Positions 1 through 60,863 of a DNA stretch of 60,863 nucleotides are shown piece after piece (positions within the stretch are counted from its first letter, which is position 1; each line of letters starts with the position of its first letter). A program made the position numbers and the translations under genes. Source of the stretch: Oscillospiraceae bacterium (GTDB lineage Bacteria; Bacillota; Clostridia; Oscillospirales; Oscillospiraceae); NCBI GenBank assembly GCA_024697625.1, contig JAILFJ010000046.1, forward strand, positions 1 to 60,863. The letters are read 5' to 3'. The notes below the pieces were generated by a model. The model searched no databases, was not told where the DNA came from, and saw only the letters and a program-made list of their open reading frames with translations.

Positions 1-134
1 TTTTGCCATCTTGAAGCACCTCATTCCCTTGAGTTGCTTCTATTCTACACCTCGACCTGTCCAAAAAATTTCCCTTGGTCCTGCCTTTTGGGCATATCTT
101 GTAGTCGGCTGATTAAAGCCGATACCCATATTAT
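1..134 (-). mobile_element. 5' end of an outward-facing insertion-sequence-like element (truncated by the window)
   Basis: On the minus strand an ATG at 9-7 begins Met-Ala-Lys and runs off the window. The 18 bases around this start are identical to those around the start codon at the other end of the window (60837). Positions 97-134 match 60723-60760 as an inverted repeat with one mismatch, and the block contains a small hairpin (TCGGCT / AGCCGA, 6-base loop). The likeness of the two ends, including a shared TAGAATAGAAGCA segment, suggests two related mobile elements pointing outward. The family is not identified: an IS3-type or IS200/IS605-type end are both possible. Confidence 0.5.
97..134 (-). 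repeat. Left copy of a 38-bp inverted repeat that bounds the window
   Basis: This is the reverse complement of 60723-60760 with one mismatch (37 of 38 bases). Identity stops abruptly on the side facing the window, which suggests that this block marks the edge of the repeated element. It contains the stem TCGGCT/AGCCGA. Confidence 0.75.
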
Positions 135-223
135 TTTTTTATGATATCACACAGCTAACAAGAATACAATGATTCTTTTCCCCAGACAGTTCTCATATGT
201 GTCCTTCCACCTGCAGAAGCTCA

Positions 224-252
224 CACACCCCGCCGGTGACCGGCGGGGTGTG
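224..252. terminator. GC-rich hairpin after the helicase gene
   Basis: A perfect 13-bp stem (CACACCCCGCCGG and its complement) with a 3-base loop lies 16 bases past the helicase stop codon. There is no clear T-tract in the direction of helicase transcription, so it may stabilise the 3' end or pause polymerase instead of being a classic intrinsic terminator. The rest of 135-268 shows nothing recognisable. Confidence 0.5.
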
Positions 253-268
253 GCAAAAATGGAAGCAT

Positions 269-2008
269 TTATAAGCCGAGGCGGTAGCAGTTTTCACAGC
301 AGTTGAAGACGGTGCCGATCGGAAGCTCCTTTCCGCAGACTCGGCAGCGGCGGATATACTGCCGCTTGTTTTCCTTCATCAGCTCCGCGATCCGCTCGCA
401 GATGGCGCTGCGCTCGGCAGTGCAGTCGTCCGGGCGTCCGATCCTGCGCAGGAGCTGATGGTGGATATCGTAGGCCTTGTACTGCAGCTCGCAGTCGGCC
501 AGGGTCTCGGTCCCGAAGTACGGGATCGGAATTCTTCGTTTCCGGAGGATGGCCCGGGTGCATTCGGCCCAGTAGTCGATGAGCTCCGGCGTTCTGGTGT
601 CCACCGGACAGGTGATCAGATCATAGACCAGCTCCCGCTCCGTCTCCAGCTCCCGCATACCCTTCAGCACGTGGAGAAGGATCAGAGCGTCCCGCATGTC
701 TTCACGCACAAATCCGCTGCTTCTCTCCATCCTCTGCCAGGTCTTCAGCAGCAGCTCGATCGGATATCCGCTTGACAGCACCTCCCGCGGGAAGGCGATG
801 CAGGCTGCGCGTACGGCCGGGACACGCTTGCCGAGCTTCTCCTCGATCAGAGGGGTGTCGCCGAAGGCCAGCACTTCGCCGTATTCGTTCATGCCGTAGC
901 GCCCGGCCCGGCCGCCGATCTGGTTGATCTCGGCGGTATTGATGGTACGGAAGTCCCTGCCGTCGAATTTCTCGGTCTCCGCGAAGATCACCCGCTTGAT
1001 CGGCAGGGAGATGCCCAGCCCGATGGCGTCGGTCGCCACGACGATGTTGGTCTCCCCGGAGGTATACTTCCGGACCTCGTTCCTTCTGGCCTCCGGCGGC
1101 AGCGCGCCGTAGATCACGCTGGCGCGGAATCCGTTCTTCTCCAGCAGCGCGGCCGTCGACAGGACGCTCTTCCGCGAGAAGCAGATCAGCGCATCGTCCG
1201 GGCGCAGGTCCCGGTATCCGCGGCAGATTCCTCCGTAGCGCAGCGGCGCGAGCCTCTCATGGCGGACGATGCTGTACTGGTCCGAGAACCTCCGGATCAG
1301 GCTCTCGATATAGCCCAGTGCCTCCGGTGCCATGCAGACGTGCACCACGTCCGCCTTCACCAGGCAGAGCGCCCTCAGCCACGAAGCTCCCCTGCCGGGG
1401 TCGGCAATGAGCTGGGCTTCGTCGATCACCGCGGTGCGGAAGTGGCTGTGCAGGTCGCAGAGCTCTATCGTGGATGAGACGATCTCCGCGTTCTCCACCG
1501 GGATCGATTCCTCTCCCGTCAGCATGCTGCAGGGGATGCCGGCGGCGTTGATGCGGTCAAACATCTCCAGAGCCAGGAGGCGGAGCGGGCCCAGATAGGT
1601 TCCGGGCCGGTTCGCCTTCAGGTCCTCAATGGCTTCATAGGTCTTGCCGCTGTTGGTCGGCCCGACATGCAGGACGAAGGTCCTCTTCAGCTTCTTTGCT
1701 TCCTCAATGTACGAGTCCGGTGAGTAGTCCTGGAATATTCTCCGGATCTCCTCCGCCTGGCGCTGCTCGGTCGCCTGGTTCTTTCGCTCCTCCAGCGCCT
1801 TCTCGATCTCCGGATGCCTCAGCATGCGGACAACCTGCTCCTCCGGCCAGACCGCGAGGCTCCACCATGACCCGCCCTTTCCGCGGACCCGGATGATCTG
1901 CGGCTTCGGGAAGTAACGGTGGATCAGCTTTTTGCCGATGCCGTATCTGCGGATGATCTGCTGCTGATCCAGCAGGCCTTTGTCTCTTGACTGTTTTCTC
2001 TTCTCCAT
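269..2008 (-). CDS. SUV3-like DExH-box RNA helicase with C-terminal zinc ribbon
   Basis: A 579-residue ATP-dependent RNA helicase. Motif I is GPTNSGKT (residues about 116-123), motif II DEAQ (about 196-199) and motif VI QIGGRAGR (about 363-370). The GPTNSGKT and QIGGRAGR forms are typical of the SUV3/SUPV3L1 family, best known from mitochondrial RNA degradation, not of ordinary DEAD-box helicases. About 115 residues precede motif I and look like a substrate-binding or helical domain. The C terminus has CxxC and CCxxC pairs that should bind zinc. I chose the ATG at 2008 because the longer frame begins with a TTG at 2113, inside proA, without a ribosome site. The gene follows proA by 76 bases. 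A role in RNA turnover or translation is inferred from the family. Confidence 0.85.
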   Translation of the reverse strand: MEKRKQSRDKGLLDQQQIIRRYGIGKKLIHRYFPKPQIIRVRGKGGSWWSLAVWPEEQVVRMLRHPEIEKALEERKNQATEQRQAEEIRRIFQDYSPDSYIEEAKKLKRTFVLHVGPTNSGKTYEAIEDLKANRPGTYLGPLRLLALEMFDRINAAGIPCSMLTGEESIPVENAEIVSSTIELCDLHSHFRTAVIDEAQLIADPGRGASWLRALCLVKADVVHVCMAPEALGYIESLIRRFSDQYSIVRHERLAPLRYGGICRGYRDLRPDDALICFSRKSVLSTAALLEKNGFRASVIYGALPPEARRNEVRKYTSGETNIVVATDAIGLGISLPIKRVIFAETEKFDGRDFRTINTAEINQIGGRAGRYGMNEYGEVLAFGDTPLIEEKLGKRVPAVRAACIAFPREVLSSGYPIELLLKTWQRMERSSGFVREDMRDALILLHVLKGMRELETERELVYDLITCPVDTRTPELIDYWAECTRAILRKRRIPIPYFGTETLADCELQYKAYDIHHQLLRRIGRPDDCTAERSAICERIAELMKENKRQYIRRCRVCGKELPIGTVFNCCENCYRLGL

Positions 2009-2084
2009 GCTCTGTATCTGTCTCTCCCGCGGCTCAGGCTGCGGGGAAGACGCGTCTGATTTCTCTCTGTGTCGACGGTTCTGC

Positions 2085-3341
2085 TCAGCGGATCTGGCCG
2101 CTGCCGCGGACAATATACTTGTAGCTGTTCAGCTCCTCCAGTCCCATCGGGCCGCGGGCGTGCAGCTTCTGGGTCGAGATGCCCATCTCGCAGCCGAGGC
2201 CGAACTCTCCGCCGTCCGTAAAGCGGGTGGAGACGTTCACATACACCGCGGCAGCATCCACCTGGGCGGTGAACTTCGCGGCGCTCTCCTCGTCCTGTGT
2301 GAGGATCGCCTCGCTGTGGCCGGTGGAGTGCGCGGCGATATGGGCGATGGCCGCATCGGTGCTGTCCACCACAGCGACGGCCAGGATATAGTCCAGAAAC
2401 TCGGTGTCAAAGTCCTTCTCGCCCGCCGGTACCCCCGGGATGATCCCGGCCGCACGGGTGTCGAGGCGAAGCTCCACGGGGACCAGGCCTTTCGCGGCCC
2501 GCTCCTCCGTGAGGCGCTTCCGGAGCCGCGGGAGAAATTCCTCCGCGATGTCCCGGTGTACCAGCAGCACCTCCTCGGCGTTGCAGACCGAGGGGCGGCT
2601 CGCCTTGGCGTTCTCGATGATATCCAGCGCCCGGTCCAGGTCGGCGGAGGCATCGACATAGATATGGCAGATTCCGGTGCCCGTACGGATGCACGGCACC
2701 TTGGCGTTCTCGGTGCAGCGGCGGATCAGGCCCGCGCCGCCCCGGGGGATCAGCAGATCGATGAGTCCCACCGCCTGCATCAGTTCGTCGGCGCTGGCAT
2801 GGTCCGTATCCTCCACGAAGCCCACCAGCGCTGCCGGGAGGCCCGCGTCCTCAAGTCCCAGGTGAATCGCCCGGACGATGGCCGCGTTGGAGCGGAAAGC
2901 CTCCCTGCCGCCCCGCAGGATCACGGCGTTCCCGGACTTCAGCGCCAGCACCGCCGCATCGGAGGTGACGTTCGGGCGGCTCTCGTAGATGATGGCGACC
3001 ACCCCGAGAGGGACCGAGGTCTTCTCGATCACCATGCCGTTCGGCCGCTCGACCCTTCTCAGCACCTTTCCCTCCGGATCGGGCAGGGCCGCCACCTCGC
3101 GCACACCCTGCGCCATGCCGGCGATGCGCTCCGGGGTCAGGGTCAGGCGGTCGATCATGACCTCGCCGTATCTGCCGCGGCTGGCTTCCACATCCGCCCG
3201 GTTGGCGGCGAGGATATCCTCCTGCTCCGAGATCAGCCTTTCCGCGATCTTTTCGAGGGCGGTGTTCTTCCGCTCCTTTGAAGCCGTGAGTGCAGGCAGG
3301 GCAGCCCTTGTCTCCACCAGAATGTCATGTGTTTTTTTCAT
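2085..3341 (-). CDS. proA: Glutamate-5-semialdehyde dehydrogenase (gamma-glutamyl phosphate reductase)
   Basis: Second enzyme of proline synthesis: NADPH-dependent reduction of glutamyl 5-phosphate to glutamate semialdehyde in the cytoplasm. The 418 residues match the usual family length. The catalytic cysteine is in PSVCNAEE (about residue 253). The start was placed at MKKTHDIL because GGAGGG sits 8 bases upstream; the longer frame runs into proB. The gene follows proB by 19 bases, so the two are almost certainly co-transcribed as proBA. Confidence is high. Confidence 0.97.
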   Translation of the reverse strand: MKKTHDILVETRAALPALTASKERKNTALEKIAERLISEQEDILAANRADVEASRGRYGEVMIDRLTLTPERIAGMAQGVREVAALPDPEGKVLRRVERPNGMVIEKTSVPLGVVAIIYESRPNVTSDAAVLALKSGNAVILRGGREAFRSNAAIVRAIHLGLEDAGLPAALVGFVEDTDHASADELMQAVGLIDLLIPRGGAGLIRRCTENAKVPCIRTGTGICHIYVDASADLDRALDIIENAKASRPSVCNAEEVLLVHRDIAEEFLPRLRKRLTEERAAKGLVPVELRLDTRAAGIIPGVPAGEKDFDTEFLDYILAVAVVDSTDAAIAHIAAHSTGHSEAILTQDEESAAKFTAQVDAAAVYVNVSTRFTDGGEFGLGCEMGISTQKLHARGPMGLEELNSYKYIVRGSGQIR

Positions 3342-3360
3342 TTCAGTATCCCTCCGTGTT

Positions 3361-4128
3361 TTACTTTTTTCCGATAAACCTCGTGCCCACGCTGTTTCCG
3401 TCCAGCAGCTCATAGATGAGCGCGGGTTTCGAGCCGTTCATGATCACCATGTCCGTCCCCGCCTTCATGCAGATCTCCGCCGCAATCAGCTTGGTCACCA
3501 TCCCGCCCGTCGAGAGGGCTGTGCCCCCGCCGCCGGCGCTCTCCCGCATCTCCGGGGTGATCTCGTACACAGTGGGGATCAGTTCCGCCTCCGCGCAGGA
3601 GCGGGGGTCGGCAGTGTACAGGCCTTCGATGTCCGAGAGGACGATCAGCAGGTCCGCTCTGACGCTGACCGCCACCAGGGCGCCGAGGCTGTCGTTGTCT
3701 CCGACTGCGATCTCCGCCGTGGATACGGTGTCGTTCTCGTTGATGACCGGAAGCGCACCCAGCTCCAGAAGCCGCCCCACGGTATTGGAGAAGTTCCTGT
3801 GCCGCTCGTCGTCCCGCAGGTCCTCTCCCGTCAGGAGGATCTGGGCCACGGTGTGGTTGTAGGTGTTGAAGAGCTTGTCATAGACGTACATCAGCTCGCA
3901 CTGGCCCACCGCGGCGGCCGCCTGCTTGGTCGGCATATCCGAAGGCCGTTCGGGCAGGTTGAGCTTTCCGACGCCCATGCCGATCGCTCCGGACGAGACC
4001 AGGACGATCTCGTGGCCGGCATTCTTGATGTCGCTGAGCACCTTGCAGAGGGTCTCGACATGCCGGATGTCCATCCGCCCCGTCGGGTGTGTCAGCGTGG
4101 ATGTCCCGACTTTTACCACAATTCTCAA
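3361..4128 (-). CDS. proB: Glutamate 5-kinase, short form without PUA domain
   Basis: Phosphorylates the gamma-carboxylate of glutamate, the first and usually proline-inhibited step of proline synthesis. At 255 residues it holds only the amino-acid-kinase fold (KVGTSTLTHP near the N terminus, VLVSSGAIGMG after it, NENDTVS in the middle). It lacks the C-terminal PUA domain of the roughly 367-residue E. coli enzyme. The start is a TTG (4126-4128) with GGAGG 9 bases upstream. It lies directly ahead of proA. The glutamate precursor could come from the citrate-to-2-oxoglutarate operon at 46.5-51.8 kb. Confidence 0.95.
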   Translation of the reverse strand: MRIVVKVGTSTLTHPTGRMDIRHVETLCKVLSDIKNAGHEIVLVSSGAIGMGVGKLNLPERPSDMPTKQAAAAVGQCELMYVYDKLFNTYNHTVAQILLTGEDLRDDERHRNFSNTVGRLLELGALPVINENDTVSTAEIAVGDNDSLGALVAVSVRADLLIVLSDIEGLYTADPRSCAEAELIPTVYEITPEMRESAGGGGTALSTGGMVTKLIAAEICMKAGTDMVIMNGSKPALIYELLDGNSVGTRFIGKK

Positions 4129-4192
4129 TTCAGATTACCTCCGATTTCTGTTATTCCTGTTTTGATGATCTGTGTTCTGTCTGTGCGGCAGA

Positions 4193-5053
4193 TCAGTCCT
4201 TCGGTTTCATATAGAAGTGGCCGCGCACCTCCGTGCTCCGGATCGAATTGACGAAGGCATCCGGGTCGGCTTCCCTGACGGCCTTCAGCGTCGGTCTGAC
4301 ATCCGCGCCGGAGATGACGGAATAGACCAGGTCGTATTCCGTGTGTGAAAACGACCCCTCGGCCTCTGAGATCGTCGCGCCGTGGTTGCAGGCATCATGA
4401 ATGGCCTCGCAGACCTTCTGCGCTTTCTTCGTCACGACAAAGAGCGTCTGCTTCTGGTAGTTCCGGTACAGGACGTGCAGCGTCTGGGTCGAGACGAACT
4501 GAAAGATAATGGAGTACAGAGCCGCCTCCCAGTCAAAGAAGTACCCCGCCACGGCCAGGATGATGACGTTGAAGCCCAGGACGAGGTTCCAGGTCTCGAT
4601 GCCCCGCTTCTGGGAGAGATAGATGGCTATGAAGTCCGTACCGCCGCTGGTGGCATCCACCGAGAGGCACAGGCTCACCGCCACGCCGCTGAGGATGCCG
4701 CCAAAGACGGCGATCAGCAGAGGGTCATAGGTGATCACATAGCCGTGCAGCAGGTCCGTCAGCAGTCCGCTAACCACGATCAGGAGCAGGGACAGCAGCG
4801 TGAACTTCTTTCCGACGTAGCGGAAGCCGACATACACCGGAAAGGCATTCAGCAGGATGTTGATGGGGGTATACGGCAGCTTCACGCCCCAGAACTTCTC
4901 GGCCAGGCGCTGGATCAGTACGGTCAGGCCGGTCACTCCGCCGGGAAACAGATCCCCCGCGCGGACGAAGCTCTTGATATTCAGCGCCATGAGAAGCGCC
5001 GCAAGCAGGATTACCGCAATACGTTTTCCGTCTCTTTTCCAGTTAAATGTCAT
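4193..5053 (-). CDS. YitT-family membrane protein (DUF161 plus DUF2179)
   Basis: A 286-residue integral membrane protein. About five hydrophobic segments in residues 10-175 are followed by a soluble C-terminal domain (about 200-280) of the DUF2179 type, a combination typical of the YitT family. The family's transport substrate and function are not established. AGGAGG lies 8 bases before the ATG. The gene is 64 bases upstream of proB in the same direction, so proBA may be read from its promoter, though nothing in the sequence links the functions. Confidence 0.85.
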   Translation of the reverse strand: MTFNWKRDGKRIAVILLAALLMALNIKSFVRAGDLFPGGVTGLTVLIQRLAEKFWGVKLPYTPINILLNAFPVYVGFRYVGKKFTLLSLLLIVVSGLLTDLLHGYVITYDPLLIAVFGGILSGVAVSLCLSVDATSGGTDFIAIYLSQKRGIETWNLVLGFNVIILAVAGYFFDWEAALYSIIFQFVSTQTLHVLYRNYQKQTLFVVTKKAQKVCEAIHDACNHGATISEAEGSFSHTEYDLVYSVISGADVRPTLKAVREADPDAFVNSIRSTEVRGHFYMKPKD

Positions 5054-5108
5054 GATTACAACCTCCTGCAGCGCCCGGGCAGAATGACCGTGAGACAGCG
5101 ACTGTGCT

Positions 5109-5138
5109 ATTCTATCACACTGTCCTGTCTCCGGGCAA
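5109..5138 (-). promoter_or_regulatory. Probable sigma-A promoter for the yitT-proBA transcript
   Basis: On the minus strand TTGCCC (5138-5133) is followed after 18 bases by TAGAAT (5114-5109). The -10 is preceded by TGA, making it an extended -10 element. It points at the YitT-family gene starting at 5053. Confidence 0.55.
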
Positions 5139-5203
5139 TCCCCGGGACAAACAAATTATTCTCTTTTTCCCTCTGAAACATCCTCTCCGCGCTCTGTTTC
5201 CTC

Positions 5204-5232
5204 TTGATTCTCACCGGTTCCCGTGCTACAAT
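5204..5232 (+). promoter_or_regulatory. Sigma-A promoter for the antiporter and its leader RNA
   Basis: TTGATT, a 17-base spacer and TACAAT. Initiation would fall near 5238-5240, exactly at the 5' edge of the structured leader described next. Confidence 0.7.
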
Positions 5233-5237
5233 ACCGC

Positions 5238-5323
5238 GTCGGGCAGGCAGGGTCTCCCGACGGGCGGCTTACCGGTACAGCCGCCGGGTTCCGGAGCGGT
5301 TCCTGCCCGGATTTTCATTTTTT
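5238..5323 (+). ncRNA. Structured 5' leader, possible riboswitch or attenuator of the antiporter gene
   Basis: Several strong stems can form in the first 75 bases of the transcript. GTCGGG (5238-5243) pairs with CCCGAC (5256-5261). GGCGGCT (5263-5269) pairs with AGCCGCC (5279-5285). An 8-bp closing stem joins CGGGCAGG (5240-5247) and CCTGCCCG (5302-5309). CCGGG (5284-5288) pairs with CCCGG (5306-5310), followed by ATTTTCATTTTTT. The first and third stems exclude each other, and so do the third and fourth, the layout of a switch that ends in a conditional terminator. I do not recognise a named class. Ion-responsive classes (Na+ or Li+ sensing) are the obvious ones to test, given the gene it precedes. 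Confidence 0.5.
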
Positions 5324-5337
5324 CGTGAGGTTTCGTT

Positions 5338-6687
5338 ATGATGTATTCCCTTCTCAATGTAGCTTTTGCGCTGCTTGCGGGTCTCATGATGACGCGTCTG
5401 TTCAGTAAGGGTCACCTGCCGGATGTCACGGCATTTCTGGTCGCGGGTGTCCTGATCGGACCTTTTGTGCTGGGCCGCCTGGGGGTTCCGGGGCTCGGCT
5501 TCGCCACCTATGAGGATGTCGCTGCTCTTGGGACGATCTCAAACGTCGCCATGGGCTTTATTGCTTTTTCCATCGGAAGCGAGTTTCGTCTGGAGCAGCT
5601 CCGGCGGATCGGACGGCAGGCTTTCGTCATCGGTATCGTCCAGGCCCTGACGGCCGCGGTTCTGGTGGACATCGCGCTGCTGATCTTCCATCTTATCGCG
5701 CCGCAGGTGCTCTCCGCACCGGCCGCCATCACCCTCGGCGCCATCGCCACGGCGACCGCTCCGGCCGCCACGCTGATGGTCGTCCGCCAGTACAAGGCCA
5801 AGGGCGAGCTCACCGAGCTCCTTCTCCCGATCGTCGCGCTGGATGACGCAGTGGGTCTCATTGTCTTTGCCATCTCCTTCGGGATCGCCAAGGCGCTGAT
5901 CAGCGGTTCCGTCAGCATCGTCTCGCTGCTTGTCAATCCCATGACCGAGATCGTCTGCTCTCTCCTGCTCGGCACGGTGGCCGGCATGGCCCTGACAAAG
6001 CTCGAGACCATGTTTCACTCCAACACCAACCGCACGTCCATCACCATCAGCTTCATCTTTCTGACCGTTGCGCTTTCCTCTCTGGAGTACAGGCACGGCG
6101 ACCTGGTGATCGGCTTTTCTCCGCTGCTGGTGTGCATGATGCTGGGCACCGTCTTCTGCAACATCTCTCCGCTCTCCGAGGACCTCATGGGCCGGGCGGA
6201 CCGCTGGTCCCAGCCCCTTCTGGCCGTGTTCTTCGTCATCAGCGGCGCCGAGCTGGAGATGGATATCTTTTCGAGCCCCATCCTGGTGCTGATCGGTGTG
6301 ATCTATATCCTTGTCCGTTCTTTCGGCAAGTACATCGGCGCTTTCTTCTCGTCCCGGGCTGTCGGATGCAGCGAGAAGGTCGTGAAGTATCTCGGCATCA
6401 CGCTCCTGCCCCAGGCCGGCGTCGCTCTCGGCATGTGCGTCACCGCGCGTGCGCTCGGCGAGGACGACGGTGCTCTCGTCCGGAATATCATTCTGTTTTC
6501 CGTCCTGGTATATGAGCTGGTCGGCCCGCTCATGACAAAGAAGGCCCTTGAGGCCGCGGGCGAGATCTCCGAGAAGCCGAAGGAGGTTCTCGAACGCCGC
6601 GCCAACAAGCTGGCGGCAGCTCCCAAGAAGGAGCTTGTCGAGCGGCGCAGGGCGAAGAAGGAGCAGGCGGCACGCAGGAACGGATAA
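5338..6687 (+). CDS. Cation:proton antiporter (CPA family, PF00999-like)
   Basis: A 449-residue polytopic membrane protein with about 11-12 hydrophobic segments, ending in a short, very basic cytoplasmic tail (about residues 415-449, rich in Lys/Arg). The internal GRLGVPGLGF and LDDAVGLIVFAI segments fit the Na+/H+ or K+/H+ exchanger fold; an acidic pair in a membrane segment, as in LDDAVG, is what this family uses for ion and proton exchange. There is no RCK/TrkA-N domain of the Kef type. GAGG lies 7 bases before the ATG. The gene sits alone behind its own promoter and a structured leader; folC follows 51 bases later. Confidence 0.85.
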   Translation: MMYSLLNVAFALLAGLMMTRLFSKGHLPDVTAFLVAGVLIGPFVLGRLGVPGLGFATYEDVAALGTISNVAMGFIAFSIGSEFRLEQLRRIGRQAFVIGIVQALTAAVLVDIALLIFHLIAPQVLSAPAAITLGAIATATAPAATLMVVRQYKAKGELTELLLPIVALDDAVGLIVFAISFGIAKALISGSVSIVSLLVNPMTEIVCSLLLGTVAGMALTKLETMFHSNTNRTSITISFIFLTVALSSLEYRHGDLVIGFSPLLVCMMLGTVFCNISPLSEDLMGRADRWSQPLLAVFFVISGAELEMDIFSSPILVLIGVIYILVRSFGKYIGAFFSSRAVGCSEKVVKYLGITLLPQAGVALGMCVTARALGEDDGALVRNIILFSVLVYELVGPLMTKKALEAAGEISEKPKEVLERRANKLAAAPKKELVERRRAKKEQAARRNG

Positions 6688-6738
6688 GCCGGCCCAGTCG
6701 GTGCCCTGTATGTCAATCACAAAGGAGAACGCCCTTTT

Positions 6739-8577
6739 ATGACCCCTGAGGAAGCAATCGGATACATCGAGAATTACACCTGGAGCACCACCCGTCTGGG
6801 TCTTGACAGAACCCGGGAGCTTCTGCACGCCATCGGCGATCCGCAGAAGCGTCTGAAGTTCATCCATGTTGCCGGCAGCAACGGCAAGGGCTCCACCTGC
6901 GCGATGCTGGACGCCGTGCTCCGTGCAGCCGGCTTCCGGACGGGTCTGTATATCTCACCGTATATCCAGGATTTCTGCGAGCGCATACAGGTGAACGGGC
7001 AGAACATCCCGGGTGAGGCCCTCGCCCGCATCACCGAGGCGGTACGTAGCCCGGCGGATGCCATGGAGGATCACCCCAGCCAGTTCGAGCTCGTCACCTC
7101 CATCGCAATGCAGTATTTTCTCGAGCAGCACTGCGACATCGTGGTTCTGGAGGTCGGCATGGGGGGCGAACTGGACTCGACCAACGTCATCGACTGTCCC
7201 GAGGCCGCCGTCATCACCAACATCGGTCTGGAGCACACGGAATATCTCGGCTCCACGCTCACGCTCATCGCGAAGGCAAAGGGCGGCATCGTCAAGCCCG
7301 GCTGCCCCGCGGTATGCTATGACTCGGAGCCGGAGACGATGCAGACCCTGCTTCAGATCTGTGAGGACCGGCAGGCAGAGCTCCATGTCTCCTATGATGC
7401 GGACGTGCAGAGCCTCTCCTACGGTCTCGACGGCCAGCGCTTTCTCTGGAAGGGTCGGGAATATGCCCTCTCGCTTCTGGGCGCGCACCAGCTTCGCAAC
7501 GCCGCGGTCGTGCTTGAGACGATCTCGGTCCTGCGCACCAAGGGCTGGCGGATTCCGGAGGCGGCGGTGTCCGAAGGGCTCCGTACCGTCCGCTGGCCCG
7601 CCCGCTTTGAGGTGCTCAGCCGCGAACCGCTCTTCCTCCTCGACGGAGGGCACAACCCCCAGTGCGCCGAGGCCATGGCCCGCAACCTGAGAGACTATCT
7701 GCCCGGCCGGAAGCTGACCTTTCTTCTCGGGGTTCTGGCCGACAAGGATTACCGGCAGATGCTGCAGATCGTCTCGCCCTATGCGAAGGAATTCATCTGC
7801 GTGCTGCCGGACAGCCCCCGGGCACTGCAGCCCCGGGCGCTCCGGGACACAATCGCAGAGATGGGCTTTCCCGCCGTCTCCTGCGACACGGTCGAGGACG
7901 GCATCCGCCTCGCCCTGCAGTCCGGAGGGCCGGTGATCGCCTTCGGCTCCCTGTATCTGGCGGGGCATGTCCGCACGGTGTTTCCGAAGCTGCTGAAGCG
8001 GGAGCAGCGCAGAACGGCCCTCCGGCGGCGGGATGCTCTCCCGGAGGAGACGCGCGCCGCATTCTCCCGTACCGTCTGTGAGAAGCTCCTCGCGCTACAG
8101 GTCTATCGGGAGGCGGGAAGCATCCTTCTCTACCGGGCCTTCCGGAGCGAGCTCGATCTCAGTCTCTTTGAGCAGCAGGCCGCGCTGGACGGGAAGACGC
8201 TTCTCTATCCCCGCTGCGAAGACGACGGCTCTTCCGGAGCTGTCTGCCGCAGGATGCTCGCAGTCAGGCCGGGCGGCACCTGGGAGACGGACCGCTACGG
8301 CATCTCCGTCCCGGTTCTGTCCGAGGCTGCGGTCTGGGACCCAGCCGAGATCGACCTGGTGCTCTGCCCCTGTTCCGCCTTTGACGCCGAGGGCAGGCGG
8401 CTCGGGATGGGCGGCGGATACTATGACCGCTTTCTGCCCCTGTGCACGAAGGCCTTCCGGATTCTGACTGCCTTTGAGGCGCAGTGTCTTCCCCGCGTGT
8501 GTACCGAGAGCACCGACGCGCCGATGGACGCCGTCGTCACGGAGGAGAGGACCCTTGCTGTCGGCAGGCAGAAATAA
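6739..8577 (+). CDS. folC: FolC-MTHFS fusion: folylpolyglutamate synthase / 5-formyl-THF cyclo-ligase
   Basis: A 612-residue two-enzyme fusion. Residues 1 to about 415 are FolC, which adds glutamates to folates: ATP loop GSNGKGST at about 47-54, GLEHTEYLG and LLDGGHNPQC further on. From about residue 420 (REQRRTALRRRDALP) to the end is a 5-formyltetrahydrofolate cyclo-ligase, which converts 5-formyl-THF to 5,10-methenyl-THF with ATP; its signature GMGGGYYDRF is near residue 556. The two are normally separate genes, and no stop or frameshift separates them here. GGAG precedes the ATG by 13 bases. The gene opens the folate/one-carbon neighbourhood (fhs, folD, folT, fchA downstream). Confidence 0.93.
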   Translation: MTPEEAIGYIENYTWSTTRLGLDRTRELLHAIGDPQKRLKFIHVAGSNGKGSTCAMLDAVLRAAGFRTGLYISPYIQDFCERIQVNGQNIPGEALARITEAVRSPADAMEDHPSQFELVTSIAMQYFLEQHCDIVVLEVGMGGELDSTNVIDCPEAAVITNIGLEHTEYLGSTLTLIAKAKGGIVKPGCPAVCYDSEPETMQTLLQICEDRQAELHVSYDADVQSLSYGLDGQRFLWKGREYALSLLGAHQLRNAAVVLETISVLRTKGWRIPEAAVSEGLRTVRWPARFEVLSREPLFLLDGGHNPQCAEAMARNLRDYLPGRKLTFLLGVLADKDYRQMLQIVSPYAKEFICVLPDSPRALQPRALRDTIAEMGFPAVSCDTVEDGIRLALQSGGPVIAFGSLYLAGHVRTVFPKLLKREQRRTALRRRDALPEETRAAFSRTVCEKLLALQVYREAGSILLYRAFRSELDLSLFEQQAALDGKTLLYPRCEDDGSSGAVCRRMLAVRPGGTWETDRYGISVPVLSEAAVWDPAEIDLVLCPCSAFDAEGRRLGMGGGYYDRFLPLCTKAFRILTAFEAQCLPRVCTESTDAPMDAVVTEERTLAVGRQK

Positions 8578-8654
8578 AGCCGGCACAGCCGGGCTCTCCG
8601 CCGAAAGCCCGTCCGTACCGGTCTGATGCTCTGTCCCCTCTTCCCGATTCCGTC

Positions 8655-9179
8655 TCAGATGACGTCGATCTGGCAGCTCCGCATCGTCTGCAGCGCTGCC
8701 TCGTGAAGCGCCGGGGTAACCCCTGCGCAGCAGGATGCGTCCACCGAGATCGGGGCCTCCGGGAAATGGGCCTTCAGGATGAGCGCGTTGCTCACCACGC
8801 AGATATCCGTGCAAAGGCCGATCAGCTCAATGCTGAATTCCTCCCCGTCCGCCGCCTCCGTCATCAGATGCGGCAGCGTCGTGGAGCCGAAGGTGTACTT
8901 CTGCACCTTGAAGTGCGGCATCTCCTCCACAACCTCTCCGACTCTCTCGTCCAGCTCCCAGCCTTCTGTCCCGTAGATACAGTGCGGAACCGGAAGCTTC
9001 TTTCCCTCCGGGGTTTCGAGATAGTCCTCAAAATGCGTATCATAGGTGACGAAGAGATCCCCGTCAAAACTTCTGATCTTCTCCACAACGGCGGGGACGA
9101 TCGCCTCCGCTTCCTTCGTGCCGAGGGCACCGTCAACAAAGTCCCTCTGCATATCGACCACAACCAGAAACTGTTTCAT
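8655..9179 (-). CDS. Nicotinamidase-like cysteine hydrolase (isochorismatase superfamily)
   Basis: 174 residues. The catalytic triad of the superfamily can be read as Asp9 (VVDMQRDF), Lys94 and Cys127 (GLCTDICVVSNAL). A nicotinamidase-like metal site is suggested by Asp47, His49 (YDTH) and His66. This favours nicotinamide deamidation for NAD salvage over isochorismate hydrolysis, but substrate cannot be proved from sequence. The start MKQFLVVVD has AAGGAG at a good distance; a longer frame without a ribosome site was rejected. The gene is alone on the minus strand inside the folate region and divergent from fhs. Confidence 0.85.
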   Translation of the reverse strand: MKQFLVVVDMQRDFVDGALGTKEAEAIVPAVVEKIRSFDGDLFVTYDTHFEDYLETPEGKKLPVPHCIYGTEGWELDERVGEVVEEMPHFKVQKYTFGSTTLPHLMTEAADGEEFSIELIGLCTDICVVSNALILKAHFPEAPISVDASCCAGVTPALHEAALQTMRSCQIDVI

Positions 9180-9213
9180 GTTCCACCTGCTCCTTTTTAT
9201 GCTGATGTACGGC

Positions 9214-9242
9214 ATTATAGCAGAAGACCGTACGGAAAACAA
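9214..9242 (-). promoter_or_regulatory. Promoter of the nicotinamidase-like gene with an inverted repeat over its -10
   Basis: Minus strand TTGTTT (9242-9237), 17 bases, TATAAT (9219-9214). GTACGG (9208-9213) and CCGTAC (9228-9233) form an inverted repeat spanning the -10, a possible operator. The forward promoter for fhs could not be placed with confidence. Confidence 0.6.
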
Positions 9243-9284
9243 GAAACCCTGATTTAAAAATACTTGCTTCACAGGAGGTTACCC

Positions 9285-10955
9285 ATGGCATTCAAATCTG
9301 ACATTGAGATCGCGCAGGAAGCGACTCTGCTGCCCATCAGCACGGTTGCGGCATCCCTCGGCATTCCGGACGATGCGGTGGAGCACTACGGCAGATACAA
9401 GGCGAAGCTGGACCTCCGTGAGCTGAAGGAGCTGCCGGAGAAGGGCAGGCTGATCCTTGTCACGGCCATCACCCCCACCCCGGCCGGCGAGGGCAAAACC
9501 ACCACCTCGGTGGGTCTCACCGACGGTCTGCGCAGGATCGGCAAGAACGCCGTTGTCGCCCTCCGCGAGCCCAGTCTCGGCCCCGTTTTCGGCATCAAGG
9601 GCGGCGCAGCAGGCGGCGGCTACGCCCAGGTTGTGCCCATGGAGGACATCAACCTCCACTTTACCGGAGACTTCCACGCCATCGGCGCAGCCAACAACCT
9701 GCTGGCCGCCATGCTGGACAACCATATTCAGCAGGGGAACGACCTCGGTATCGACCCCAAGCAGATCACCTGGAAGCGTGCGGTTGACATGAACGACCGG
9801 CAGCTGCGCCACATCGTCGACGGGCTCGGCGGCAGAGCGCAGGGCGTTCCCAGAGAGGACGGCTTCGAGATCACGGTTGCGAGCGAGATCATGGCCGTGC
9901 TGTGCCTCGCCTCGGACCTGGCCGATCTGAAGGCGCGCCTCGCGCGGATCATCGTCGGCTATACCTATGACGGCCAGCCCATCACCGCCCACGACCTGAA
10001 AGCCGAGGGCGCCATGACGGCCCTGCTGAAGGACGCCATCAAGCCGAATCTGGTCCAGACCCTCGAGGGGACGCCCGCTTTCATCCACGGCGGTCCCTTT
10101 GCCAACATCGCCCACGGCTGCAACTCCGTCTCCGCCACCCGCACGGCGCTCCGGCTTGCGGATTACGTCGTCACGGAGGCGGGCTTTGCCGCGGACCTGG
10201 GCGCCGAGAAGTTTCTGGACATCAAGTGCCGCATCGCGGAGCTGCATCCCTCGGCCGTCGTCATCGTCGCCACCGTCCGCGCGCTCAAGTATCACGGCGG
10301 CGTGCCGAAGGCCGAGCTCGACCGTGAGAACCTGGAGGCGCTGGAAAAGGGTCTGCCCAACCTGCTGCAGCACGTCGGGAATATCAGGGACGTCTTCGGG
10401 CTTCCCTGTGTGGTGGCCGTCAACGCCTTTCCCACCGATACCGAGGCGGAGCTCCGGATGGTGGAGCAGAAGTGCCACGAGCTCGGCGTCAATGTGGCGC
10501 TGAGCGAGGTGTGGGCCAAGGGCGGCGAGGGCGGCCGGGCTCTGGCCGAAGAAGTCGTGCGCCTCTGCGAGCAGCCCAATCACTTCTCCTTCAGCTATCC
10601 GCTGGACATGAGCATTGAGGAAAAGCTGGAGACCATCTGCAGACGCATCTATCACGCCGACGGGGTGGAGCTGACCGCCAACGCAAAGAAGCAGGCCCGG
10701 CAGCTCACCGACCTGGGCTTCGGCGGCCTTCCCATCTGCATGGCCAAGACCCAGTATTCCTTCTCTGATGACGCAGCTCTCCTCGGTGCGCCGAAGGGCT
10801 TCACCGTCACCGTGCGCAACCTGAAGGTCAGCGCAGGCGCAGGCTTCATCGTCGCCCTGACCGGCGACATCATGACCATGCCGGGGCTTCCGAAGGTACC
10901 GGCTGCAGAAAAGATCGATGTGGATGAAAACGGCCGCATCAGCGGGCTGTTCTGA
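9285..10955 (+). CDS. fhs: Formate-tetrahydrofolate ligase
   Basis: Makes 10-formyl-THF from formate, THF and ATP, the entry step of the folate branch in acetogens and a source of formyl groups for purines. 556 residues, the normal length. The family's ATP loop [16 protein letters not shown] is near residue 65. The start MAFKSDIE was chosen because AGGAGG lies 6 bases before it. It heads the run fhs-folD-folT-fchA with gaps of 3, 22 and 6 bases, clearly one operon. The 10-formyl-THF product is used by PurN and the AICAR transformylase encoded at 33-36 kb. Confidence 0.97.
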
Positions 10956-10958
10956 GCC

Positions 10959-11810
10959 ATGGCGAAGCTGCTGAAGGGCGCTCCCGTCGCCGCCGCGCTG
11001 ACCGGGGAACTGATCCCGAGGGCGGAAGCGCTGAAGCGCAGCGGCATCACCCCCTGTCTCGCTATCCTCCGCGTCGGCGAGCGCACGGACGATCTGGCTT
11101 ACGAACGCGGAGCGCTGAAGCGCTGTGAGAGTGTGGGGATTGCCGTCAGGCGCTTTGTCCTCCCCGGCACGGCTACACAGAGCTGTCTGATGGATACCGT
11201 CGAAGAGATCAACCAGGATGACTCCATACACGGCTGTCTGCTCTTCCGCCCGCTGCCGAAGATGCTGGATGAGGAGTCCGCCTGCGCCGCTCTGGCTCCC
11301 CGGAAGGATGCGGACGGCATCACCCCGGCCTCCATGGCAGGGATTTATTCCGGCTTCGGCATCGGCTATGCCCCCTGCACGGCCCAGGCCTGCATGGAGC
11401 TTCTGCGGTACTACGGGATCGAAGCTGCCGGAAAGCGCGCCGCCGTCATCGGGCGCAGCCTGGTGATCGGGCGCCCTGTGGCGCAGCTTCTGATGGCGGC
11501 TGACGCAACCGTCACCGTCTGCCACACAAAAACCCGAAACCTGCCGGAGCTCGTCCGGGAGGCCGACCTCGTTGTGGCCGCCACAGGCCGCGCCGAGGCC
11601 ATCGGTCCGGAATGCTTCCGGGAGGGCCAGGTGGTTCTGGATGTCGGCATCAACTGGTCGGAGGCCAGACAGAAGCTGGTCGGAGACGTGGATTTTGAGT
11701 CCGTTGAGCCGCTCGTCGCCGCAATCAGCCCGGTGCCCAACGGGGTCGGTTCCGTCACCGCGGCAGTTCTCTGCAAGCACGTCATCGAGTCCGCCGAAAG
11801 GCTTCGTTAA
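10959..11810 (+). CDS. folD: Methylene-THF dehydrogenase / methenyl-THF cyclohydrolase
   Basis: Bifunctional one-carbon enzyme interconverting 10-formyl-, methenyl- and methylene-THF. 283 residues, the usual FolD length. GRSLVIGRPVAQLL (about 167-180) is the nucleotide-binding signature, and DGITPASMAG corresponds to the conserved DG-P segment. The usual catalytic region carries YERGALKRCESVGI, slightly diverged from the common YVxxKxKxCxxxGI (Arg-Gly-Ala where many enzymes have a Lys), so the catalytic lysine should be checked by alignment. It begins 3 bases after the fhs stop codon. Confidence 0.93.
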   Translation: MAKLLKGAPVAAALTGELIPRAEALKRSGITPCLAILRVGERTDDLAYERGALKRCESVGIAVRRFVLPGTATQSCLMDTVEEINQDDSIHGCLLFRPLPKMLDEESACAALAPRKDADGITPASMAGIYSGFGIGYAPCTAQACMELLRYYGIEAAGKRAAVIGRSLVIGRPVAQLLMAADATVTVCHTKTRNLPELVREADLVVAATGRAEAIGPECFREGQVVLDVGINWSEARQKLVGDVDFESVEPLVAAISPVPNGVGSVTAAVLCKHVIESAERLR

Positions 11811-11832
11811 CAGCAGGCAAGGAGCAGATCGT

Positions 11833-12342
11833 ATGTCCAAACCCTTTTTCACAACCCGCACCCTCACCTCCCTTGCGCTCCTCACCGCGCTGGAGATCAT
11901 TCTTTCGCGGTTTCTGTCCCTCAGCATGTGGAACATCAAGATCGGCTTCAGCTTCATCCCGGTCGTCGTCGCCGCCATGCTCTTCGGCCCGCTGGCCGCC
12001 GGGACGGTCGGGGCGCTCGCCGACTTCATCGGAGCCCTTCTGTTCCCCATCGGGACCTACTTCCCCGGCTTCACGCTGACGGCCTTCCTGACCGGCCTGG
12101 TCTTCGGATTCTTTCTGTACCGCGGCCGGAGCTGGCCCCGGGCCGTAGCCGCCGTCGCAGTCAACCAGTTTGTCCTGAGCCTCTTTCTCAACACGCTGTG
12201 GATCTCGCTGCTCTACGGCTCTCCCTACGGTCCTCTTCTTGCGACGCGGGTGATCCAGTGCGTCATTCTCAGCGCGGTACAGCTTGTCTGCATCCCGGCC
12301 ATCGGGAGGCTCCTGGACCGATACGGAAACAAGAAAGGCTGA
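11833..12342 (+). CDS. folT: ECF transporter substrate-binding subunit, folate type
   Basis: A 169-residue membrane protein with about five or six hydrophobic segments. RTLTSLALLTALEIILSRF and IKIGFSFIPVVVAAMLFGP are typical of the S component (FolT) of energy-coupling-factor transporters, which captures folate and works with a shared EcfA/A'/T module not present in this window. GGAG lies 8 bases before the ATG at 11833; the longer open frame upstream overlaps folD and was rejected. Folate specificity is inferred from similarity and from its place between folD and fchA. Confidence 0.88.
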   Translation: MSKPFFTTRTLTSLALLTALEIILSRFLSLSMWNIKIGFSFIPVVVAAMLFGPLAAGTVGALADFIGALLFPIGTYFPGFTLTAFLTGLVFGFFLYRGRSWPRAVAAVAVNQFVLSLFLNTLWISLLYGSPYGPLLATRVIQCVILSAVQLVCIPAIGRLLDRYGNKKG

Positions 12343-12348
12343 ACACCT

Positions 12349-12981
12349 ATGGACGATTCTCTCTCCGCATTGCAGCTGTCTGATTTTACCGCTCAACTCG
12401 CCTCCAAAGCGCCCGTCCCCGGCGGGGGCGGCGTGGCCGCGCTGGTCGGTGCCCTCGCCGCAGCGCTCGGGACCATGGCGGCGAACCTGACTCTGGGGAA
12501 GAAAAAGTATCTCCCCTACGAGGCGGAGCACCGCTCCATCATCGCCGAAACTGACGCGCTCCGGCTCCGGCTTCTTGAGCTGATCGATGAGGATGCCGCT
12601 GTTTTCGAGCCGCTCTCACGCGCCTACGCCATGGACAGAAACGACCCGGAATACGCCCCGACGCTCCTCGCTGCCACCGTGGATGCCTGCCGGGTGCCCC
12701 TTGAAACCATGCGTTACTGCGCCGATCTCATCTCACTTCTGGAGCGGCTCCGCGGGATCTGCAGCGCTCTGCTGCTGTCCGACGTGGGCTGCGCCGCCCT
12801 CGCCGCGCGGGCAGCGATGGAGTCCGCCGCCATGAATGTCTTTGTCAACACCCGCAGCATTCCTGAGGCACCGGAGGCCGTCATACTGGAAGCACATGCG
12901 GATAAGCTGCTTCGGGAGTATATTCCCCGGGCGCAGGCGGTGGCGGACCTCGTGACGGAGCATCTGAGGACACCGCGGTAA
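12349..12981 (+). CDS. fchA: Formimino-THF cyclodeaminase family protein
   Basis: 210 residues of the cyclodeaminase/cyclohydrolase fold: N-terminal APVPGGGGVAALVGALAAALGTMAANLT, then a largely helical body. The family converts 5-formimino-THF to methenyl-THF plus ammonia, or acts as a methenyl-THF cyclohydrolase. In purinolytic and acetogenic clostridia it is commonly linked to fhs and folD, as here (6 bases after folT). It would feed methenyl-THF from formimino donors into the pool handled by FolD. Which of the two activities it has cannot be told from sequence. Confidence 0.9.
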   Translation: MDDSLSALQLSDFTAQLASKAPVPGGGGVAALVGALAAALGTMAANLTLGKKKYLPYEAEHRSIIAETDALRLRLLELIDEDAAVFEPLSRAYAMDRNDPEYAPTLLAATVDACRVPLETMRYCADLISLLERLRGICSALLLSDVGCAALAARAAMESAAMNVFVNTRSIPEAPEAVILEAHADKLLREYIPRAQAVADLVTEHLRTPR

Positions 12982-13057
12982 GGACATTATGGCCCAGGGT
13001 CAGGCGGCTTCCTTCTGACGTTTTCCGGCGCAGACTCTCAGTAACTGAACACGGTAA

Positions 13058-13091
13058 CGGCACGGGCATCTCCGACGAGATGCTCGTGCCG
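13058..13091. terminator. Hairpin between convergent fchA and UroD-B12 genes
   Basis: CGGCACGGGCATCTC (13058-13072) pairs with 13077-13091 over 15 positions with one G-U, with a 4-base loop, followed by CTGTGGTTTT. It lies between convergent genes and may end both transcripts. Confidence 0.65.
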
Positions 13092-13136
13092 CTGTGGTTT
13101 TGCTGTATTGACGTTGCTGTATTGATGTCGTTCTTC

Positions 13137-14849
13137 TCAGGCGCTCAGGAGCTCCACCGCAAGTCTTGCGGCGGCGCCGGCGTCATCGGTATAGGCGTCT
13201 GCGCCGATCTCTTCGCAGAAGCCCTGGGTGATGGGGGCGCCGCCGACCATGATCTTGACCCGGTCGCGGATCCCCTCCTCCTCCGAGAGCTGCACCACCC
13301 TGCGCATCTCGCTCATGGTCGTGGTCAGAAGCGACGAGCAGGCGATGATGTCACAGTTCCGCTCCTTCGCCGTCTTCACGAAGTCCTCCGGGCTGACGTC
13401 GACTCCGAGGTCAATCACATCCAGACCGACGCCTTCCATCATGATCCGGACCAGATTCTTCCCGATGTCGTGCAGGTCGCCCTTCACAGTGCCGATGCAG
13501 ACTCTTCCGGCCGGAGCGCTGCTCTTTCCGGTCAGCAGGGGCTTCAGAACTTCTGTCGCCGCGTTCATGCACCGCGCCGCCATCAGCATCTCGGGCACAA
13601 AGGCGCGGCCCGCCGAGAAGTCCTCACCCAGACGGTTCATTCCGGCGACCAGGCCTGCGTTGAGGACGGTCTGGGCGTCTATCCCGGACTCCAGGCACTG
13701 CTTCGTCAGATTCACAACCCGCTTCTTCTGGCCGCGGCAGAGGGCATCCGAGACGGCAGACAGCAGCTCGCTGTTCTCCTCCCCGGTCTCCTGCATCGGC
13801 ACGCTGGCCGTCGCTCCTGTTCTCTGCCGTCTCGCAACGGGCGGCAGGGCGGTCACCGGCATGTGAAGCCCTGCGTTGTATCGGTCGATCTCGTCGTCGA
13901 TCAGCGGATCCACATGCGGATAGACGGTTCCGCTCAGTCCGTAGGTGATGCTGGGGATAAAGTGTCCGCCCGGGCAGTAGCGCTGCAGCGCGTCTCTGAC
14001 ATAGTTCCGGATCTCCTCCTCGGTGGAGTCCGGCCGGTCAATGGCCGCCCCGATGCCGCCCATGAACACGAGGCTCCCGTTCATCCGCTTCTGGATGGCG
14101 GGGATGTCGTTCTCCGGCAGGGTCCCCTGCCAGACCTGAATTCCGACCTCGGTCATGTCCTCCAGGATGGGGGCGAGGTATGAGTCGGCATGGTGGATCG
14201 CGATGCAGCCGCGTGAGCGGATATAGCCGTAGAAGCGGCGGTAGGGTTCCTTATAGAATTCCCGCCACATCTCCGGCTTCATGAAGAGCGCTTCCTTTGT
14301 TCCCCAGTCGTCATGGGAGAAGATGGCCTCCGGCTGCAGGCCGTCGATCAGCATCTTCACATAGCGGATGCGGTAGTCGGTGATGTAATCGATCAGCTCA
14401 TGCATCTCGTCCGGATGCTCATAGAGATTGGTCAGGGTATCCTCAAAGCCCATCAGGAAGTGGGTCTGCTCGAAGATCCCCGTTCCCATGAAGCCGCAGA
14501 TCACCTTCTGGTCTCCGGCCGCCTCGCGGGCCCTCTGGGCCCACACCTCCCAGCCCTCGCTGCAGTTTGCCTCCAGGTCCGGCGCATGGACGTAGTCCCG
14601 CCAGTGTGTGACGTCCGGGCAGACCTTGTTTTCCGCCGTGATGATCGGCGTGGCGCCCGGCGCATCCTTCGGGAAGGCGATCGTGGTACCCCAGCGGTCC
14701 TTGCTGACGGTGCCCGGGATCCGGTTGCCGGTCAGGTACATCAGGATCGGATCCGGCAGGACAATATGCAGCGCTTCATACTGCTTCAGCTGGCGCTCCG
14801 GCTGTCCGTCCGGTTTCAGCAGTTCCAGAAAAATCTCTCTCGGTGTCAT
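13137..14849 (-). CDS. UroD-family methyltransferase fused to a B12-binding (corrinoid) domain
   Basis: About 570 residues in two parts. Residues 1 to about 340 have the uroporphyrinogen-decarboxylase fold used by corrinoid methyltransferases such as MtaA/CmuA. After a linker rich in Pro/Arg/Thr, residues 365-570 form a helical cap and cobalamin-binding Rossmann domain with GDLHDIGKN (about 456), whose histidine is the lower cobalt ligand. Where MtaA-type enzymes usually show a His-x-Cys zinc pair, this protein reads IHHADSYLAP, so a zinc cysteine seems to be missing. The ATG at 14849 has AAGGGA 6 bases upstream. It follows a DUF2284 gene by 29 bases and faces, across a divergent promoter, genes for a corrinoid activator and homocysteine methyltransferase. 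The likely role is to take a methyl group from an unknown donor onto its own corrinoid. Confidence 0.88.
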   Translation of the reverse strand: MTPREIFLELLKPDGQPERQLKQYEALHIVLPDPILMYLTGNRIPGTVSKDRWGTTIAFPKDAPGATPIITAENKVCPDVTHWRDYVHAPDLEANCSEGWEVWAQRAREAAGDQKVICGFMGTGIFEQTHFLMGFEDTLTNLYEHPDEMHELIDYITDYRIRYVKMLIDGLQPEAIFSHDDWGTKEALFMKPEMWREFYKEPYRRFYGYIRSRGCIAIHHADSYLAPILEDMTEVGIQVWQGTLPENDIPAIQKRMNGSLVFMGGIGAAIDRPDSTEEEIRNYVRDALQRYCPGGHFIPSITYGLSGTVYPHVDPLIDDEIDRYNAGLHMPVTALPPVARRQRTGATASVPMQETGEENSELLSAVSDALCRGQKKRVVNLTKQCLESGIDAQTVLNAGLVAGMNRLGEDFSAGRAFVPEMLMAARCMNAATEVLKPLLTGKSSAPAGRVCIGTVKGDLHDIGKNLVRIMMEGVGLDVIDLGVDVSPEDFVKTAKERNCDIIACSSLLTTTMSEMRRVVQLSEEEGIRDRVKIMVGGAPITQGFCEEIGADAYTDDAGAAARLAVELLSA

Positions 14850-14878
14850 GGGCATTCCCTTCTTTTCGGTTTATTATA

Positions 14879-15409
14879 TCAGGCTTTGATCAGCACGCAT
14901 GAGCTGTATGTCAGGGTTTTCGGTCCGTAATAGTATCTCAGGCCCGCCTGGGTGCACACCTCGCTCACCAGCAGCCCGTAAGCCTCCATGGACGAGAGCA
15001 TCCTCTTCGGAAAGCGGCAGGGCCTGTCCGGATAGCTGCAGCTGCGGCATACCGTACAGCTCCCGGCGCTGAGGGGAAGGCAGTCCAGGCACAGAAGCCT
15101 CGCCTGCCGGGCCAGCGTCATGAAGTGTGCCTTGTGCAGCCGCTCCGCCGCGGCCATGGCCTCGATGTCGAACTCGTCCTCCAGTTCGGCGGTGGTCTGC
15201 ACCAAAACCCCGCCTGTATAGCGGTGCATGCGCTCCTGGGTATGCTCGATGCTTCCGCAGGCCGGCGGGCAGCTCCAGCTCCGGTCATACCTCTGGCAGC
15301 GTCCTGCGGCACACATGTCCCGGACCTCCGGAAGCGCGCGCAGCCTCGCAGGCTCGAGTTCCGCCGCATGCGAGAACCCGATCTCCAGAGCCAGACTGAC
15401 GAGATCCAT
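14879..15409 (-). CDS. DUF2284-family cysteine-rich metal-binding protein
   Basis: 176 residues with many cysteines: CRQRYDRSWSCPPACG near residue 40, which fits the CP-C signature of DUF2284, then CLDC and CTVCRSCSYPDRPCRFP in the second half. Iron-sulfur or zinc binding is likely. The family has no established function but often lies near corrinoid methyltransferases. AGGAGGT is 8 bases before the ATG at 15409. It is the first gene of a two-gene transcript with the UroD-B12 fusion and is read from a near-perfect promoter at 15471-15499. Confidence 0.85.
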   Translation of the reverse strand: MDLVSLALEIGFSHAAELEPARLRALPEVRDMCAAGRCQRYDRSWSCPPACGSIEHTQERMHRYTGGVLVQTTAELEDEFDIEAMAAAERLHKAHFMTLARQARLLCLDCLPLSAGSCTVCRSCSYPDRPCRFPKRMLSSMEAYGLLVSEVCTQAGLRYYYGPKTLTYSSCVLIKA

Positions 15410-15423
15410 CCGCAGGCACCTCC

Positions 15424-15452
15424 TTGACAAAGCGTTCCGAACAGGCTAATAT
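15424..15452 (+). promoter_or_regulatory. Consensus promoter for the RACo-like gene
   Basis: TTGACA (15424-15429), 17 bases, TAATAT (15447-15452). Predicted start near 15459, ahead of the ATG at 15505. Confidence 0.8.
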
Positions 15453-15470
15453 GATTAAAAGATTTGAGTT

Positions 15471-15499
15471 ATTATACAGAAGGATCCGGGCTCTGTCAA
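15471..15499 (-). promoter_or_regulatory. Perfect-consensus promoter for the DUF2284 / UroD-B12 genes
   Basis: On the minus strand TTGACA (15499-15494), exactly 17 bases, TATAAT (15476-15471). The two facing promoters lie 18 bases apart with their start sites crossing, so RNA polymerases would collide; mutual interference is possible. Confidence 0.85.
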
Positions 15500-15504
15500 C
15501 GATT

Positions 15505-17055
15505 ATGGAAGCGAAAACTCTGTGTAAAATCACAATAAAAACGGACACGGACGAGTTCAGCGTCTCCGCGCCCCGGGGCACACGTCTTCTGGATCTGCTG
15601 CGGCAGGCCGGGCTCTCGGTTTCCGCGCCCTGCGGGGGCAACGGAACCTGCGGGAGATGCCTCGTCGAGCTGGACGGATGCTCCGTCCCGGCCTGTCAGA
15701 CGGAGGTCAGGGGAGACTGTACCGTCAGGCTGAGCGAGCTGGCCGGAGGAGCGATTCTCTCCTCTTCCTTTCCGGCCGCCTCCTCCGGCGCTGCCCCGGA
15801 CCGCGTTCCCGACAGGGCTCTCTCCGGTCCGCTCGGGCTCGCCGTCGATCTGGGAACCACCACCGTTGCCGCGGAGCTGCTGGATCTCTCCGACGGAAAG
15901 AGCCTCGGCGCTTCGGCTGTCTGGAACGCCCAGGCGCCCTTCGGGGCTGACGTCATCACGCGGTGCCAGTACTGTATGGAACACCCGGACGGCGTCGGAG
16001 AATTACAGCAGGTGATCCGGGCACAGACAGCCCGGCTGTGCCGGGAGCTCGGCGCAGACCCTGCTATGCTGAAGGAGACCTTCGTTGCCGGCAACACCGT
16101 CATGCAGCACCTCTACGCCGGGCTGTCCCCGGTCGGGATTTCGGTCGCGCCTTTTCTGCCGGAGGTCTGGTTCACGGGGGACGAGCCGCTGGAACCGGGG
16201 CTCTCCTATGCCCCCTGCGTCGCCGGTTATGTCGGCGGAGACATCACGGCAGGCATCCTGGCCAGCGGACTCTACAGCCGGGACGAGATCTCGCTCTTCC
16301 TGGATATCGGAACGAACGGAGAGATGGCCCTCGGCGGAGCCGGCGGCTTTCTCGGCTGTGCCGTAGCCTCAGGCCCCGCTTTTGAGGGGGTGGGGATCTC
16401 CTGCGGCATGCCCGGCGTCGACGGCGCCGTCAGCCACGTCTTCCGGAAGGACGGGGATCTCGGCTTCGAAGTCATCGGGAACGGCAGTCCGAAAGGGATC
16501 TGCGGCTCCGGGCTGATCGACCTGCTGGCCCTTCTGATCGAGAAGCGGGCCGTCAGCGGATACGGGCTGCTGCTCGGGCCGGACGAGGCGCCTGAAGAGC
16601 TTCTGCCACGGCTCGGGGAGGACCGGAACGGAAACGGGATTTTCTATCTCACGGAGGATCACTCCGTGTATCTCACTGCGGAGGACGTGCGGAAGCTGCA
16701 GCTTGCCAAGGCGGCTGTCGCCGCAGGGATTCAGGTGCTGCTGAAGGAGGCCGCAGTCAGCGCGGAGCAGCTGGACCGTCTCTATCTGGCGGGCGGTTTC
16801 GGCACCTATATGGACATAAACAGTGCCGTCACCGTCGGCATGCTGCCCGCAGCTCTCCGTGAGAAGACCGTGCTGCTGGGGAACAGTTCGCTGGCCGGGG
16901 CGCGCCTCGCGCTGACGGACAGAGAGAAGCGGGCAGAGCTTTTCCGCATCCGCGACAGCTTCCGCTATCTGGAGCTCTCGGCCAATGCGGAGTTTAACAG
17001 GGAGTACCCTGAGCAGATGATATTTTATGAGGAGGACGATGACGAATGGAACTGA
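15505..17055 (+). CDS. RACo-like reductive activator of corrinoid proteins (2Fe-2S plus ASKHA domain)
   Basis: About 516 residues. The N terminus is a 2Fe-2S ferredoxin domain with Cys43, Cys49, Cys52 and Cys64 (CGGNGTCGRC then C). From about residue 110 comes an ASKHA-type ATPase region, with AVDLGTTTVAAEL and LFLDIGTNGEMALG as phosphate loops and LAGGFGTYMDINSA near the end. Proteins of this build use ATP and an electron to reduce inactive Co(II) corrinoid back to Co(I). The ATG at 15505 has no strong ribosome site, but a promoter lies just upstream and earlier frames lack support. The homocysteine methyltransferase gene overlaps its end by 10 bases. It is the expected partner of the UroD-B12 protein opposite. 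Confidence 0.9.
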   Translation: MEAKTLCKITIKTDTDEFSVSAPRGTRLLDLLRQAGLSVSAPCGGNGTCGRCLVELDGCSVPACQTEVRGDCTVRLSELAGGAILSSSFPAASSGAAPDRVPDRALSGPLGLAVDLGTTTVAAELLDLSDGKSLGASAVWNAQAPFGADVITRCQYCMEHPDGVGELQQVIRAQTARLCRELGADPAMLKETFVAGNTVMQHLYAGLSPVGISVAPFLPEVWFTGDEPLEPGLSYAPCVAGYVGGDITAGILASGLYSRDEISLFLDIGTNGEMALGGAGGFLGCAVASGPAFEGVGISCGMPGVDGAVSHVFRKDGDLGFEVIGNGSPKGICGSGLIDLLALLIEKRAVSGYGLLLGPDEAPEELLPRLGEDRNGNGIFYLTEDHSVYLTAEDVRKLQLAKAAVAAGIQVLLKEAAVSAEQLDRLYLAGGFGTYMDINSAVTVGMLPAALREKTVLLGNSSLAGARLALTDREKRAELFRIRDSFRYLELSANAEFNREYPEQMIFYEEDDDEWN

Positions 17056-18263
17056 TCTTTCCCCTGATCCTTGACGGCGCCACCGGTACCGAGCTGCAGA
17101 AGCGCGGCTTTCACGGTGAGGAGTGCCCGGAGAAGTGGACCCTGGAGCATCCGGAAGCCATTCTGGAGCTGCAGCGGGCTTATGTGGAGGCCGGCAGCCG
17201 TGTTCTGTATTCCCCCACCTTTGGCGCCAACCGCGTGAAGCTTGAGGCCCACGGGATCTTCAACCGGGTGGAGGAGTATAACGCAGCTCTTGTCGCTCTG
17301 TCCCTGAAAGCCGCGGACGGGAAGGCCTGGGTTGCCGGTGACATCGCCCCGACGGGGCTGTTCCTGTATCCCCTGGGCGACACCGGTTTTGAAGAGCTGG
17401 TCGAGATCTATACCGAGCAGGCCCGGGCTCTGGAGAAAGCCGGCGTCGACCTCTTTGTGATTGAGACCATGATGACCGTTCCGGAAGCCCGCGCCGCGGT
17501 CCTCGCCGTGAAGAGCGTCAGCAGTAAGCCTGTCTTTGTCAGCTTCACCTGTGACGAGAAGGGCAGGACGATCTCCGGCGCCGATATCTGCGCGGTCCTG
17601 CAGATCCTGCAGGGCATGGGCGTGGACGCCTTCGGGCTCAACTGCTCCGTCGGGCCGGCTGAGATGTGCCCCCAGCTCCGCCGCCTCCACGAGATCGCGC
17701 GTGTCCCCCTGATCGCCAAGCCGAACGCCGGGATCCCGGAGGTTCGGGACGGTGCGACGGTATACGACTGTCCCCCGGAGGAATTCACAGCATATCTCGC
17801 CGAGATGGCCGAGGCAGGAGCCGCGATCTTCGGCGGCTGCTGCGGGACGGATGCAGGCCATATCGCCGCCCTGCACGAAAAGGTCCGGGGTCTGAAACCC
17901 GCCAGACCCGATCCGAAGCACCCGGAGCTGCTTCCCTGTGCGACCGAAAAGGAGCTCTGTTTCCTGGATCCCGCGGTCTCGGTCGGGACGCCGATTCTCT
18001 GCGACGGGGAGCTGGAAGACAGGCTGGAGGACGCGATGGCGGATGACAGCCCGGTCGTCTCTGTCCGGATCGGTTCCGAAGCAGAGCTGGACCGCTTCCA
18101 GGACTGCCAGTATATGATCACGAAGCCCCTCTGCCTCGTCTGCGACGCCGTCCCTGTTCTGGAGCAGGCACTGCGCCTCTATCAGGGGCGGGCACTCTAT
18201 GACGGCCCGCTCGGTGAAGACGTCCTTCAGCCTCTTTCGGAGAAATACGGCCTGATCTTCTGA
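17046..18263 (+). CDS. Homocysteine S-methyltransferase family protein (MetH N-terminal type)
   Basis: 405 residues. Residues 1 to about 290 form the homocysteine-binding barrel with zinc cysteines in NCSVGP (about 200) and GGCCGTDAGH (about 263). The start LILDGATGTELQKRG is typical of MetH module 1. About 110 further residues have no clear assignment. There is no folate, B12 or reactivation domain, so it must accept the methyl group from a separate donor. Its overlap with the RACo-like gene and the corrinoid fusion opposite suggest that the donor is that methyl-corrinoid, giving methionine. S-methylmethionine use is a less likely alternative. Confidence 0.88.
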   Translation: MELIFPLILDGATGTELQKRGFHGEECPEKWTLEHPEAILELQRAYVEAGSRVLYSPTFGANRVKLEAHGIFNRVEEYNAALVALSLKAADGKAWVAGDIAPTGLFLYPLGDTGFEELVEIYTEQARALEKAGVDLFVIETMMTVPEARAAVLAVKSVSSKPVFVSFTCDEKGRTISGADICAVLQILQGMGVDAFGLNCSVGPAEMCPQLRRLHEIARVPLIAKPNAGIPEVRDGATVYDCPPEEFTAYLAEMAEAGAAIFGGCCGTDAGHIAALHEKVRGLKPARPDPKHPELLPCATEKELCFLDPAVSVGTPILCDGELEDRLEDAMADDSPVVSVRIGSEAELDRFQDCQYMITKPLCLVCDAVPVLEQALRLYQGRALYDGPLGEDVLQPLSEKYGLIF

Positions 18264-18356
18264 TCACTTATCGCGGATCTCGCGGGCAGATGCGCTCCGG
18301 CGCTCTGCTCCGGCCCCTCTTCCGGCGTCTCTTCCGGTGGGGATTCCCGCTTCCTC

Positions 18357-18385
18357 TTGCAAGGGAGGCTCCGATCTGATAAAAT
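18357..18385 (+). promoter_or_regulatory. Promoter for the acyltransferase-mutY transcript
   Basis: TTGCAA, 17 bases, TAAAAT. AAAGGA follows upstream of the ATG at 18421. Confidence 0.7.
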
Positions 18386-18420
18386 AAGCGGACTAATTAT
18401 CTCCGAAAGGATTTTCTGAT

Positions 18421-19479
18421 ATGACCGTTGGTTCCGCGAACACAAAAAGCCCCTATGAGCTGATCTCCAGGTATCGGAGTGAGCTCATGGGCTTTTGTAT
18501 TCTTTTTGTACTGTACTACCACTCCGCGCTCAACAGCAGCTCCCAGTTTCTCCAGTGGCTGAAGATGATCTGCTACGGGGCGGTGGATATTTTCATGCTG
18601 GTCAGCGGCATGGGCATCTACCGGTCTCTGGAGTCAAACTCCGTCTCCGTGTTCTTCCGGAACCGTCTGAAGAAGATTGTCCCGATCTGGTATCTCTACT
18701 ATGTCATTGTCCTGCTGGCCGGGCACTTTTTCTTCAATGACGAGTTCCGCATCCACGAGATCAGCGGCTTTCTGACCTTTACCGGCTACTGGCTGGGCCT
18801 CGACGACCAGGGGAACTGGTACGTCTATGCCATCATGCTCTTCTATCTCTGTTCGCCCGTCCTGGCTGCCATGATCCGCGACAGCCGGAACCGGCTCCGT
18901 ACCGGCCTGCTGATGGTGCTTCTCTCGATCTTTCTGTCCTTCGCATTTTTCGACACGCTCCAGCTCATGGCCTTCACCCGCCTGCCAAGCTATATCCTGG
19001 GCATGGTCTTTGCCGCGTGCTTCCGTGACCGTCCCTTTGACCGGAAGGGTATGGCAGTCAGTCTGGGCGTCTTTCTGGTCGGTGCGGTCATGCTGTCCGT
19101 CATCGTCGCGCACTTCACTTACTTCCTGTGGTATTACGGCCTGCTCTGGTATCCCTTTATCTTCATCGCACCGCCCGTCACCCTGTTCTTCTGTCTCTTT
19201 CTGGACAAGCTGGAAGCTCTCCTGCGCCCGCTGACCGCTCTGCTTCGTATTCTCGGGAGAGCTTCTCTCGAGATCCTGGTCATCTCCGATTTTATCTTTA
19301 TCCGCTGCGGCGAGTACGTCTATCGCTGGGCGGAGGGTCATGTCAGCCCGTCTGCCGTCTCCGTTGCGCTGTTTTTCGCCGGCGCCCTCGGGGGGATCGC
19401 CTTTCACGCGGTGGTGGAGCGAGTGAAGACGCTGGTCTCATCCTGCCATAGCAGGCTGAAGGCAGGGGCCGGCGCATGA
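18421..19479 (+). CDS. Membrane-bound acyltransferase (acyltransferase 3 family)
   Basis: 352 residues with about ten hydrophobic segments. The N-terminal RSELMGFCILFVLYYHSAL carries the conserved Arg and the catalytic-type His of acyltransferase 3 proteins, which O-acetylate or succinylate surface sugars, peptidoglycan or antibiotics at the membrane. Nothing near it reveals the acceptor. mutY overlaps its last 4 bases (ATGA), so the two are translationally coupled, probably without a functional link. Confidence 0.85.
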   Translation: MTVGSANTKSPYELISRYRSELMGFCILFVLYYHSALNSSSQFLQWLKMICYGAVDIFMLVSGMGIYRSLESNSVSVFFRNRLKKIVPIWYLYYVIVLLAGHFFFNDEFRIHEISGFLTFTGYWLGLDDQGNWYVYAIMLFYLCSPVLAAMIRDSRNRLRTGLLMVLLSIFLSFAFFDTLQLMAFTRLPSYILGMVFAACFRDRPFDRKGMAVSLGVFLVGAVMLSVIVAHFTYFLWYYGLLWYPFIFIAPPVTLFFCLFLDKLEALLRPLTALLRILGRASLEILVISDFIFIRCGEYVYRWAEGHVSPSAVSVALFFAGALGGIAFHAVVERVKTLVSSCHSRLKAGAGA

Positions 19480-20699
19480 CAGCGCAGCCGGAAGCTTTTC
19501 TCCGAACCTCGACCTCATCCGGCCTCTCTCCCCGGGCTCTGTCCCCGGCGCTTTCGGAGGCATCAGAGGCTCTCCCCGAAGCCCTTGCCCTCATCTGTCA
19601 GTGGTATGCCGCCGTCCGCCGCCCGCTGCCCTGGCGGGAAGACAGGACGCCCTATCACGTCTGGATTGCCGAGATCATGCTGCAGCAGACCAGGATCGAG
19701 GCCGTAATCCCCTATTATCACCGCTTTCTGCGGGAGCTTCCGGACATCCCTGCTCTTGCGGCGGTTCCGGAGGACCGGCTGCTGAAGCTCTGGGAGGGTC
19801 TCGGCTACTACAGCCGGGCCCGAAACCTGAAAAAAGCAGCGCTGCTCATGATGGAGAGCCATGGCGGGACGCTTCCCGCTTCTGCAGAGGAACTGCGGAA
19901 GCTCCCCGGGGTCGGAGAGTACACCGCCGGTGCGATCGCCTCCATCGCCTACGGGCTCCCGGAACCCGCCGTGGACGGCAATGTTCTCCGGGTCATGTCA
20001 CGGCTCCTCGCCCTCGGCGACGACATCAGCCTGTCCGGCACAAGGCGCGGCGTCACCGGGCTTCTGCGCGCCCGGTATCCCTCCGGCGAAGCAGCCGGCC
20101 TGCTGACCGAGGGCATCATGGAGCTCGGCGAGACGGTCTGCCTGCCCAACGGCCTGCCCCGCTGCGAGATCTGCCCGGTTCGCGGCTGCTGCCTGGCGCA
20201 TCAGAGCGGAGCAGAGCTCTCGTATCCCGTCCGGTCTGAGAAAAAGCCGCGGCGGATTGAGGAGAGAACCGTGTTTCTTCTGCATCGGCAGGGCCGCTTT
20301 GCCATACGGAAGCGTCCGTCCCGGGGTCTGCTCGCCGGGCTCTGGGAATTTCCGAATACGGACGGCAGGCTCAGCCCGGAGGAGGTTCTTCCGTTTTTAT
20401 TCCGCCGGGGCACGGCGCCCTTCCCCTCTGTGCAGGATGCCGGGTTTTCTTCCGCCCGGGAGACGGACACCCCGCTTCCGTCCGCCTCTGCAGTCCGCCC
20501 CTGCGGCGAGGCCAGGCATGTTTTTACGCATGTGGAATGGCACATGACCGGCTATCTGGTCAGCTGCGAAGCGCTCTCCCGGGATGCGCTCCCGGAAGCC
20601 TTTCCGGGCTGTCTGTGGAAGAGTCCGGATGAGATTGCGGCGGAGTATCCTCTTCCGACCGCCTTCCGTCATTTTCAACACTGCCTCAGAGCGTTCTGA
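19476..20699 (+). CDS. mutY: A/G-specific adenine DNA glycosylase
   Basis: Removes adenine mispaired with 8-oxoguanine. 407 residues. An N-terminal extension of about 40 residues is followed by RPLPWREDRTPYHVWIAEIM (catalytic Glu in AEIMLQQT), the helix-hairpin-helix LPGVGEYTAGAIASIAYG and the catalytic Asp in PAVDGNVLRV. The 4Fe-4S ligands are in CLPNGLPRCEICPVRGCC; spacing between the first two cysteines is seven residues, against the more usual six. The C terminus is the NUDIX-like 8-oxoG recognition domain. It is the last gene before a clear terminator. Confidence 0.95.
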   Translation: MTAQPEAFLRTSTSSGLSPRALSPALSEASEALPEALALICQWYAAVRRPLPWREDRTPYHVWIAEIMLQQTRIEAVIPYYHRFLRELPDIPALAAVPEDRLLKLWEGLGYYSRARNLKKAALLMMESHGGTLPASAEELRKLPGVGEYTAGAIASIAYGLPEPAVDGNVLRVMSRLLALGDDISLSGTRRGVTGLLRARYPSGEAAGLLTEGIMELGETVCLPNGLPRCEICPVRGCCLAHQSGAELSYPVRSEKKPRRIEERTVFLLHRQGRFAIRKRPSRGLLAGLWEFPNTDGRLSPEEVLPFLFRRGTAPFPSVQDAGFSSARETDTPLPSASAVRPCGEARHVFTHVEWHMTGYLVSCEALSRDALPEAFPGCLWKSPDEIAAEYPLPTAFRHFQHCLRAF

Positions 20700-20748
20700 C
20701 CGCCTTATTCTCCGGCTTCCTGTTCTTCGGGAACGCCGTGCACAGACG

Positions 20749-20783
20749 GCAGACTGCGCTGGCAAACCTCCGGCGCAGTCTGC
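20749..20783 (+). terminator. Intrinsic terminator after mutY
   Basis: A perfect 11-bp stem (GCAGACTGCGC and complement) with a 13-base loop, followed by the U-rich TATTTCTGTCTATTT. It separates the mutY transcript from the pyr-pur promoter 22 bases on. Confidence 0.8.
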
Positions 20784-20804
20784 TATTTCTGTCTATTTCG
20801 CCGA

Positions 20805-20833
20805 TTGACAAGAGGGACCGTTCCCATTATAAT
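20805..20833 (+). promoter_or_regulatory. Perfect-consensus promoter of the pyr-pur operon
   Basis: TTGACA (20805-20810), exactly 17 bases, TATAAT (20828-20833). It is the only strong promoter seen ahead of the 20-kb gene array. The leader is only about 20-25 bases long, too short for a PyrR-type attenuator. Confidence 0.85.
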
Positions 20834-20835
20834 AC

Positions 20836-20855
20836 GCCCAACTTCTCAGGAGGGC
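20836..20855 (+). promoter_or_regulatory. Small hairpin that could mask the pyrC ribosome site
   Basis: GCCC (20836-20839) can pair with GGGC (20852-20855), enclosing AGGAGG (20848-20853). Whether the GCCC is in the transcript depends on which base near 20836-20841 is used to start RNA synthesis. The arrangement resembles E. coli pyrC, where start-site choice governed by nucleotide pools decides whether a hairpin hides the ribosome site. The stem here is only 4 bp, so this is tentative. Confidence 0.3.
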
Positions 20856-20861
20856 TTGCGA

Positions 20862-22073
20862 ATGCCGCTGTTTGACAAGGTGACTAAAATCCGTGCCGAT
20901 GAGGTGGAACATACTGTCATGGGGGATTTCTGCGCGGCCTCAAGCCGTCTGAATCATCCGTCCTATACTCTTCTTCCCGGTTTTTGCGATGTGCATGTGC
21001 ATTTTCGCGAACCGGGTTTTTCTTATAAAGAGACGATCCGCACCGGCTGTCTCGCCGCAGCCCGCGGTGGGTACACTACTGTCTGCACGATGCCGAACCT
21101 GGCCCCTGTCTGTGACAGTCTTGACCATCTTGCCGTCCAGGAGGAGCTGATCCGGCAGCAGGCCTGCATCGGGGTATATCCGTATGCCGCCATCACCCTC
21201 GGCCAGAAGGGCGAGGCGCTCGCCGACCTCGAAGCTCTCGCGCCCCGGGTAGTCGCCTTCTCCGACGACGGACACGGGGTTCAGTCCGAGAGCCTCATGC
21301 GGCAGGTGATGGAACGGGCAAAGGCGCTGGGCAGGCTGATCGTCGCCCACTGTGAGGACAATCGTCTGCTCCGTGGCGGTTACATCCACGACGGGCGCTA
21401 TGCCGCCGCCCACGGGCACAGGGGGATCTGCTCGGAGAGCGAGTGGCGGCAGATCGAGCGTGACCTGCGCCTCGCCCGGGAGACTGGCTGTGCCTATCAC
21501 GTCTGTCATATCTCGACAAAGGAAAGCGTCGCACTGATCCGGGAAGCCAAGCGGTCGGGTGTGGACGTGAGCTGCGAGACTGCGCCGCACTATCTTCTGC
21601 TCGACGAGGACGATCTGCAGGAGGACGGGCGCTTTAAGATGAATCCTCCGCTACGTGCGAAGGAGGATCGCGAGGCACTGCTCGAAGGGCTCCTCGACGG
21701 AACCGTCGACATGATCGCCACCGACCATGCGCCGCACAGCGCGGAAGAGAAGGCCAGGGGCCTCGCCGGAAGCGCCTTCGGCATCGTCGGGCTGGAGACG
21801 GCCTTTCCTCTGCTGTACACAGAGCTGGTAAAGCCGGGGCTGCTGCGTCTCGAGGCGCTGGTCGACCTGCTCTGTCAAAAGCCCCGGGCACGCTTCGGTC
21901 TCCCCTGCGGCGATTCGTTTTCCGTCTGGGACCTGGAGCGGCACTACGCTGTTGATCCAGGCGAGTTTCTCTCCCGCGGGCACGCGACGCCCTTTGCCGG
22001 GCGGGAGGTCTACGGCCGCTGCATGCTGACTGTTCACGAGGGCAGAGTTGTTTACGAGGAGGGAAAGAACTGA
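20862..22073 (+). CDS. pyrC: Dihydroorotase
   Basis: Cyclises carbamoyl-aspartate to dihydroorotate. 403 residues of the class I amidohydrolase type. Metal ligands are read from DVHVHFREPG, AHCED, VCHIS and ATDHAPH. AGGAGGG lies 8 bases before the ATG at 20862. It is the first of 17 biosynthetic genes read from one promoter; carB follows after one base. Confidence 0.96.
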   Translation: MPLFDKVTKIRADEVEHTVMGDFCAASSRLNHPSYTLLPGFCDVHVHFREPGFSYKETIRTGCLAAARGGYTTVCTMPNLAPVCDSLDHLAVQEELIRQQACIGVYPYAAITLGQKGEALADLEALAPRVVAFSDDGHGVQSESLMRQVMERAKALGRLIVAHCEDNRLLRGGYIHDGRYAAAHGHRGICSESEWRQIERDLRLARETGCAYHVCHISTKESVALIREAKRSGVDVSCETAPHYLLLDEDDLQEDGRFKMNPPLRAKEDREALLEGLLDGTVDMIATDHAPHSAEEKARGLAGSAFGIVGLETAFPLLYTELVKPGLLRLEALVDLLCQKPRARFGLPCGDSFSVWDLERHYAVDPGEFLSRGHATPFAGREVYGRCMLTVHEGRVVYEEGKN

Positions 22074-22074
22074 C

Positions 22075-25000
22075 ATGGCAAAACGCACGGATATCAGAAA
22101 GGTACTCATCATAGGCTCCGGACCGATCGTCATCGGGCAGGCGGCCGAGTTCGACTACGCAGGCACACAGGCCTGTCTGGCGCTCAAGGAGGAGGGGTAC
22201 GAGGTCGTCCTTGTCAACTCCAACCCCGCGACGATCATGACGGATACCGCCATCGCCGACAAGGTCTATATGGAGCCCCTGACGCTGGATTACGTGGCGA
22301 AGATCCTTCGCTACGAGCGCCCGGATGCGATCGTGCCCGGGATCGGCGGGCAGACCGGTCTGAACCTCGCCATGCAGCTGGAGCGCAAGGGCATCCTGCG
22401 TGAGTGCGGCGTCCGGCTGCTCGGCACCAGCAGCCAGAGCATCGAGAGGGCCGAGGACCGCGAGCTCTTCAAGGAGATGTGTCAGTCGATCGGCGAACCG
22501 GTCATCCCCTCGGAGGTCACCTACGACCTCGAGCATGCCAGGCGCGCCGCCGCCGAGATCGGCTATCCCGTGGTACTGCGTCCCGCCTTCACGCTGGGCG
22601 GAACCGGGGGCGGCTTTGCCGGCAACGAACAGGAGCTCATTGAGATCGGCGCAAACGCCTTCCGTCTCTCCCCTGTCTCCCAGGTTCTGGTCGAGAAGAG
22701 CGTCAAAGGCTACAAGGAGATCGAGTTTGAGGTCATGCGCGATTCCAACGACCATGCCATCACGATCTGCGGCATGGAGAACGTCGATCCCGTCGGTGTG
22801 CACACCGGTGACTCCATCGTCGTCGCTCCGATTCTCTCCCTCAGCGAGCACGACCTGAAGATGCTCAACGACAGCGCCCTGAAGATCATCCGCGAGCTGA
22901 AGATCGAGGGCGGCTGCAACGTTCAGTTTGCCCTCAATCCCACCAGCAGCGAGTATTACCTCATCGAGGTCAACCCCCGCGTCTCCCGCTCCTCGGCGCT
23001 CGCCTCCAAGGCCAGCGGCTATCCGATTGCCCGCGTGACCGCCAAGATCGCTCTCGGCATGGCCCTTGAGGAGATCCCTGTCGCGGGAGGCACTGCCGCC
23101 ATGGAGCCGCAGCTCGACTACTATGTGGCCAAGTTCCCGCGCTTCCCCTTCGACAAGTTCCCGGACGCCCCGAACACCCTCGGCACGCAGATGAAGGCCA
23201 CCGGCGAAGTCATGGGGATCGGCTCGACCCTCGAGGAGTGCTTCCTGAAATCCGTGCGCTCCCTTGAGACGGGCGTATGTCATCTCCACAGCCGCAAATT
23301 TGACGGCTTCTCCGATGAGGAGCTGCTCAGCTACGTTGCGGAATTCCGTGACGACGGGATCTTCGCAGTCACCGAGCTGCTGCGCCGCGGCGTAACCGTC
23401 GAACGTCTGCATGAGATCACGATGATCACGCCCCTCTTTCTGGAGGCGCTCGGACGAATCGTGGCAATGGAGCGCCGGCTCTCGTCCCGCGTCAATGACG
23501 TGGGCATCCTGCGGGAAGCCAAAACCATGGGCTTTTCAGACCGTTATATCGCCTCGCTCTGGAATCTCAGCGAGCAGGAGCTCTACGACAAGCGCAGAAA
23601 GCACGGTATTCTGCCGGTCTTCCGCATGGTGGACACCCTGCACACCGGAAAATACATCGCATACCTCTACTCCTCCTACAGCGGAGTGAACGAATCCCGG
23701 CTCACCGGGAAGAAGAAGGTACTGGTGCTCGGCGCCGGGCCGATCCGCATCGGACAGGGTGTGGAGTTTGACTATTCCACCGTACATGCCGTACAGACCA
23801 TCAAGCGCAGCGGCTACGAGGCCATCATCGTCAACAACAACCCCGAGACGGTCTCCACCGACTATACCACCGGCGACAAGCTCTATTTCGAGCCGCTGAC
23901 CGTGGAGGACGTGATGGCGATCATCGACTTTGAGAAGCCCGAAGGCGTCATCGCCTCCCTGGGCGGGCAGACCGCCATCAATCTCGCCCAGCCTCTGATG
24001 GAGCGGGGAGTAAAGCTCATCGGCACCGACTGCGCCGCCATCGAACGCGCCGAGAACCGCGACAGCTTTGAGAAGCTGCTTCTTGAGCTGGATATCCCCC
24101 AGCCGCCCGGGGTTGCCGTCACCAGCATCGACGAGGGTGTGAAGGCCGCCGCCCGCATCGGGTATCCCGTTCTCGTCCGGCCCAGCTTTGTGCTCGGCGG
24201 ACGCGCGATGGAGATCGTCGCCAACGAGGACATGCTTCGCCATTATCTCAAGACCGCCGTGGAGATCGACGCCGACAAGCCCGTGCTGGTCGACAAGTAC
24301 ATTCTCGGCAAAGAGGTCGAGATCGACGCGATCTGCGACGGCCGTGACGTCTTCGTTCCGGGCATCATGGAGCTGGTGGAGCGCACCGGCGTCCATTCGG
24401 GCGACTCGATCAGCGTCTATCCCACGGTATCCATTTCAAACAAGGTAAAGGGCATCATTCTGCAGTATGCGAAGAAGCTCGGCCTCGGCATCGGTATCGT
24501 CGGGCTCTACAACATCCAGTTTATCGTGGACAGGGAGGAGCGCGTCTACATCATTGAGGTCAATCCCCGCTCTTCCCGCACGGTGCCCTTCCTCTCCAAG
24601 GCCACCGGCTGGTCGCTGGCTGACATCGCGACCGAGGTCATCCTCGGCAAAAGTCTGAAGGAGCAGGGCATCTTCGACCTCTACCCGGAGGAGAAGAAGC
24701 GCCACTATGTCAAGGTGCCGGTCTTCTCGTGGAACAAGATCAAGGGGCTGGACGCCTATCTCTCCCCGGAGATGAAATCCACCGGCGAGGCCATCGGCTA
24801 TGACGACAAGCTGCCCCGCGCCATGTACAAGGCACTGCAGGCCTCCGGTATGAAGCTCCAGAACTACGGCACCGTCTTTGTGACTCTCGCGGATGAGGAC
24901 AAGGAGGAGGCGCTGCCTCTCGTGCGGCGCTTTTACGACATGGGCTTCAACATCGAGGCCACCGTGGGCACGGCGAACTTCCTGAAGCAGCACGGCATCC

Positions 25001-25248
25001 GCACCCGCATCCGGCGCAAGATCAGCGAGGGCAGCGAGGAGATCCTCGACTCCATCCGGGCGGGCTACGTATCCTACATCATCAACACCCGGGCTCTCTC
25101 GCGCGGCGACCACTTCAACGACGGCGTGGCCATACGCCGGAGCGCGACCGAAAACAATGTGACCATCTTCACCTCTCTGGACACCGTGCGCGTGCTGCTG
25201 GACGTGCTGGAGGAGACCACGATCACGGTCTCGACCATCGATTCCTGA
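22075..25248 (+). CDS. carB: Carbamoyl-phosphate synthase, large subunit
   Basis: Makes carbamoyl phosphate from ammonia (supplied by CarA), bicarbonate and two ATP. 1057 residues, full length, with two homologous ATP-grasp halves: KVLIIGSGPIVIGQAAEFDY at the start of the first, KVLVLGAGPIRIGQGVEFDY at the start of the second (about residue 550). The C-terminal MGS-like allosteric domain ends the protein. The small glutaminase subunit gene carA is not beside it and not in the window, which is unusual for clostridia. The stop codon overlaps the pyrK start (TGATG). Confidence 0.97.
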   Translation: MAKRTDIRKVLIIGSGPIVIGQAAEFDYAGTQACLALKEEGYEVVLVNSNPATIMTDTAIADKVYMEPLTLDYVAKILRYERPDAIVPGIGGQTGLNLAMQLERKGILRECGVRLLGTSSQSIERAEDRELFKEMCQSIGEPVIPSEVTYDLEHARRAAAEIGYPVVLRPAFTLGGTGGGFAGNEQELIEIGANAFRLSPVSQVLVEKSVKGYKEIEFEVMRDSNDHAITICGMENVDPVGVHTGDSIVVAPILSLSEHDLKMLNDSALKIIRELKIEGGCNVQFALNPTSSEYYLIEVNPRVSRSSALASKASGYPIARVTAKIALGMALEEIPVAGGTAAMEPQLDYYVAKFPRFPFDKFPDAPNTLGTQMKATGEVMGIGSTLEECFLKSVRSLETGVCHLHSRKFDGFSDEELLSYVAEFRDDGIFAVTELLRRGVTVERLHEITMITPLFLEALGRIVAMERRLSSRVNDVGILREAKTMGFSDRYIASLWNLSEQELYDKRRKHGILPVFRMVDTLHTGKYIAYLYSSYSGVNESRLTGKKKVLVLGAGPIRIGQGVEFDYSTVHAVQTIKRSGYEAIIVNNNPETVSTDYTTGDKLYFEPLTVEDVMAIIDFEKPEGVIASLGGQTAINLAQPLMERGVKLIGTDCAAIERAENRDSFEKLLLELDIPQPPGVAVTSIDEGVKAAARIGYPVLVRPSFVLGGRAMEIVANEDMLRHYLKTAVEIDADKPVLVDKYILGKEVEIDAICDGRDVFVPGIMELVERTGVHSGDSISVYPTVSISNKVKGIILQYAKKLGLGIGIVGLYNIQFIVDREERVYIIEVNPRSSRTVPFLSKATGWSLADIATEVILGKSLKEQGIFDLYPEEKKRHYVKVPVFSWNKIKGLDAYLSPEMKSTGEAIGYDDKLPRAMYKALQASGMKLQNYGTVFVTLADEDKEEALPLVRRFYDMGFNIEATVGTANFLKQHGIRTRIRRKISEGSEEILDSIRAGYVSYIINTRALSRGDHFNDGVAIRRSATENNVTIFTSLDTVRVLLDVLEETTITVSTIDS

Positions 25249-25982
25249 TGAAGCAGGGGCAGTTTACCATTCTCGAAAACACAGCCCTGACCGGGCGTGT
25301 CTCCCGCCTGCGTCTCGGCGGCGACGTCTCCGCCATCGTGAGGCCGGGGCAGTTTGTCGATCTCCGTCTGGAGGGCTTCTTTCTCCGGCGTCCCTTCTCG
25401 GTCTGTGACCGGGACGATGCCAGCTTCCTTCTGCTCTACGAGCGTGTCGGGCGCGGGACCGAACTTCTCTCCGCACTCCCTCCCGGGCGGACGCTTGACG
25501 TGCTGACAGGGCTCGGCAACGGCTTTGACCCCGAGCACGGCGGAGACGCGCCGCTGCTCATCGCCGGCGGAACGGGACTCTCCCCGCTCTACGGTCTTGC
25601 GAAGGCGCTTCTGAAGCGCGGGAAAAGTCCGACCGCGATCCTGGGCTTCAACACCGCCTCCGAGGTCTTCTTCGAAGAGGACTTCGCCGCGCTGGGGATC
25701 GAGACGCTGGTCTGCACCGCAGACGGCAGCCGCGGCCTTCCGGGCTTCGTCACTGCGGCGATGGACCGGAGGCATACCGGCTTCTATGCCTGCGGACCGG
25801 AAGCGATGCTCCGGGCGGTCTGTGAGACGAGCCCCATGCCCGGAGAGCTCAGCTTCGATCAGCGCATGGGCTGCGGCTTCGGGGCCTGCATGGGCTGCAC
25901 GGTACTGACAAAAAAAGGCCCTCTGCGTGTCTGCAGGGACGGGCCGGTTCTGGATCGGGAGGATGTGCTATGGGCAGACTGA
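25248..25982 (+). CDS. pyrK: Dihydroorotate dehydrogenase B, electron-transfer subunit
   Basis: 244 residues: an N-terminal FAD-binding barrel (RRPFSVCDRD), an NAD-binding domain (LLIAGGTGLSPLYGLAKAL), then a C-terminal 2Fe-2S cluster site with cysteines in MGCGFGACMGCTV and RVCRDGP. It passes electrons from PyrD-bound FMN to NAD+. It overlaps carB at its start and pyrD by 13 bases at its end, as expected for subunits of one complex. Confidence 0.96.
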   Translation: MKQGQFTILENTALTGRVSRLRLGGDVSAIVRPGQFVDLRLEGFFLRRPFSVCDRDDASFLLLYERVGRGTELLSALPPGRTLDVLTGLGNGFDPEHGGDAPLLIAGGTGLSPLYGLAKALLKRGKSPTAILGFNTASEVFFEEDFAALGIETLVCTADGSRGLPGFVTAAMDRRHTGFYACGPEAMLRAVCETSPMPGELSFDQRMGCGFGACMGCTVLTKKGPLRVCRDGPVLDREDVLWAD

Positions 25983-26887
25983 GCGTCAGTCTCTGCGGGA
26001 TCGGGCTCGACAATCCCGTGATCCCCGCCTCCGGCACCTTCGGCTACGGGTATGAGTTTGCCGAGCTCTATGACATCAACTGTCTCGGGACCTTCTCCTT
26101 CAAGGGCACCACGCTGCACAGCCGTCCCGGCAATCCCCTGCCGCGCATTGCGGAGACCGCTTCCGGGATGCTCAACGCCGTCGGGCTTCAGAACCCCGGC
26201 GTAGATCGGGTGATCAGCGAGGAGCTTCCGAAGCTTGCCGAATGCTTTCACAAGCCTGTCATTGCGAACGTCAGCGGCTTCTCGGTTGAGGAGTACGCCG
26301 AGGTATGCCGGCGCTTTGATGCCCAGCCCCAGGTCGGCTGGCTGGAGGTCAACGTGAGCTGTCCGAACGTGCACGACGGAGGCATGAGCTTCGGTACCGA
26401 GCCGAAGGCGGCAGCCGAGGTGACAAGGGCCGTCAGGGCTGTGACGTCAAAGCCCGTCATCATGAAGCTCTCCCCCAACGTCACGGATATCGTCGCCGTT
26501 GCCAAGGCCTGCGAGGACGCAGGCGCGGATGCGCTGAGTCTCATCAACACGCTGATGGGGATGCGCATCGATCTCAGGACCCGCAGGCCTGTCCTCGCGA
26601 ACAGGACCGGCGGTCTCTCCGGCCCCGCAGTCTTCCCCGTTGCGCTGCGCATGGTCTGGCAGGTCTCCCAGGCGGTCCGGATCCCCGTGATCGGTCTCGG
26701 CGGGATTCAGAGCGCCGAGGACGTGATCGAGATGATGCTGGCCGGGGCCAGCGCCGTACAGGTCGGCGCGGCAAATCTTGTCAATCCCTGCACCTGCCGG
26801 GACATCATCCGTGCCCTCCCGGGCACGATGGACCGGCTGCAGATCAACACCTTACAGGAAATCATAGGAGGAAGCCATGGCCAGTGA
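25970..26887 (+). CDS. pyrD: Dihydroorotate dehydrogenase B, catalytic subunit (class 1B)
   Basis: 305-residue FMN barrel that oxidises dihydroorotate to orotate. The active-site base of class 1 enzymes is the cysteine in EVNVSCPNVHDGG (about residue 130). The neighbouring PyrK identifies it as NAD-dependent class 1B. It overlaps pyrK by 13 bases and pyrF by 11. Confidence 0.96.
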   Translation: MGRLSVSLCGIGLDNPVIPASGTFGYGYEFAELYDINCLGTFSFKGTTLHSRPGNPLPRIAETASGMLNAVGLQNPGVDRVISEELPKLAECFHKPVIANVSGFSVEEYAEVCRRFDAQPQVGWLEVNVSCPNVHDGGMSFGTEPKAAAEVTRAVRAVTSKPVIMKLSPNVTDIVAVAKACEDAGADALSLINTLMGMRIDLRTRRPVLANRTGGLSGPAVFPVALRMVWQVSQAVRIPVIGLGGIQSAEDVIEMMLAGASAVQVGAANLVNPCTCRDIIRALPGTMDRLQINTLQEIIGGSHGQ

Positions 26888-27575
26888 CGTTATCATCGCC
26901 TGCGATTTTTCAGGCGCGGAGGAATGCCTCTCGTTTCTCGACCGCTTCACGGAGGAGAAGCCCTTTGTGAAGATCGGCATGGAGCTCTATTACGCCGAAG
27001 GGCCATCCATCGTGCGTGAACTCAAGCGGCGCGGACATAAGATTTTTCTCGACCTGAAGCTGCACGACATCCCGAACACCGTTCAGAAGGCCATGCGTGT
27101 GCTGTCGTATCTGGACACCGACATCGTGAATCTGCACGCCGCAGGCGGTTCGGTCATGATGAAGGCGGCGCTTGCAGGCCTGACCCGTCCGGACGGCAGC
27201 CGTCCGCTGCTGATCGCCGTCACCCAGCTCACCAGCACCGACCAAAAGCTCATGGAGTCCGAGCTGCTGATCGAAAAGCCGCTCGACGAGGTAGTGACAG
27301 CCTATGCCAGGAACGCCGCTGCCGCGGGGCTCGACGGTGTGGTGTGCTCCCCCCTCGAGGCGGGCAGGGTACACGCCTGCTGCGGCGCTGGCTTTCTGAC
27401 CGTGACGCCGGGCGTGCGCTTTTCCGGCGGAGACGTCGGCGACCAGAAGCGCGTTACCACGCCGGCCATGGCGCGGGAGCTCGGTTCGGACTACATTGTG
27501 GTGGGACGTGCCGTCACCGGCGACCCCGATCCGGTGGCTGCCTACAGACGCTGTGTAAAGGAGTTTTTGGAATGA
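26877..27575 (+). CDS. pyrF: Orotidine 5'-phosphate decarboxylase
   Basis: 232 residues. It decarboxylates OMP to UMP. The catalytic Asp-Lys-Asp signature is DLKLHDIPNTVQKA (about residues 59-72). GGAGG is 5 bases before the ATG. Start and stop overlap pyrD and pyrE. Confidence 0.96.
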   Translation: MASDVIIACDFSGAEECLSFLDRFTEEKPFVKIGMELYYAEGPSIVRELKRRGHKIFLDLKLHDIPNTVQKAMRVLSYLDTDIVNLHAAGGSVMMKAALAGLTRPDGSRPLLIAVTQLTSTDQKLMESELLIEKPLDEVVTAYARNAAAAGLDGVVCSPLEAGRVHACCGAGFLTVTPGVRFSGGDVGDQKRVTTPAMARELGSDYIVVGRAVTGDPDPVAAYRRCVKEFLE

Positions 27576-28210
27576 AAGAACAGATTGCACGTGATCTTCT
27601 CCGCATCGGGGCGGTCTTTTTCCGTCCGGACGAGCCCTTTCTCTGGGCCAGCGGCATCAAGAGCCCTGTCTACTGCGACAACCGCCTGACGCTGACCGCC
27701 CCTTCGGTGCGGGATGACGTTGAGAACGGCCTCGCCGCCCTGATCCGGGAGCACTATCCCCGGTGCGAGCTGCTGATGGGGACCTCTACCGCCGGGATTG
27801 CCCACGCCGCCATCACCGGCCATCTTCTGGGCCTGCCGATGGGATATGTCCGCTCCGGGAACAAGGATCACGGACGGCAGAACCGCATCGAAGGCCGGCT
27901 CGAGCCCGGACAGAAGGTCGTGGTTGTGGAGGATCTGATCTCCACCGGCGGCAGCGTGATTGAGGTTGTGGACGCGCTGCGCGAAGCGGGCGCAGACGTA
28001 CTCGGCATTGTGAGCATCTTCACCTACGGGATGAAAAAAGGCCTCGAGCGTCTCGCGGCCGCCGAAGTGGAAAACCACTCTCTCACCGATTTTGACTGTG
28101 TCGCCCGCATCGCTGCCGAGGAGGGTTACATCCGGCCTGACGATGTCAGAAGACTTCTGCTCTTCCGCGACAATCCTGCGGATGAGAGCTGGATCGGAGG
28201 GCAGCTTTGA
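27572..28210 (+). CDS. pyrE: Orotate phosphoribosyltransferase
   Basis: 212 residues. It joins orotate and PRPP to give OMP. The PRPP loop is [14 protein letters not shown] (about 111-124). The ATG at 27572 overlaps the pyrF stop (ATGA), with AAAGGAG upstream; a longer frame beginning inside pyrF was rejected. Confidence 0.96.
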
Positions 28211-29133
28211 AACGCAGTCTGATTTCGATTCAGGATTTCTCCGTTGAGGAGCTGCAGGAGCTCATCGACACGGCGAACGACATCATCGCCCGTCCCGAGG
28301 CCTACAGCGAGTGCTGCAGGGGCAGGAAGCTTGCCACGCTGTTTTTTGAGCCCTCAACCCGCACGCGCCTCAGCTTTGAGGCGGCCATGCTGGAGCTGGG
28401 CGGTTCCGTGCTCGGCTTCTCCGAGGCGCAGAGCTCCTCCGCCGCGAAGGGCGAGAGCGTCGCCGACACCGCCAAGGTCATCTCCTGCTATGCCGACATC
28501 ATCGCCATACGTCACCCCAAGGAGGGCGCACCGCTGGTTGCGGCGATGAACGCCACCATCCCGGTCATCAACGCCGGCGACGGCGGGCACAACCATCCCA
28601 CGCAGACCCTGGCCGACCTGCTCACGATCCACCGCGAGAAAGGGCGCCTCAGCCATCTCACGGTCGGCGTCTGCGGAGACCTGAAGTTCGGCCGCACGGT
28701 GCACTCGCTGATCGCGGCGCTCAGCCGTTACGAGGATGTGCGCTTTGTCCTGATCTCACCGGAAGAGCTCAAGCTTCCGAGCTATGTAAAGAAGGAACTG
28801 CTGCGCGAGCGCGGCATCCCCTATACGCAGACCACCGATCTCGAGGCCGTCATGCCGGAGCTCGATATTCTCTACATGACCCGTGTACAGCGCGAGCGCT
28901 TCTTCAACGAAGAGGATTACCTCCGTCTCAAGGACAGCTATATCCTCACACCGGATAAGCTTGCAAACGCCCGGGACGATCTCTGCATCATGCATCCGCT
29001 CCCCCGCGTCAACGAGATCAGCGTCACCATTGACGACGATCCGCGCGCCTGCTATTTCAAGCAGGTGCTTTACGGGAAGTATATGCGCATGGCACTGATA
29101 CTGAAGCTGCTGAAGGAGAGTGGTAGTCTGTGA
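28207..29133 (+). CDS. pyrB: Aspartate carbamoyltransferase, catalytic chain
   Basis: 308 residues. It condenses carbamoyl phosphate with aspartate. The carbamoyl-phosphate site is [12 protein letters not shown] (about 49-60), with SAAKGES and HPLPR further on. It starts with TTG (28207), overlapping the pyrE stop, with GGAGGG 5 bases upstream. It overlaps pyrI, so this is the E. coli-like allosteric two-chain enzyme, not the unregulated Bacillus form. Confidence 0.96.
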
Positions 29134-29546
29134 ATATCGACGCGATTCAGAACGGCATTGTCATCGATCACATCAGCGCCGGCAGGAGTTTACGGCTCTA
29201 TGAGCTGCTCGGGCTTGAGAAGCTCGACTGTTCGGTAGCGATCATCAAGAACGCCCACAGCGAAAAGCGCGGGAAGAAGGACATCATCAAGATCGACGCC
29301 GATATCCCGGTCAACCTGGACGTGATCGGCTACGTGGATCCCGGCGTCAGCGTAAACCTGATCCGTGACGGCGTCCTTGTCGAGAAAAAGACCATCGACA
29401 TGCCCGAGACGCTGACCAACGTGATCTTCTGCCGGAACCCCCGCTGCATCTGCTCCACCGAGCAGGAGCTGAATCATGTTTTCAAGCTCACTGACCGGAA
29501 GAACAAGGTCTACCGCTGCCTGTACTGTGAAACGAAGGCAACCTGA
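29130..29546 (+). CDS. pyrI: Aspartate carbamoyltransferase, regulatory chain
   Basis: 138 residues. An N-terminal nucleotide-binding domain is followed by a zinc domain with CRNPRC and CLYC cysteine pairs near the end. It confers CTP/ATP control on PyrB. It starts with GTG at 29130, overlapping the pyrB stop; AAGGAG lies upstream. It is the last pyrimidine gene; purE follows only 26 bases later, with no terminator between. Confidence 0.96.
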
Positions 29547-29564
29547 ATCTGACAGGAGGAGAAC

Positions 29565-29576
29565 ATGGAAGAATGA
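29565..29576 (+). CDS. Possible three-codon leader ORF (Met-Glu-Glu) overlapping the purE start
   Basis: AGGAGG (29554-29559) lies 5 bases before ATG-GAA-GAA-TGA, and the TGA overlaps the purE ATG as ATGA. For purE itself the same ribosome site would be 13 bases away, longer than usual. Ribosomes may therefore load on the tiny frame and restart at purE. It could equally be chance. Confidence 0.35.
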   Translation: MEE

Positions 29577-30061
29577 AAAAAGTCGGTATCGTCATGGGCA
29601 GCGACAGCGATCTGCCCGTCATTGAAAAAGCGGTCAGGATCCTGCGCGAGCTTGAGATTCCCTTTGAAGCCCACGTCTACTCCGCGCACCGGACCCCCGA
29701 GGAGGCGCGGAGCTTTGCCCTCAGCGCCCGGGACAGCGGCTTCGGCGTCATGATCGCCGCGGCCGGCATGGCCGCTCATCTGGCCGGCGCTGTCGCCGCC
29801 AACACGACCCTCCCGGTCATCGGTCTCCCCTGCAAGGGGCCCGCACTGGACGGTCTGGACGCGCTGCTCTCCACGGTGCAGATGCCCTCGGGCATCCCTG
29901 TGGCGACCGTCGGTGTGAATAACGGCGCCAACGCCGCGCTACTCGCCGCCGAGATTCTTGCGGTGGAGGATGCGAAGCTCGCCTCCCGCCTCGCCGAGAG
30001 GCGCCGCCGGGAAGCCGCCGCCGTGCTCGAGAAGGACGCGGGCCTTGCCGCAAGGCTCTGA
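29573..30061 (+). CDS. purE: 5-(carboxyamino)imidazole ribonucleotide mutase
   Basis: 162 residues, class I PurE fold: [13 protein letters not shown] at the N terminus, SAHRTPEEA (catalytic His) and [11 protein letters not shown]. It converts N5-CAIR to CAIR. The usual partner PurK is not in the window. It is the first purine gene, fused transcriptionally to the pyrimidine block. The start is the ATG at 29573. Confidence 0.95.
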
Positions 30062-30129
30062 GCGCGGCCCGGGCAGATTCATCTCTCATATTCAGGAATA
30101 CAACAATTCATCAAAGGAGATTGCATATC

Positions 30130-30816
30130 ATGGAAAAAAAGCTCATCTATACCGGTAAGACCAAAAACGTCTACGCCCTCGACAACGGTCATTATCTGCT
30201 CCGGTTCAAGGACGACTGCACCGGCAAAGACGGCGTGTTCGACCCCGGCGAGAACTCTGTCGGCCTCACCATCGACGGCGTAGGCGACGTCAATCTCCGC
30301 ATGTCCGTATACTTCTTTGAGAAGATCAACGCCGCGGGCATCCGCACGCATTTTGTCAGTGCCGATCTTCAGGACACCACCATGGAGGTTCTGCCCGCCA
30401 GAGTCTTCGGGCACGGGCTCGAGGTCATCTGCCGTTACAAGGCTGTCGGATCCTTCCTGCGCCGCTACGGTGAATATATTGAGGAGGGCGCCGATCTGCC
30501 CGCCTATGTGGAAATGACCTTCAAGAACGACGAGAAGGGCGATCCGCTCGTCACAAAGGACGGTCTCATCGTGCTCGGCGTCATGACCGGCGAGCAGTAC
30601 GACGAGATCAGGGACATGACCCAGAAGATCACCCGGATCGTCGCGGACGAGATGGCCGCACGCGGCCTCGTGCTCTACGATATCAAGTTCGAGTACGGCT
30701 ATGACGCCGACGGAAGGGTCATGCTGATCGACGAGATCGCTTCCGGCAACATGCGTGTCTACAAGGACGGGAAGTACATCGATCCGATGACCCTCGCCGG
30801 CCTCTTCTTTGCATAA
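30130..30816 (+). CDS. purC: SAICAR synthetase
   Basis: 228 residues. It joins CAIR and aspartate using [14 protein letters not shown] is the N-terminal nucleotide loop; the C-terminal [15 protein letters not shown] is of the family type. AGGAG lies about 10 bases before the ATG at 30130. Its stop overlaps the purF start (TAATG). The 68-base gap before it is the largest break between pyrC and purN apart from the 76-base gap before purN, and shows no clear promoter. Confidence 0.95.
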
Positions 30817-32240
30817 TGGGCGGTTTCTTCGGTGCGGTTTCGCACCGCGACATCGTTCTGGACGTCTTCTTCGGCACCGACTACCACAGCCACCTCGGCA
30901 CCCGCAGCGCAGGCATGGCGGTCTGGAGTCCGGAGGGGGAGTGTACGCGGGAGATCCATTCCATCGCGAACATCCCCTTCCGCACCCGGTTTGAGAAGGA
31001 CCTGCCCGATTTTGCCGGCAACATCGGGATCGGCTGCATCAGCGACACCGATCCCCAGCCCCTGCTGGTACGCTCCCATCTCGGGCTCTACGCAATCACG
31101 ACCGTCGGTCAGATCAACAACGCCGAGTCGCTGGTCAACACCTATTTCTCCGACCACGGCCACCAGTTCATGGCCATGGGCTCGGGCCGGGTCAATACGA
31201 CGGAGCTTGTCGCGGCACTGATCAACGAGTGTGAGAGCCTGCACGAGGGCATTCTCCACGCCCAGGCGCTGATCGACGGCTCGCTCTCGGTCCTGCTCAT
31301 GACCTCCGATGGCTCGATCATCGCCGGCCGTGACCGCTACGGCCGGCTCCCGATCCTGCTCGGCCGGGATGCGGACGGCTACTGCGTGTCCTTTGAATCC
31401 TTCGCCTACCAGAAGCTCGGCTATCAGACGGCTTACGAGCTCGGTCCCGCCGAGATTCTGCGCATCAGCGCCGACGGCTTTGAGGTGCTCTCCCCGGCGG
31501 GCAGGGACATGAAGATCTGTGCCTTTCTCTGGACCTACTACGGGTATCCGAACTCCAATTACGAGGGTGTAAACGTCGAAATCATGCGTATGCGCAACGG
31601 CGAGGTCATGGCCCGCGACGAAGTGGCGCACGGCAGCCTGCCGAAGGTGGACTACGTGGCCGGGGTTCCGGACTCGGGCGTCCCCCATGCGATCGGCTAC
31701 GCCAACCGCTGCGGCAAGCCCTTTGCCCGTCCCTTTGTCAAATACACCCCGACCTGGCCCCGCTCCTTCATGCCCTCCCGCCAGTCCATGCGCGACCAGG
31801 TCGCCAAGATGAAGCAGATCCCCGTACCCGAGCTGATCGAGGGAAAGAAGCTTCTGTTTGTCGACGATTCCATCGTCCGCGGCACCCAGCTTCAGAGCAC
31901 GGTGGAGTTTCTCTATGAATCCGGCGCCGCCGAGGTACATATGCGCTCAGCCTGTCCGCCGGTCATGTATGCCTGCAAGTACCTCAATTTTTCGCGAAAC
32001 AACTCCGACATGGACCTTCTCGCACGGCGTGTCGTCCGCGAGCTGGAGGGTGAGGACGGCGAGAAGCATCTCGAGGAATATGCCGACTCTTCCACCGAGC
32101 GCGGCCAGTGCCTGCTGCACGCGATCTGCGACCGGCTCGGCTTTGACTCGCTGGGCTATCAGTCTCTGAACGGTCTGCTGGAGGCCATCGGCATCGACCC
32201 GGAGAAGGTCTGCACCTACTGCTGGAACGGGAAAGAATAA
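30816..32240 (+). CDS. purF: Amidophosphoribosyltransferase-like protein lacking the N-terminal cysteine
   Basis: 474 residues with the two-domain PurF build. The N-terminal half resembles an Ntn glutaminase, the C-terminal half is a phosphoribosyltransferase with PRPP loop LLFVDDSIVRGTQLQ (about 346-360). PurF makes phosphoribosylamine from PRPP and glutamine using the cysteine exposed after Met removal. Here the protein reads MGGFFGAVS, with glycine in that place, and no alternative start gives a cysteine because purC ends immediately upstream. It may use free ammonia, obtain it from a partner, or have another role. Its position in the pur array argues that it is functional. Confidence 0.85.
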   Translation: MGGFFGAVSHRDIVLDVFFGTDYHSHLGTRSAGMAVWSPEGECTREIHSIANIPFRTRFEKDLPDFAGNIGIGCISDTDPQPLLVRSHLGLYAITTVGQINNAESLVNTYFSDHGHQFMAMGSGRVNTTELVAALINECESLHEGILHAQALIDGSLSVLLMTSDGSIIAGRDRYGRLPILLGRDADGYCVSFESFAYQKLGYQTAYELGPAEILRISADGFEVLSPAGRDMKICAFLWTYYGYPNSNYEGVNVEIMRMRNGEVMARDEVAHGSLPKVDYVAGVPDSGVPHAIGYANRCGKPFARPFVKYTPTWPRSFMPSRQSMRDQVAKMKQIPVPELIEGKKLLFVDDSIVRGTQLQSTVEFLYESGAAEVHMRSACPPVMYACKYLNFSRNNSDMDLLARRVVRELEGEDGEKHLEEYADSSTERGQCLLHAICDRLGFDSLGYQSLNGLLEAIGIDPEKVCTYCWNGKE

Positions 32241-32254
32241 AGGAGCTACAGAAC

Positions 32255-33292
32255 ATGGAACACTCTCACTCCGCGTCCTATGCCGCTGCCGGTGTGAATA
32301 TCGAGGCCGGGTACGAGGGCGTGCGCCTCATGAAAAAACACGTCGAGCGCACCTTCATCCCCGGTGTCGTTTCTGAACTCGGCGGTTTCGGGGGGCTCTT
32401 CGCTCCGTCCTTTGCCGGGATGCGCGAGCCCGTGCTGGTCTCCGGCACCGACGGCGTCGGCACCAAGCAGCGCATCGCCCAGCTTCTGGACCGTCATGAC
32501 ACAGTGGGGATCGACTGTGTGGCAATGTGTGTGAACGACATTGTCTGCTGCGGGGCGAAGCCTCTCTTTTTCCTCGACTACATCGCCATCGGAAAAAACG
32601 ATCCGGAAAAGGTCGCCTCTCTGGTCGCAGGCGTGGCCGAGGGCTGTGTGCGCGCCGGCTGTGCGCTGATCGGCGGGGAGACCGCCGAGCACCCCGGCAC
32701 CATGCGGCCGGACGATTACGATCTCGCCGGATTCTCCGTCGGGCTCGTCGACAGGCCGGACATTCTCGACAAGGACTCCGTCCGCCCGGGCGATCTGATC
32801 CTCGCCCTGCCATCGAGCGGCATCCACTCCAACGGCTACTCCCTCGTGCGCAAGGTTTTTGATGTGGAGCATGCCGACCTCGGCCGGACCGTCCCGGAGC
32901 TCGGGACAAGCCTCGGCGAAGCCCTTCTCACCCCCACCTGCATCTACGTCCGTCCCGTTCTGGCTGCGATCCGCGCCTCTGAGGTACACGGCGTCAGCCA
33001 CATCACCGGCGGCGGGTTCTACGAGAACATCCCCCGCTCTGTTCCGGAAGGTCTCTGTGCCGTGATTGAGAAGGCCGCCGTGCGCGTACCGCCGATTTTT
33101 GACCTGATCCGGAAGCTCGGCGGCATCCCGGAACGCGATATGTTCAACACCTTCAACATGGGTGTCGGCATGAGCCTGATCGTCTCGCGCGAGAGCGCCG
33201 ACGCCGCTCTTGAGGCGCTGCGCGCCGCGGGTACGGAGGCTTATGTGCTCGGCGAGATCCGCCGGGGCGAGGACAGGGTATGTCTGCTGTAA
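32255..33292 (+). CDS. purM: Phosphoribosylformylglycinamidine cyclo-ligase (AIR synthetase)
   Basis: 345 residues. It closes the imidazole ring of FGAM with ATP. It shows SYAAAGVNIEAG, SGTDGVGTKQRIA, CALIGGETAEHPG and HITGGGFYENIPR, all typical of PurM. It follows purF by 14 bases. The 76-base gap after it is GC-rich and holds no visible signal beyond the purN ribosome site. Confidence 0.96.
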   Translation: MEHSHSASYAAAGVNIEAGYEGVRLMKKHVERTFIPGVVSELGGFGGLFAPSFAGMREPVLVSGTDGVGTKQRIAQLLDRHDTVGIDCVAMCVNDIVCCGAKPLFFLDYIAIGKNDPEKVASLVAGVAEGCVRAGCALIGGETAEHPGTMRPDDYDLAGFSVGLVDRPDILDKDSVRPGDLILALPSSGIHSNGYSLVRKVFDVEHADLGRTVPELGTSLGEALLTPTCIYVRPVLAAIRASEVHGVSHITGGGFYENIPRSVPEGLCAVIEKAAVRVPPIFDLIRKLGGIPERDMFNTFNMGVGMSLIVSRESADAALEALRAAGTEAYVLGEIRRGEDRVCLL

Positions 33293-33368
33293 AGGCGCCG
33301 CGTTCCGCGGCCGCAGCTGTCGGGAAGCCCGTTCCGGCGGCTCAGCCTCTGAAGGGAGCGGAGGGCGT

Positions 33369-33989
33369 ATGAACAGAATCAGAATCGCCGTGCTGGTCTC
33401 CGGCGGCGGCACCAATCTCCAGGCGCTGATCGATGCGCAGGCCGCCGGGCTCCTGCACAGCGGCGAGCTCAGGCTCGTCATATCGAACCGGCCGGACGCC
33501 TATGCCCTCACGCGCGCAGAGCGCGCCGGTCTCGAGGCACTGACAATCCGCCTCGCCGACTGCGGCGGCCAGGAGGGCTTCGAGACTGCGCTGACAGAGG
33601 CGCTCAGAGCCCGCGGGATCGAGCTCATTGTGCTCGCAGGCTTCATGAACATCCTCTCCGCCCGGTTCATCGGACAGTATCCGAAGCGCATCATCAACAT
33701 CCATCCCTCGCTGATCCCTTCCTTCTGCGGTAAAGGTTTTTACGGTCTGAAGGTACACGAGGCGGCGCTCCGGTACGGCGTCAAGGTCACCGGCGCAACC
33801 GTCCACTATGTCAACGAGATTCCCGACGGCGGGCAGATTATTCTGCAGGAGCCCGTCAGGGTTCTGCCCGGCGACACCCCGGAACGTCTCCAGCGGCGCG
33901 TCATGGAGCAGGCGGAGTGGCGTATACTCCCCGAGGCTGCCGAACTGGTATCCGCGGAGATCCTGAAAGACAAGGAGAGAATAAAATGA
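33369..33989 (+). CDS. purN: Phosphoribosylglycinamide formyltransferase (10-formyl-THF dependent)
   Basis: 206 residues. VLVSGGGTNLQALID at the N terminus, FMNILSARFI and NIHPSLIPSFCGKGFYG (catalytic Asn-His) mark GAR transformylase. It uses 10-formyl-THF made by Fhs/FolD at 9-12 kb. The ATG at 33369 follows GGGAGCGGAGGG. Its stop overlaps purO as ATGA. purN before purO-purH groups the formyl-transfer steps. Confidence 0.95.
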   Translation: MNRIRIAVLVSGGGTNLQALIDAQAAGLLHSGELRLVISNRPDAYALTRAERAGLEALTIRLADCGGQEGFETALTEALRARGIELIVLAGFMNILSARFIGQYPKRIINIHPSLIPSFCGKGFYGLKVHEAALRYGVKVTGATVHYVNEIPDGGQIILQEPVRVLPGDTPERLQRRVMEQAEWRILPEAAELVSAEILKDKERIK

Positions 33990-34618
33990 CTGATTTTCTG
34001 GAATTTCTGAGAAACACTTCCTATCCCGGCAGGGGCATTGCCGTCGGCAGAAACCGGGTCTATTACTTCATCATGGGGCGCAGCGAGAACAGCCGCAACC
34101 GCATCTTTTCCCTGACCGAGGACGGGATCCGTACCGAGGCCTATGACCCTGCGAAGCTGACCGACCCGAGTCTCATCATCTACCATCCCGTACGCCGGAC
34201 AGAAAACTGCCTCATTGTCACAAACGGCGACCAGACCGACACCATCCGCGAGATGGGCGACTTTAGAGCTGCGCTCGCGACCCGCGAGTACGAACCGGAC
34301 GAGCCGAACTGGACCCCCCGCATCTCCGCCATCCTCAACGCCGACGGCAGCTTCTCGCTCTCCGTCCTCAAGCGCGTGGACGGACGCTGCCTGCGCTGTA
34401 CCTACGATTATGAAGGCTGTGATGACGGCAGGGGCTACTTTATCAGCACCTATCAGGGCGACGGCAGCCCGCTGCCGAGCTTTGCAGGCGAGCCCATGGC
34501 AATCGACATGCCCGAGCCGGAGCAGGTCTGGGAGGCGCTCAATTACGACAACAAGGTCTCGCTCTACACCAACGTCAGCGGCGAAGTCAGACTTTTCAAC
34601 AAACATCTGGGAGACTGA
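33986..34618 (+). CDS. purO: Archaeal-type IMP cyclohydrolase (PurO-like)
   Basis: 210 residues resembling the PurO family (IMP_cyclohyd), which closes the ring of FAICAR to form IMP. Most bacteria do this with the N-terminal domain of bifunctional PurH. Motifs include SYPGRGIAVGRN at the N terminus and TGDQTDTIRE-like NGDQTDTIRE in the middle. It lies directly before a stand-alone AICAR transformylase that lacks exactly this domain, which supports the call. It overlaps the purN stop by 4 bases. Confidence 0.88.
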   Translation: MTDFLEFLRNTSYPGRGIAVGRNRVYYFIMGRSENSRNRIFSLTEDGIRTEAYDPAKLTDPSLIIYHPVRRTENCLIVTNGDQTDTIREMGDFRAALATREYEPDEPNWTPRISAILNADGSFSLSVLKRVDGRCLRCTYDYEGCDDGRGYFISTYQGDGSPLPSFAGEPMAIDMPEPEQVWEALNYDNKVSLYTNVSGEVRLFNKHLGD

Positions 34619-34621
34619 ATC

Positions 34622-35800
34622 ATGAAGGAATTTGAACTCAAATACGGCTGCAACCCCAATCAGAAGCCCGCGCGCATCTACATGAAGGACGGCTCCGAGC
34701 TTCCCGTAACCGTGCTCAACGGGCGCCCCGGCTACATCAACTTTCTTGACGCGCTGAACTCCTGGCAGCTTGTCAGGGAACTCCGGGAGGCCACCGGCCT
34801 GCCGGCCGCTGCCTCCTTCAAGCACGTCTCCCCAGCCGGCGCGGCGGTCGGTCTGCCCCTGAGCGAGACCGACCGTCAGATCTACTTTGTGGCGGAGGAC
34901 GCCGAGCTCTCCCCCATCGCCTGCGCCTATATCCGCGCGCGGGGCGCTGACCGCCTCTGTTCCTACGGCGACTGGGCGGCCCTGAGCGAGACCTGCGACG
35001 CCGCGACCGCCGCCTATCTCAGGGACGAGGTCTCGGACGGCATCATCGCTCCCGGCTATACCGAGCAGGCCCTCGCCATCCTCAGGACCAAGAAGAAGGG
35101 CAATTACAACATCGTGCAGATTGACCCCTCCTACGTCCCCGCCGCCCAGGAGTGCAAGGACGTCTTCGGCGTGAGTTTTGAGCAGGGGCACAACAATTTC
35201 AGGATCGATGAGAGCCTCCTCAGCAACATTGTCACCAAAAACACCGCTCTGCCACGGCAGGCGAAGATTGACATGATCGTCGCGCTCATCACGCTGAAAT
35301 ACACCCAGTCCAACTCGGTCTGCTATGTCAAGGACGGCCAGGCCATCGGTGTCGGCGCCGGACAGCAGAGCCGTATCCACTGCACCCGCCTCGCCGGTCA
35401 GAAGGCCGACAACTGGTACCTGCGGCAGCATCCGAAGGTGCTGGCTCTGCAGTTTGTAGACGGCATCCGCCGCCCCGACCGCGACAACGCCATCGACGTC
35501 TATCTCTCTGACGAGTACGAGGACGTGCTGCGCGAGGGCGAATGGCAGCGGATCTTCAGGTCCAGACCCGAGGTGCTGACCGCCGAGGAGAAAAAAGCCT
35601 GGATTGCCACCCAGAGCGGCGTTACCTGCGGTTCCGACGCCTTCTTCCCCTTCGGCGACAATGTGGAGCGCGCCCGCAGGTCCGGGGTGCAGTATATTGC
35701 CGAGCCGGGCGGCTCCATCCGTGACGACCACGTGATCGAGACTGCTGACAGGTATAACATGGTCATGGCCTTTACGGGCATGCGGCTGTTCCACCACTGA
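34622..35800 (+). CDS. purH: Stand-alone AICAR formyltransferase (PurH C-terminal domain only)
   Basis: 392 residues. They correspond to the transformylase part of PurH, with KYGCNPNQKPAR at the start, the SFKHVSPAGAA segment (catalytic Lys-His) and DAFFPFGDNVERA near the end. The inosinicase domain found at the N terminus of ordinary PurH is absent and is replaced by the separate PurO-like protein encoded just upstream. It uses 10-formyl-THF. GGGAG is 10 bases before the ATG. Confidence 0.93.
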   Translation: MKEFELKYGCNPNQKPARIYMKDGSELPVTVLNGRPGYINFLDALNSWQLVRELREATGLPAAASFKHVSPAGAAVGLPLSETDRQIYFVAEDAELSPIACAYIRARGADRLCSYGDWAALSETCDAATAAYLRDEVSDGIIAPGYTEQALAILRTKKKGNYNIVQIDPSYVPAAQECKDVFGVSFEQGHNNFRIDESLLSNIVTKNTALPRQAKIDMIVALITLKYTQSNSVCYVKDGQAIGVGAGQQSRIHCTRLAGQKADNWYLRQHPKVLALQFVDGIRRPDRDNAIDVYLSDEYEDVLREGEWQRIFRSRPEVLTAEEKKAWIATQSGVTCGSDAFFPFGDNVERARRSGVQYIAEPGGSIRDDHVIETADRYNMVMAFTGMRLFHH

Positions 35801-35814
35801 TCCGGAGGCATTCC

Positions 35815-37083
35815 ATGAAGATTCTTGTCGTAGGGAGCGGCGGGCGCGAGCACGCTGTCATCCGAAAGCTCAGAGAGAATCCTACAGTCACGGAGATCTT
35901 TGCCCTGCCCGGCAACGGCGGGATCGCCGCAGACGCCGTGTGCGTCCCCATCGGTGCCAGGGACATCCCGGCAATCCGGGACTTTGCCGTAAGCGAGGGG
36001 ATCGACTACGCGGTCGTGACGCCTGACGATCCGCTGGTGCTCGGCTGTGTGGATGCCCTCGAAGAAGCGGGGATCCCCTGCTTCGGGCCCCGGGCGGATG
36101 CCGCCATCATCGAGGGCAGCAAAGTCTTCTCCAAGACGCTGATGCAGAAATACGGGATCCCCACCGCCCGTTTTGAGAGTTTTGACAGGCTTGACGCGGC
36201 ACTGCGGTATCTCGAGACCGCAGCGCTTCCCACGGTCGTGAAGGCCGACGGACTCGCCCTCGGCAAGGGTGTGATCATCGCCCGGACAAGGGAAGAGGCC
36301 CGCAGGGCTGTCACCGCAATGATGCAGGAGGGCAGATTCGGCCGAAGCGGCGAGCGGGTGGTCATCGAGGAATATCTCGAAGGCCCGGAGGTCTCGGTGC
36401 TGGCCTTCACGGACAGCCGGACACTGGTCCCGATGGTCTCCTCCATGGACCACAAGCGCGCCCTGGACGGCGACCGCGGTCTCAACACCGGGGGCATGGG
36501 AACCGTCGCGCCGAACCCGTACTATACCGAAGAGATTGCCGCCCGCTGCATGGACGAGATCTTTCTCCCGACCGTGCGTGCGATGAATGCCGAGGGCCGT
36601 CCCTTCAAGGGCTGCCTGTATTTTGGCCTCATGCTGACGGAGGATGGGCCGAAGGTCATCGAATACAACTGCCGCTTCGGCGATCCTGAGACCCAGGTGG
36701 TGCTGCCGCTGCTGGAGAGCGACCTGCTCACCGTGATGCGCGCCGTGACCGAGGAGCGTCTCGACGAAGTCGAGGTCAGATTCCGCAGCCGTCACGCCTG
36801 CTGCGTCATTCTCGCATCCGAGGGCTATCCGGAGCATTACGAAAAGGGCTATCCCCTGGAGATCCCCGAGGCCGTGCGCCCGCAGGTCTATGTGGCCGGC
36901 GCAGCGCTGAAGGATGGGCAGCTTGTCACCGGAGGGGGGCGCGTCGTCGGCTGCACCGCGGTGGCCGATACGCTCGCAGAGGCTGTCGCAGGGGCTTACG
37001 CCGTCGCCGATCAGGTTCAGTTCAAAAACCGCTTCTGCCGCCGTGACATCGGCGCGCGGGCGCTGACAGTAAAAGAGGGCTGA
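35815..37083 (+). CDS. purD: Phosphoribosylamine-glycine ligase (GAR synthetase)
   Basis: 422 residues, ATP-grasp fold: KILVVGSGGREHAVI at the start, VVKADGLALGKGV for ATP binding, and RFGDPETQVVLP with metal ligands. GGAGG lies 6 bases before the ATG. It acts on the unstable phosphoribosylamine made by the PurF-like protein. Confidence 0.96.
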   Translation: MKILVVGSGGREHAVIRKLRENPTVTEIFALPGNGGIAADAVCVPIGARDIPAIRDFAVSEGIDYAVVTPDDPLVLGCVDALEEAGIPCFGPRADAAIIEGSKVFSKTLMQKYGIPTARFESFDRLDAALRYLETAALPTVVKADGLALGKGVIIARTREEARRAVTAMMQEGRFGRSGERVVIEEYLEGPEVSVLAFTDSRTLVPMVSSMDHKRALDGDRGLNTGGMGTVAPNPYYTEEIAARCMDEIFLPTVRAMNAEGRPFKGCLYFGLMLTEDGPKVIEYNCRFGDPETQVVLPLLESDLLTVMRAVTEERLDEVEVRFRSRHACCVILASEGYPEHYEKGYPLEIPEAVRPQVYVAGAALKDGQLVTGGGRVVGCTAVADTLAEAVAGAYAVADQVQFKNRFCRRDIGARALTVKEG

Positions 37084-37084
37084 G

Positions 37085-40000
37085 ATGGTCTATCGAATCT
37101 ATGTGGAAAAAAAGCCGGGACTCGATCAGGAGGCCCAGGCGCTGCTGAACGATGTGCGCACCCTGCTCGGCATCCGCTCGCTGGAACGTGTGCGGCTTCT
37201 GAACCGCTACGACGCCGAAGGCCTGAGCCGCGAGCTTTTTGACTACGCGGTGCGCACGGTCTTCTCCGAGCCGCAGCTCGACTGTGCCGTGGAGGAACCG
37301 GACCTGGGTCGGGCGACGGTCTTTGCGGTGGAGTATCTGCCCGGTCAGTTCGATCAGCGCGCCGACTCCGCCGCCCAGTGCATTCAGCTTCTCTCCCGGG
37401 GGGAGCGGCCGGCGGTGCGCTCGGCAAGGGTCTATGCGCTCTACGGCGCGCTCTCCTCCGGGGAGCTCGCAGAGATCAAAAAATATGTCATCAATCCCGT
37501 TGAGGCCCGCGAGGCCGCTCTCGGAAATTCCGAGACCCTCGCCCTCCGTTATGAGATCCCCACCGAAGTCGAGACACTGACCGGCTTCAACGCGCTGAGC
37601 CGCGGGGAGCTGGAGGATTTTATACGCCGCCGCGGTCTCGCGATGGACCTGGACGACATTGCCTTCTGTCAGGAGTACTTCCGCTCCGAAGGCCGCGAGC
37701 CTACCGTCACGGAGATCCGTGTCCTCGACACCTACTGGTCGGATCACTGCCGTCACACCACCTTCAACACGGTCATCGACCGTGTCCGCTTTGAGGACTC
37801 GCTGCTCCGGAAGACCTATGAGGATTATCTGCGCACACGGGAGCAACTCGGCCGCGACAGACCCGTCTGCCTTATGGACCTCGCGACCCTGGCGGTCAGG
37901 GATCTTCGCGCCCGCGGGAAGCTCGACCGGCTGGACGAGAGCGAGGAGATCAACGCCTGTACGGTGAAGATCAGCGTCGAGGCCGACGGCAAAACCGAGC
38001 CCTGGCTGCTGCTCTTCAAGAACGAAACCCACAATCACCCGACCGAGATCGAGCCCTTCGGCGGCGCGGCCACCTGCATCGGCGGCGCAATCCGCGATCC
38101 CCTCTCCGGGCGCGCCTACGTCTACGGCGCGATGCGCGTCACCGGCGCCGCTGACCCGACCGTTCCGGTAAGCGAGACCATCCCCGGCAAGCTTCCCCAG
38201 CGAAAGCTCGTCACCACCGCAGCGGCCGGCTACTCCTCCTACGGAAACCAGATCGGGCTTGCAACCGGAATCGTGAACGAGCTGTATCATCCGGGCTACG
38301 CCGCCAAGCGCATGGAGATCGGGGCAGTCATCGCCGCCGCCCCGGCGGAGAACGTGCGCCGCGAGCGCCCGACGCCGGGCGACGCGGTCATCCTGCTGGG
38401 CGGCAGCACCGGCCGCGACGGGATCGGCGGCGCGACCGGCTCTTCCAAAGCCCATAACGCCCACTCCGTCGAGACCTGCGGCGCCGAAGTGCAGAAGGGC
38501 AACGCCCCCGAAGAGCGCAAGCTGCAGCGTCTGTTCCGGAACCGTGAGGCCTGCCGGCTCATCAAGCGCTGCAACGACTTCGGGGCGGGCGGGGTCTCCG
38601 TCGCCATCGGCGAACTCGCCGACGGGCTGGAGATCGACCTCAATGCCGTCCCCCGCAAATACGAGGGGCTTGACGGCACCGAGCTCGCGATCAGCGAATC
38701 GCAGGAGCGTATGGCCGTGGTTGTGGAGGCAAAGGACGTACCGCGCTTTCTCGCCCTCGCAGAGAGCGAGAACCTCCAGGCCTGCCAGGTCGCCGCTGTC
38801 TCGGCAGAGCCAAGGCTCCGGATGCACTGGAACGGGAAAAACATTGTGGATCTCAGCCGCGCCTTTCTCGACACCAACGGTGCGGACAAGCACGTCTCGG
38901 CCGAGGTCGCCGCGCCTCAGGATTACCGCAGGACCGTCTCGGGCGGCTTCGTCCCGAATCTCCGTGCCCTGGTCAGCGATCTCAACTGCTGCTCTCACCG
39001 CGGTCTGTCCGAGCGCTTTGACTCCACCATCGGCGCAGGTACGGTGCTCATGCCCTTCGGCGGGAAGAACCAGCTCACGCCGATCCAGGCCATGGTTCAG
39101 AAGATCTCGATGGAGCATGCGCATACCGACGACTGCTCGCTGATGGCCTGGGGCTTTAATCCCTTCATCTCGGAAAAGAGCCCCTATCACGGGGCATATC
39201 TCGCAGTGGTCGAATCCGTCTGCAGGCTTGTCGCGACCGGCGCGGCCTTTGAGGACGTGTACCTGAGCTTCCAGGAGTACTTTGAACGGCTCGGCAGGGA
39301 TGAAAAGCGCTGGGGCAAGCCCCTCGCGGCCTTGCTCGGTGCCTTCCGGGCCCAGGAGGAGCTCGGTATCGGCGCCATAGGAGGCAAGGATTCGATGAGC
39401 GGCAGTTTCGAAAACCTGGACGTGCCGCCCACGCTGGTGTCCTTCGCGGTCACGGCCGACAAGGCCTCGCATATCATCTCTCCCGAGTGCAAACAGGCCG
39501 GGCACCGGCTCTACCGCCTCGCCCCGCAGTACGGTGCGGACGGTCTGCCTGAAGCGGGCTCTCTCCTTTCGCTCTTTGATACCGTCACCGCTCTTCAGCG
39601 CAGCGGCAGAGTCTTCGCCTGCTGCACACCGGGGCTCGGCGGTGTCGCCGAAGCGGTATTCAAGATGTGCATCGGCAACGGATTCGGCTTTCGCTTTGAG
39701 GACGGTCTCTCCCCCGACGCGCTGTTCGGCTATGATTACGGTGCGTTTCTGCTGGAGGCGGAGGAGGAGATCCCCGGGGCCCGCTGTCTCGGAACCGTCA
39801 CCGACGAGGCGCTCTTCCGCTTTGAAGACGAGAGCATCCCGCTGAGCGAACTGCTCACGCTCTATGAAAACCGTCTTGAGCCGGTCTATCCCTGCAACAT
39901 CCCCGATGCGGTGATGCCGCTGGAGGCCTTCTCCTGCCACACACAGAGCCGCGCTGTCCCCGCTGTGAAGCATGCCCGCCCGAAGGTGCTGATCCCGGTC

Positions 40001-40774
40001 TTTCCCGGGACGAACTGTGAGTACGACAGTCTGAGGGCTGTGCGCGACGCAGGCGCCGAGGGGGAGATTCTTGTTGTCAACAACCTGAGTGCCGACGGCA
40101 TCGCCCGCAGCATCGAGCGCTTTGCCGCCGCCCTGAGAGAGGCGCAGATGGTCTTCATCCCCGGCGGCTTCTCGGGCGGCGACGAGCCGGACGGCTCGGG
40201 CAAGTTCATCACCGCCTTCTTCCGGGCAGCTGCTGTCAGAGAGGGCGTCACGGATCTGCTGGAACACCGCGACGGGCTGATGTGCGGCATCTGCAACGGC
40301 TTTCAGGCGCTCATCAAGCTCGGCCTCGTCCCCTACGGGAAGATCCTCGACACCGATGAAAACTGCCCCACTCTGACCTTCAACCGCATCGGCCGCCACC
40401 AGTCGAGGATCGTGCGCACCCGCATCGCTTCAAACAAGTCCCCCTGGCTCGCGCTCACCCGGGTCGGCGACATCGTCTGCGTCCCCATCTCCCACGGTGA
40501 GGGTCGTTTCCTCGCCGGCGAGGAACTTGTACGCGAACTTGCGGCCAACGGCCAGATCGCAACACAGTACGTCGATCTGGAGGGGAATGTCAGCGCGGAC
40601 GTACATTATAATCCCAACGGCTCCATCTTCGGCATCGAGGGCATCACCTCGCCCGACGGCCGCGTCTTCGGCAAGATGGGGCATTCCGAACGCATTGGCA
40701 AAGATCTGTACCTCAACGTTCCCGGCAGTTACGATCTCAGGATGTTTGAATCCGCAGTACGGTACTTTCAGTGA
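37085..40774 (+). CDS. purL: Phosphoribosylformylglycinamidine synthase, single-chain
   Basis: 1229 residues. An N-terminal PurS-like part is followed by two AIR-synthetase-like halves (TYWSDHCRHTTF with catalytic His near 220; NETHNHPTEIEPFGGAATC near 315) and a C-terminal glutamine amidotransferase with nucleophile in CGICNGFQAL and PGGFSGGDEPDGSGKF. It makes FGAM from FGAR, glutamine and ATP. It begins one base after the purD stop codon and closes the operon. A 9-bp hairpin is centred on its stop codon. Confidence 0.96.
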   Translation: MVYRIYVEKKPGLDQEAQALLNDVRTLLGIRSLERVRLLNRYDAEGLSRELFDYAVRTVFSEPQLDCAVEEPDLGRATVFAVEYLPGQFDQRADSAAQCIQLLSRGERPAVRSARVYALYGALSSGELAEIKKYVINPVEAREAALGNSETLALRYEIPTEVETLTGFNALSRGELEDFIRRRGLAMDLDDIAFCQEYFRSEGREPTVTEIRVLDTYWSDHCRHTTFNTVIDRVRFEDSLLRKTYEDYLRTREQLGRDRPVCLMDLATLAVRDLRARGKLDRLDESEEINACTVKISVEADGKTEPWLLLFKNETHNHPTEIEPFGGAATCIGGAIRDPLSGRAYVYGAMRVTGAADPTVPVSETIPGKLPQRKLVTTAAAGYSSYGNQIGLATGIVNELYHPGYAAKRMEIGAVIAAAPAENVRRERPTPGDAVILLGGSTGRDGIGGATGSSKAHNAHSVETCGAEVQKGNAPEERKLQRLFRNREACRLIKRCNDFGAGGVSVAIGELADGLEIDLNAVPRKYEGLDGTELAISESQERMAVVVEAKDVPRFLALAESENLQACQVAAVSAEPRLRMHWNGKNIVDLSRAFLDTNGADKHVSAEVAAPQDYRRTVSGGFVPNLRALVSDLNCCSHRGLSERFDSTIGAGTVLMPFGGKNQLTPIQAMVQKISMEHAHTDDCSLMAWGFNPFISEKSPYHGAYLAVVESVCRLVATGAAFEDVYLSFQEYFERLGRDEKRWGKPLAALLGAFRAQEELGIGAIGGKDSMSGSFENLDVPPTLVSFAVTADKASHIISPECKQAGHRLYRLAPQYGADGLPEAGSLLSLFDTVTALQRSGRVFACCTPGLGGVAEAVFKMCIGNGFGFRFEDGLSPDALFGYDYGAFLLEAEEEIPGARCLGTVTDEALFRFEDESIPLSELLTLYENRLEPVYPCNIPDAVMPLEAFSCHTQSRAVPAVKHARPKVLIPVFPGTNCEYDSLRAVRDAGAEGEILVVNNLSADGIARSIERFAAALREAQMVFIPGGFSGGDEPDGSGKFITAFFRAAAVREGVTDLLEHRDGLMCGICNGFQALIKLGLVPYGKILDTDENCPTLTFNRIGRHQSRIVRTRIASNKSPWLALTRVGDIVCVPISHGEGRFLAGEELVRELAANGQIATQYVDLEGNVSADVHYNPNGSIFGIEGITSPDGRVFGKMGHSERIGKDLYLNVPGSYDLRMFESAVRYFQ

Positions 40775-40782
40775 AGTACCGT
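40759..40782 (+). terminator. Hairpin centred on the purL stop codon
   Basis: ACGGTACTT (40759-40767) pairs perfectly with AAGTACCGT (40774-40782) around a 6-base loop containing the TGA stop. There is no T-tract. It may slow ribosomes or protect the 3' end. Confidence 0.4.
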
Positions 40783-40790
40783 CAAGGCCC

Positions 40791-40831
40791 TGAGCGAGGC
40801 TCCGGGCGAGACGTTGAGCGAGGCTCCGGGC
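40791..40831. repeat. Tandem-like 17-bp direct repeat
   Basis: TGAGCGAGGCTCCGGGC occurs at 40791-40807 and again at 40815-40831, separated by 7 bases. The meaning is unknown. Confidence 0.7.
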
Positions 40832-40879
40832 ATGGTCTCGTCAGCGATCGTTCCTGAGCCAGACCACAGACATCTGAAA

Positions 40880-40933
40880 TACACAGCACCCGGAACCGGT
40901 CTGTCTGTCCAGACCGGTTCCGGGTGCTGTGTA
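40880..40933. terminator. Perfect 24-bp hairpin between the pur operon and the lipoprotein gene
   Basis: The arms 40880-40903 and 40910-40933 are exactly complementary with a 6-base loop. It sits between convergent genes, 36 bases from the lipoprotein stop. No T-tract follows on either strand, so Rho-independent termination would be atypical. The perfect symmetry would work for both transcripts. Confidence 0.65.
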
Positions 40934-40969
40934 TGGTATGGGTGATGCTGTAATCAGAGTCTGTGCTGC

Positions 40970-41854
40970 TTACTCCGGCAGCTCGATCTCGGCAACGCTG
41001 TCGAAGTCCGAGAGGGTCACGGCGAGGCTGATGCGGTTGATGCTGACTTCAGCGGGTGCATCCTCCCCAGCCGAAGAGGCGATCATCCCGCGGACCAGAT
41101 CCGAATCCGCCAGGGTCTGTACCGTCTCGGTCAGGTCCGCCTCTCCCTTTACCGGCATGCCGCCGTCCTCACCGATCCAGAGCGAGAGCTGAATCGGCTT
41201 CTGCGCGTTCAGATCGAGCATGCCCCTGAGCTGTTCGACAGTCAGCTGGCTGTTCCCCATTGCGCTCAGAATACCCTCATAGAGGCTCTCCTCCGCACCG
41301 GAGTCCACGACCGCCTTTGCCCAGTCAAAGGTAGCGTCATAGCGCTTTGCCGAGCTGCCGTTGACCTCCTCGGCGCCCATCGCCGTGAAGCTGCTGATGG
41401 GAATGCTGCCCGCATCCTTCAGGCTGGAGAGGTCAAACGAGCCCGCTCCCTTCAGCTTCTCGGAAATCGCCGAGGTTTCGCACAGCGCCTTCTCCGTCCA
41501 GGTCTCTCCCCGGTCCATGGAGTACCAGACCGTAAACTGTCCGTCCACGTCGCCGCCGACGGCCATCACGCTCGCCATCGTCGCGCCCATCATGGTGAGC
41601 TTCAGATCCGCCTGAAAGCGCAGCCTGTCAAAGCGCAGATCCACGCTTCCGCCCGCGCCGAGATTCAAACGGTCCGAAGAGTCTCCGGATGTGTCGACAT
41701 CGATAACTGCCTCCGGCTCGGCGTGGACGCTCTGGACCTTGAGCAGCTTCAGCGCGGATCTGGCGACAGCCAGGTCCTTGAGTCCGCAGCCGGTCAGGCA
41801 GAAGAGCAGCACAGCTCCCAGAAGCAGCGCCAGGATTCTTTTCCCGTACTTCAT
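40970..41854 (-). CDS. Secreted lipoprotein of unknown function
   Basis: 294 residues. The N terminus KRILALLLGAVLLFCLTGCG is a lipoprotein signal with lipobox LTGC (Cys about 23), so the mature protein should be anchored on the outer face of the membrane. The rest alternates polar and hydrophobic strands (a VDLRFDRLRFQADLKLTM-like pattern) and includes WYSMDRGETWTEK, recalling beta-rich LppX/DUF6612-type lipoproteins. That likeness is weak. AGGAGGG lies 6 bases before the ATG. It is a single gene between two terminators or promoters. Confidence 0.8.
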   Translation of the reverse strand: MKYGKRILALLLGAVLLFCLTGCGLKDLAVARSALKLLKVQSVHAEPEAVIDVDTSGDSSDRLNLGAGGSVDLRFDRLRFQADLKLTMMGATMASVMAVGGDVDGQFTVWYSMDRGETWTEKALCETSAISEKLKGAGSFDLSSLKDAGSIPISSFTAMGAEEVNGSSAKRYDATFDWAKAVVDSGAEESLYEGILSAMGNSQLTVEQLRGMLDLNAQKPIQLSLWIGEDGGMPVKGEADLTETVQTLADSDLVRGMIASSAGEDAPAEVSINRISLAVTLSDFDSVAEIELPE

Positions 41855-41918
41855 AGTTTCCCTCCTGAATCATTTTCACAGAATTCTGCGCCGTCTGATC
41901 CGGCGCTTTATGTCCTGT

Positions 41919-41946
41919 ATTATACATGATCTCTTCCCCGGATAAA
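41919..41946 (-). promoter_or_regulatory. Possible promoter of the lipoprotein gene
   Basis: Minus strand TTTATC (41946-41941), 16 bases, TATAAT (41924-41919). The -10 is perfect and the -35 weak. Confidence 0.4.
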
Positions 41947-42135
41947 AGAACAAATTCTGAATTCTTCCTTCCGGACCTTCCTTCCGGACCTTCGCCGGCC
42001 TGCTGCCGGCCGGCATCGGATGTCCCTCTGTCCGGTCGTCTCCCGCGCTCCAAGCAGCGGCCCTTTCTGCGCTCCCATTGCTGTTTTTCACAGTAGGAAC
42101 TGCGTTCCGGCGGAAACATTCTGTAACAGTAACAA
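41947..42135. other. Intergenic stretch with no recognised gene
   Basis: It contains two adjacent copies of CTTCCGGACCTTC and the small palindromic GCCGGC cluster near 41995. No credible ribosome site or coding pattern was seen. Confidence 0.5.
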
Positions 42136-42164
42136 TTGACAAAGCCGTTTATCCCGTGTATAAT
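42136..42164 (+). promoter_or_regulatory. Perfect-consensus promoter of the valS T-box transcript
   Basis: TTGACA (42136-42141), exactly 17 bases, TATAAT (42159-42164). Transcription would start near 42171 at the beginning of the T-box. Confidence 0.88.
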
Positions 42165-42170
42165 TCAGAA

Positions 42171-42472
42171 GCTTTCGTAAGAGAGTACGTGCGCTGTGAA
42201 GGGCAGGAGTACGCGGTTTGGTGCAGCACAGAGAAGAGACGGTCGGTGAGAGTCTCTCTGCAGAGTCGCGGAAGGTCGGCCCGGAGCGTCCTGTCTGAAG
42301 GTTTTTCTGCTTAGCCGGGGTTTGGCTTCGGTGCGGGAATTCTGCGTAGGATCGGCGTCCGCCCGCGAAAAGGGCTCTCGAGTGCCGCATACACGGGTTC
42401 CTGTGTGCGGAATTCAGGTGGTACCGCGGTTTCTGCCGTCCTGAGGTTTTTCCTTGGGGCGGATTATTTTTT
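42171..42472 (+). ncRNA. T-box riboswitch controlling valS
   Basis: The T-box sequence AGGTGGTACCGCGG (42416-42429) is followed by TTTCTG and CCGTCCTG, giving the canonical antiterminator: CAGG with CCTG and CGG with CCG around the TGGTACC bulge. The bulge TGGT would pair with a tRNA ending ACCA, as tRNA-Val does. Upstream, stem I shows AGAGAG/CTCTCT, an AGTA segment and a CTGTG/CACAG upper stem. The only valine codon well placed in the 3' side of the specifier loop is GTC at 42242-42244, so GUC is the probable specifier. Uncharged tRNA-Val would stabilise the antiterminator and switch valS on. Confidence 0.93.
42436..42472 (+). terminator. T-box terminator hairpin
   Basis: CCGTCCTGAGG (42436-42446) pairs with CCTTGGGGCGG (42452-42462) across 11 positions including G-U pairs, then ATTATTTTTT. 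It shares CCGTCCTG with the antiterminator, so the two are mutually exclusive. Confidence 0.88.
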
Positions 42473-42490
42473 ACAGGAGTGATGAAACCT

Positions 42491-45112
42491 ATGAAAGAAT
42501 TACCGAAGGTGTATGATCCCCATTCCGTGGAGACCCGGATCTACGATTTCTGGGAAAAGGGCGGATACTTCCGGGCTGTCCGGGATCAGAAGAAAAAGCC
42601 CTTCTCCATCGTCATGCCCCCTCCGAACGTCACGGGGCAGCTTCACATGGGTCATGCGCTGGACGCTACGCTGCAGGATATTCTCACCCGCTATAAGCGC
42701 ATGCAGGGCTATTCCGCGCTCTGGCTCCCCGGCCAGGACCACGCCGGCATTGCCACGCAGATCCGCGTGGAGCAGGAGCTCCGTGAGAAGGAAGGGCTCA
42801 CCCGCTATGATCTCGGCCGTGAGAAGTTCCTGGAGCGGGTCTGGGCCTGGAAGAATCAGTACGGCAACCGCATCATCGAGCAGCAGAAGCGGCTCGGCGT
42901 CTCCTGCGACTGGGAGCGCAACCGCTTCACGATGGATGAGGTCTGTGCCAGAGCCGTGCGCGAGACCTTCTGTGAGCTCTACGACAAGGGCCTGATCTAC
43001 AAGGGCAGCCGCATTATCAACTGGTGCCCCCACTGCCGCACCGCACTCTCTGATGCGGAGGTCGAATACAAGGACATGCCCGGCCACTTCTGGCATATCC
43101 GCTATCCGATCGAGGATTCCGACGAGGAGTTCATCATCGCAACCACCCGTCCCGAGACCATGTTGGGCGACACCGGCGTTGCCGTGCATCCTGACGATGA
43201 GAGATATACCCATCTGGTTGGGAAAAACGCCATTCTGCCCCTCGTCGGCCGCAAGCTGCCCATCGTGGCAGACGACTATGTCGAGCTCGGCTTCGGTACC
43301 GGTGCCGTCAAGATGACTCCCTGCCACGACCCGAACGACTACGAGGTCGGTCTGCGCCACAACCTGGAGCAGGTCCAGTGCATCGACGAGGATGCGAAGA
43401 TCATCAACGGCGGGAAGTACAACGGCATGGACCGTTATGAAGCCCGCGAAGCCATCGTCGCCGATCTTGAGGAGCAGGGCTATCTCGTCAAGGTGGAGCC
43501 CTACAGCCACAACGTCGGCTGCTGCTACCGCTGCGGCTCGGTCGTGGAACCGCTCACCAGCCCCCAGTGGTTTGTAAAGATGAAGCCTCTGGCCCAGGCC
43601 GCCATCGACGTGGCGAAGGACGGCCGGGTGAAGTTTGTCCCCGAACGCTTCACGAAGACCTATCTGAACTGGATGGAGAACGTGCATGACTGGTGCATCT
43701 CCCGCCAGCTCTGGTGGGGTCATCAGATCCCCGCCTGGTACTGCGGAGACTGCGGCGAGATCACCGTCGCCCGGGAGGACCCGTGCTGCTGCGCCCACTG
43801 CGGAAGCAAAAACATCACCCGTGAGGAAGACGTGCTTGACACCTGGTTCTCCTCCGCGCTCTGGCCCTTCTCCACCATGGGCTGGCCTGAGAAAACCGAA
43901 GAGCTGGACTACTGGTATCCCACCAGCGTCATGGTCACCGGTTACGACATTATCTTCTTCTGGGTCGCCCGCATGATCTTCTCCGCCATGGAGCAGATGC
44001 ACGAGGAGCCCTTCCACACCGTTTTCATCCACGGTCTGGTCCGCGACAGCCTCGGTCGGAAGATGTCCAAATCTCTCGGCAACGGCATCGATCCCCTGGA
44101 TATGATCAACCAGTACGGCGCCGATGCGCTGCGCTTCAACCTCATCACCGGCAACTCTCCCGGAAACGACATGCGTTTCTACGTTGAGAAGTGTGAGGCC
44201 ATGCGGAACTTCTGCAACAAGCTCTGGAATGCCTCCCGCTTTGTGATGATGAATCTCCATGTCGAGAAGAACGAGCTTCCCGCAGCCCTGGAGCTGGAGG
44301 ACAGGTGGATTCTCTCCCGCCTGAACAATGTGGTGAAGGAAGTCTGTGAGAACATGGATCACTTTGAGCTCGGCGTTGCGGCGGGCAAGATCTATGACTT
44401 CATCTGGGATGATTACTGCGACTGGTATATCGAGCTCACCAAGCCCCGTCTGAACAGCGGTGACGAGGCTGCAAGCCGCGGGGCCCAGCAGGTTCTTCTC
44501 TATGTGCTGACGGAGATTCTGAAGCTTCTCCATCCCTTCATGCCCTTTATTACAGAAGAGATCTGGCAGGCTCTGCCCCATGACGGCGAGTCTCTGATGA
44601 TTCAGGACTATCCGGTGTATTCCGGGAGCCTGTCCTTCCCCGAGGACGAGCAGCGCTTCGAGACCGTCATGGAGGCCATCAAGGCCGTGCGTGCCCGCCG
44701 TTCGGAGATGAACGTGCCGCCCTCCCGCAAGGCCCATCTGATCATTGTCACGGATGAGGCCCAGGCCTTTGAAGCCGGGCGCAGCTATATCATGAAGCTG
44801 GCCTACGCAGGAGAAGTCAGTGTTGTGAACACCGTGCCGGCTGATGCGGACCAGATGGTCTCCGCCGTCACCGACAAAGCCCGGATGTTTATGCCGATGG
44901 CCGATCTTGTCGACCTCGATAAGGAGCGCGCCAGACTGCAGAAGGAGCTCGACAACGCTGCAAATCAGCTCCAGGCCCAGATCGGAAAGCTCGCCAACCA
45001 GAACTTCGTCACCCGGGCCCCGGAGGCCGTTGTCAATGCGGAGCGTGAGAAGCAGGCCAGGCTGGAAGCCCTGATCGAGAATCTGAAGCTCAGCCTGAGC
45101 CATCTGGGGTAA
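42491..45112 (+). CDS. valS: Valyl-tRNA synthetase
   Basis: 873 residues, full length class I synthetase. HIGH-type motif [15 protein letters not shown] near residue 45, KMSKS in [14 protein letters not shown] near 525, an editing domain between them ([17 protein letters not shown]) and a C-terminal coiled-coil arm ([20 protein letters not shown]). The ATG at 42491 is 11 bases after AGGAG; GTG 42479 and ATG 42482 are too close to that site. It is controlled by the T-box upstream. Confidence 0.97.
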
Positions 45113-45119
45113 GCGCAGT

Positions 45120-45845
45120 ATGACAGACAGAGAAGTTCAGCGGCTCAGCCGGACGGAACTGCTTGCACTGCTACTGGAGGTTCAGGAGGAGAACGAGTCG
45201 CTGATGGAGGAACGGGAGGAGCTTCTCTCCCGGATCAGTTCGCTGGAGGTCTCTCTTGAAAAGGCCAGGACCGCGCTGGAGCAGAAATCCGCCGCGCCTT
45301 CTCCGGTCTCTCTGAAGAAAGAGCAGCCGGCAGGAGAATTCGAAGCACCGGCGGAAGCGGAAGCTGTGAAAGCGGCAGAAGCTCCGGCGGCTGATCCGGC
45401 TTCGGAGTCCGTCTCCTTCCCGGATCAGGCTGCCCCTGACCGTGGCCAGCCGGATGAGCAGGCGCAGCGGCTTCGGGACTGGGAGGAGCGGCTCGTCTCC
45501 CGCGACAGGCAGCTTACGGAGCGTGAGGACCGCATCCGTACCCAGATGTCCGCGCAGGAAGCCCAGGCCAGAAGGCTTGTGGACGACGCCCGCCGCGACA
45601 TCGACCGCCTGCGCCGCCAGGCGGATGCGGACAGCCGCGAAAGTGTGAATCAGGCGAATCTCGCTGCCGCTCAGATTCTGCGCCGTGCTGAAGAAACCGC
45701 CGCGCAGACCGAAAGGGAAGCCACCGAAAACGCGGAGCGCATTCTCCGTCAGGCCCAGGAGGACAGCGACAGCTTCTGGAAGGATGTAACGGAACTGCTG
45801 GCCAGGAAGATCGCATCCAGAACGGAGGGAGAGAGCAATGGCTGA
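45120..45845 (+). CDS. Coiled-coil protein of unknown function
   Basis: 241 residues, no signal peptide and no membrane segment. Residues 10-60 (leucine and glutamate heptads) and 110-235 (RLRDWEERLVSRDRQLTERE onward) should be long coiled coils, joined by an Ala/Pro/Glu-rich linker at about 60-110. The C-terminal half resembles the DivIVA or ATP-synthase-b-like helices that organise envelope proteins, but no family can be named. It starts 7 bases after valS and overlaps lepB by 8 bases, so it may act near the membrane with the signal peptidase gene. It has only a weak ribosome site. Confidence 0.75.
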   Translation: MTDREVQRLSRTELLALLLEVQEENESLMEEREELLSRISSLEVSLEKARTALEQKSAAPSPVSLKKEQPAGEFEAPAEAEAVKAAEAPAADPASESVSFPDQAAPDRGQPDEQAQRLRDWEERLVSRDRQLTEREDRIRTQMSAQEAQARRLVDDARRDIDRLRRQADADSRESVNQANLAAAQILRRAEETAAQTEREATENAERILRQAQEDSDSFWKDVTELLARKIASRTEGESNG

Positions 45846-46449
45846 AGCACAGAGCCGTCCCACGAGCGAACAGCTCCGGGCGGAGCTGAATCGGGTAAGC
45901 CGTAAGGGCGGCGGAGCCGTCTTTGGAAAGTTTTTGCTGATTCTGATTCTTCTGATCCTGATTCTGGCCGTACTCGCGGTGATTCTGCTGCCCGGTTTTG
46001 TCATCTACGGCAACTCTATGGCGCCCACGATGGACGAAGGCGACGTCGTGCTCGCCTGGCCCTGCCGCGCAGAGCAGTCCGACAGCATTTTCAGCAGGCT
46101 CTGCCCCATGCCGGAGTCCGGCGACATAGTCGCTTTTCACTACGGCGAACGGATCCTCATCAAGCGCGTCATCGGCTGCCCGGGCGACTCCGTGGAGATT
46201 CTTGCGGACGGCACCGTTGTTCTGAACGGAAACGCCCTGACCGAATCCTACGCCGAGGTCGCGTCCATTTCCATCTCCGACGTGAAGTACCCCTGCACGG
46301 TGCCTGAGAACGCCTACTTTGTCCTCGGTGACAACCGCGGCAACTCCGTGGACTCCCGCAACACGATCATCGGGATGGTCAGCGGCGATCAGGTGATCGG
46401 CAGGATCTTCGGCACGGTCTGGCCGCTCTCACGGCTGAAGCTCATGTGA
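45838..46449 (+). CDS. lepB: Type I signal peptidase
   Basis: 203 residues. A single N-terminal membrane anchor (about residues 31-56) is followed by the catalytic serine Ser60 in GNSMAPTMDEGD and the lysine Lys109 in RILIKRVIG, then GDNRGNSVDSR near the end. It cleaves signal peptides on the outer face of the membrane. Its start overlaps the coiled-coil gene and a strong terminator follows. Confidence 0.95.
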   Translation: MAEAQSRPTSEQLRAELNRVSRKGGGAVFGKFLLILILLILILAVLAVILLPGFVIYGNSMAPTMDEGDVVLAWPCRAEQSDSIFSRLCPMPESGDIVAFHYGERILIKRVIGCPGDSVEILADGTVVLNGNALTESYAEVASISISDVKYPCTVPENAYFVLGDNRGNSVDSRNTIIGMVSGDQVIGRIFGTVWPLSRLKLM

Positions 46450-46463
46450 TCCTGCAGCACCGA

Positions 46464-46517
46464 AAAACAGAGAAATCCGGGATTCCGCTGACTGGGAACC
46501 CCGGATTTCTCTGTTTT
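46464..46517. terminator. Bidirectional intrinsic terminator between lepB and icd
   Basis: An 18-bp perfect stem (AAAACAGAGAAATCCGGG and complement), with A-rich left and T-rich right flanks, so it can end transcripts from both the lepB operon and the convergent isocitrate dehydrogenase operon. Confidence 0.9.
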
Positions 46518-46549
46518 GGCAGTTCTATTCAGGAAATGCTTTCTGCGTC

Positions 46550-47812
46550 TTATAGCTTTTCCAGCAGATAGTCTCCGAATTCCGCACACCGTGCGCCGTC
46601 GCGGTGTCCGGTCACAATCACGCCCCGTTCCGTCTCCAGGCAGATCTCCAGCGCATTGTGCAGCCGGTCCGCCTGTTCGGTCATGGCGATATGCCGCAGC
46701 AGCATCTCGGCGGCCTTGAGGATGCTGGAAGGATTCGCGTATTCTCCCTCCCCCGCCTCAATTTTGCGGGGGGCCGAGCCGTGGATCGCCTCAAACATCG
46801 CGTAGCGGCTGCCGGTATTTGCGCTTCCGGCGGTCCCTACTCCGCCCTGGATCTGTGCCGCCTCATCCGTAATGATATCTCCGTAGAGGTTCGGCAGCAG
46901 AAAGACCTGGAAGCGCGAGCGCAGCCTGGGATTGACCAGATTCGCCGTCATGATGTCGATGTACCAGTCCTCCGCCTCGATCTCCGGGTAGTCTGCGGCG
47001 ACTTCATGCGCAATTCTGGAGAACATCCCGTCTGTTTTCTTCATGATGTTCGCCTTGGTGACAATCGCCACGTTTTTCTTTCCGTTGCGTCTGGCATACT
47101 CAAAGGCCGCTCTCGCAATCCTTCTGGTCCCCGCATCCGTTGTCACCTTGAAGTCCATCGTCAGAGCGCCGGGCAGTTCAACGCCGCGGCTGCCCAGTGC
47201 GTATTCGCCCTCTGTGTTCTCACGGAAGAAGATCCAGTCGATCCCCTCCTCCGGAACCGTGACCGGCCTCACGTTGGCGAAGAGGTCCAGCTCCCGGCGG
47301 AGCGTCACATTCGCGCTCTCCAGCGAGCCGCCCTTCGGCGTCGTCGTGGGCCCCTTCAGCAGCACGTCGCAGGATTTGATCGCCTCCAGCACGTCGTCAG
47401 GTACCGCTTTCCCCAGCGCGAGGCGATTCTCGATGGTGAGCCCCTCGATCTTTCGCAGCACAACCCTGCCGGAGCTGATTTCATCCGCAAGCAGCTTCTC
47501 CAGGACGCGTCTCGCCTCCCGCATGATGACAGGTCCGATCCCGTCGCCGTCGATGAGGCCTATGGTGATCCGCGCCTTCTCGGAATAATCCACTGCGGCT
47601 TCGCCCTCTTCCATCCGCTGCTGGCGCAGGAGCTGCTCCCGCAGCAGGACCTCAAAATGCGATACCGCCGCTCGGATCCCGGCTTCCGTACTCACGCCTG
47701 CCGTCTCTCCGGCGGTTCTTCCGGCCTGATCGCCGCCTTCCTTCTTTCCCTGCGCGGCGCTTTCGGATAAGCCATCTTCACGCTTCCTGTTCTCCGCCCA
47801 CCTGTCCATCAT
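46550..47812 (-). CDS. icd: Isocitrate dehydrogenase (NAD-type, isopropylmalate-dehydrogenase family)
   Basis: 420 residues. Oxidative decarboxylation of isocitrate to 2-oxoglutarate. The core starts near residue 80 with ITIGLIDGDGIGPVI. LKGPTTTPKGGSLESANVTLRRELDLFANVRP holds the substrate arginines, and NLYGDIITDEAAQIQGGVGTAGSAN the metal aspartates. A basic, low-complexity extension of about 45 residues precedes the FEVLLREQLLRQQ helix. The ATG at 47812 overlaps the aconitase stop as ATGA, fixing this start as the coupled one. It is the last gene of the citrate-to-2-oxoglutarate operon. Confidence 0.9.
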   Translation of the reverse strand: MMDRWAENRKREDGLSESAAQGKKEGGDQAGRTAGETAGVSTEAGIRAAVSHFEVLLREQLLRQQRMEEGEAAVDYSEKARITIGLIDGDGIGPVIMREARRVLEKLLADEISSGRVVLRKIEGLTIENRLALGKAVPDDVLEAIKSCDVLLKGPTTTPKGGSLESANVTLRRELDLFANVRPVTVPEEGIDWIFFRENTEGEYALGSRGVELPGALTMDFKVTTDAGTRRIARAAFEYARRNGKKNVAIVTKANIMKKTDGMFSRIAHEVAADYPEIEAEDWYIDIMTANLVNPRLRSRFQVFLLPNLYGDIITDEAAQIQGGVGTAGSANTGSRYAMFEAIHGSAPRKIEAGEGEYANPSSILKAAEMLLRHIAMTEQADRLHNALEICLETERGVIVTGHRDGARCAEFGDYLLEKL

Positions 47813-49764
47813 TGATTCTCCTCTTTCGTCAGATTCAGCAGACCGCCGGCCAGGAGCATCGCCCTCTGCCGCTCCGAGAACGCGCAGCACAGCGGAACAG
47901 GGTCTTTCCCTTCCCCGCAGAACGCCGTGATTCTCCCCTTCTCAAGGCCCTCATGCAGGTCGTTCAGAACGACCGTCTCTCCCTGCGACACCCGGTCGTA
48001 GTCCTCCGGGTCCGCGAAGGTCAGCGGCAGGATGCCGGCATTCACCAGATTGGCGGCATGGATTCTGGCAAAGCTCTTTGCGATCACAGCGCGTACACCG
48101 AGGTACAGCGGGACCAGCGCCGCGTGTTCGCGGGAGGAGCCCTGGCCGTAGTTGGAGCCGCCGACGATCACGCTCTCGCCGAGTTTCTTCGCGCGCTCCG
48201 GGAAGGCTGCGTCGCAGACCCCGAAGCAGAATTCCGAGAGCTTCGGGACGTTGGACCGGTACGGAAGTATTTTGGCTCCGGCCGGCATGATGTGATCCGT
48301 GGTGATATTGTCTCCGACCTTCAGGCTCACAGCCAGGCTGAGGCTCTCCGGCAGCGGCCGGCCCATGGGGATCTCCTTGATATTCGGCCCCCGCAGCACC
48401 TCGATCTGTTCCGCCTGCTGCGGTGCAGCCGGGGGCAGGATGCCCGAGTCGTCAACGCGGAAGGAGAATCCGTCTGCCTTCATCGCGGAGACTGCTTCGG
48501 CGCAGGCATTCTCTTCGAACAGGCTGCGCGGGTCCGTAATGCTCCCGGTCAGGGCCGAAGCGACAGCCGTCTCCGGGGAGACAAGATACACCTTTGCGTC
48601 CCGTGTCCCGCTGCGTCCTTCAAAGTTCCGGTTGAAGGTACGCAGGCTGACGCCGCCGGAGTTTGGCGAGAAGCCCATCCCGATGCAGGGACCGCAGGCA
48701 CATTCCAGGAGTCTGGCTCCGGAGGACAGGAGATCCGTCAGCGCACCGCTGTCCGCCAGCATGGTCAGTACCTGACGCGAGCCGGGCGAGACGGACATGC
48801 TGACGCTGTCCGCGATGTGTCTGCCCTTCAGCAGAGCAGAGGCCTTCAGCATGTCCTGCAGCGAAGAGTTCGTGCAGGAACCGATACAGACCTGGTCCAC
48901 CTTCATGCCCTTCAGCGAGGACACCGGCACAACCCGGTCCGGCATATGCGGGCAGGCGATCAGCGGCTCCAGCGCCGAGAGATCGATCTCGATCACACGC
49001 TCGTATTCCGCGTCCGGATCCGGCTGCAGCGGGGTATAATCCTGCTCTCTTCCCTGGGCGCGCAGGAAGGAGAGCGTCTGTTCATCCGAGGGAAAAATCG
49101 AGGTCGTCGCGCCGAGCTCCGCCCCCATGTTCGTGATTGTCGCCCGCTCCGGCACGGTCAGGCTCTTCACACCGGGGCCTCCCCACTCGATCACATGGCC
49201 TACGCCCCCTCTGACGCTGAGGATCCTGAGGATCTCAAGGCTCACGTCCTTTGCCGTGACAAAGGGCCGCAGGGCACCCTTCAGCTCCACACGGATGACC
49301 GAAGGCATGCTGATATAGTAGGCGCCTCCGCCCATCGCCACTGCCACATCCAGGCCGCCCGCCCCGAAGGCCAGCATGCCGAGGCCGCCCGCGGTCGGCG
49401 TGTGACTGTCCGAGCCGATCAGAGTCTTCCCCGGCGCGCCGAAGCGCTCCAGATGCACCTGATGGCAGATGCCGTTTCCGGGCCGGGAGTACCAGATCCC
49501 GTGCCTGGCAGCCACAGACTGAATATACCGGTGGTCGTCTGCGTTTTCAAAGCCGGACTGCAGGGTGTTGTGGTCGATATAGGCAACCGACTTCTCGGTC
49601 CGCACGCGGTCGATGCCCATGGCCTCGAACTCCAGATAGGCCATCGTGCCGGTGGCGTCCTGGGTCAGGGTCTGATCGATGCGCAGCCCGATCTCTGCGC
49701 CCGGGCGCATCTCGCCCCTGACAAGATGCGTCGATATGATCTTTTCAGCGAGGTTCTTTCCCAT
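47809..49764 (-). CDS. acn: Aconitate hydratase
   Basis: 651 residues, the shorter bacterial/mitochondrial-like type that interconverts citrate and isocitrate. The 4Fe-4S cysteines are in GSCTNSS and CACGPCIGMG; SDSHTPTAGGLGML and SNYGQGSSREHAAL are substrate-binding motifs. It lies between the GntR gene (3 bases upstream) and icd (overlapping). The partners exclude 3-isopropylmalate dehydratase, which normally has two chains. Confidence 0.94.
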   Translation of the reverse strand: MGKNLAEKIISTHLVRGEMRPGAEIGLRIDQTLTQDATGTMAYLEFEAMGIDRVRTEKSVAYIDHNTLQSGFENADDHRYIQSVAARHGIWYSRPGNGICHQVHLERFGAPGKTLIGSDSHTPTAGGLGMLAFGAGGLDVAVAMGGGAYYISMPSVIRVELKGALRPFVTAKDVSLEILRILSVRGGVGHVIEWGGPGVKSLTVPERATITNMGAELGATTSIFPSDEQTLSFLRAQGREQDYTPLQPDPDAEYERVIEIDLSALEPLIACPHMPDRVVPVSSLKGMKVDQVCIGSCTNSSLQDMLKASALLKGRHIADSVSMSVSPGSRQVLTMLADSGALTDLLSSGARLLECACGPCIGMGFSPNSGGVSLRTFNRNFEGRSGTRDAKVYLVSPETAVASALTGSITDPRSLFEENACAEAVSAMKADGFSFRVDDSGILPPAAPQQAEQIEVLRGPNIKEIPMGRPLPESLSLAVSLKVGDNITTDHIMPAGAKILPYRSNVPKLSEFCFGVCDAAFPERAKKLGESVIVGGSNYGQGSSREHAALVPLYLGVRAVIAKSFARIHAANLVNAGILPLTFADPEDYDRVSQGETVVLNDLHEGLEKGRITAFCGEGKDPVPLCCAFSERQRAMLLAGGLLNLTKEENQ

Positions 49765-49767
49765 CTC

Positions 49768-50421
49768 TCAGTCCTCCAGTTCCCTGATTCTGTCCCGGGC
49801 ATTTCGGGCGTGGTTCAGCGCCGCCTGCGCTGCCGCTTCCCCGTCGTGGGCTGCGAGCGCGTCGTAGATCGACTCGTGCTCCTGCAGGGACAGCATCGCC
49901 CTGCTCTTCTGGGATACCGAGGCCTTGCGGAACTTGGTCATCCTCTTGTGGATCCCGATCAGGGAGCTGTAGTAGGGTTTGCTGCCGCTGGCCCGGTAAA
50001 GCAGCTCGTGAAACTGCGAGTCCAGATTCTTGATCTGGTCGGAGCTGTTCTCTCCGCTCTTCTCACAGTAGAAGCGCTGCAGGTCCAGGGCATCCCGCAT
50101 GATGCCGAGGGTTTCGTCGTCGATGAGCTCCGCTGCCCGCCGTACGGCTTCGCCCTCAATCGCCAGCCGGATCTCATACATGTCCATCATATCCGCCTTG
50201 GTGATGCCGACCACCACCATTCCCCGCCCGCTCTCCTCCAGGAAGTCCTCCTGCTCCAGCCGGCGGATCGCCTCCCGGATCGGAGTGCGGCTGACCCCGA
50301 GCTCCTTCGACAGGCTCAACTCGCTGAGAACCTCACCCCGGGCATACTTGCCGGACAGAATGTCCAGCTCCATCTGTTCAAATATCTGATCGGCAATGGA
50401 GATATTCTTATGCTCTCTCAT
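49768..50421 (-). CDS. GntR-family transcriptional regulator (FadR/FCD subfamily)
   Basis: 217 residues. Winged helix at residues 10-75 (GEVLSELSLSKELGVSRTPIREAIRRLEQEDF) and an all-helical FCD effector domain at about 90-210, with potential metal-binding His residues (LDSQFHELLYRASG and later). FCD proteins usually bind small carboxylic acids, which would suit citrate or a related acid here. It is encoded inside the operon it probably controls, 13 bases after the citrate synthase-like gene; a matching palindrome covers the operon promoter. Confidence 0.93.
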   Translation of the reverse strand: MREHKNISIADQIFEQMELDILSGKYARGEVLSELSLSKELGVSRTPIREAIRRLEQEDFLEESGRGMVVVGITKADMMDMYEIRLAIEGEAVRRAAELIDDETLGIMRDALDLQRFYCEKSGENSSDQIKNLDSQFHELLYRASGSKPYYSSLIGIHKRMTKFRKASVSQKSRAMLSLQEHESIYDALAAHDGEAAAQAALNHARNARDRIRELED

Positions 50422-50434
50422 GTCACGCGCCCCT

Positions 50435-51808
50435 TCACAGTTTCAGTTTTCCGTCGGTAAGCTCGGCGATCTTCTTTTCCAGTTCCTCATTGGAGAGCGC
50501 CGCCGTCCGTCCGTCCTCGTACTGCTCATCCACCCAGTCCTTCAGCGCGAGCACCAGCCCGCTCTGTTTTGTTACCTGCTTCTCGCCTGCCAGACCGTAG
50601 GTCCGGTTGACCCAGTAGGCAATCCCGGCGAGGCCGGAATTCTTGCTGATCGCCACTGTTGCCGGGCGGTTCAGCAGCTTTTCGGTGTTGAAGATATTGT
50701 AGATCTCCTCGTCCTTCAGCAGCCCGTCCGCATGGATGCCGGCCCGGGTGACGTTGAAGTTCCGCCCCACAAAGGGTGTCATCGGCGGGATCGGGTAGCC
50801 GATCTCATTCCGGTAATAGTCCGCAATCTCCGTGATGACCGTCGGGTCCATCCCGTCCAGCGAGCCCCGCAGCGAGGCGTACTCCATCACCATTGCCTCC
50901 AGAGGGACGTTCCCCGTACGCTCACCGATCCCCAGAAGCGTGCAGTTGACGCCGCTTGCCCCGTAGAGCCAGGCCGTCGCCGCATTGGCCACCGCCTTAT
51001 AGAAGTCGTTATGGCCGTGCCATTCGAGGTTTTCGCTCTTTACACCGGAATAGTGCTGCAGACCGTAGATGATCCCGGGGACGCTCCGCGGAAGGGCCAC
51101 CTCGGTATACGGCACGCCGTAGCCCATCGTATCGCAGGCCCGGATGCGCACCGGGATGCCGGTCTCCTCCGAGAGCTTCATCAGCTCGTTGACAAAGGGC
51201 ACCACAAATCCGTAAAAATCCGCGCGCGTCACATCCTCGAGGTGGCAGCGCGGCATGACGCCGGCCTCGAAGGCGTCCTTCACCGTGGCGAGATACATCT
51301 CCATCGCCTCGCGGCGCGTCTTCTTCAGCTTCTTGAAGATGTGATAGTCGCTGCACGAAACCAGAATCCCCGTCTCCCGGATCCCCAGATCACGCACCGC
51401 CCGGAAGTCCTCCCGGCTGGCCCGGATCCAGGTTGTGATCTCCGGGAAGCGCAGGCCGAGGGACATGCAGCGTTCGATCGCCTCCCGATCGCGTTTGGAG
51501 TAGATGAAAAACTCGGTCTGCCGGATGAGGCCGTAAGGTCCTCCGAGTTTTGACATCAGGCGGAACAGGTTCTCGATCTGCTCCGGAGTATACGGGTTGA
51601 TGGACTGCTGGCCGTCCCGGAAGGAGGTATCCGTAATCCAGATATCCTCCGGCATCGACATCGGCACGCGCCGGTGATTGAAGGCGACCTTCGGAATCTC
51701 ATCATAATCGTATACGTCCCGGTACAGCACCGGGTCCTTTACATCCTGGAGGGAATAGCGGTAATCGTTCTCCTCCAGAAGATTTGTCTTCGGTGAAAGC
51801 TCAAGCAT
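50435..51808 (-). CDS. Probable Re-citrate synthase (homocitrate/isopropylmalate synthase family)
   Basis: 457 residues of the HMG-CoA-lyase-like family: metal and substrate site DTSFRDGQQS (about residue 60), EWHGHNDFYKA with the HxH metal pair, and GIGERTGN. By sequence family alone it could be homocitrate or 2-isopropylmalate synthase. It is shorter than LeuA and lacks an evident LeuA-type regulatory domain. It is encoded with aconitase and isocitrate dehydrogenase, as reported for the Re-type citrate synthase of clostridia, so acetyl-CoA plus oxaloacetate to citrate is the best reading. AAAGGAG lies 9 bases before the ATG at 51808. No Si-type citrate synthase is in the window. Confidence 0.8.
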   Translation of the reverse strand: MLELSPKTNLLEENDYRYSLQDVKDPVLYRDVYDYDEIPKVAFNHRRVPMSMPEDIWITDTSFRDGQQSINPYTPEQIENLFRLMSKLGGPYGLIRQTEFFIYSKRDREAIERCMSLGLRFPEITTWIRASREDFRAVRDLGIRETGILVSCSDYHIFKKLKKTRREAMEMYLATVKDAFEAGVMPRCHLEDVTRADFYGFVVPFVNELMKLSEETGIPVRIRACDTMGYGVPYTEVALPRSVPGIIYGLQHYSGVKSENLEWHGHNDFYKAVANAATAWLYGASGVNCTLLGIGERTGNVPLEAMVMEYASLRGSLDGMDPTVITEIADYYRNEIGYPIPPMTPFVGRNFNVTRAGIHADGLLKDEEIYNIFNTEKLLNRPATVAISKNSGLAGIAYWVNRTYGLAGEKQVTKQSGLVLALKDWVDEQYEDGRTAALSNEELEKKIAELTDGKLKL

Positions 51809-51858
51809 TCCTGGTATCTCCTTTGTGTCCCAAACCGTACAGGTGTAGCTCAACATCT

Positions 51859-51901
51859 GTGTAATTGTATGCAATTATACGCCGGTTTTTGCTTTTGTCA
51901 A
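51859..51901 (-). promoter_or_regulatory. Promoter with GntR-type operator for the citrate operon
   Basis: Minus strand TTGACA (51901-51896), 16 bases, TATAAT (51879-51874). A palindrome at 51859-51880 (half sites GTGTAATTG and CAATTATAC around TATG, one mismatch) covers the -10 and start region. The TTG-TATG-CAA core has the symmetry usual for FCD-type GntR proteins, so the regulator encoded in the operon probably represses it here. Confidence 0.75.
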
Positions 51902-51952
51902 GACGCTATTTCCCTCACGCGAAGTGTTTTTGGTCTTCCGCATGAAATATAC

Positions 51953-51981
51953 TTGTCGAAGTTCCTTTTCTGTGATAATAT
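51953..51981 (+). promoter_or_regulatory. Promoter of the cyclic-di-GMP operon
   Basis: TTGTCG, 17 bases, TAATAT. The leader of about 80 bases up to 52066 shows no known c-di-GMP riboswitch. Confidence 0.65.
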
Positions 51982-52065
51982 GACAATACAGTAACGATAC
52001 GGCAGTTCCGACGGCCGGGCGGAAGATCTTCGGAGGCAGAATCCGGCAGGAAGGGGACGATCAGG

Positions 52066-54492
52066 ATGTTCAGGAAGCTTCGTGATGCTCTGACCCAAAG
52101 TGAATATCTCCAATGCCAGGATGAGATCCGCAGCGAAAACCGCATGGCAATCCGTCTGCTGGCGATGTCCGGACTGCCGATCAGCATCGCCAACAGCGTG
52201 GTGCAGTGGACGGTGACCGACCGGCATCTCGCGCATATCGGAAGTTTCTTTCTGACAGGCTACTTTCTCCTCATGTTTCTGAGCGAGCGCTTCCTGATCC
52301 CCAGGAACAGCCGCCATACGACGCTGATTTTCTACCTGATGGAAGCGCCGATTCTGATGCTCTCCATTCTGCTCGGGACCGTATGGGACCCCCACTATCA
52401 GGCGACCACCTTTTTCCTGTTTCTGATGGCGCTGCCGGTCTTCCTTCTCGATCAGCCCTGGCGGTCGCTGCTCATCCACTCGGCGTGGACCGTTCTGTTT
52501 ATAAGCCTCTGCGTCCGGTTTAAGGAATCGGATATCGTCAGCATTGATCTTGTCCACGCGCTCGAGTTCTTTCTGTCCGCTACGGTCGTCACCAACGTGG
52601 TCATGCGCATCCGTCTCCGTTCACTGCGGAATCTGCAGGCTTCCAGATATCACCTGACGCATGACCGTATGACCGGCTGCCTCAACCGCTATGCTCTGGC
52701 GGAGGGCACCGAGCGTTACCTGAACCGCCCGCTGTTTCTTGTCTCGGCGGATCTGGACCAGCTGAGCTTTTACAACGATTTTTACGGCCGTGAGACCGGA
52801 GACGCCATGACCATGTTCTTTGCGAATGCGGTGGCCGAATGCTTCGGGACCGGGGATTCCTACCGCTATGCCGGAGACGAGATGCTCTGTGTGAGTATCG
52901 ACACGGACGAGGAGACCTGTCTCACCGGCATCGCGCGCTGCAGAGAGGCGCTGGCCGGCTTCCGCCTGAACGATCGGAAGCTCCCTCTGAACTGCTCCTT
53001 CGGCTATGTCAGCGGCACTCCCCGCACCGCGGAAGAGTTCCGCCAGATGGCACAGCTGGCCGACATCTATGCGCACCGGGTCAAGAAGGACGGCACCGGT
53101 CAGACTCTGGGCGGGCCCTTTGACCTTGAGAAGCTGAAGGCCGGCATCCTCGAGAGCAACATCACAAGCCATGTACACGCACAGGAGATCAACCGCCTGA
53201 CCGGTCTGCCCGGCATGTCCTACTTTATCGCCCGCTCAGACGAGCTTCTCCCCTCTGTGGCCGATCTGTCACAGCATCCGGTGGTAGGGCACTTCAAGCT
53301 GATGCATATGCGGGACTTCAACGACCGCTTTGGCTACGCGCAGGGAGATGCGCTGATCGCCGAGACGGCCGAGCTTCTTCGCACGCATTTCGGAAGCCGG
53401 CTTCTCTGCTACATCACCGGCGGCAAATTCGGGATCCTCTGCTACCAGGCGGAAGCAGAGCCTGCCCTGCGGAGCATCGGGGAGGCGCTTCAGAACTTCC
53501 GCCCGGGCTATCCGGTTTCGTTCAAGGCCGGCTTTTCTCCGTATACGGGTGAAAAGAGCGCCATCTCGCTTCTGGACGAGGCGAAGATCGCCCAGGAGAG
53601 CATTCAGAAAAATCGCTTCCAAGATATCTGTTTCTATGATCAGAAGCTGGACGAGGAGACCCGCTTCCGTCAGTATGTGGTCAGTCATCTGGACGAGGCA
53701 ATCGAAAAGCGATATCTGAAGGTATACTATCAGCCCATCGTCCGCAGCACCAGCCGAAAAGTCTGCAATGAGGAAGCTCTGTCCCGCTGGGATGACCCGA
53801 ACTACGGCTTTCTGATGCCGTACCGCTTTATCCCGCCTCTGGAGGAGAGCGGTCTGATGTACAGGATGAATCTGAATGTCGTGCGGCAGGTGCTGTCGGA
53901 CTTTGCCTACCGGAAGCGGACAGGTCTGCCTGTTGTTCCGGTTGCGGTCAATCTGTCCCGGCGTGACTTTGAACAGTGCGATATGGTTCAGGAGATCACC
54001 GACCTTGTGGATCGCTCCGGTTTTTCAAGGGATCTCATCAAGATCGAGATCACCGAATCCGCTTTCATCTCCAACCAGGAACTGATGCTCCGGGAGATCA
54101 GCCGTTTCCGCAAGAACGGTTTTGAGGTCTGGCTGGACGATTTCGGCAGCGAGTATTCCACCCTGAACCTGCTGCAGGAGGCCGACTTTGATCTGATCAA
54201 GCTGGACATGCACTTCATGCGGAACTTCAGGGAGAACAGCCGAAACTATATCATCGTTTCCGATATTCTTGATATGGCAAAGCGTATGGGAATCACCACT
54301 CTGGCCGAAGGCATCGAGACGGAGGAGCAGTATGCCCTGATAAAGAAGCTCGGCTGCGACAAGCTTCAGGGTTATCTCTTCAACCGGCCGAACAGCCTCT
54401 TCTACATCGAAAAACGTGCCAGGTCGGGGCGCGGCCTGCAGTTTGAAACCCAGGAGCACGCGGATGACTCCGTGTCAGGAGGATCGCCATGA
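52066..54492 (+). CDS. Membrane GGDEF-GGDEF-EAL protein, probable cyclic-di-GMP phosphodiesterase
   Basis: 808 residues. Residues 1-190 hold about six membrane segments forming a sensor. A first GGDEF-like domain (about 205-360) has AGDEM instead of GGDEF (about 270). A second (about 375-525) has GGKFG, also degenerate. The EAL domain (about 540-790) keeps EALSRW, VNLSRRDF, IEITESAF, LDDFGSEYSTL, the Lys in LIKLDMHF, EGIETEEQ and QGYLFNRP, so it should hydrolyse c-di-GMP. The two dead cyclase domains probably bind GTP or mediate control. It overlaps the next gene, an active-looking cyclase, by 4 bases. Confidence 0.9.
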   Translation: MFRKLRDALTQSEYLQCQDEIRSENRMAIRLLAMSGLPISIANSVVQWTVTDRHLAHIGSFFLTGYFLLMFLSERFLIPRNSRHTTLIFYLMEAPILMLSILLGTVWDPHYQATTFFLFLMALPVFLLDQPWRSLLIHSAWTVLFISLCVRFKESDIVSIDLVHALEFFLSATVVTNVVMRIRLRSLRNLQASRYHLTHDRMTGCLNRYALAEGTERYLNRPLFLVSADLDQLSFYNDFYGRETGDAMTMFFANAVAECFGTGDSYRYAGDEMLCVSIDTDEETCLTGIARCREALAGFRLNDRKLPLNCSFGYVSGTPRTAEEFRQMAQLADIYAHRVKKDGTGQTLGGPFDLEKLKAGILESNITSHVHAQEINRLTGLPGMSYFIARSDELLPSVADLSQHPVVGHFKLMHMRDFNDRFGYAQGDALIAETAELLRTHFGSRLLCYITGGKFGILCYQAEAEPALRSIGEALQNFRPGYPVSFKAGFSPYTGEKSAISLLDEAKIAQESIQKNRFQDICFYDQKLDEETRFRQYVVSHLDEAIEKRYLKVYYQPIVRSTSRKVCNEEALSRWDDPNYGFLMPYRFIPPLEESGLMYRMNLNVVRQVLSDFAYRKRTGLPVVPVAVNLSRRDFEQCDMVQEITDLVDRSGFSRDLIKIEITESAFISNQELMLREISRFRKNGFEVWLDDFGSEYSTLNLLQEADFDLIKLDMHFMRNFRENSRNYIIVSDILDMAKRMGITTLAEGIETEEQYALIKKLGCDKLQGYLFNRPNSLFYIEKRARSGRGLQFETQEHADDSVSGGSP

Positions 54493-55568
54493 ATCTGCTG
54501 CATGAATTTCTGAAGCAGGAAGTGCCAAAGAGCAGGAAGGAGCCGCTCCCCTATTATCTGGAGTCCATGAAGCTGAACGACGCCATCCTCTCGCTCTATT
54601 TTGCGCTGATCTCGATTCTGCTTCTGACCGTAAGCGCCCATGTCTTCTGGGTTCCGCTGCTCGCCCTCGCCGCCATGCTCGGAAAGCACTGGCTGATGCG
54701 GAAGCTCTGGTCCATCCGTCTGATTCTCCTGATGCATGCGCTGATTCTCTGGAGCTGGTGCACCTGGTGCATCATCACCTTCGGCTGGGGCTGCGGTGTA
54801 CAGCATTTTCTCCTGCTGATTATTCTGATGTCCTTTTTCTCGGTTTACGAGCCGCCGATGTTCAAGCTCGCCTATTTTCTGATGACGATGGCTGTCCGGC
54901 TTCTGCTGTACGACTACACCCTGTACCACGCCCCCATCATCGCCTTCGACGAACTGCATGCCTTCGTCAACCAGGTGCTCAACAGCATGGCCTTTTACTT
55001 CATTCTGGCGGGCTGCTGCGTGATCTACAGCAGCAACCTGCAGGAGACCATGCGTCAGCTCATGCTGCACAACGAAAGGCTGCAGCGGCAGGCCGAGACC
55101 GATCCCCTGACCAGGCTCTACAACCGGCGCTATATGCTCTTCGAGATGTCGCAGAGCATGGAGTTGAATCCGTCGATGATGTGCTGTGTGGCCATCGCGG
55201 ATATCGACTTTTTCAAGAAAGTCAACGACACCTACGGTCACAACTGCGGCGACTATGTTCTTCGGCAGCTCGCCTCTCTTCTGACCGAGATGAGCCAGGG
55301 CCGCTATACTGTGGCGCGCTGGGGCGGTGAGGAGTTCTGTTTTTTCTTCCCGAATATGAATCTGGACGATGCAGGCGCGCTGATCTGTGACATCTGTGCG
55401 GCTGTCCGCAAGATGGATCTGGAGTTTGAGGGGCATCGCTTCCATATCACGCTGACTGCCGGTGTTGAGGACAACGACTTCCGCTCCTCCCTGGATACGC
55501 TCATCGAGCGGGCGGACCGGAAGCTGTATATGGGCAAGCAGAACGGCCGTGACCAGGTTGTGGTCTGA
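54489..55568 (+). CDS. Membrane diguanylate cyclase (GGEEF)
   Basis: 359 residues. About six membrane segments (residues 30-190), a short coiled linker (MLHNERLQRQAETDPLTRLYNRR) and a complete GGDEF domain with active-site RWGGEEF (about 277-283) and metal site in IADIDFFKKVNDTYGH. It makes c-di-GMP from two GTP. No RxxD inhibitory site is obvious before GGEEF. It is translationally coupled to the phosphodiesterase-like gene, giving a matched synthesis and degradation pair. Confidence 0.92.
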   Translation: MNLLHEFLKQEVPKSRKEPLPYYLESMKLNDAILSLYFALISILLLTVSAHVFWVPLLALAAMLGKHWLMRKLWSIRLILLMHALILWSWCTWCIITFGWGCGVQHFLLLIILMSFFSVYEPPMFKLAYFLMTMAVRLLLYDYTLYHAPIIAFDELHAFVNQVLNSMAFYFILAGCCVIYSSNLQETMRQLMLHNERLQRQAETDPLTRLYNRRYMLFEMSQSMELNPSMMCCVAIADIDFFKKVNDTYGHNCGDYVLRQLASLLTEMSQGRYTVARWGGEEFCFFFPNMNLDDAGALICDICAAVRKMDLEFEGHRFHITLTAGVEDNDFRSSLDTLIERADRKLYMGKQNGRDQVVV

Positions 55569-55581
55569 GCCTCTTTCGGAT

Positions 55582-55650
55582 ACAACGATACAAAGCTCTG
55601 AAACTGCGGATCATCGGTCCGCGATTTCAGAGCTTTTCCGTATCGTTTGT
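55582..55650. terminator. Long terminator hairpin after the cyclase gene
   Basis: A multi-part stem: ACAACGATAC with GTATCGTTTGT outside, and AAGCTCTGAAA with TTTCAGAGCTT plus GCGGA with TCCGC inside. It separates the cyclase from the convergent rdgB operon. The 106 bases up to 55756 hold nothing else recognisable. Confidence 0.75.
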
Positions 55651-55756
55651 CTGTCTGCGCCGGGCATGATCCGGGACAGGACCGGCATGTGCCGGGACTG
55701 TTTCCGCAGAGGCTGTGCCTCAGCGCCGTCCTCCCGCCGCAGTCCGCTGCCGCTGC

Positions 55757-56368
55757 TCAGGCGTTCCGGGGTTTCTCGGTTTGAGCCGGGTCTGCCTCCA
55801 GCTTTCTGACCAGCTCGCGCAGGGCATTGCCGCGGTGGCTGATGGCGTTCTTCTCCTCCGGAGCCAGCTGTGCCGTCGTGCAGCCCCGTTCCGGGAGATA
55901 GAAGAGCGGGTCGTATCCGAAACCGTTTGTTCCGGCCTTCTCTTCTGCAATCACGCCGTAGATGTACCCCTCTGCGGTGAGCTCGCGGCCGTCCGGCCAG
56001 ACAAGCGCCATGGCGCAGGTGAAGTGGGCGGAGCGGTCCTCCGCATGCTCCAGCTTTTTCAGCAGCAGGGCGTTGTTGGCCTCATCGTCTCCATGCACTC
56101 CTGCGAAGCGGGCGGAAAAGACGCCGGGCGCGCCGTCCAGGGCATCCACACAGAGCCCGCTGTCGTCAGCCAGGGCGCAGCAGCCTGAGAGTTCCGCAAT
56201 CTCCCTTGCCTTTTTCTCCGCGTTCTGCAGGAAGGTCTCGCCATCCTCGACGGTCTCATGTTCGATCCCGGCCTCTCGCATGGAGAGGATCTCGCCGAAG
56301 TGATCTCCGAGGATCGCCCGGATCTCCTCCAGCTTATGTGCGTTGTTGCTTGCGATAATCAGTTTCAA
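55757..56368 (-). CDS. rdgB: XTP/dITP diphosphatase (RdgB/HAM1)
   Basis: 203 residues. It removes non-canonical purine nucleotides. LIIASNNAHKLEEIRAIL at the start is the SxNxxK substrate loop, then ALADDSGLCVDALDGAPGVFSARF and GFGYDPLFY, all conserved. It begins with TTG (56368) with a weak GAGAG site. It is the last gene of a three-gene transcript with the VOC protein (12 bases) and the unknown protein. Confidence 0.94.
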   Translation of the reverse strand: MKLIIASNNAHKLEEIRAILGDHFGEILSMREAGIEHETVEDGETFLQNAEKKAREIAELSGCCALADDSGLCVDALDGAPGVFSARFAGVHGDDEANNALLLKKLEHAEDRSAHFTCAMALVWPDGRELTAEGYIYGVIAEEKAGTNGFGYDPLFYLPERGCTTAQLAPEEKNAISHRGNALRELVRKLEADPAQTEKPRNA

Positions 56369-56380
56369 ATCTCTCTCGTC

Positions 56381-56749
56381 TCACTTTCTCGGCGGAATGA
56401 TCTCGATCCAGTAGCCGTCAGGATCCAGGATGAAGTAGATTCCCATGGACGGATTCTCAAAGCAGATGATCCCCATCTCCCGATGCTTCTCATGCGCCGC
56501 GTCAAAATCCTCCGCCACAAAGGCCAGGTGGTACTCGCACTCTCCCAGGTCATAGGCCTCCGTACGGTCCCGCAGCCAGGTCAGCTCCAGGGTGAAGTCG
56601 CTGGTGCCGTCACCGAGAAACACGATGGTAAAGCTGTCGTCCGACGCCTGCTTCCGGCGTACCGGTTTCAGGCCCAGCGCCTCGTCATAGAACTTCAGGC
56701 TGCGTTCCAGATCCAGCACGTTGAAGTTAAAGTGGTTAAAACGAAACAT
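56381..56749 (-). CDS. VOC-superfamily (glyoxalase-like) protein
   Basis: 122 residues. RFNHFNFNVLDLERSLKFYDEALGLKP is the first beta-alpha-beta-beta module of the VOC fold, and YFILDPDGYWIEIIPPRK ends the second. His, Glu (LTLEL-type FTLELTW) and Glu (WIEI) are positioned as in metal-dependent glyoxalase I, so it may detoxify methylglyoxal; other VOC functions cannot be ruled out. GAGGAG lies upstream of the ATG. Confidence 0.88.
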   Translation of the reverse strand: MFRFNHFNFNVLDLERSLKFYDEALGLKPVRRKQASDDSFTIVFLGDGTSDFTLELTWLRDRTEAYDLGECEYHLAFVAEDFDAAHEKHREMGIICFENPSMGIYFILDPDGYWIEIIPPRK

Positions 56750-56761
56750 GGCTCTCTCCTC

Positions 56762-57139
56762 TCAGCCTGCGGCCTCCGTATCCGGTCTGACAAAACCGGT
56801 CGGCACACCGTGGGCGCCGATCGCGGCGAGGGCCTCGTCCATCGCCTTCTCGTTCTCGCTCATATAGTCGGCGAACTCCTTCCCCCCGCGCACAAAGACA
56901 ACCCGGTAGTAGTTGAAGTTCGCCTGTCCGCAGCACATGCGGCTTCTGGTCTCCTGGATGCGGATGAAGGCTCTCTCCAGTCCCTCATAGGGGATAAACC
57001 TTATCTTCAGGCCGTCACGGAAATAGACCCCGAGCGCTCCGACCCGAAGCTTTTCAAAGGTCTGTGCGCTCTCATAGTCGGCACTGACCTCCGGCGAGTC
57101 CACATTCCCGTTCACGCCCGCAAACCGTTTTTCTGCCAT
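56762..57139 (-). CDS. Conserved-looking small protein of unknown function
   Basis: 125 residues, soluble, no signal peptide. It has a CC pair in RMCCGQANFNYYRVV and an acidic helical tail. I do not recognise the family. GGAGGAGG lies 7 bases before the ATG and a good promoter lies upstream, so it is very likely translated. It leads the transcript with the VOC protein and rdgB, each 12 bases apart. Confidence 0.7.
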   Translation of the reverse strand: MAEKRFAGVNGNVDSPEVSADYESAQTFEKLRVGALGVYFRDGLKIRFIPYEGLERAFIRIQETRSRMCCGQANFNYYRVVFVRGGKEFADYMSENEKAMDEALAAIGAHGVPTGFVRPDTEAAG

Positions 57140-57170
57140 ATTCTTTCCTCCTCCGGAAAAATCTGACTGA

Positions 57171-57199
57171 AGTTTATCAGAAAAGGATTGCATCTTCAA
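57171..57199 (-). promoter_or_regulatory. Promoter of the unknown-VOC-rdgB transcript
   Basis: Minus strand TTGAAG (57199-57194), 17 bases, TAAACT (57176-57171). It overlaps the divergent flavodiiron promoter by 12 bases. Confidence 0.6.
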
Positions 57200-57216
57200 C
57201 AGTTTTTTTCTATAAT
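57188..57216 (+). promoter_or_regulatory. Promoter of the flavodiiron protein gene
   Basis: TTGCAT (57188-57193), 17 bases, TATAAT (57211-57216). The two divergent promoters share 57188-57199, so they cannot be occupied at once. Confidence 0.7.
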
Positions 57217-57259
57217 AGCTGCACTGTGTTGTCCGCCCCGCGGACAGAAGGGAGAAACC

Positions 57260-58465
57260 ATGTACTGCACAAGAAATGTTCATGACGATCTGATCTGGGT
57301 CGGCGCAGACGACCGCCGGCTCGTCTGCTTTGAGGGCGTCTACGGCGTCCCCGACGGCGTCAGCTATAATTCCTATCTGCTTCTGGATGAAAAGACCGTC
57401 CTGTTTGATACCTGCGACAGAGCCGTGTCCGATGTCTTCTTTGAGAATGTCTCGCACGCTCTCGGAGGCCGCAGGCTGGACTATCTGCTGATCTCGCACA
57501 TGGAGCCGGATCACGCTGCCACCGCCGAGGGGCTCCTTCTGCGGCATCCCGAGGCGAGGATTCTCTGCAACGCGAAAGAGAAGGCCATGCTGGAGCAGTT
57601 CTTCCCCGGCTTTGACTTTTCCGGGAGGATCGAGCTTGTCAAGGAGGGCGATGTCTTCTCCGCCGGAAAGCATGAGCTCCGCTTCCTGATGGCGCCGATG
57701 GTACACTGGCCGGAGGTCATGATGACCTATGACAGCACATCCCGGACGCTGTTCTCTGCGGACGCCTTCGGTGTTTTCGGTGCGCTGAACGGACGGCTCT
57801 TCGCGGATGAGGCCGACTTCTTCACCGAGAATCTCGGCGAGGCCCGGCGCTACTATACCAACATCGTCGGGAAATACGGCCCTCAGGTCCAGGCTGCGCT
57901 GAAGAAGGTCGCCGCCCTCGAGGTAGAGACCGTCTGCCCGCTCCACGGCTTCGTCTGGCGCAAGGGTTTTGACGCCTTTCTGGAGAAGTACAGGCTCTGG
58001 AGCAGCTATGAGCCGGAAGAGAAGAGTGTGCTGCTGGCCTATGCCTCGGTATACGGCCATACCGAAAACGCCGCCAACATCCTCGCGGCAAAGCTGGTGG
58101 AGCGCGGCGTAAGGGTCCGTATGTATGACACTTCCGTCACCCCCGCAAGCTACATCGTCTCCGACGCCTTCCGCTGCAGCCACCTTGTCTTTGCGGCGAC
58201 GACCTACAATGCGGGCGTCTTTGTCACGATGGAGAACCTGCTCCACGACCTCGCCGCGCACAACCTGCAGAAACGCAAAGTTGCCGTCATTGAGAACGGG
58301 AGCTGGGCGCCCATGAGCGGCAAGGTCATGCGCGAGCTCATCGCGCCGATGAAGAACATCGAGTTTGTCGCCGACAACGTCACGCTGAAGTCCGCCCTCA
58401 GTGAGGGGCAGCTCGCTGCGCTGGAAGCCCTCGCGGATACCATTGCGGCAGATTTGAAAGCCTGA
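57260..58465 (+). CDS. Flavodiiron protein (FprA family, A-type flavoprotein)
   Basis: 401 residues. The N-terminal beta-lactamase-like domain carries the diiron ligands HMEPDH (about 78-83), the His in MVHWPE, the Asp in FSADAFG and the His in PLHGFVW. From about 255 a flavodoxin domain binds FMN (YASVYGHTENAA). It reduces O2 to water or NO to N2O with electrons from rubredoxin, protecting anaerobes. The ATG at 57260 follows AGAAGGGAGA. No rubredoxin gene is adjacent. Confidence 0.95.
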   Translation: MYCTRNVHDDLIWVGADDRRLVCFEGVYGVPDGVSYNSYLLLDEKTVLFDTCDRAVSDVFFENVSHALGGRRLDYLLISHMEPDHAATAEGLLLRHPEARILCNAKEKAMLEQFFPGFDFSGRIELVKEGDVFSAGKHELRFLMAPMVHWPEVMMTYDSTSRTLFSADAFGVFGALNGRLFADEADFFTENLGEARRYYTNIVGKYGPQVQAALKKVAALEVETVCPLHGFVWRKGFDAFLEKYRLWSSYEPEEKSVLLAYASVYGHTENAANILAAKLVERGVRVRMYDTSVTPASYIVSDAFRCSHLVFAATTYNAGVFVTMENLLHDLAAHNLQKRKVAVIENGSWAPMSGKVMRELIAPMKNIEFVADNVTLKSALSEGQLAALEALADTIAADLKA

Positions 58466-58483
58466 CAACATACTGCACGGTTC

Positions 58484-58533
58484 AAAAAAGAGAGATGCCT
58501 GCCCCCAATTTGGGAGAAGCATCTCTCTTTTTT
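58484..58533. terminator. Bidirectional terminator between the flavodiiron gene and the DGR
   Basis: AAAAAAGAGAGATGC (58484-58498) pairs with GCATCTCTCTTTTTT (58519-58533), with an inner CCCAATTTGGG palindrome. A-rich and T-rich ends suit termination on both strands. Confidence 0.9.
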
Positions 58534-58550
58534 ATGCCCGCGGATGATGG

Positions 58551-59591
58551 TCAGCCTCTCTTACGCTCCGTCTTTTCAATTTCATCAGCCTGGTGCATCA
58601 TTTTCCATGTATTTCCATAGCTCATGTAATTCTCGTAGCTCTGAACCGACATACGGACAGTTTCTTCGGTAATCCGTCCGGCTGAATACTCTTCCCGCAG
58701 CTTCCACATCCGATGTTTCCATCGGATTTTGCTTTGCTTCTTCAGCCGCCGTATCACAGCCCCACTCTCCGTAAGACAGTATCGCCAGCCGAGATATTCC
58801 ACACCAGACGTGATCGGGAAAATCTGCGTCTTCGCGTTGAATTCCAGACCGAGCTCTACCAAAAGCGTCCTCATCTCCGTCAACGCATGATTCAGTTCTT
58901 CTTTACTGTGGCTGATCAGAATGCAGTCGTCCATATAGCGGGTGTAGAATTTGATCTGTAGTTTTTCTTTCACCAGTCTGTCCAGCGGATCCAGATAGTA
59001 CAGGGCAAACCACTGGCTGGTCTGGTTGCCCATCGGAATCCCCTTTCCCGGTGAGACTTCATAACTGTCAATGATTCCGAAGAGCATTCGGAGCGTGCGG
59101 TCATCATCAATGACTTCTGCAAGCTGATCTTTCAGAATCTGATGATCGATGCTGTCAAAAAACTTCCGGATATCGCACTTGAGAAAGTAACCGGTCCTGC
59201 CGTGTTTCCGGTAATGCTTAAGCAGAAAGTGATTGAGGCGGTTCATGGCAAAGAGCGTACCCTTCCCTTTACGGCAGGCAGCGTTGTCATAGATCAGATG
59301 GGTCTCAAAATACGGGGCCAGTACATTATCGCATAAGCTGTGCTGGACGATTCGGTCCCGGTAGTGCAACGCATAGATTTCCCGCACTTTCGGGTCGTAT
59401 ATCGTAAAGTGGTAATAGCCGGAGAGCCGGTAACTCTCGCTTCTCAATTCCTCCTGCAATCGGATCAACTGGATTCCCGCATCCATTTCGAACTCTACTA
59501 CTTCTCTTGTCTTACGCTTGCATCTGCGGGAAGCCAGATAGGCCCGGTAAAGGTTCTCAAAGGTGTAGATTTTCTCGTAGTCAAAAATCAC
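58551..59591 (-). CDS. Reverse transcriptase of a diversity-generating retroelement
   Basis: About 346 residues from the GTG at 59591 (GGAAAGA just upstream). All reverse transcriptase blocks are present: KCDIRKFFDSIDH (about 138-150) with the first catalytic Asp, GIPMGNQTSQWFALYYLDP (about 185-203), YTRYMDDCILI with the YMDD pair (about 217-222) and VEYLGWRYCLTESGAV. The GNxTSQ motif is characteristic of DGR enzymes. There is no maturase or HNH domain as in group II introns. The enzyme copies the template-repeat RNA with errors at adenines. The open frame continues upstream to a GTG at 59750, but that stretch looks like the RNA spacer found between template repeat and enzyme gene. An Avd-like gene and a template repeat lie upstream. 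Confidence 0.9.
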   Translation of the reverse strand: MIFDYEKIYTFENLYRAYLASRRCKRKTREVVEFEMDAGIQLIRLQEELRSESYRLSGYYHFTIYDPKVREIYALHYRDRIVQHSLCDNVLAPYFETHLIYDNAACRKGKGTLFAMNRLNHFLLKHYRKHGRTGYFLKCDIRKFFDSIDHQILKDQLAEVIDDDRTLRMLFGIIDSYEVSPGKGIPMGNQTSQWFALYYLDPLDRLVKEKLQIKFYTRYMDDCILISHSKEELNHALTEMRTLLVELGLEFNAKTQIFPITSGVEYLGWRYCLTESGAVIRRLKKQSKIRWKHRMWKLREEYSAGRITEETVRMSVQSYENYMSYGNTWKMMHQADEIEKTERKRG

Positions 59592-59829
59592 AATTCTTTC
59601 CGTTTCTGTTTCACGAAACCGCTCGGGGGATGCACGATCGGAAATTGCTATGACCGCGCATCCCAAAAGGCATTGCGAAAGCCGCTGATCAACGGCGTCC
59701 GGGCCTCCGTCGGCATGTTTTTCCGAGGGGGCTTTCTCCGTTCTGTTCACCGGAGAGAACCTTCATCCCTGCGAAAGGGAACGGTATTCCTTTCCTTTCC
59801 CATGCACTGGCTGCCGTTCGCACGGACAG
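59592..59829 (-). other. Spacer between template repeat and reverse transcriptase
   Basis: About 240 bases. The reading frame of the enzyme is open through most of it (from GTG 59750, which overlaps the stop of the template-repeat frame as GTGA), but the encoded residues resemble no reverse transcriptase N terminus. In characterised DGRs the RNA just downstream of the template is needed for priming cDNA synthesis, which would fit this place. Confidence 0.45.
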
Positions 59830-60007
59830 ACTTCCGGCAAATCGGGAAAGCGGGGCGCGCCGAGTTGTTGTCGTTGTTCACATTGTTGCTGTTGTCAAGG
59901 AAACCACCGGTATTCACATTTTCAGCGTTGTTCTGATTCTTACCGGGCGACCGCAGCCACCACCCATACAATACCGTACCCGAATAACGCCCTGGCTGAG
60001 CGTTCAT
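59830..60007 (-). other. DGR template repeat (adenine-rich, Asn-studded)
   Basis: Read on the minus strand the frame from ATG 60007 gives YGWWLRSPGKNQNNAENV and, further on, NNDNNSARPAF. Between Lys at 59941 and Ser at 59861, 12 of 27 residues are asparagine, coded by 8 AAC and 4 AAT codons. A template repeat uses AAY codons at the positions that become variable after adenine mutagenesis. WWLRSPG...ARPAF is the frame of DUF6273/FGE-like ligand-binding targets. An already diversified variable repeat would show Tyr, Ser, Asp and others here, not almost only Asn. The exact edges need alignment with the variable repeat; the adenine-rich core is 59861-59941. Confidence 0.88.
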
Positions 60008-60015
60008 TCCTGTAT

Positions 60016-60423
60016 TTATATCTTCTTTTCTTTCGTCGCTGTGTAACGTCGCAGATCACTGTTCATCCACGCTCCCAGCATATTCAGCGTGTCATAGGCA
60101 TGCCGGCAGATCTGCTCATACTGCTTTGGCTGGATCGCCCCCTGCTCCATGGAAACCTGCGCCACATAGACCAAGAGCTTCAATCGCGACATAGCTTTCC
60201 TCTGGTGCTCCCTACGCTGGATCAAAGCGGATTTGTTCTCTGGTTTGATAAAGATGTCATTTGCGAAGTAGAGTTCCTCGATAATATCCAAGGTATAATT
60301 CTGCAGTCGTCCGATCAGGGAGAAGCGAAACTGCTTCGGCGACTTTTGAGTGATGGTCATGATATAGGAGCATAGGTTTTTTGCAAAGGTAATAACCTGA
60401 AGTTCAAATTGTGGTGAAGCCAT
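60016..60423 (-). CDS. avd: Avd-like DGR accessory protein (four-helix bundle)
   Basis: 135 residues, predicted almost entirely helical, basic. FAKNLCSYIMTITQKSPKQFRFSLIGRLQNY and the later YVAQVSMEQGAIQPKQYEQI fit the four-helix-bundle (S23-like) proteins that act as Avd in DGRs. Avd forms a pentamer that binds the reverse transcriptase and template RNA. It is encoded directly before the template repeat, and its ATG overlaps the stop of the 85-residue gene (ATGA). Confidence 0.85.
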   Translation of the reverse strand: MASPQFELQVITFAKNLCSYIMTITQKSPKQFRFSLIGRLQNYTLDIIEELYFANDIFIKPENKSALIQRREHQRKAMSRLKLLVYVAQVSMEQGAIQPKQYEQICRHAYDTLNMLGAWMNSDLRRYTATKEKKI

Positions 60424-60680
60424 CAGTGTATTTCTGAGTCGAGGACAAACGCTTGTGCTTCATTGGCTATCTTTTTCTTCTGCAAATCCACAAAATCTTT
60501 AACAAACCATTTTGGAAGCTCTCTTTCCAGAAAACTGTCAAGTGTTCTGTTTACGATTTCAAGAATGCGGAGTAAAGGATCGTTTTGAAAGCATAACAAT
60601 GGGATAGGTGCTTCAGCGTGGAAATACCTGCATCTGTGATAGTAAGGAAAAGCGAAATATAAATATGCATGCCTCTTCAT
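60423..60680 (-). CDS. Unknown 85-residue protein coupled to the Avd gene
   Basis: No family recognised. It is rich in aromatic residues at the N terminus (AYLYFAFPYYHRCRYFHAEA), followed by a helical, charged second half (LPKWFVKDFVDLQKKKIANE). GGAG lies 10 bases before the ATG at 60680. The ATGA overlap with avd means the two are translated together, so it is probably part of the DGR operon. It could also be the shortened remnant of a longer gene cut by the element at the window edge. Confidence 0.65.
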   Translation of the reverse strand: MKRHAYLYFAFPYYHRCRYFHAEAPIPLLCFQNDPLLRILEIVNRTLDSFLERELPKWFVKDFVDLQKKKIANEAQAFVLDSEIH

Positions 60681-60722
60681 TTGTATTTGTCTCCAGACAA
60701 CAGCAAATAATCTTGATATAGG

Positions 60723-60760
60723 ATAATATGGGTATCGGCTTTAATCAGCCGACCACAAGA
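60723..60760 (+). repeat. Right copy of the 38-bp inverted repeat bounding the window
   Basis: This matches 97-134 in inverted orientation with one mismatch. It contains the TCGGCT/AGCCGA hairpin. Identity begins abruptly at ATAATATGGG. Confidence 0.75.
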
Positions 60761-60863
60761 AACTGTATTGTGTCCTGAAAATTAGACAGCAAAAGTAGTA
60801 GAATAGAAGCATCAAAGAGAACGGAGATGCTTCAAGATGGCAAAAGCAACACCAATTTCCTTC
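60723..60863 (+). mobile_element. 5' end of an outward-facing insertion-sequence-like element (truncated by the window)
   Basis: The shared 38-bp block is followed by a diverged stretch, then TAGAATAGAAGCA, as at the left end, and an ATG at 60837 starting MAKATPISF, which runs off the window. It is related but not identical to the left-end element: the segments between hairpin and start codon differ in length and sequence. TGTCC...GACA at 60772-60789 would suit an IS3-like end, but the family is unproved. Confidence 0.5.

What the first reader, a model, noticed from the sequence alone, without database searches (positions are those of the whole stretch)
58551..60680. A complete-looking diversity-generating retroelement cassette
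Within 2.1 kb on one strand lie an Avd-like four-helix protein, an adenine-rich template repeat and a reverse transcriptase with the GNQTSQ and YMDD motifs, all intact, in an AT-richer island between a terminator and an IS-like end. DGRs generate targeted protein diversity through adenine-specific mutagenesis. The parts are seen in the sequence; activity is inferred.
Basis: partly seen in the sequence, partly recalled or inferred. Interest (0 to 1): 0.9.

Follow-up and report, generated by a model that had tools for sequence, protein, structure and literature searches.

The report
Gene-mutating element rewriting a kinase's sensor
This stretch of a Clostridia-like draft genome carries a real diversity-generating retroelement, a cassette that deliberately mutates one gene, and the gene it appears to rewrite, found on another contig, encodes a membrane protein kinase whose predicted outside sensing domain is being randomised.

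Summary
On the minus strand of 58,551-60,423 lie a DGR reverse transcriptase, an adenine-rich template repeat (TR) and an Avd protein. The RT is separated from group II RTs in a tree; its best solved sequence match is a DGR RT. The window lacks a variable repeat (VR) because the contig breaks in an IS1595-type insertion sequence. The VR is at the end of contig C166: over 37 codons it differs from the TR at 19 of 33 adenines and 1 of 78 other bases. C166 and the window end in opposite IS ends and share a 10-bp duplication, so the order was very probably VP-ORF85-Avd-TR-RT. The VP is a Ser/Thr kinase with one predicted membrane helix and a C-terminal DUF6273 domain, a C-type-lectin-like fold. 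The genome has a second DGR and 26 DUF6273 domains; each TR convincingly matches one VR, the other tested copies look frozen. A covarying RNA lies between TR and RT. Kinase targets are known in cyanobacteria; I did not find this one in print for Clostridia. Activity, topology and ligand are untested.

The parts
58551..59591 (-). DGR reverse transcriptase, 346 aa, GTG start likely at 59591; GNQTSQ and YMDD motifs
   Evidence: PHROG reverse transcriptase E 2.5e-118; 8ub7 RT E 9.8e-43; best maturase/group II RT E 9.2e-13; tree
59687..59837 (-). Conserved structured RNA between TR and RT (DGR spacer RNA)
   Evidence: alignment with 3 relatives; covariance model hits upstream of RT in relatives; covariation; no Rfam match
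59846..59964 (-). Template repeat core (119 nt); its VR is at contig C166:54247-54365
59850..59862 (-). All-G/C run at the 3' end of the TR, shared with the VR; candidate IMH-like priming sequence (by analogy with BPP-1, recalled)
   Evidence: sequence; alignment
60016..60423 (-). Avd accessory protein, 135 aa, four-helix bundle
   Evidence: model pLDDT 89.7; Foldseek matches to BPP-1 Avd 4dwl and 8ub7_E at probability 1.00, E 0.036 and 0.055
60423..60680 (-). 85-aa ORF of unknown function; 45% identical over 53 aa to an ORF upstream of the DUF6273 gene of a relative's DGR locus (L077)
60718..60727 (.). 10-bp target-site duplication ATAGGATAAT; its reverse complement flanks the opposite IS end on contig C166
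60728..60863 (+). End of an IS1595-type insertion sequence (transposase ORF starts about 60838), at which the contig stops
58484..58533 (.). Terminator-like inverted repeat between the RT and the neighbouring metallo-hydrolase/flavodoxin gene
   Evidence: (consensus match only)

Best explanation
This is a cellular diversity-generating retroelement whose target is a membrane receptor-type Ser/Thr kinase. SHOWN by sequence: (1) RT, Avd, TR and a covarying spacer RNA are present. (2) The 3' end of a kinase gene on contig C166 (52236-54392) carries the VR, which matches the TR except at adenines. (3) C166 and the window end in opposite ends of one IS family and share the same 10-bp duplication, so the order before the IS jumped in was very probably kinase-VP, ORF85, Avd, TR, RT. 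INFERRED from established DGR biology: the TR-spacer RNA is bound by RT and Avd, copied with errors at adenines, and the cDNA replaces the VR from a G/C-rich 3' priming site. The result is a randomised loop surface on the DUF6273 (C-type-lectin-like) domain. INFERRED from architecture: that domain sits outside the membrane, is joined by a Thr/Pro-rich linker and one helix to a cytoplasmic Hanks-type kinase, and serves as a changeable ligand sensor. The other DUF6273 proteins tested are diverged paralogs, not current targets of either TR in this assembly.
Confidence: 0.86

Rival explanations
1. A fossil or stalled DGR: it wrote the kinase VR in the recent past but the IS inserted between target and machinery, or another lesion, has stopped it.
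For: IS lies between VP stop and ORF85. A relative with a shortened Avd ORF (L076, 77 aa) shows decay: 11/80 non-A mismatches.
Against: RT motifs, Avd, TR and spacer RNA are all intact and only 1 of 78 non-A positions differs.
Confidence: 0.3
2. The DGR acts in trans on many of the 26 DUF6273 copies, so the whole family is being diversified now.
For: Several paralog VRs differ more at TR adenines than elsewhere (for example C11:5755, 22/33 against 16/78). Ranked against seven TRs, 6 of 13 non-cognate kinase-type segments fit the window TR best and 6 of 6 LRR-type segments fit the C24 TR best.
Against: Apart from the two cognate VRs, every tested segment has at least 12 non-A mismatches against its better TR (24 of 26 domains tested). 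In one close paralog pair the VR is no more diverged than most of the gene: VR 37/42, scaffold 117/128, N-terminal part 394/521 identical. The five kinase segments on C88:49894-56902 fit neither own TR well.
Confidence: 0.08
3. Another kind of reverse transcriptase (group II intron, retron or defence RT) beside an unrelated repeat.
For: PADLOC and NCBIfam RT models match: TIGR04416 100.6 bits against a cut-off of 300; PADLOC's generic RT model 136.5 bits.
Against: Tree, 8ub7 match, Avd, and the adenine-specific VR.
Confidence: 0.01

Closest known systems
Cyanobacterial DGRs with Ser/Thr kinase-CLec targets and paralogs (PMC7517822; passages seen)
   Same: DGR target is a Hanks-type kinase with a C-terminal variable CLec domain; dispersed paralogs; sometimes two DGRs in a genome
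   Different: [quoted passage not shown] here all 8 kinase-DUF6273 proteins with an unbroken kinase have one membrane-type segment between kinase and sensor. Here the variable domain is DUF6273 and the host is Clostridia-like
Thiohalocapsa PB-PSB1 DGR putative antigen sensors (PMC10907252; passages and section 5 seen)
   Same: Several DGRs in one genome; targets joined to effector domains including protein kinase and TIR; membrane segments are among the listed domains
   Different: A multicellular bacterium with CLec targets, 15 targets and 21 VRs; here DUF6273 and one convincing VR per TR
Faecalibacterium and other gut phage DGRs with DUF6273 targets (PMC11792537, PMC10743442; passages seen)
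   Same: VR in DUF6273, a C-type-lectin-like fold
   Different: Phage proteins thought to bind receptors; best phage-record RT match to this RT is 44.3% identical against 73% for the closest genome contigs
Bordetella phage BPP-1 DGR (Avd 4dwl; RT ribonucleoprotein 8ub7; rest recalled)
   Same: RT, Avd, TR, spacer RNA and adenine-specific VR
   Different: Target (Mtd) is a phage tail protein

Membership tests
Diversity-generating retroelement | Reverse transcriptase of the DGR lineage | tested here: met
   the comparison rows in the tree were mostly found with this RT as query, and five of them (L076, L077, L079, L080, L083) have a TR-like repeat beside the RT
Diversity-generating retroelement | TR with a VR differing almost only at TR adenines | tested here: met
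   19/33 A against 1/78 non-A over 37 codons; 21/36 against 10/104 over a 140-nt alignment that runs past the TR end
Diversity-generating retroelement | Accessory protein (Avd type) beside the RT | tested here: met
   PHROG Avd E 2.2e-18, model and fold match; below the curated cut-offs of NCBIfam and Pfam
Diversity-generating retroelement | VR in the C-terminal part of a C-type-lectin-fold protein | tested here: met
   VR ends 9 codons before the stop; fold tested on a DUF6273 relative 61% identical to the VP domain, not on the VP itself
Diversity-generating retroelement | Target gene linked to TR and RT | tested here: inconclusive
   Contig broken; linkage inferred from opposite IS ends and shared 10-bp duplication
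Diversity-generating retroelement | Mutagenic retrohoming activity | not testable with these tools
   Needs population reads or an experiment
Group II intron reverse transcriptase/maturase | TIGR04416 score at least 300 bits and grouping with group II RTs | tested here: not met
   100.6 bits; outside the group II clade, 100/100, with a long-branch warning
Known defence reverse transcriptases (Drt, retron models) | Score over NCBIfam cut-offs | tested here: not met
   Best of them Drt3a, 84.5 bits against a cut-off of 200

The most novel reading that the evidence does not exclude
The genome runs a receptor repertoire: two DGRs, of separate RT lineages, each keep rewriting one DUF6273 sensor, while duplication of the rewritten genes deposits frozen sensors joined to membrane kinases (nine genes in all, one with a split kinase) or to LRR and DUF4132 modules. 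That would be a surface-sensing, antigen-receptor-like system with a hypermutating founder gene and an archive of fixed copies.
Probability: 0.2. Interest if true: 0.75.

Novelty: new member of a known kind. Interest (0 to 1): 0.5.

Why it matters
In the papers I saw, DGR targets tied to signalling enzymes are described in cyanobacteria and other multicellular bacteria and read as sensors of environment or conflict. A Clostridia-like genome with a DGR written into a membrane kinase's sensor, and with 26 DUF6273 domains where the sampled relatives show at most 5 at the cut-offs used, offers a possible system in which a randomised sensor and its enzyme could be tested together.

Tried and rejected
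Orphan trans-acting DGR: first suspected because the window holds no VR; dropped when the C166 end and the window end proved to be opposite IS ends with one 10-bp duplication. Other VRs as current targets: not supported. Contamination as the source of the DUF6273 copies: for C24, C75, C87 and C166, stretches away from the DUF6273 genes match the window's tetranucleotide profile (r 0.94-0.985; 7-kb pieces of the window itself give 0.908-0.978). C88 is lower (0.865), C154 lower still (0.788), C56's short rest is uninformative (0.468), and C25, which supplied the complete IS copy, is also low (0.462); C11, C97, C39 and C14 were compared only around the DUF6273 genes. Population test through protein clusters: no near-identical strains among the listed hits. 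Phage or plasmid origin: genome relatives are closer (73%) than phage records (44.3%), plasmids (41.1%) or viral contigs (at most 45%). Rfam: nothing at E<=1 for 56500-60863. First alignment script used the wrong strand and its numbers were discarded. Two low hits of the RNA model (window 47689-47736 and L084 minus strand, E 0.52 and 0.61) are taken as chance but remained in alignment A5 when pairs were counted. In one search, the own genome counts 21 because only 21 of 28 candidates were scored. L077's TR was not caught by the script, so its TR-VR pair was not counted.

Full report
OBSERVATION. The interval holds, on the minus strand, an RT ORF, a TR and an Avd ORF. The RT has GNQTSQ and YMDD. 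It matches PHROG reverse transcriptase at E 2.5e-118. Among solved structures its best sequence match is 8ub7_A (E 9.8e-43), an entry titled DGR ribonucleoprotein reverse transcriptase; the best maturase/group II match is E 9.2e-13. In a tree of 39 RTs, five group II-type RTs (three over the TIGR04416 cut-off of 300 bits, two just under at 294.3 and 281.9) are split from the other 34 with 100/100 support. The window RT sits with uncultured Clostridia RTs L076, L077 and L078 (100/100), at up to 73% identity. The tree program warned that long branches meet at the deep split, the root is the midpoint, no retron or defence RT was included, and most comparison rows were found with this RT as query. 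Avd matches the PHROG Avd family (E 2.2e-18) but stays below NCBIfam's and Pfam's cut-offs. Its model has four helices. Foldseek lists BPP-1 Avd 4dwl (E 0.036, probability 1.00) and 8ub7_E (E 0.055), behind 2gsc and at the level of 2rld, which have a similar bundle. The TR is at 59846-59964. The island has 48.0% G+C against 61.0% for the window.

THE MISSING VARIABLE REPEAT. No VR was found in the window: the search of the own genome (3.55 Mb, 181 contigs, 89.25% complete) returned no second match on this contig, and C166:54247-54365 at 83% over 119 nt as the best match besides the TR itself. Codon by codon over 37 codons, 19 of 33 TR adenines and 1 of 78 other bases differ; Fisher p 1.2e-11. 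Over a longer 140-nt alignment the figures are 21/36 and 10/104; the nine further non-A differences all lie past the shared 3' end. That end includes an all-G/C run (59850-59862), a candidate priming (IMH) site by recalled analogy with BPP-1.

WHY THE CONTIG HIDES IT. C166 ends 154 bases after the VP stop, and the window ends 183 bases beyond ORF85. Both ends are termini of the same IS family, but opposite termini. A complete 991-bp copy on C25 encodes an IS1595-type transposase and has a 10-bp duplication. The 10 bp outside the IS read ATAGGATAAT at the window and its exact reverse complement at C166. Flanks of this IS are 93% A+T, and three other left-right pairs of AT-only flanks also match at 10/10 (C64 and C55 with C114; C38's start with C63). 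With position-specific base frequencies from 16 other flanks, a chance match of this GG-containing 10-mer is about 1e-4 to 7e-4. Together with the TR-VR match, the order before insertion was very probably kinase-VP, ORF85, Avd, TR, RT. The C24 DGR of this genome and relatives L079, L080 and L102 show VP-Avd-TR-RT order (L102 has an extra ORF before RT); in L083 the VP lies after the RT.

A FAMILY AROUND IT. The own genome has 28 DUF6273 matches. Two are the TRs, leaving 26 domains in 20 ORFs (counted). Nine ORFs join DUF6273 to a kinase; one of them, upstream of the VP on C166, has its kinase split by a frame change and a sub-cut-off kinase score. Five join it to LRR_5, three of these also to DUF4132 (C87, C75, C56). 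Of 26 domains I tested 24; those on C39 and C154 were missed by my motif filters. Only two fit as a current product of a TR: C166:54222 with the window TR, and C24:4698 with the C24 TR (22/33 A, 0/75 non-A, 2 codon gaps). The rest have at least 12 non-A mismatches with their better TR. Against seven TRs, 6 of 13 non-cognate kinase-type segments fit the window TR best, and 6 of 6 LRR-type segments fit the C24 TR best. In a close paralog pair the VR (37/42) is no more diverged than the N-terminal part (394/521), and close to the scaffold (117/128). The copies look frozen, though several still carry an excess of differences at adenines, which fits old DGR writing or selection for variability at the same sites.

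DISTRIBUTION. Of 61 genus genomes, 31 have DUF6273 at E<=0.001; this genome has 28 matches and the next highest has 5. Of 150 family genomes, 36 have matches at E<=1e-10; this genome has 21 and the next highest has 5. Close relatives of this RT (E<=1e-60) occur in 1 of 101 genus genomes and 3 of 150 family genomes, this genome included. A more distant RT with YMDD and GNLTSQ exists in genus member G154, so DGR-like RTs are not absent from the genus. Kinase plus DUF6273 proteins are common in metagenomes: 79 of the 120 listed hits (of 1879) by my reading, one of them from this genome. Other DGR targets in relatives include TIR-TPR-DUF6273; in L080 the VR differs at 21/34 adenines and 0/80 other bases, and L079 has the same architecture with its VR masked.

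SPACER RNA. Between TR and RT lies a conserved stretch. A covariance model from seven sequences was searched over 62 sources, among them 56 of the 80 loci, and gave 19 hits at E<=1. Seven are the training loci. Ten are further plus-strand hits (L078, L079, L081, L083-L087, L089, L094; E from 6e-23 to 0.02); nine end 68-139 bases before the RT match and L087's ends 567 before it. Two are chance-level. The other 45 sources gave none. On the hit alignment 9 of 16 pairs show changes on both sides (shuffles 4.8 +/- 1.4; covariation 0.255 against 0.167), and slides of 1 to 3 columns score lower. That alignment was fitted to the structure, which favours it; on the seven-sequence MAFFT alignment the covariation term was only -0.22 kcal/mol and 2 of 16 pairs had compensatory changes. 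The single window sequence folds at z -2.3. No Rfam family matches.

COMPARISON AND NOVELTY. Kinase targets with paralogs are in print for cyanobacteria (PMC7517822, passages), where most VPs are predicted cytosolic but some have membrane or signal segments. TIR and kinase targets are listed for Thiohalocapsa (PMC10907252, passages and section 5). DUF6273 targets are in print for gut phages (PMC11792537, PMC10743442, passages). The global survey PMC8144416 (passages) says its method would miss DGRs whose VR is not next to the RT. In searches (listings) and a term search of the review PMC10053308 I saw no paper on DGR-written membrane kinases of Clostridia; the library holds open-licence papers only. 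I therefore file it as a new member of a known kind, with moderate interest for its target.

WHAT IS NOT SHOWN. The physical join, current activity, membrane topology and ligand. The IS may have weakened or stopped the element.

Noticed in passing
G000:C24:2061-6840: A second complete DGR in the same genome: VP with LRR_5, carboxypeptidase-regulatory-like domains and DUF6273, then Avd, TR and RT; RT 52% identical to the window's and in a different clade.
   Followed up: yes
L080:301-2820 and L079:2531-5179: DGR target proteins with TIR, TPR and DUF6273 domains in Clostridia MAGs; in L080 the VR differs from the TR only at adenines (21/34 against 0/80).
   Followed up: partly
L076:4575-5990, L077:4569-5990, L102:1621-3366: In three close relatives other genes (in L076 DUF4869 plus an ATPase with sub-cut-off nSTAND matches, in L077 a similar-looking pair, in L102 a 581-aa ORF without Pfam match) sit between TR-spacer RNA and RT, where the window has only about 95 bases between spacer RNA and RT.
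   Followed up: partly
G000 contigs C87, C75, C56: Five large proteins combining an N-terminal DUF6273 with BspA-type LRR and, in three, DUF4132; their VR-like part is internal and best matches the C24 TR.
   Followed up: partly
G000:C166:48924-52201: Directly upstream of the DGR target lies a second kinase-DUF6273 gene with two DUF6273 domains whose kinase part is split over two frames (decay or assembly error).
   Followed up: no
window 59687-59837 and relatives: Covarying DGR spacer RNA without an Rfam match; could found a small RNA family for Clostridia-type DGRs.
   Followed up: partly
window 1-134 and 60728-60863: The contig ends in an IS1595-type IS end and begins with a related IS end (73% identical), which explains its limits.
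   Followed up: partly
window 52066-55568: Adjacent GGDEF-EAL (808 aa) and GGDEF (359 aa) genes, overlapping by 4 bases.
   Followed up: no
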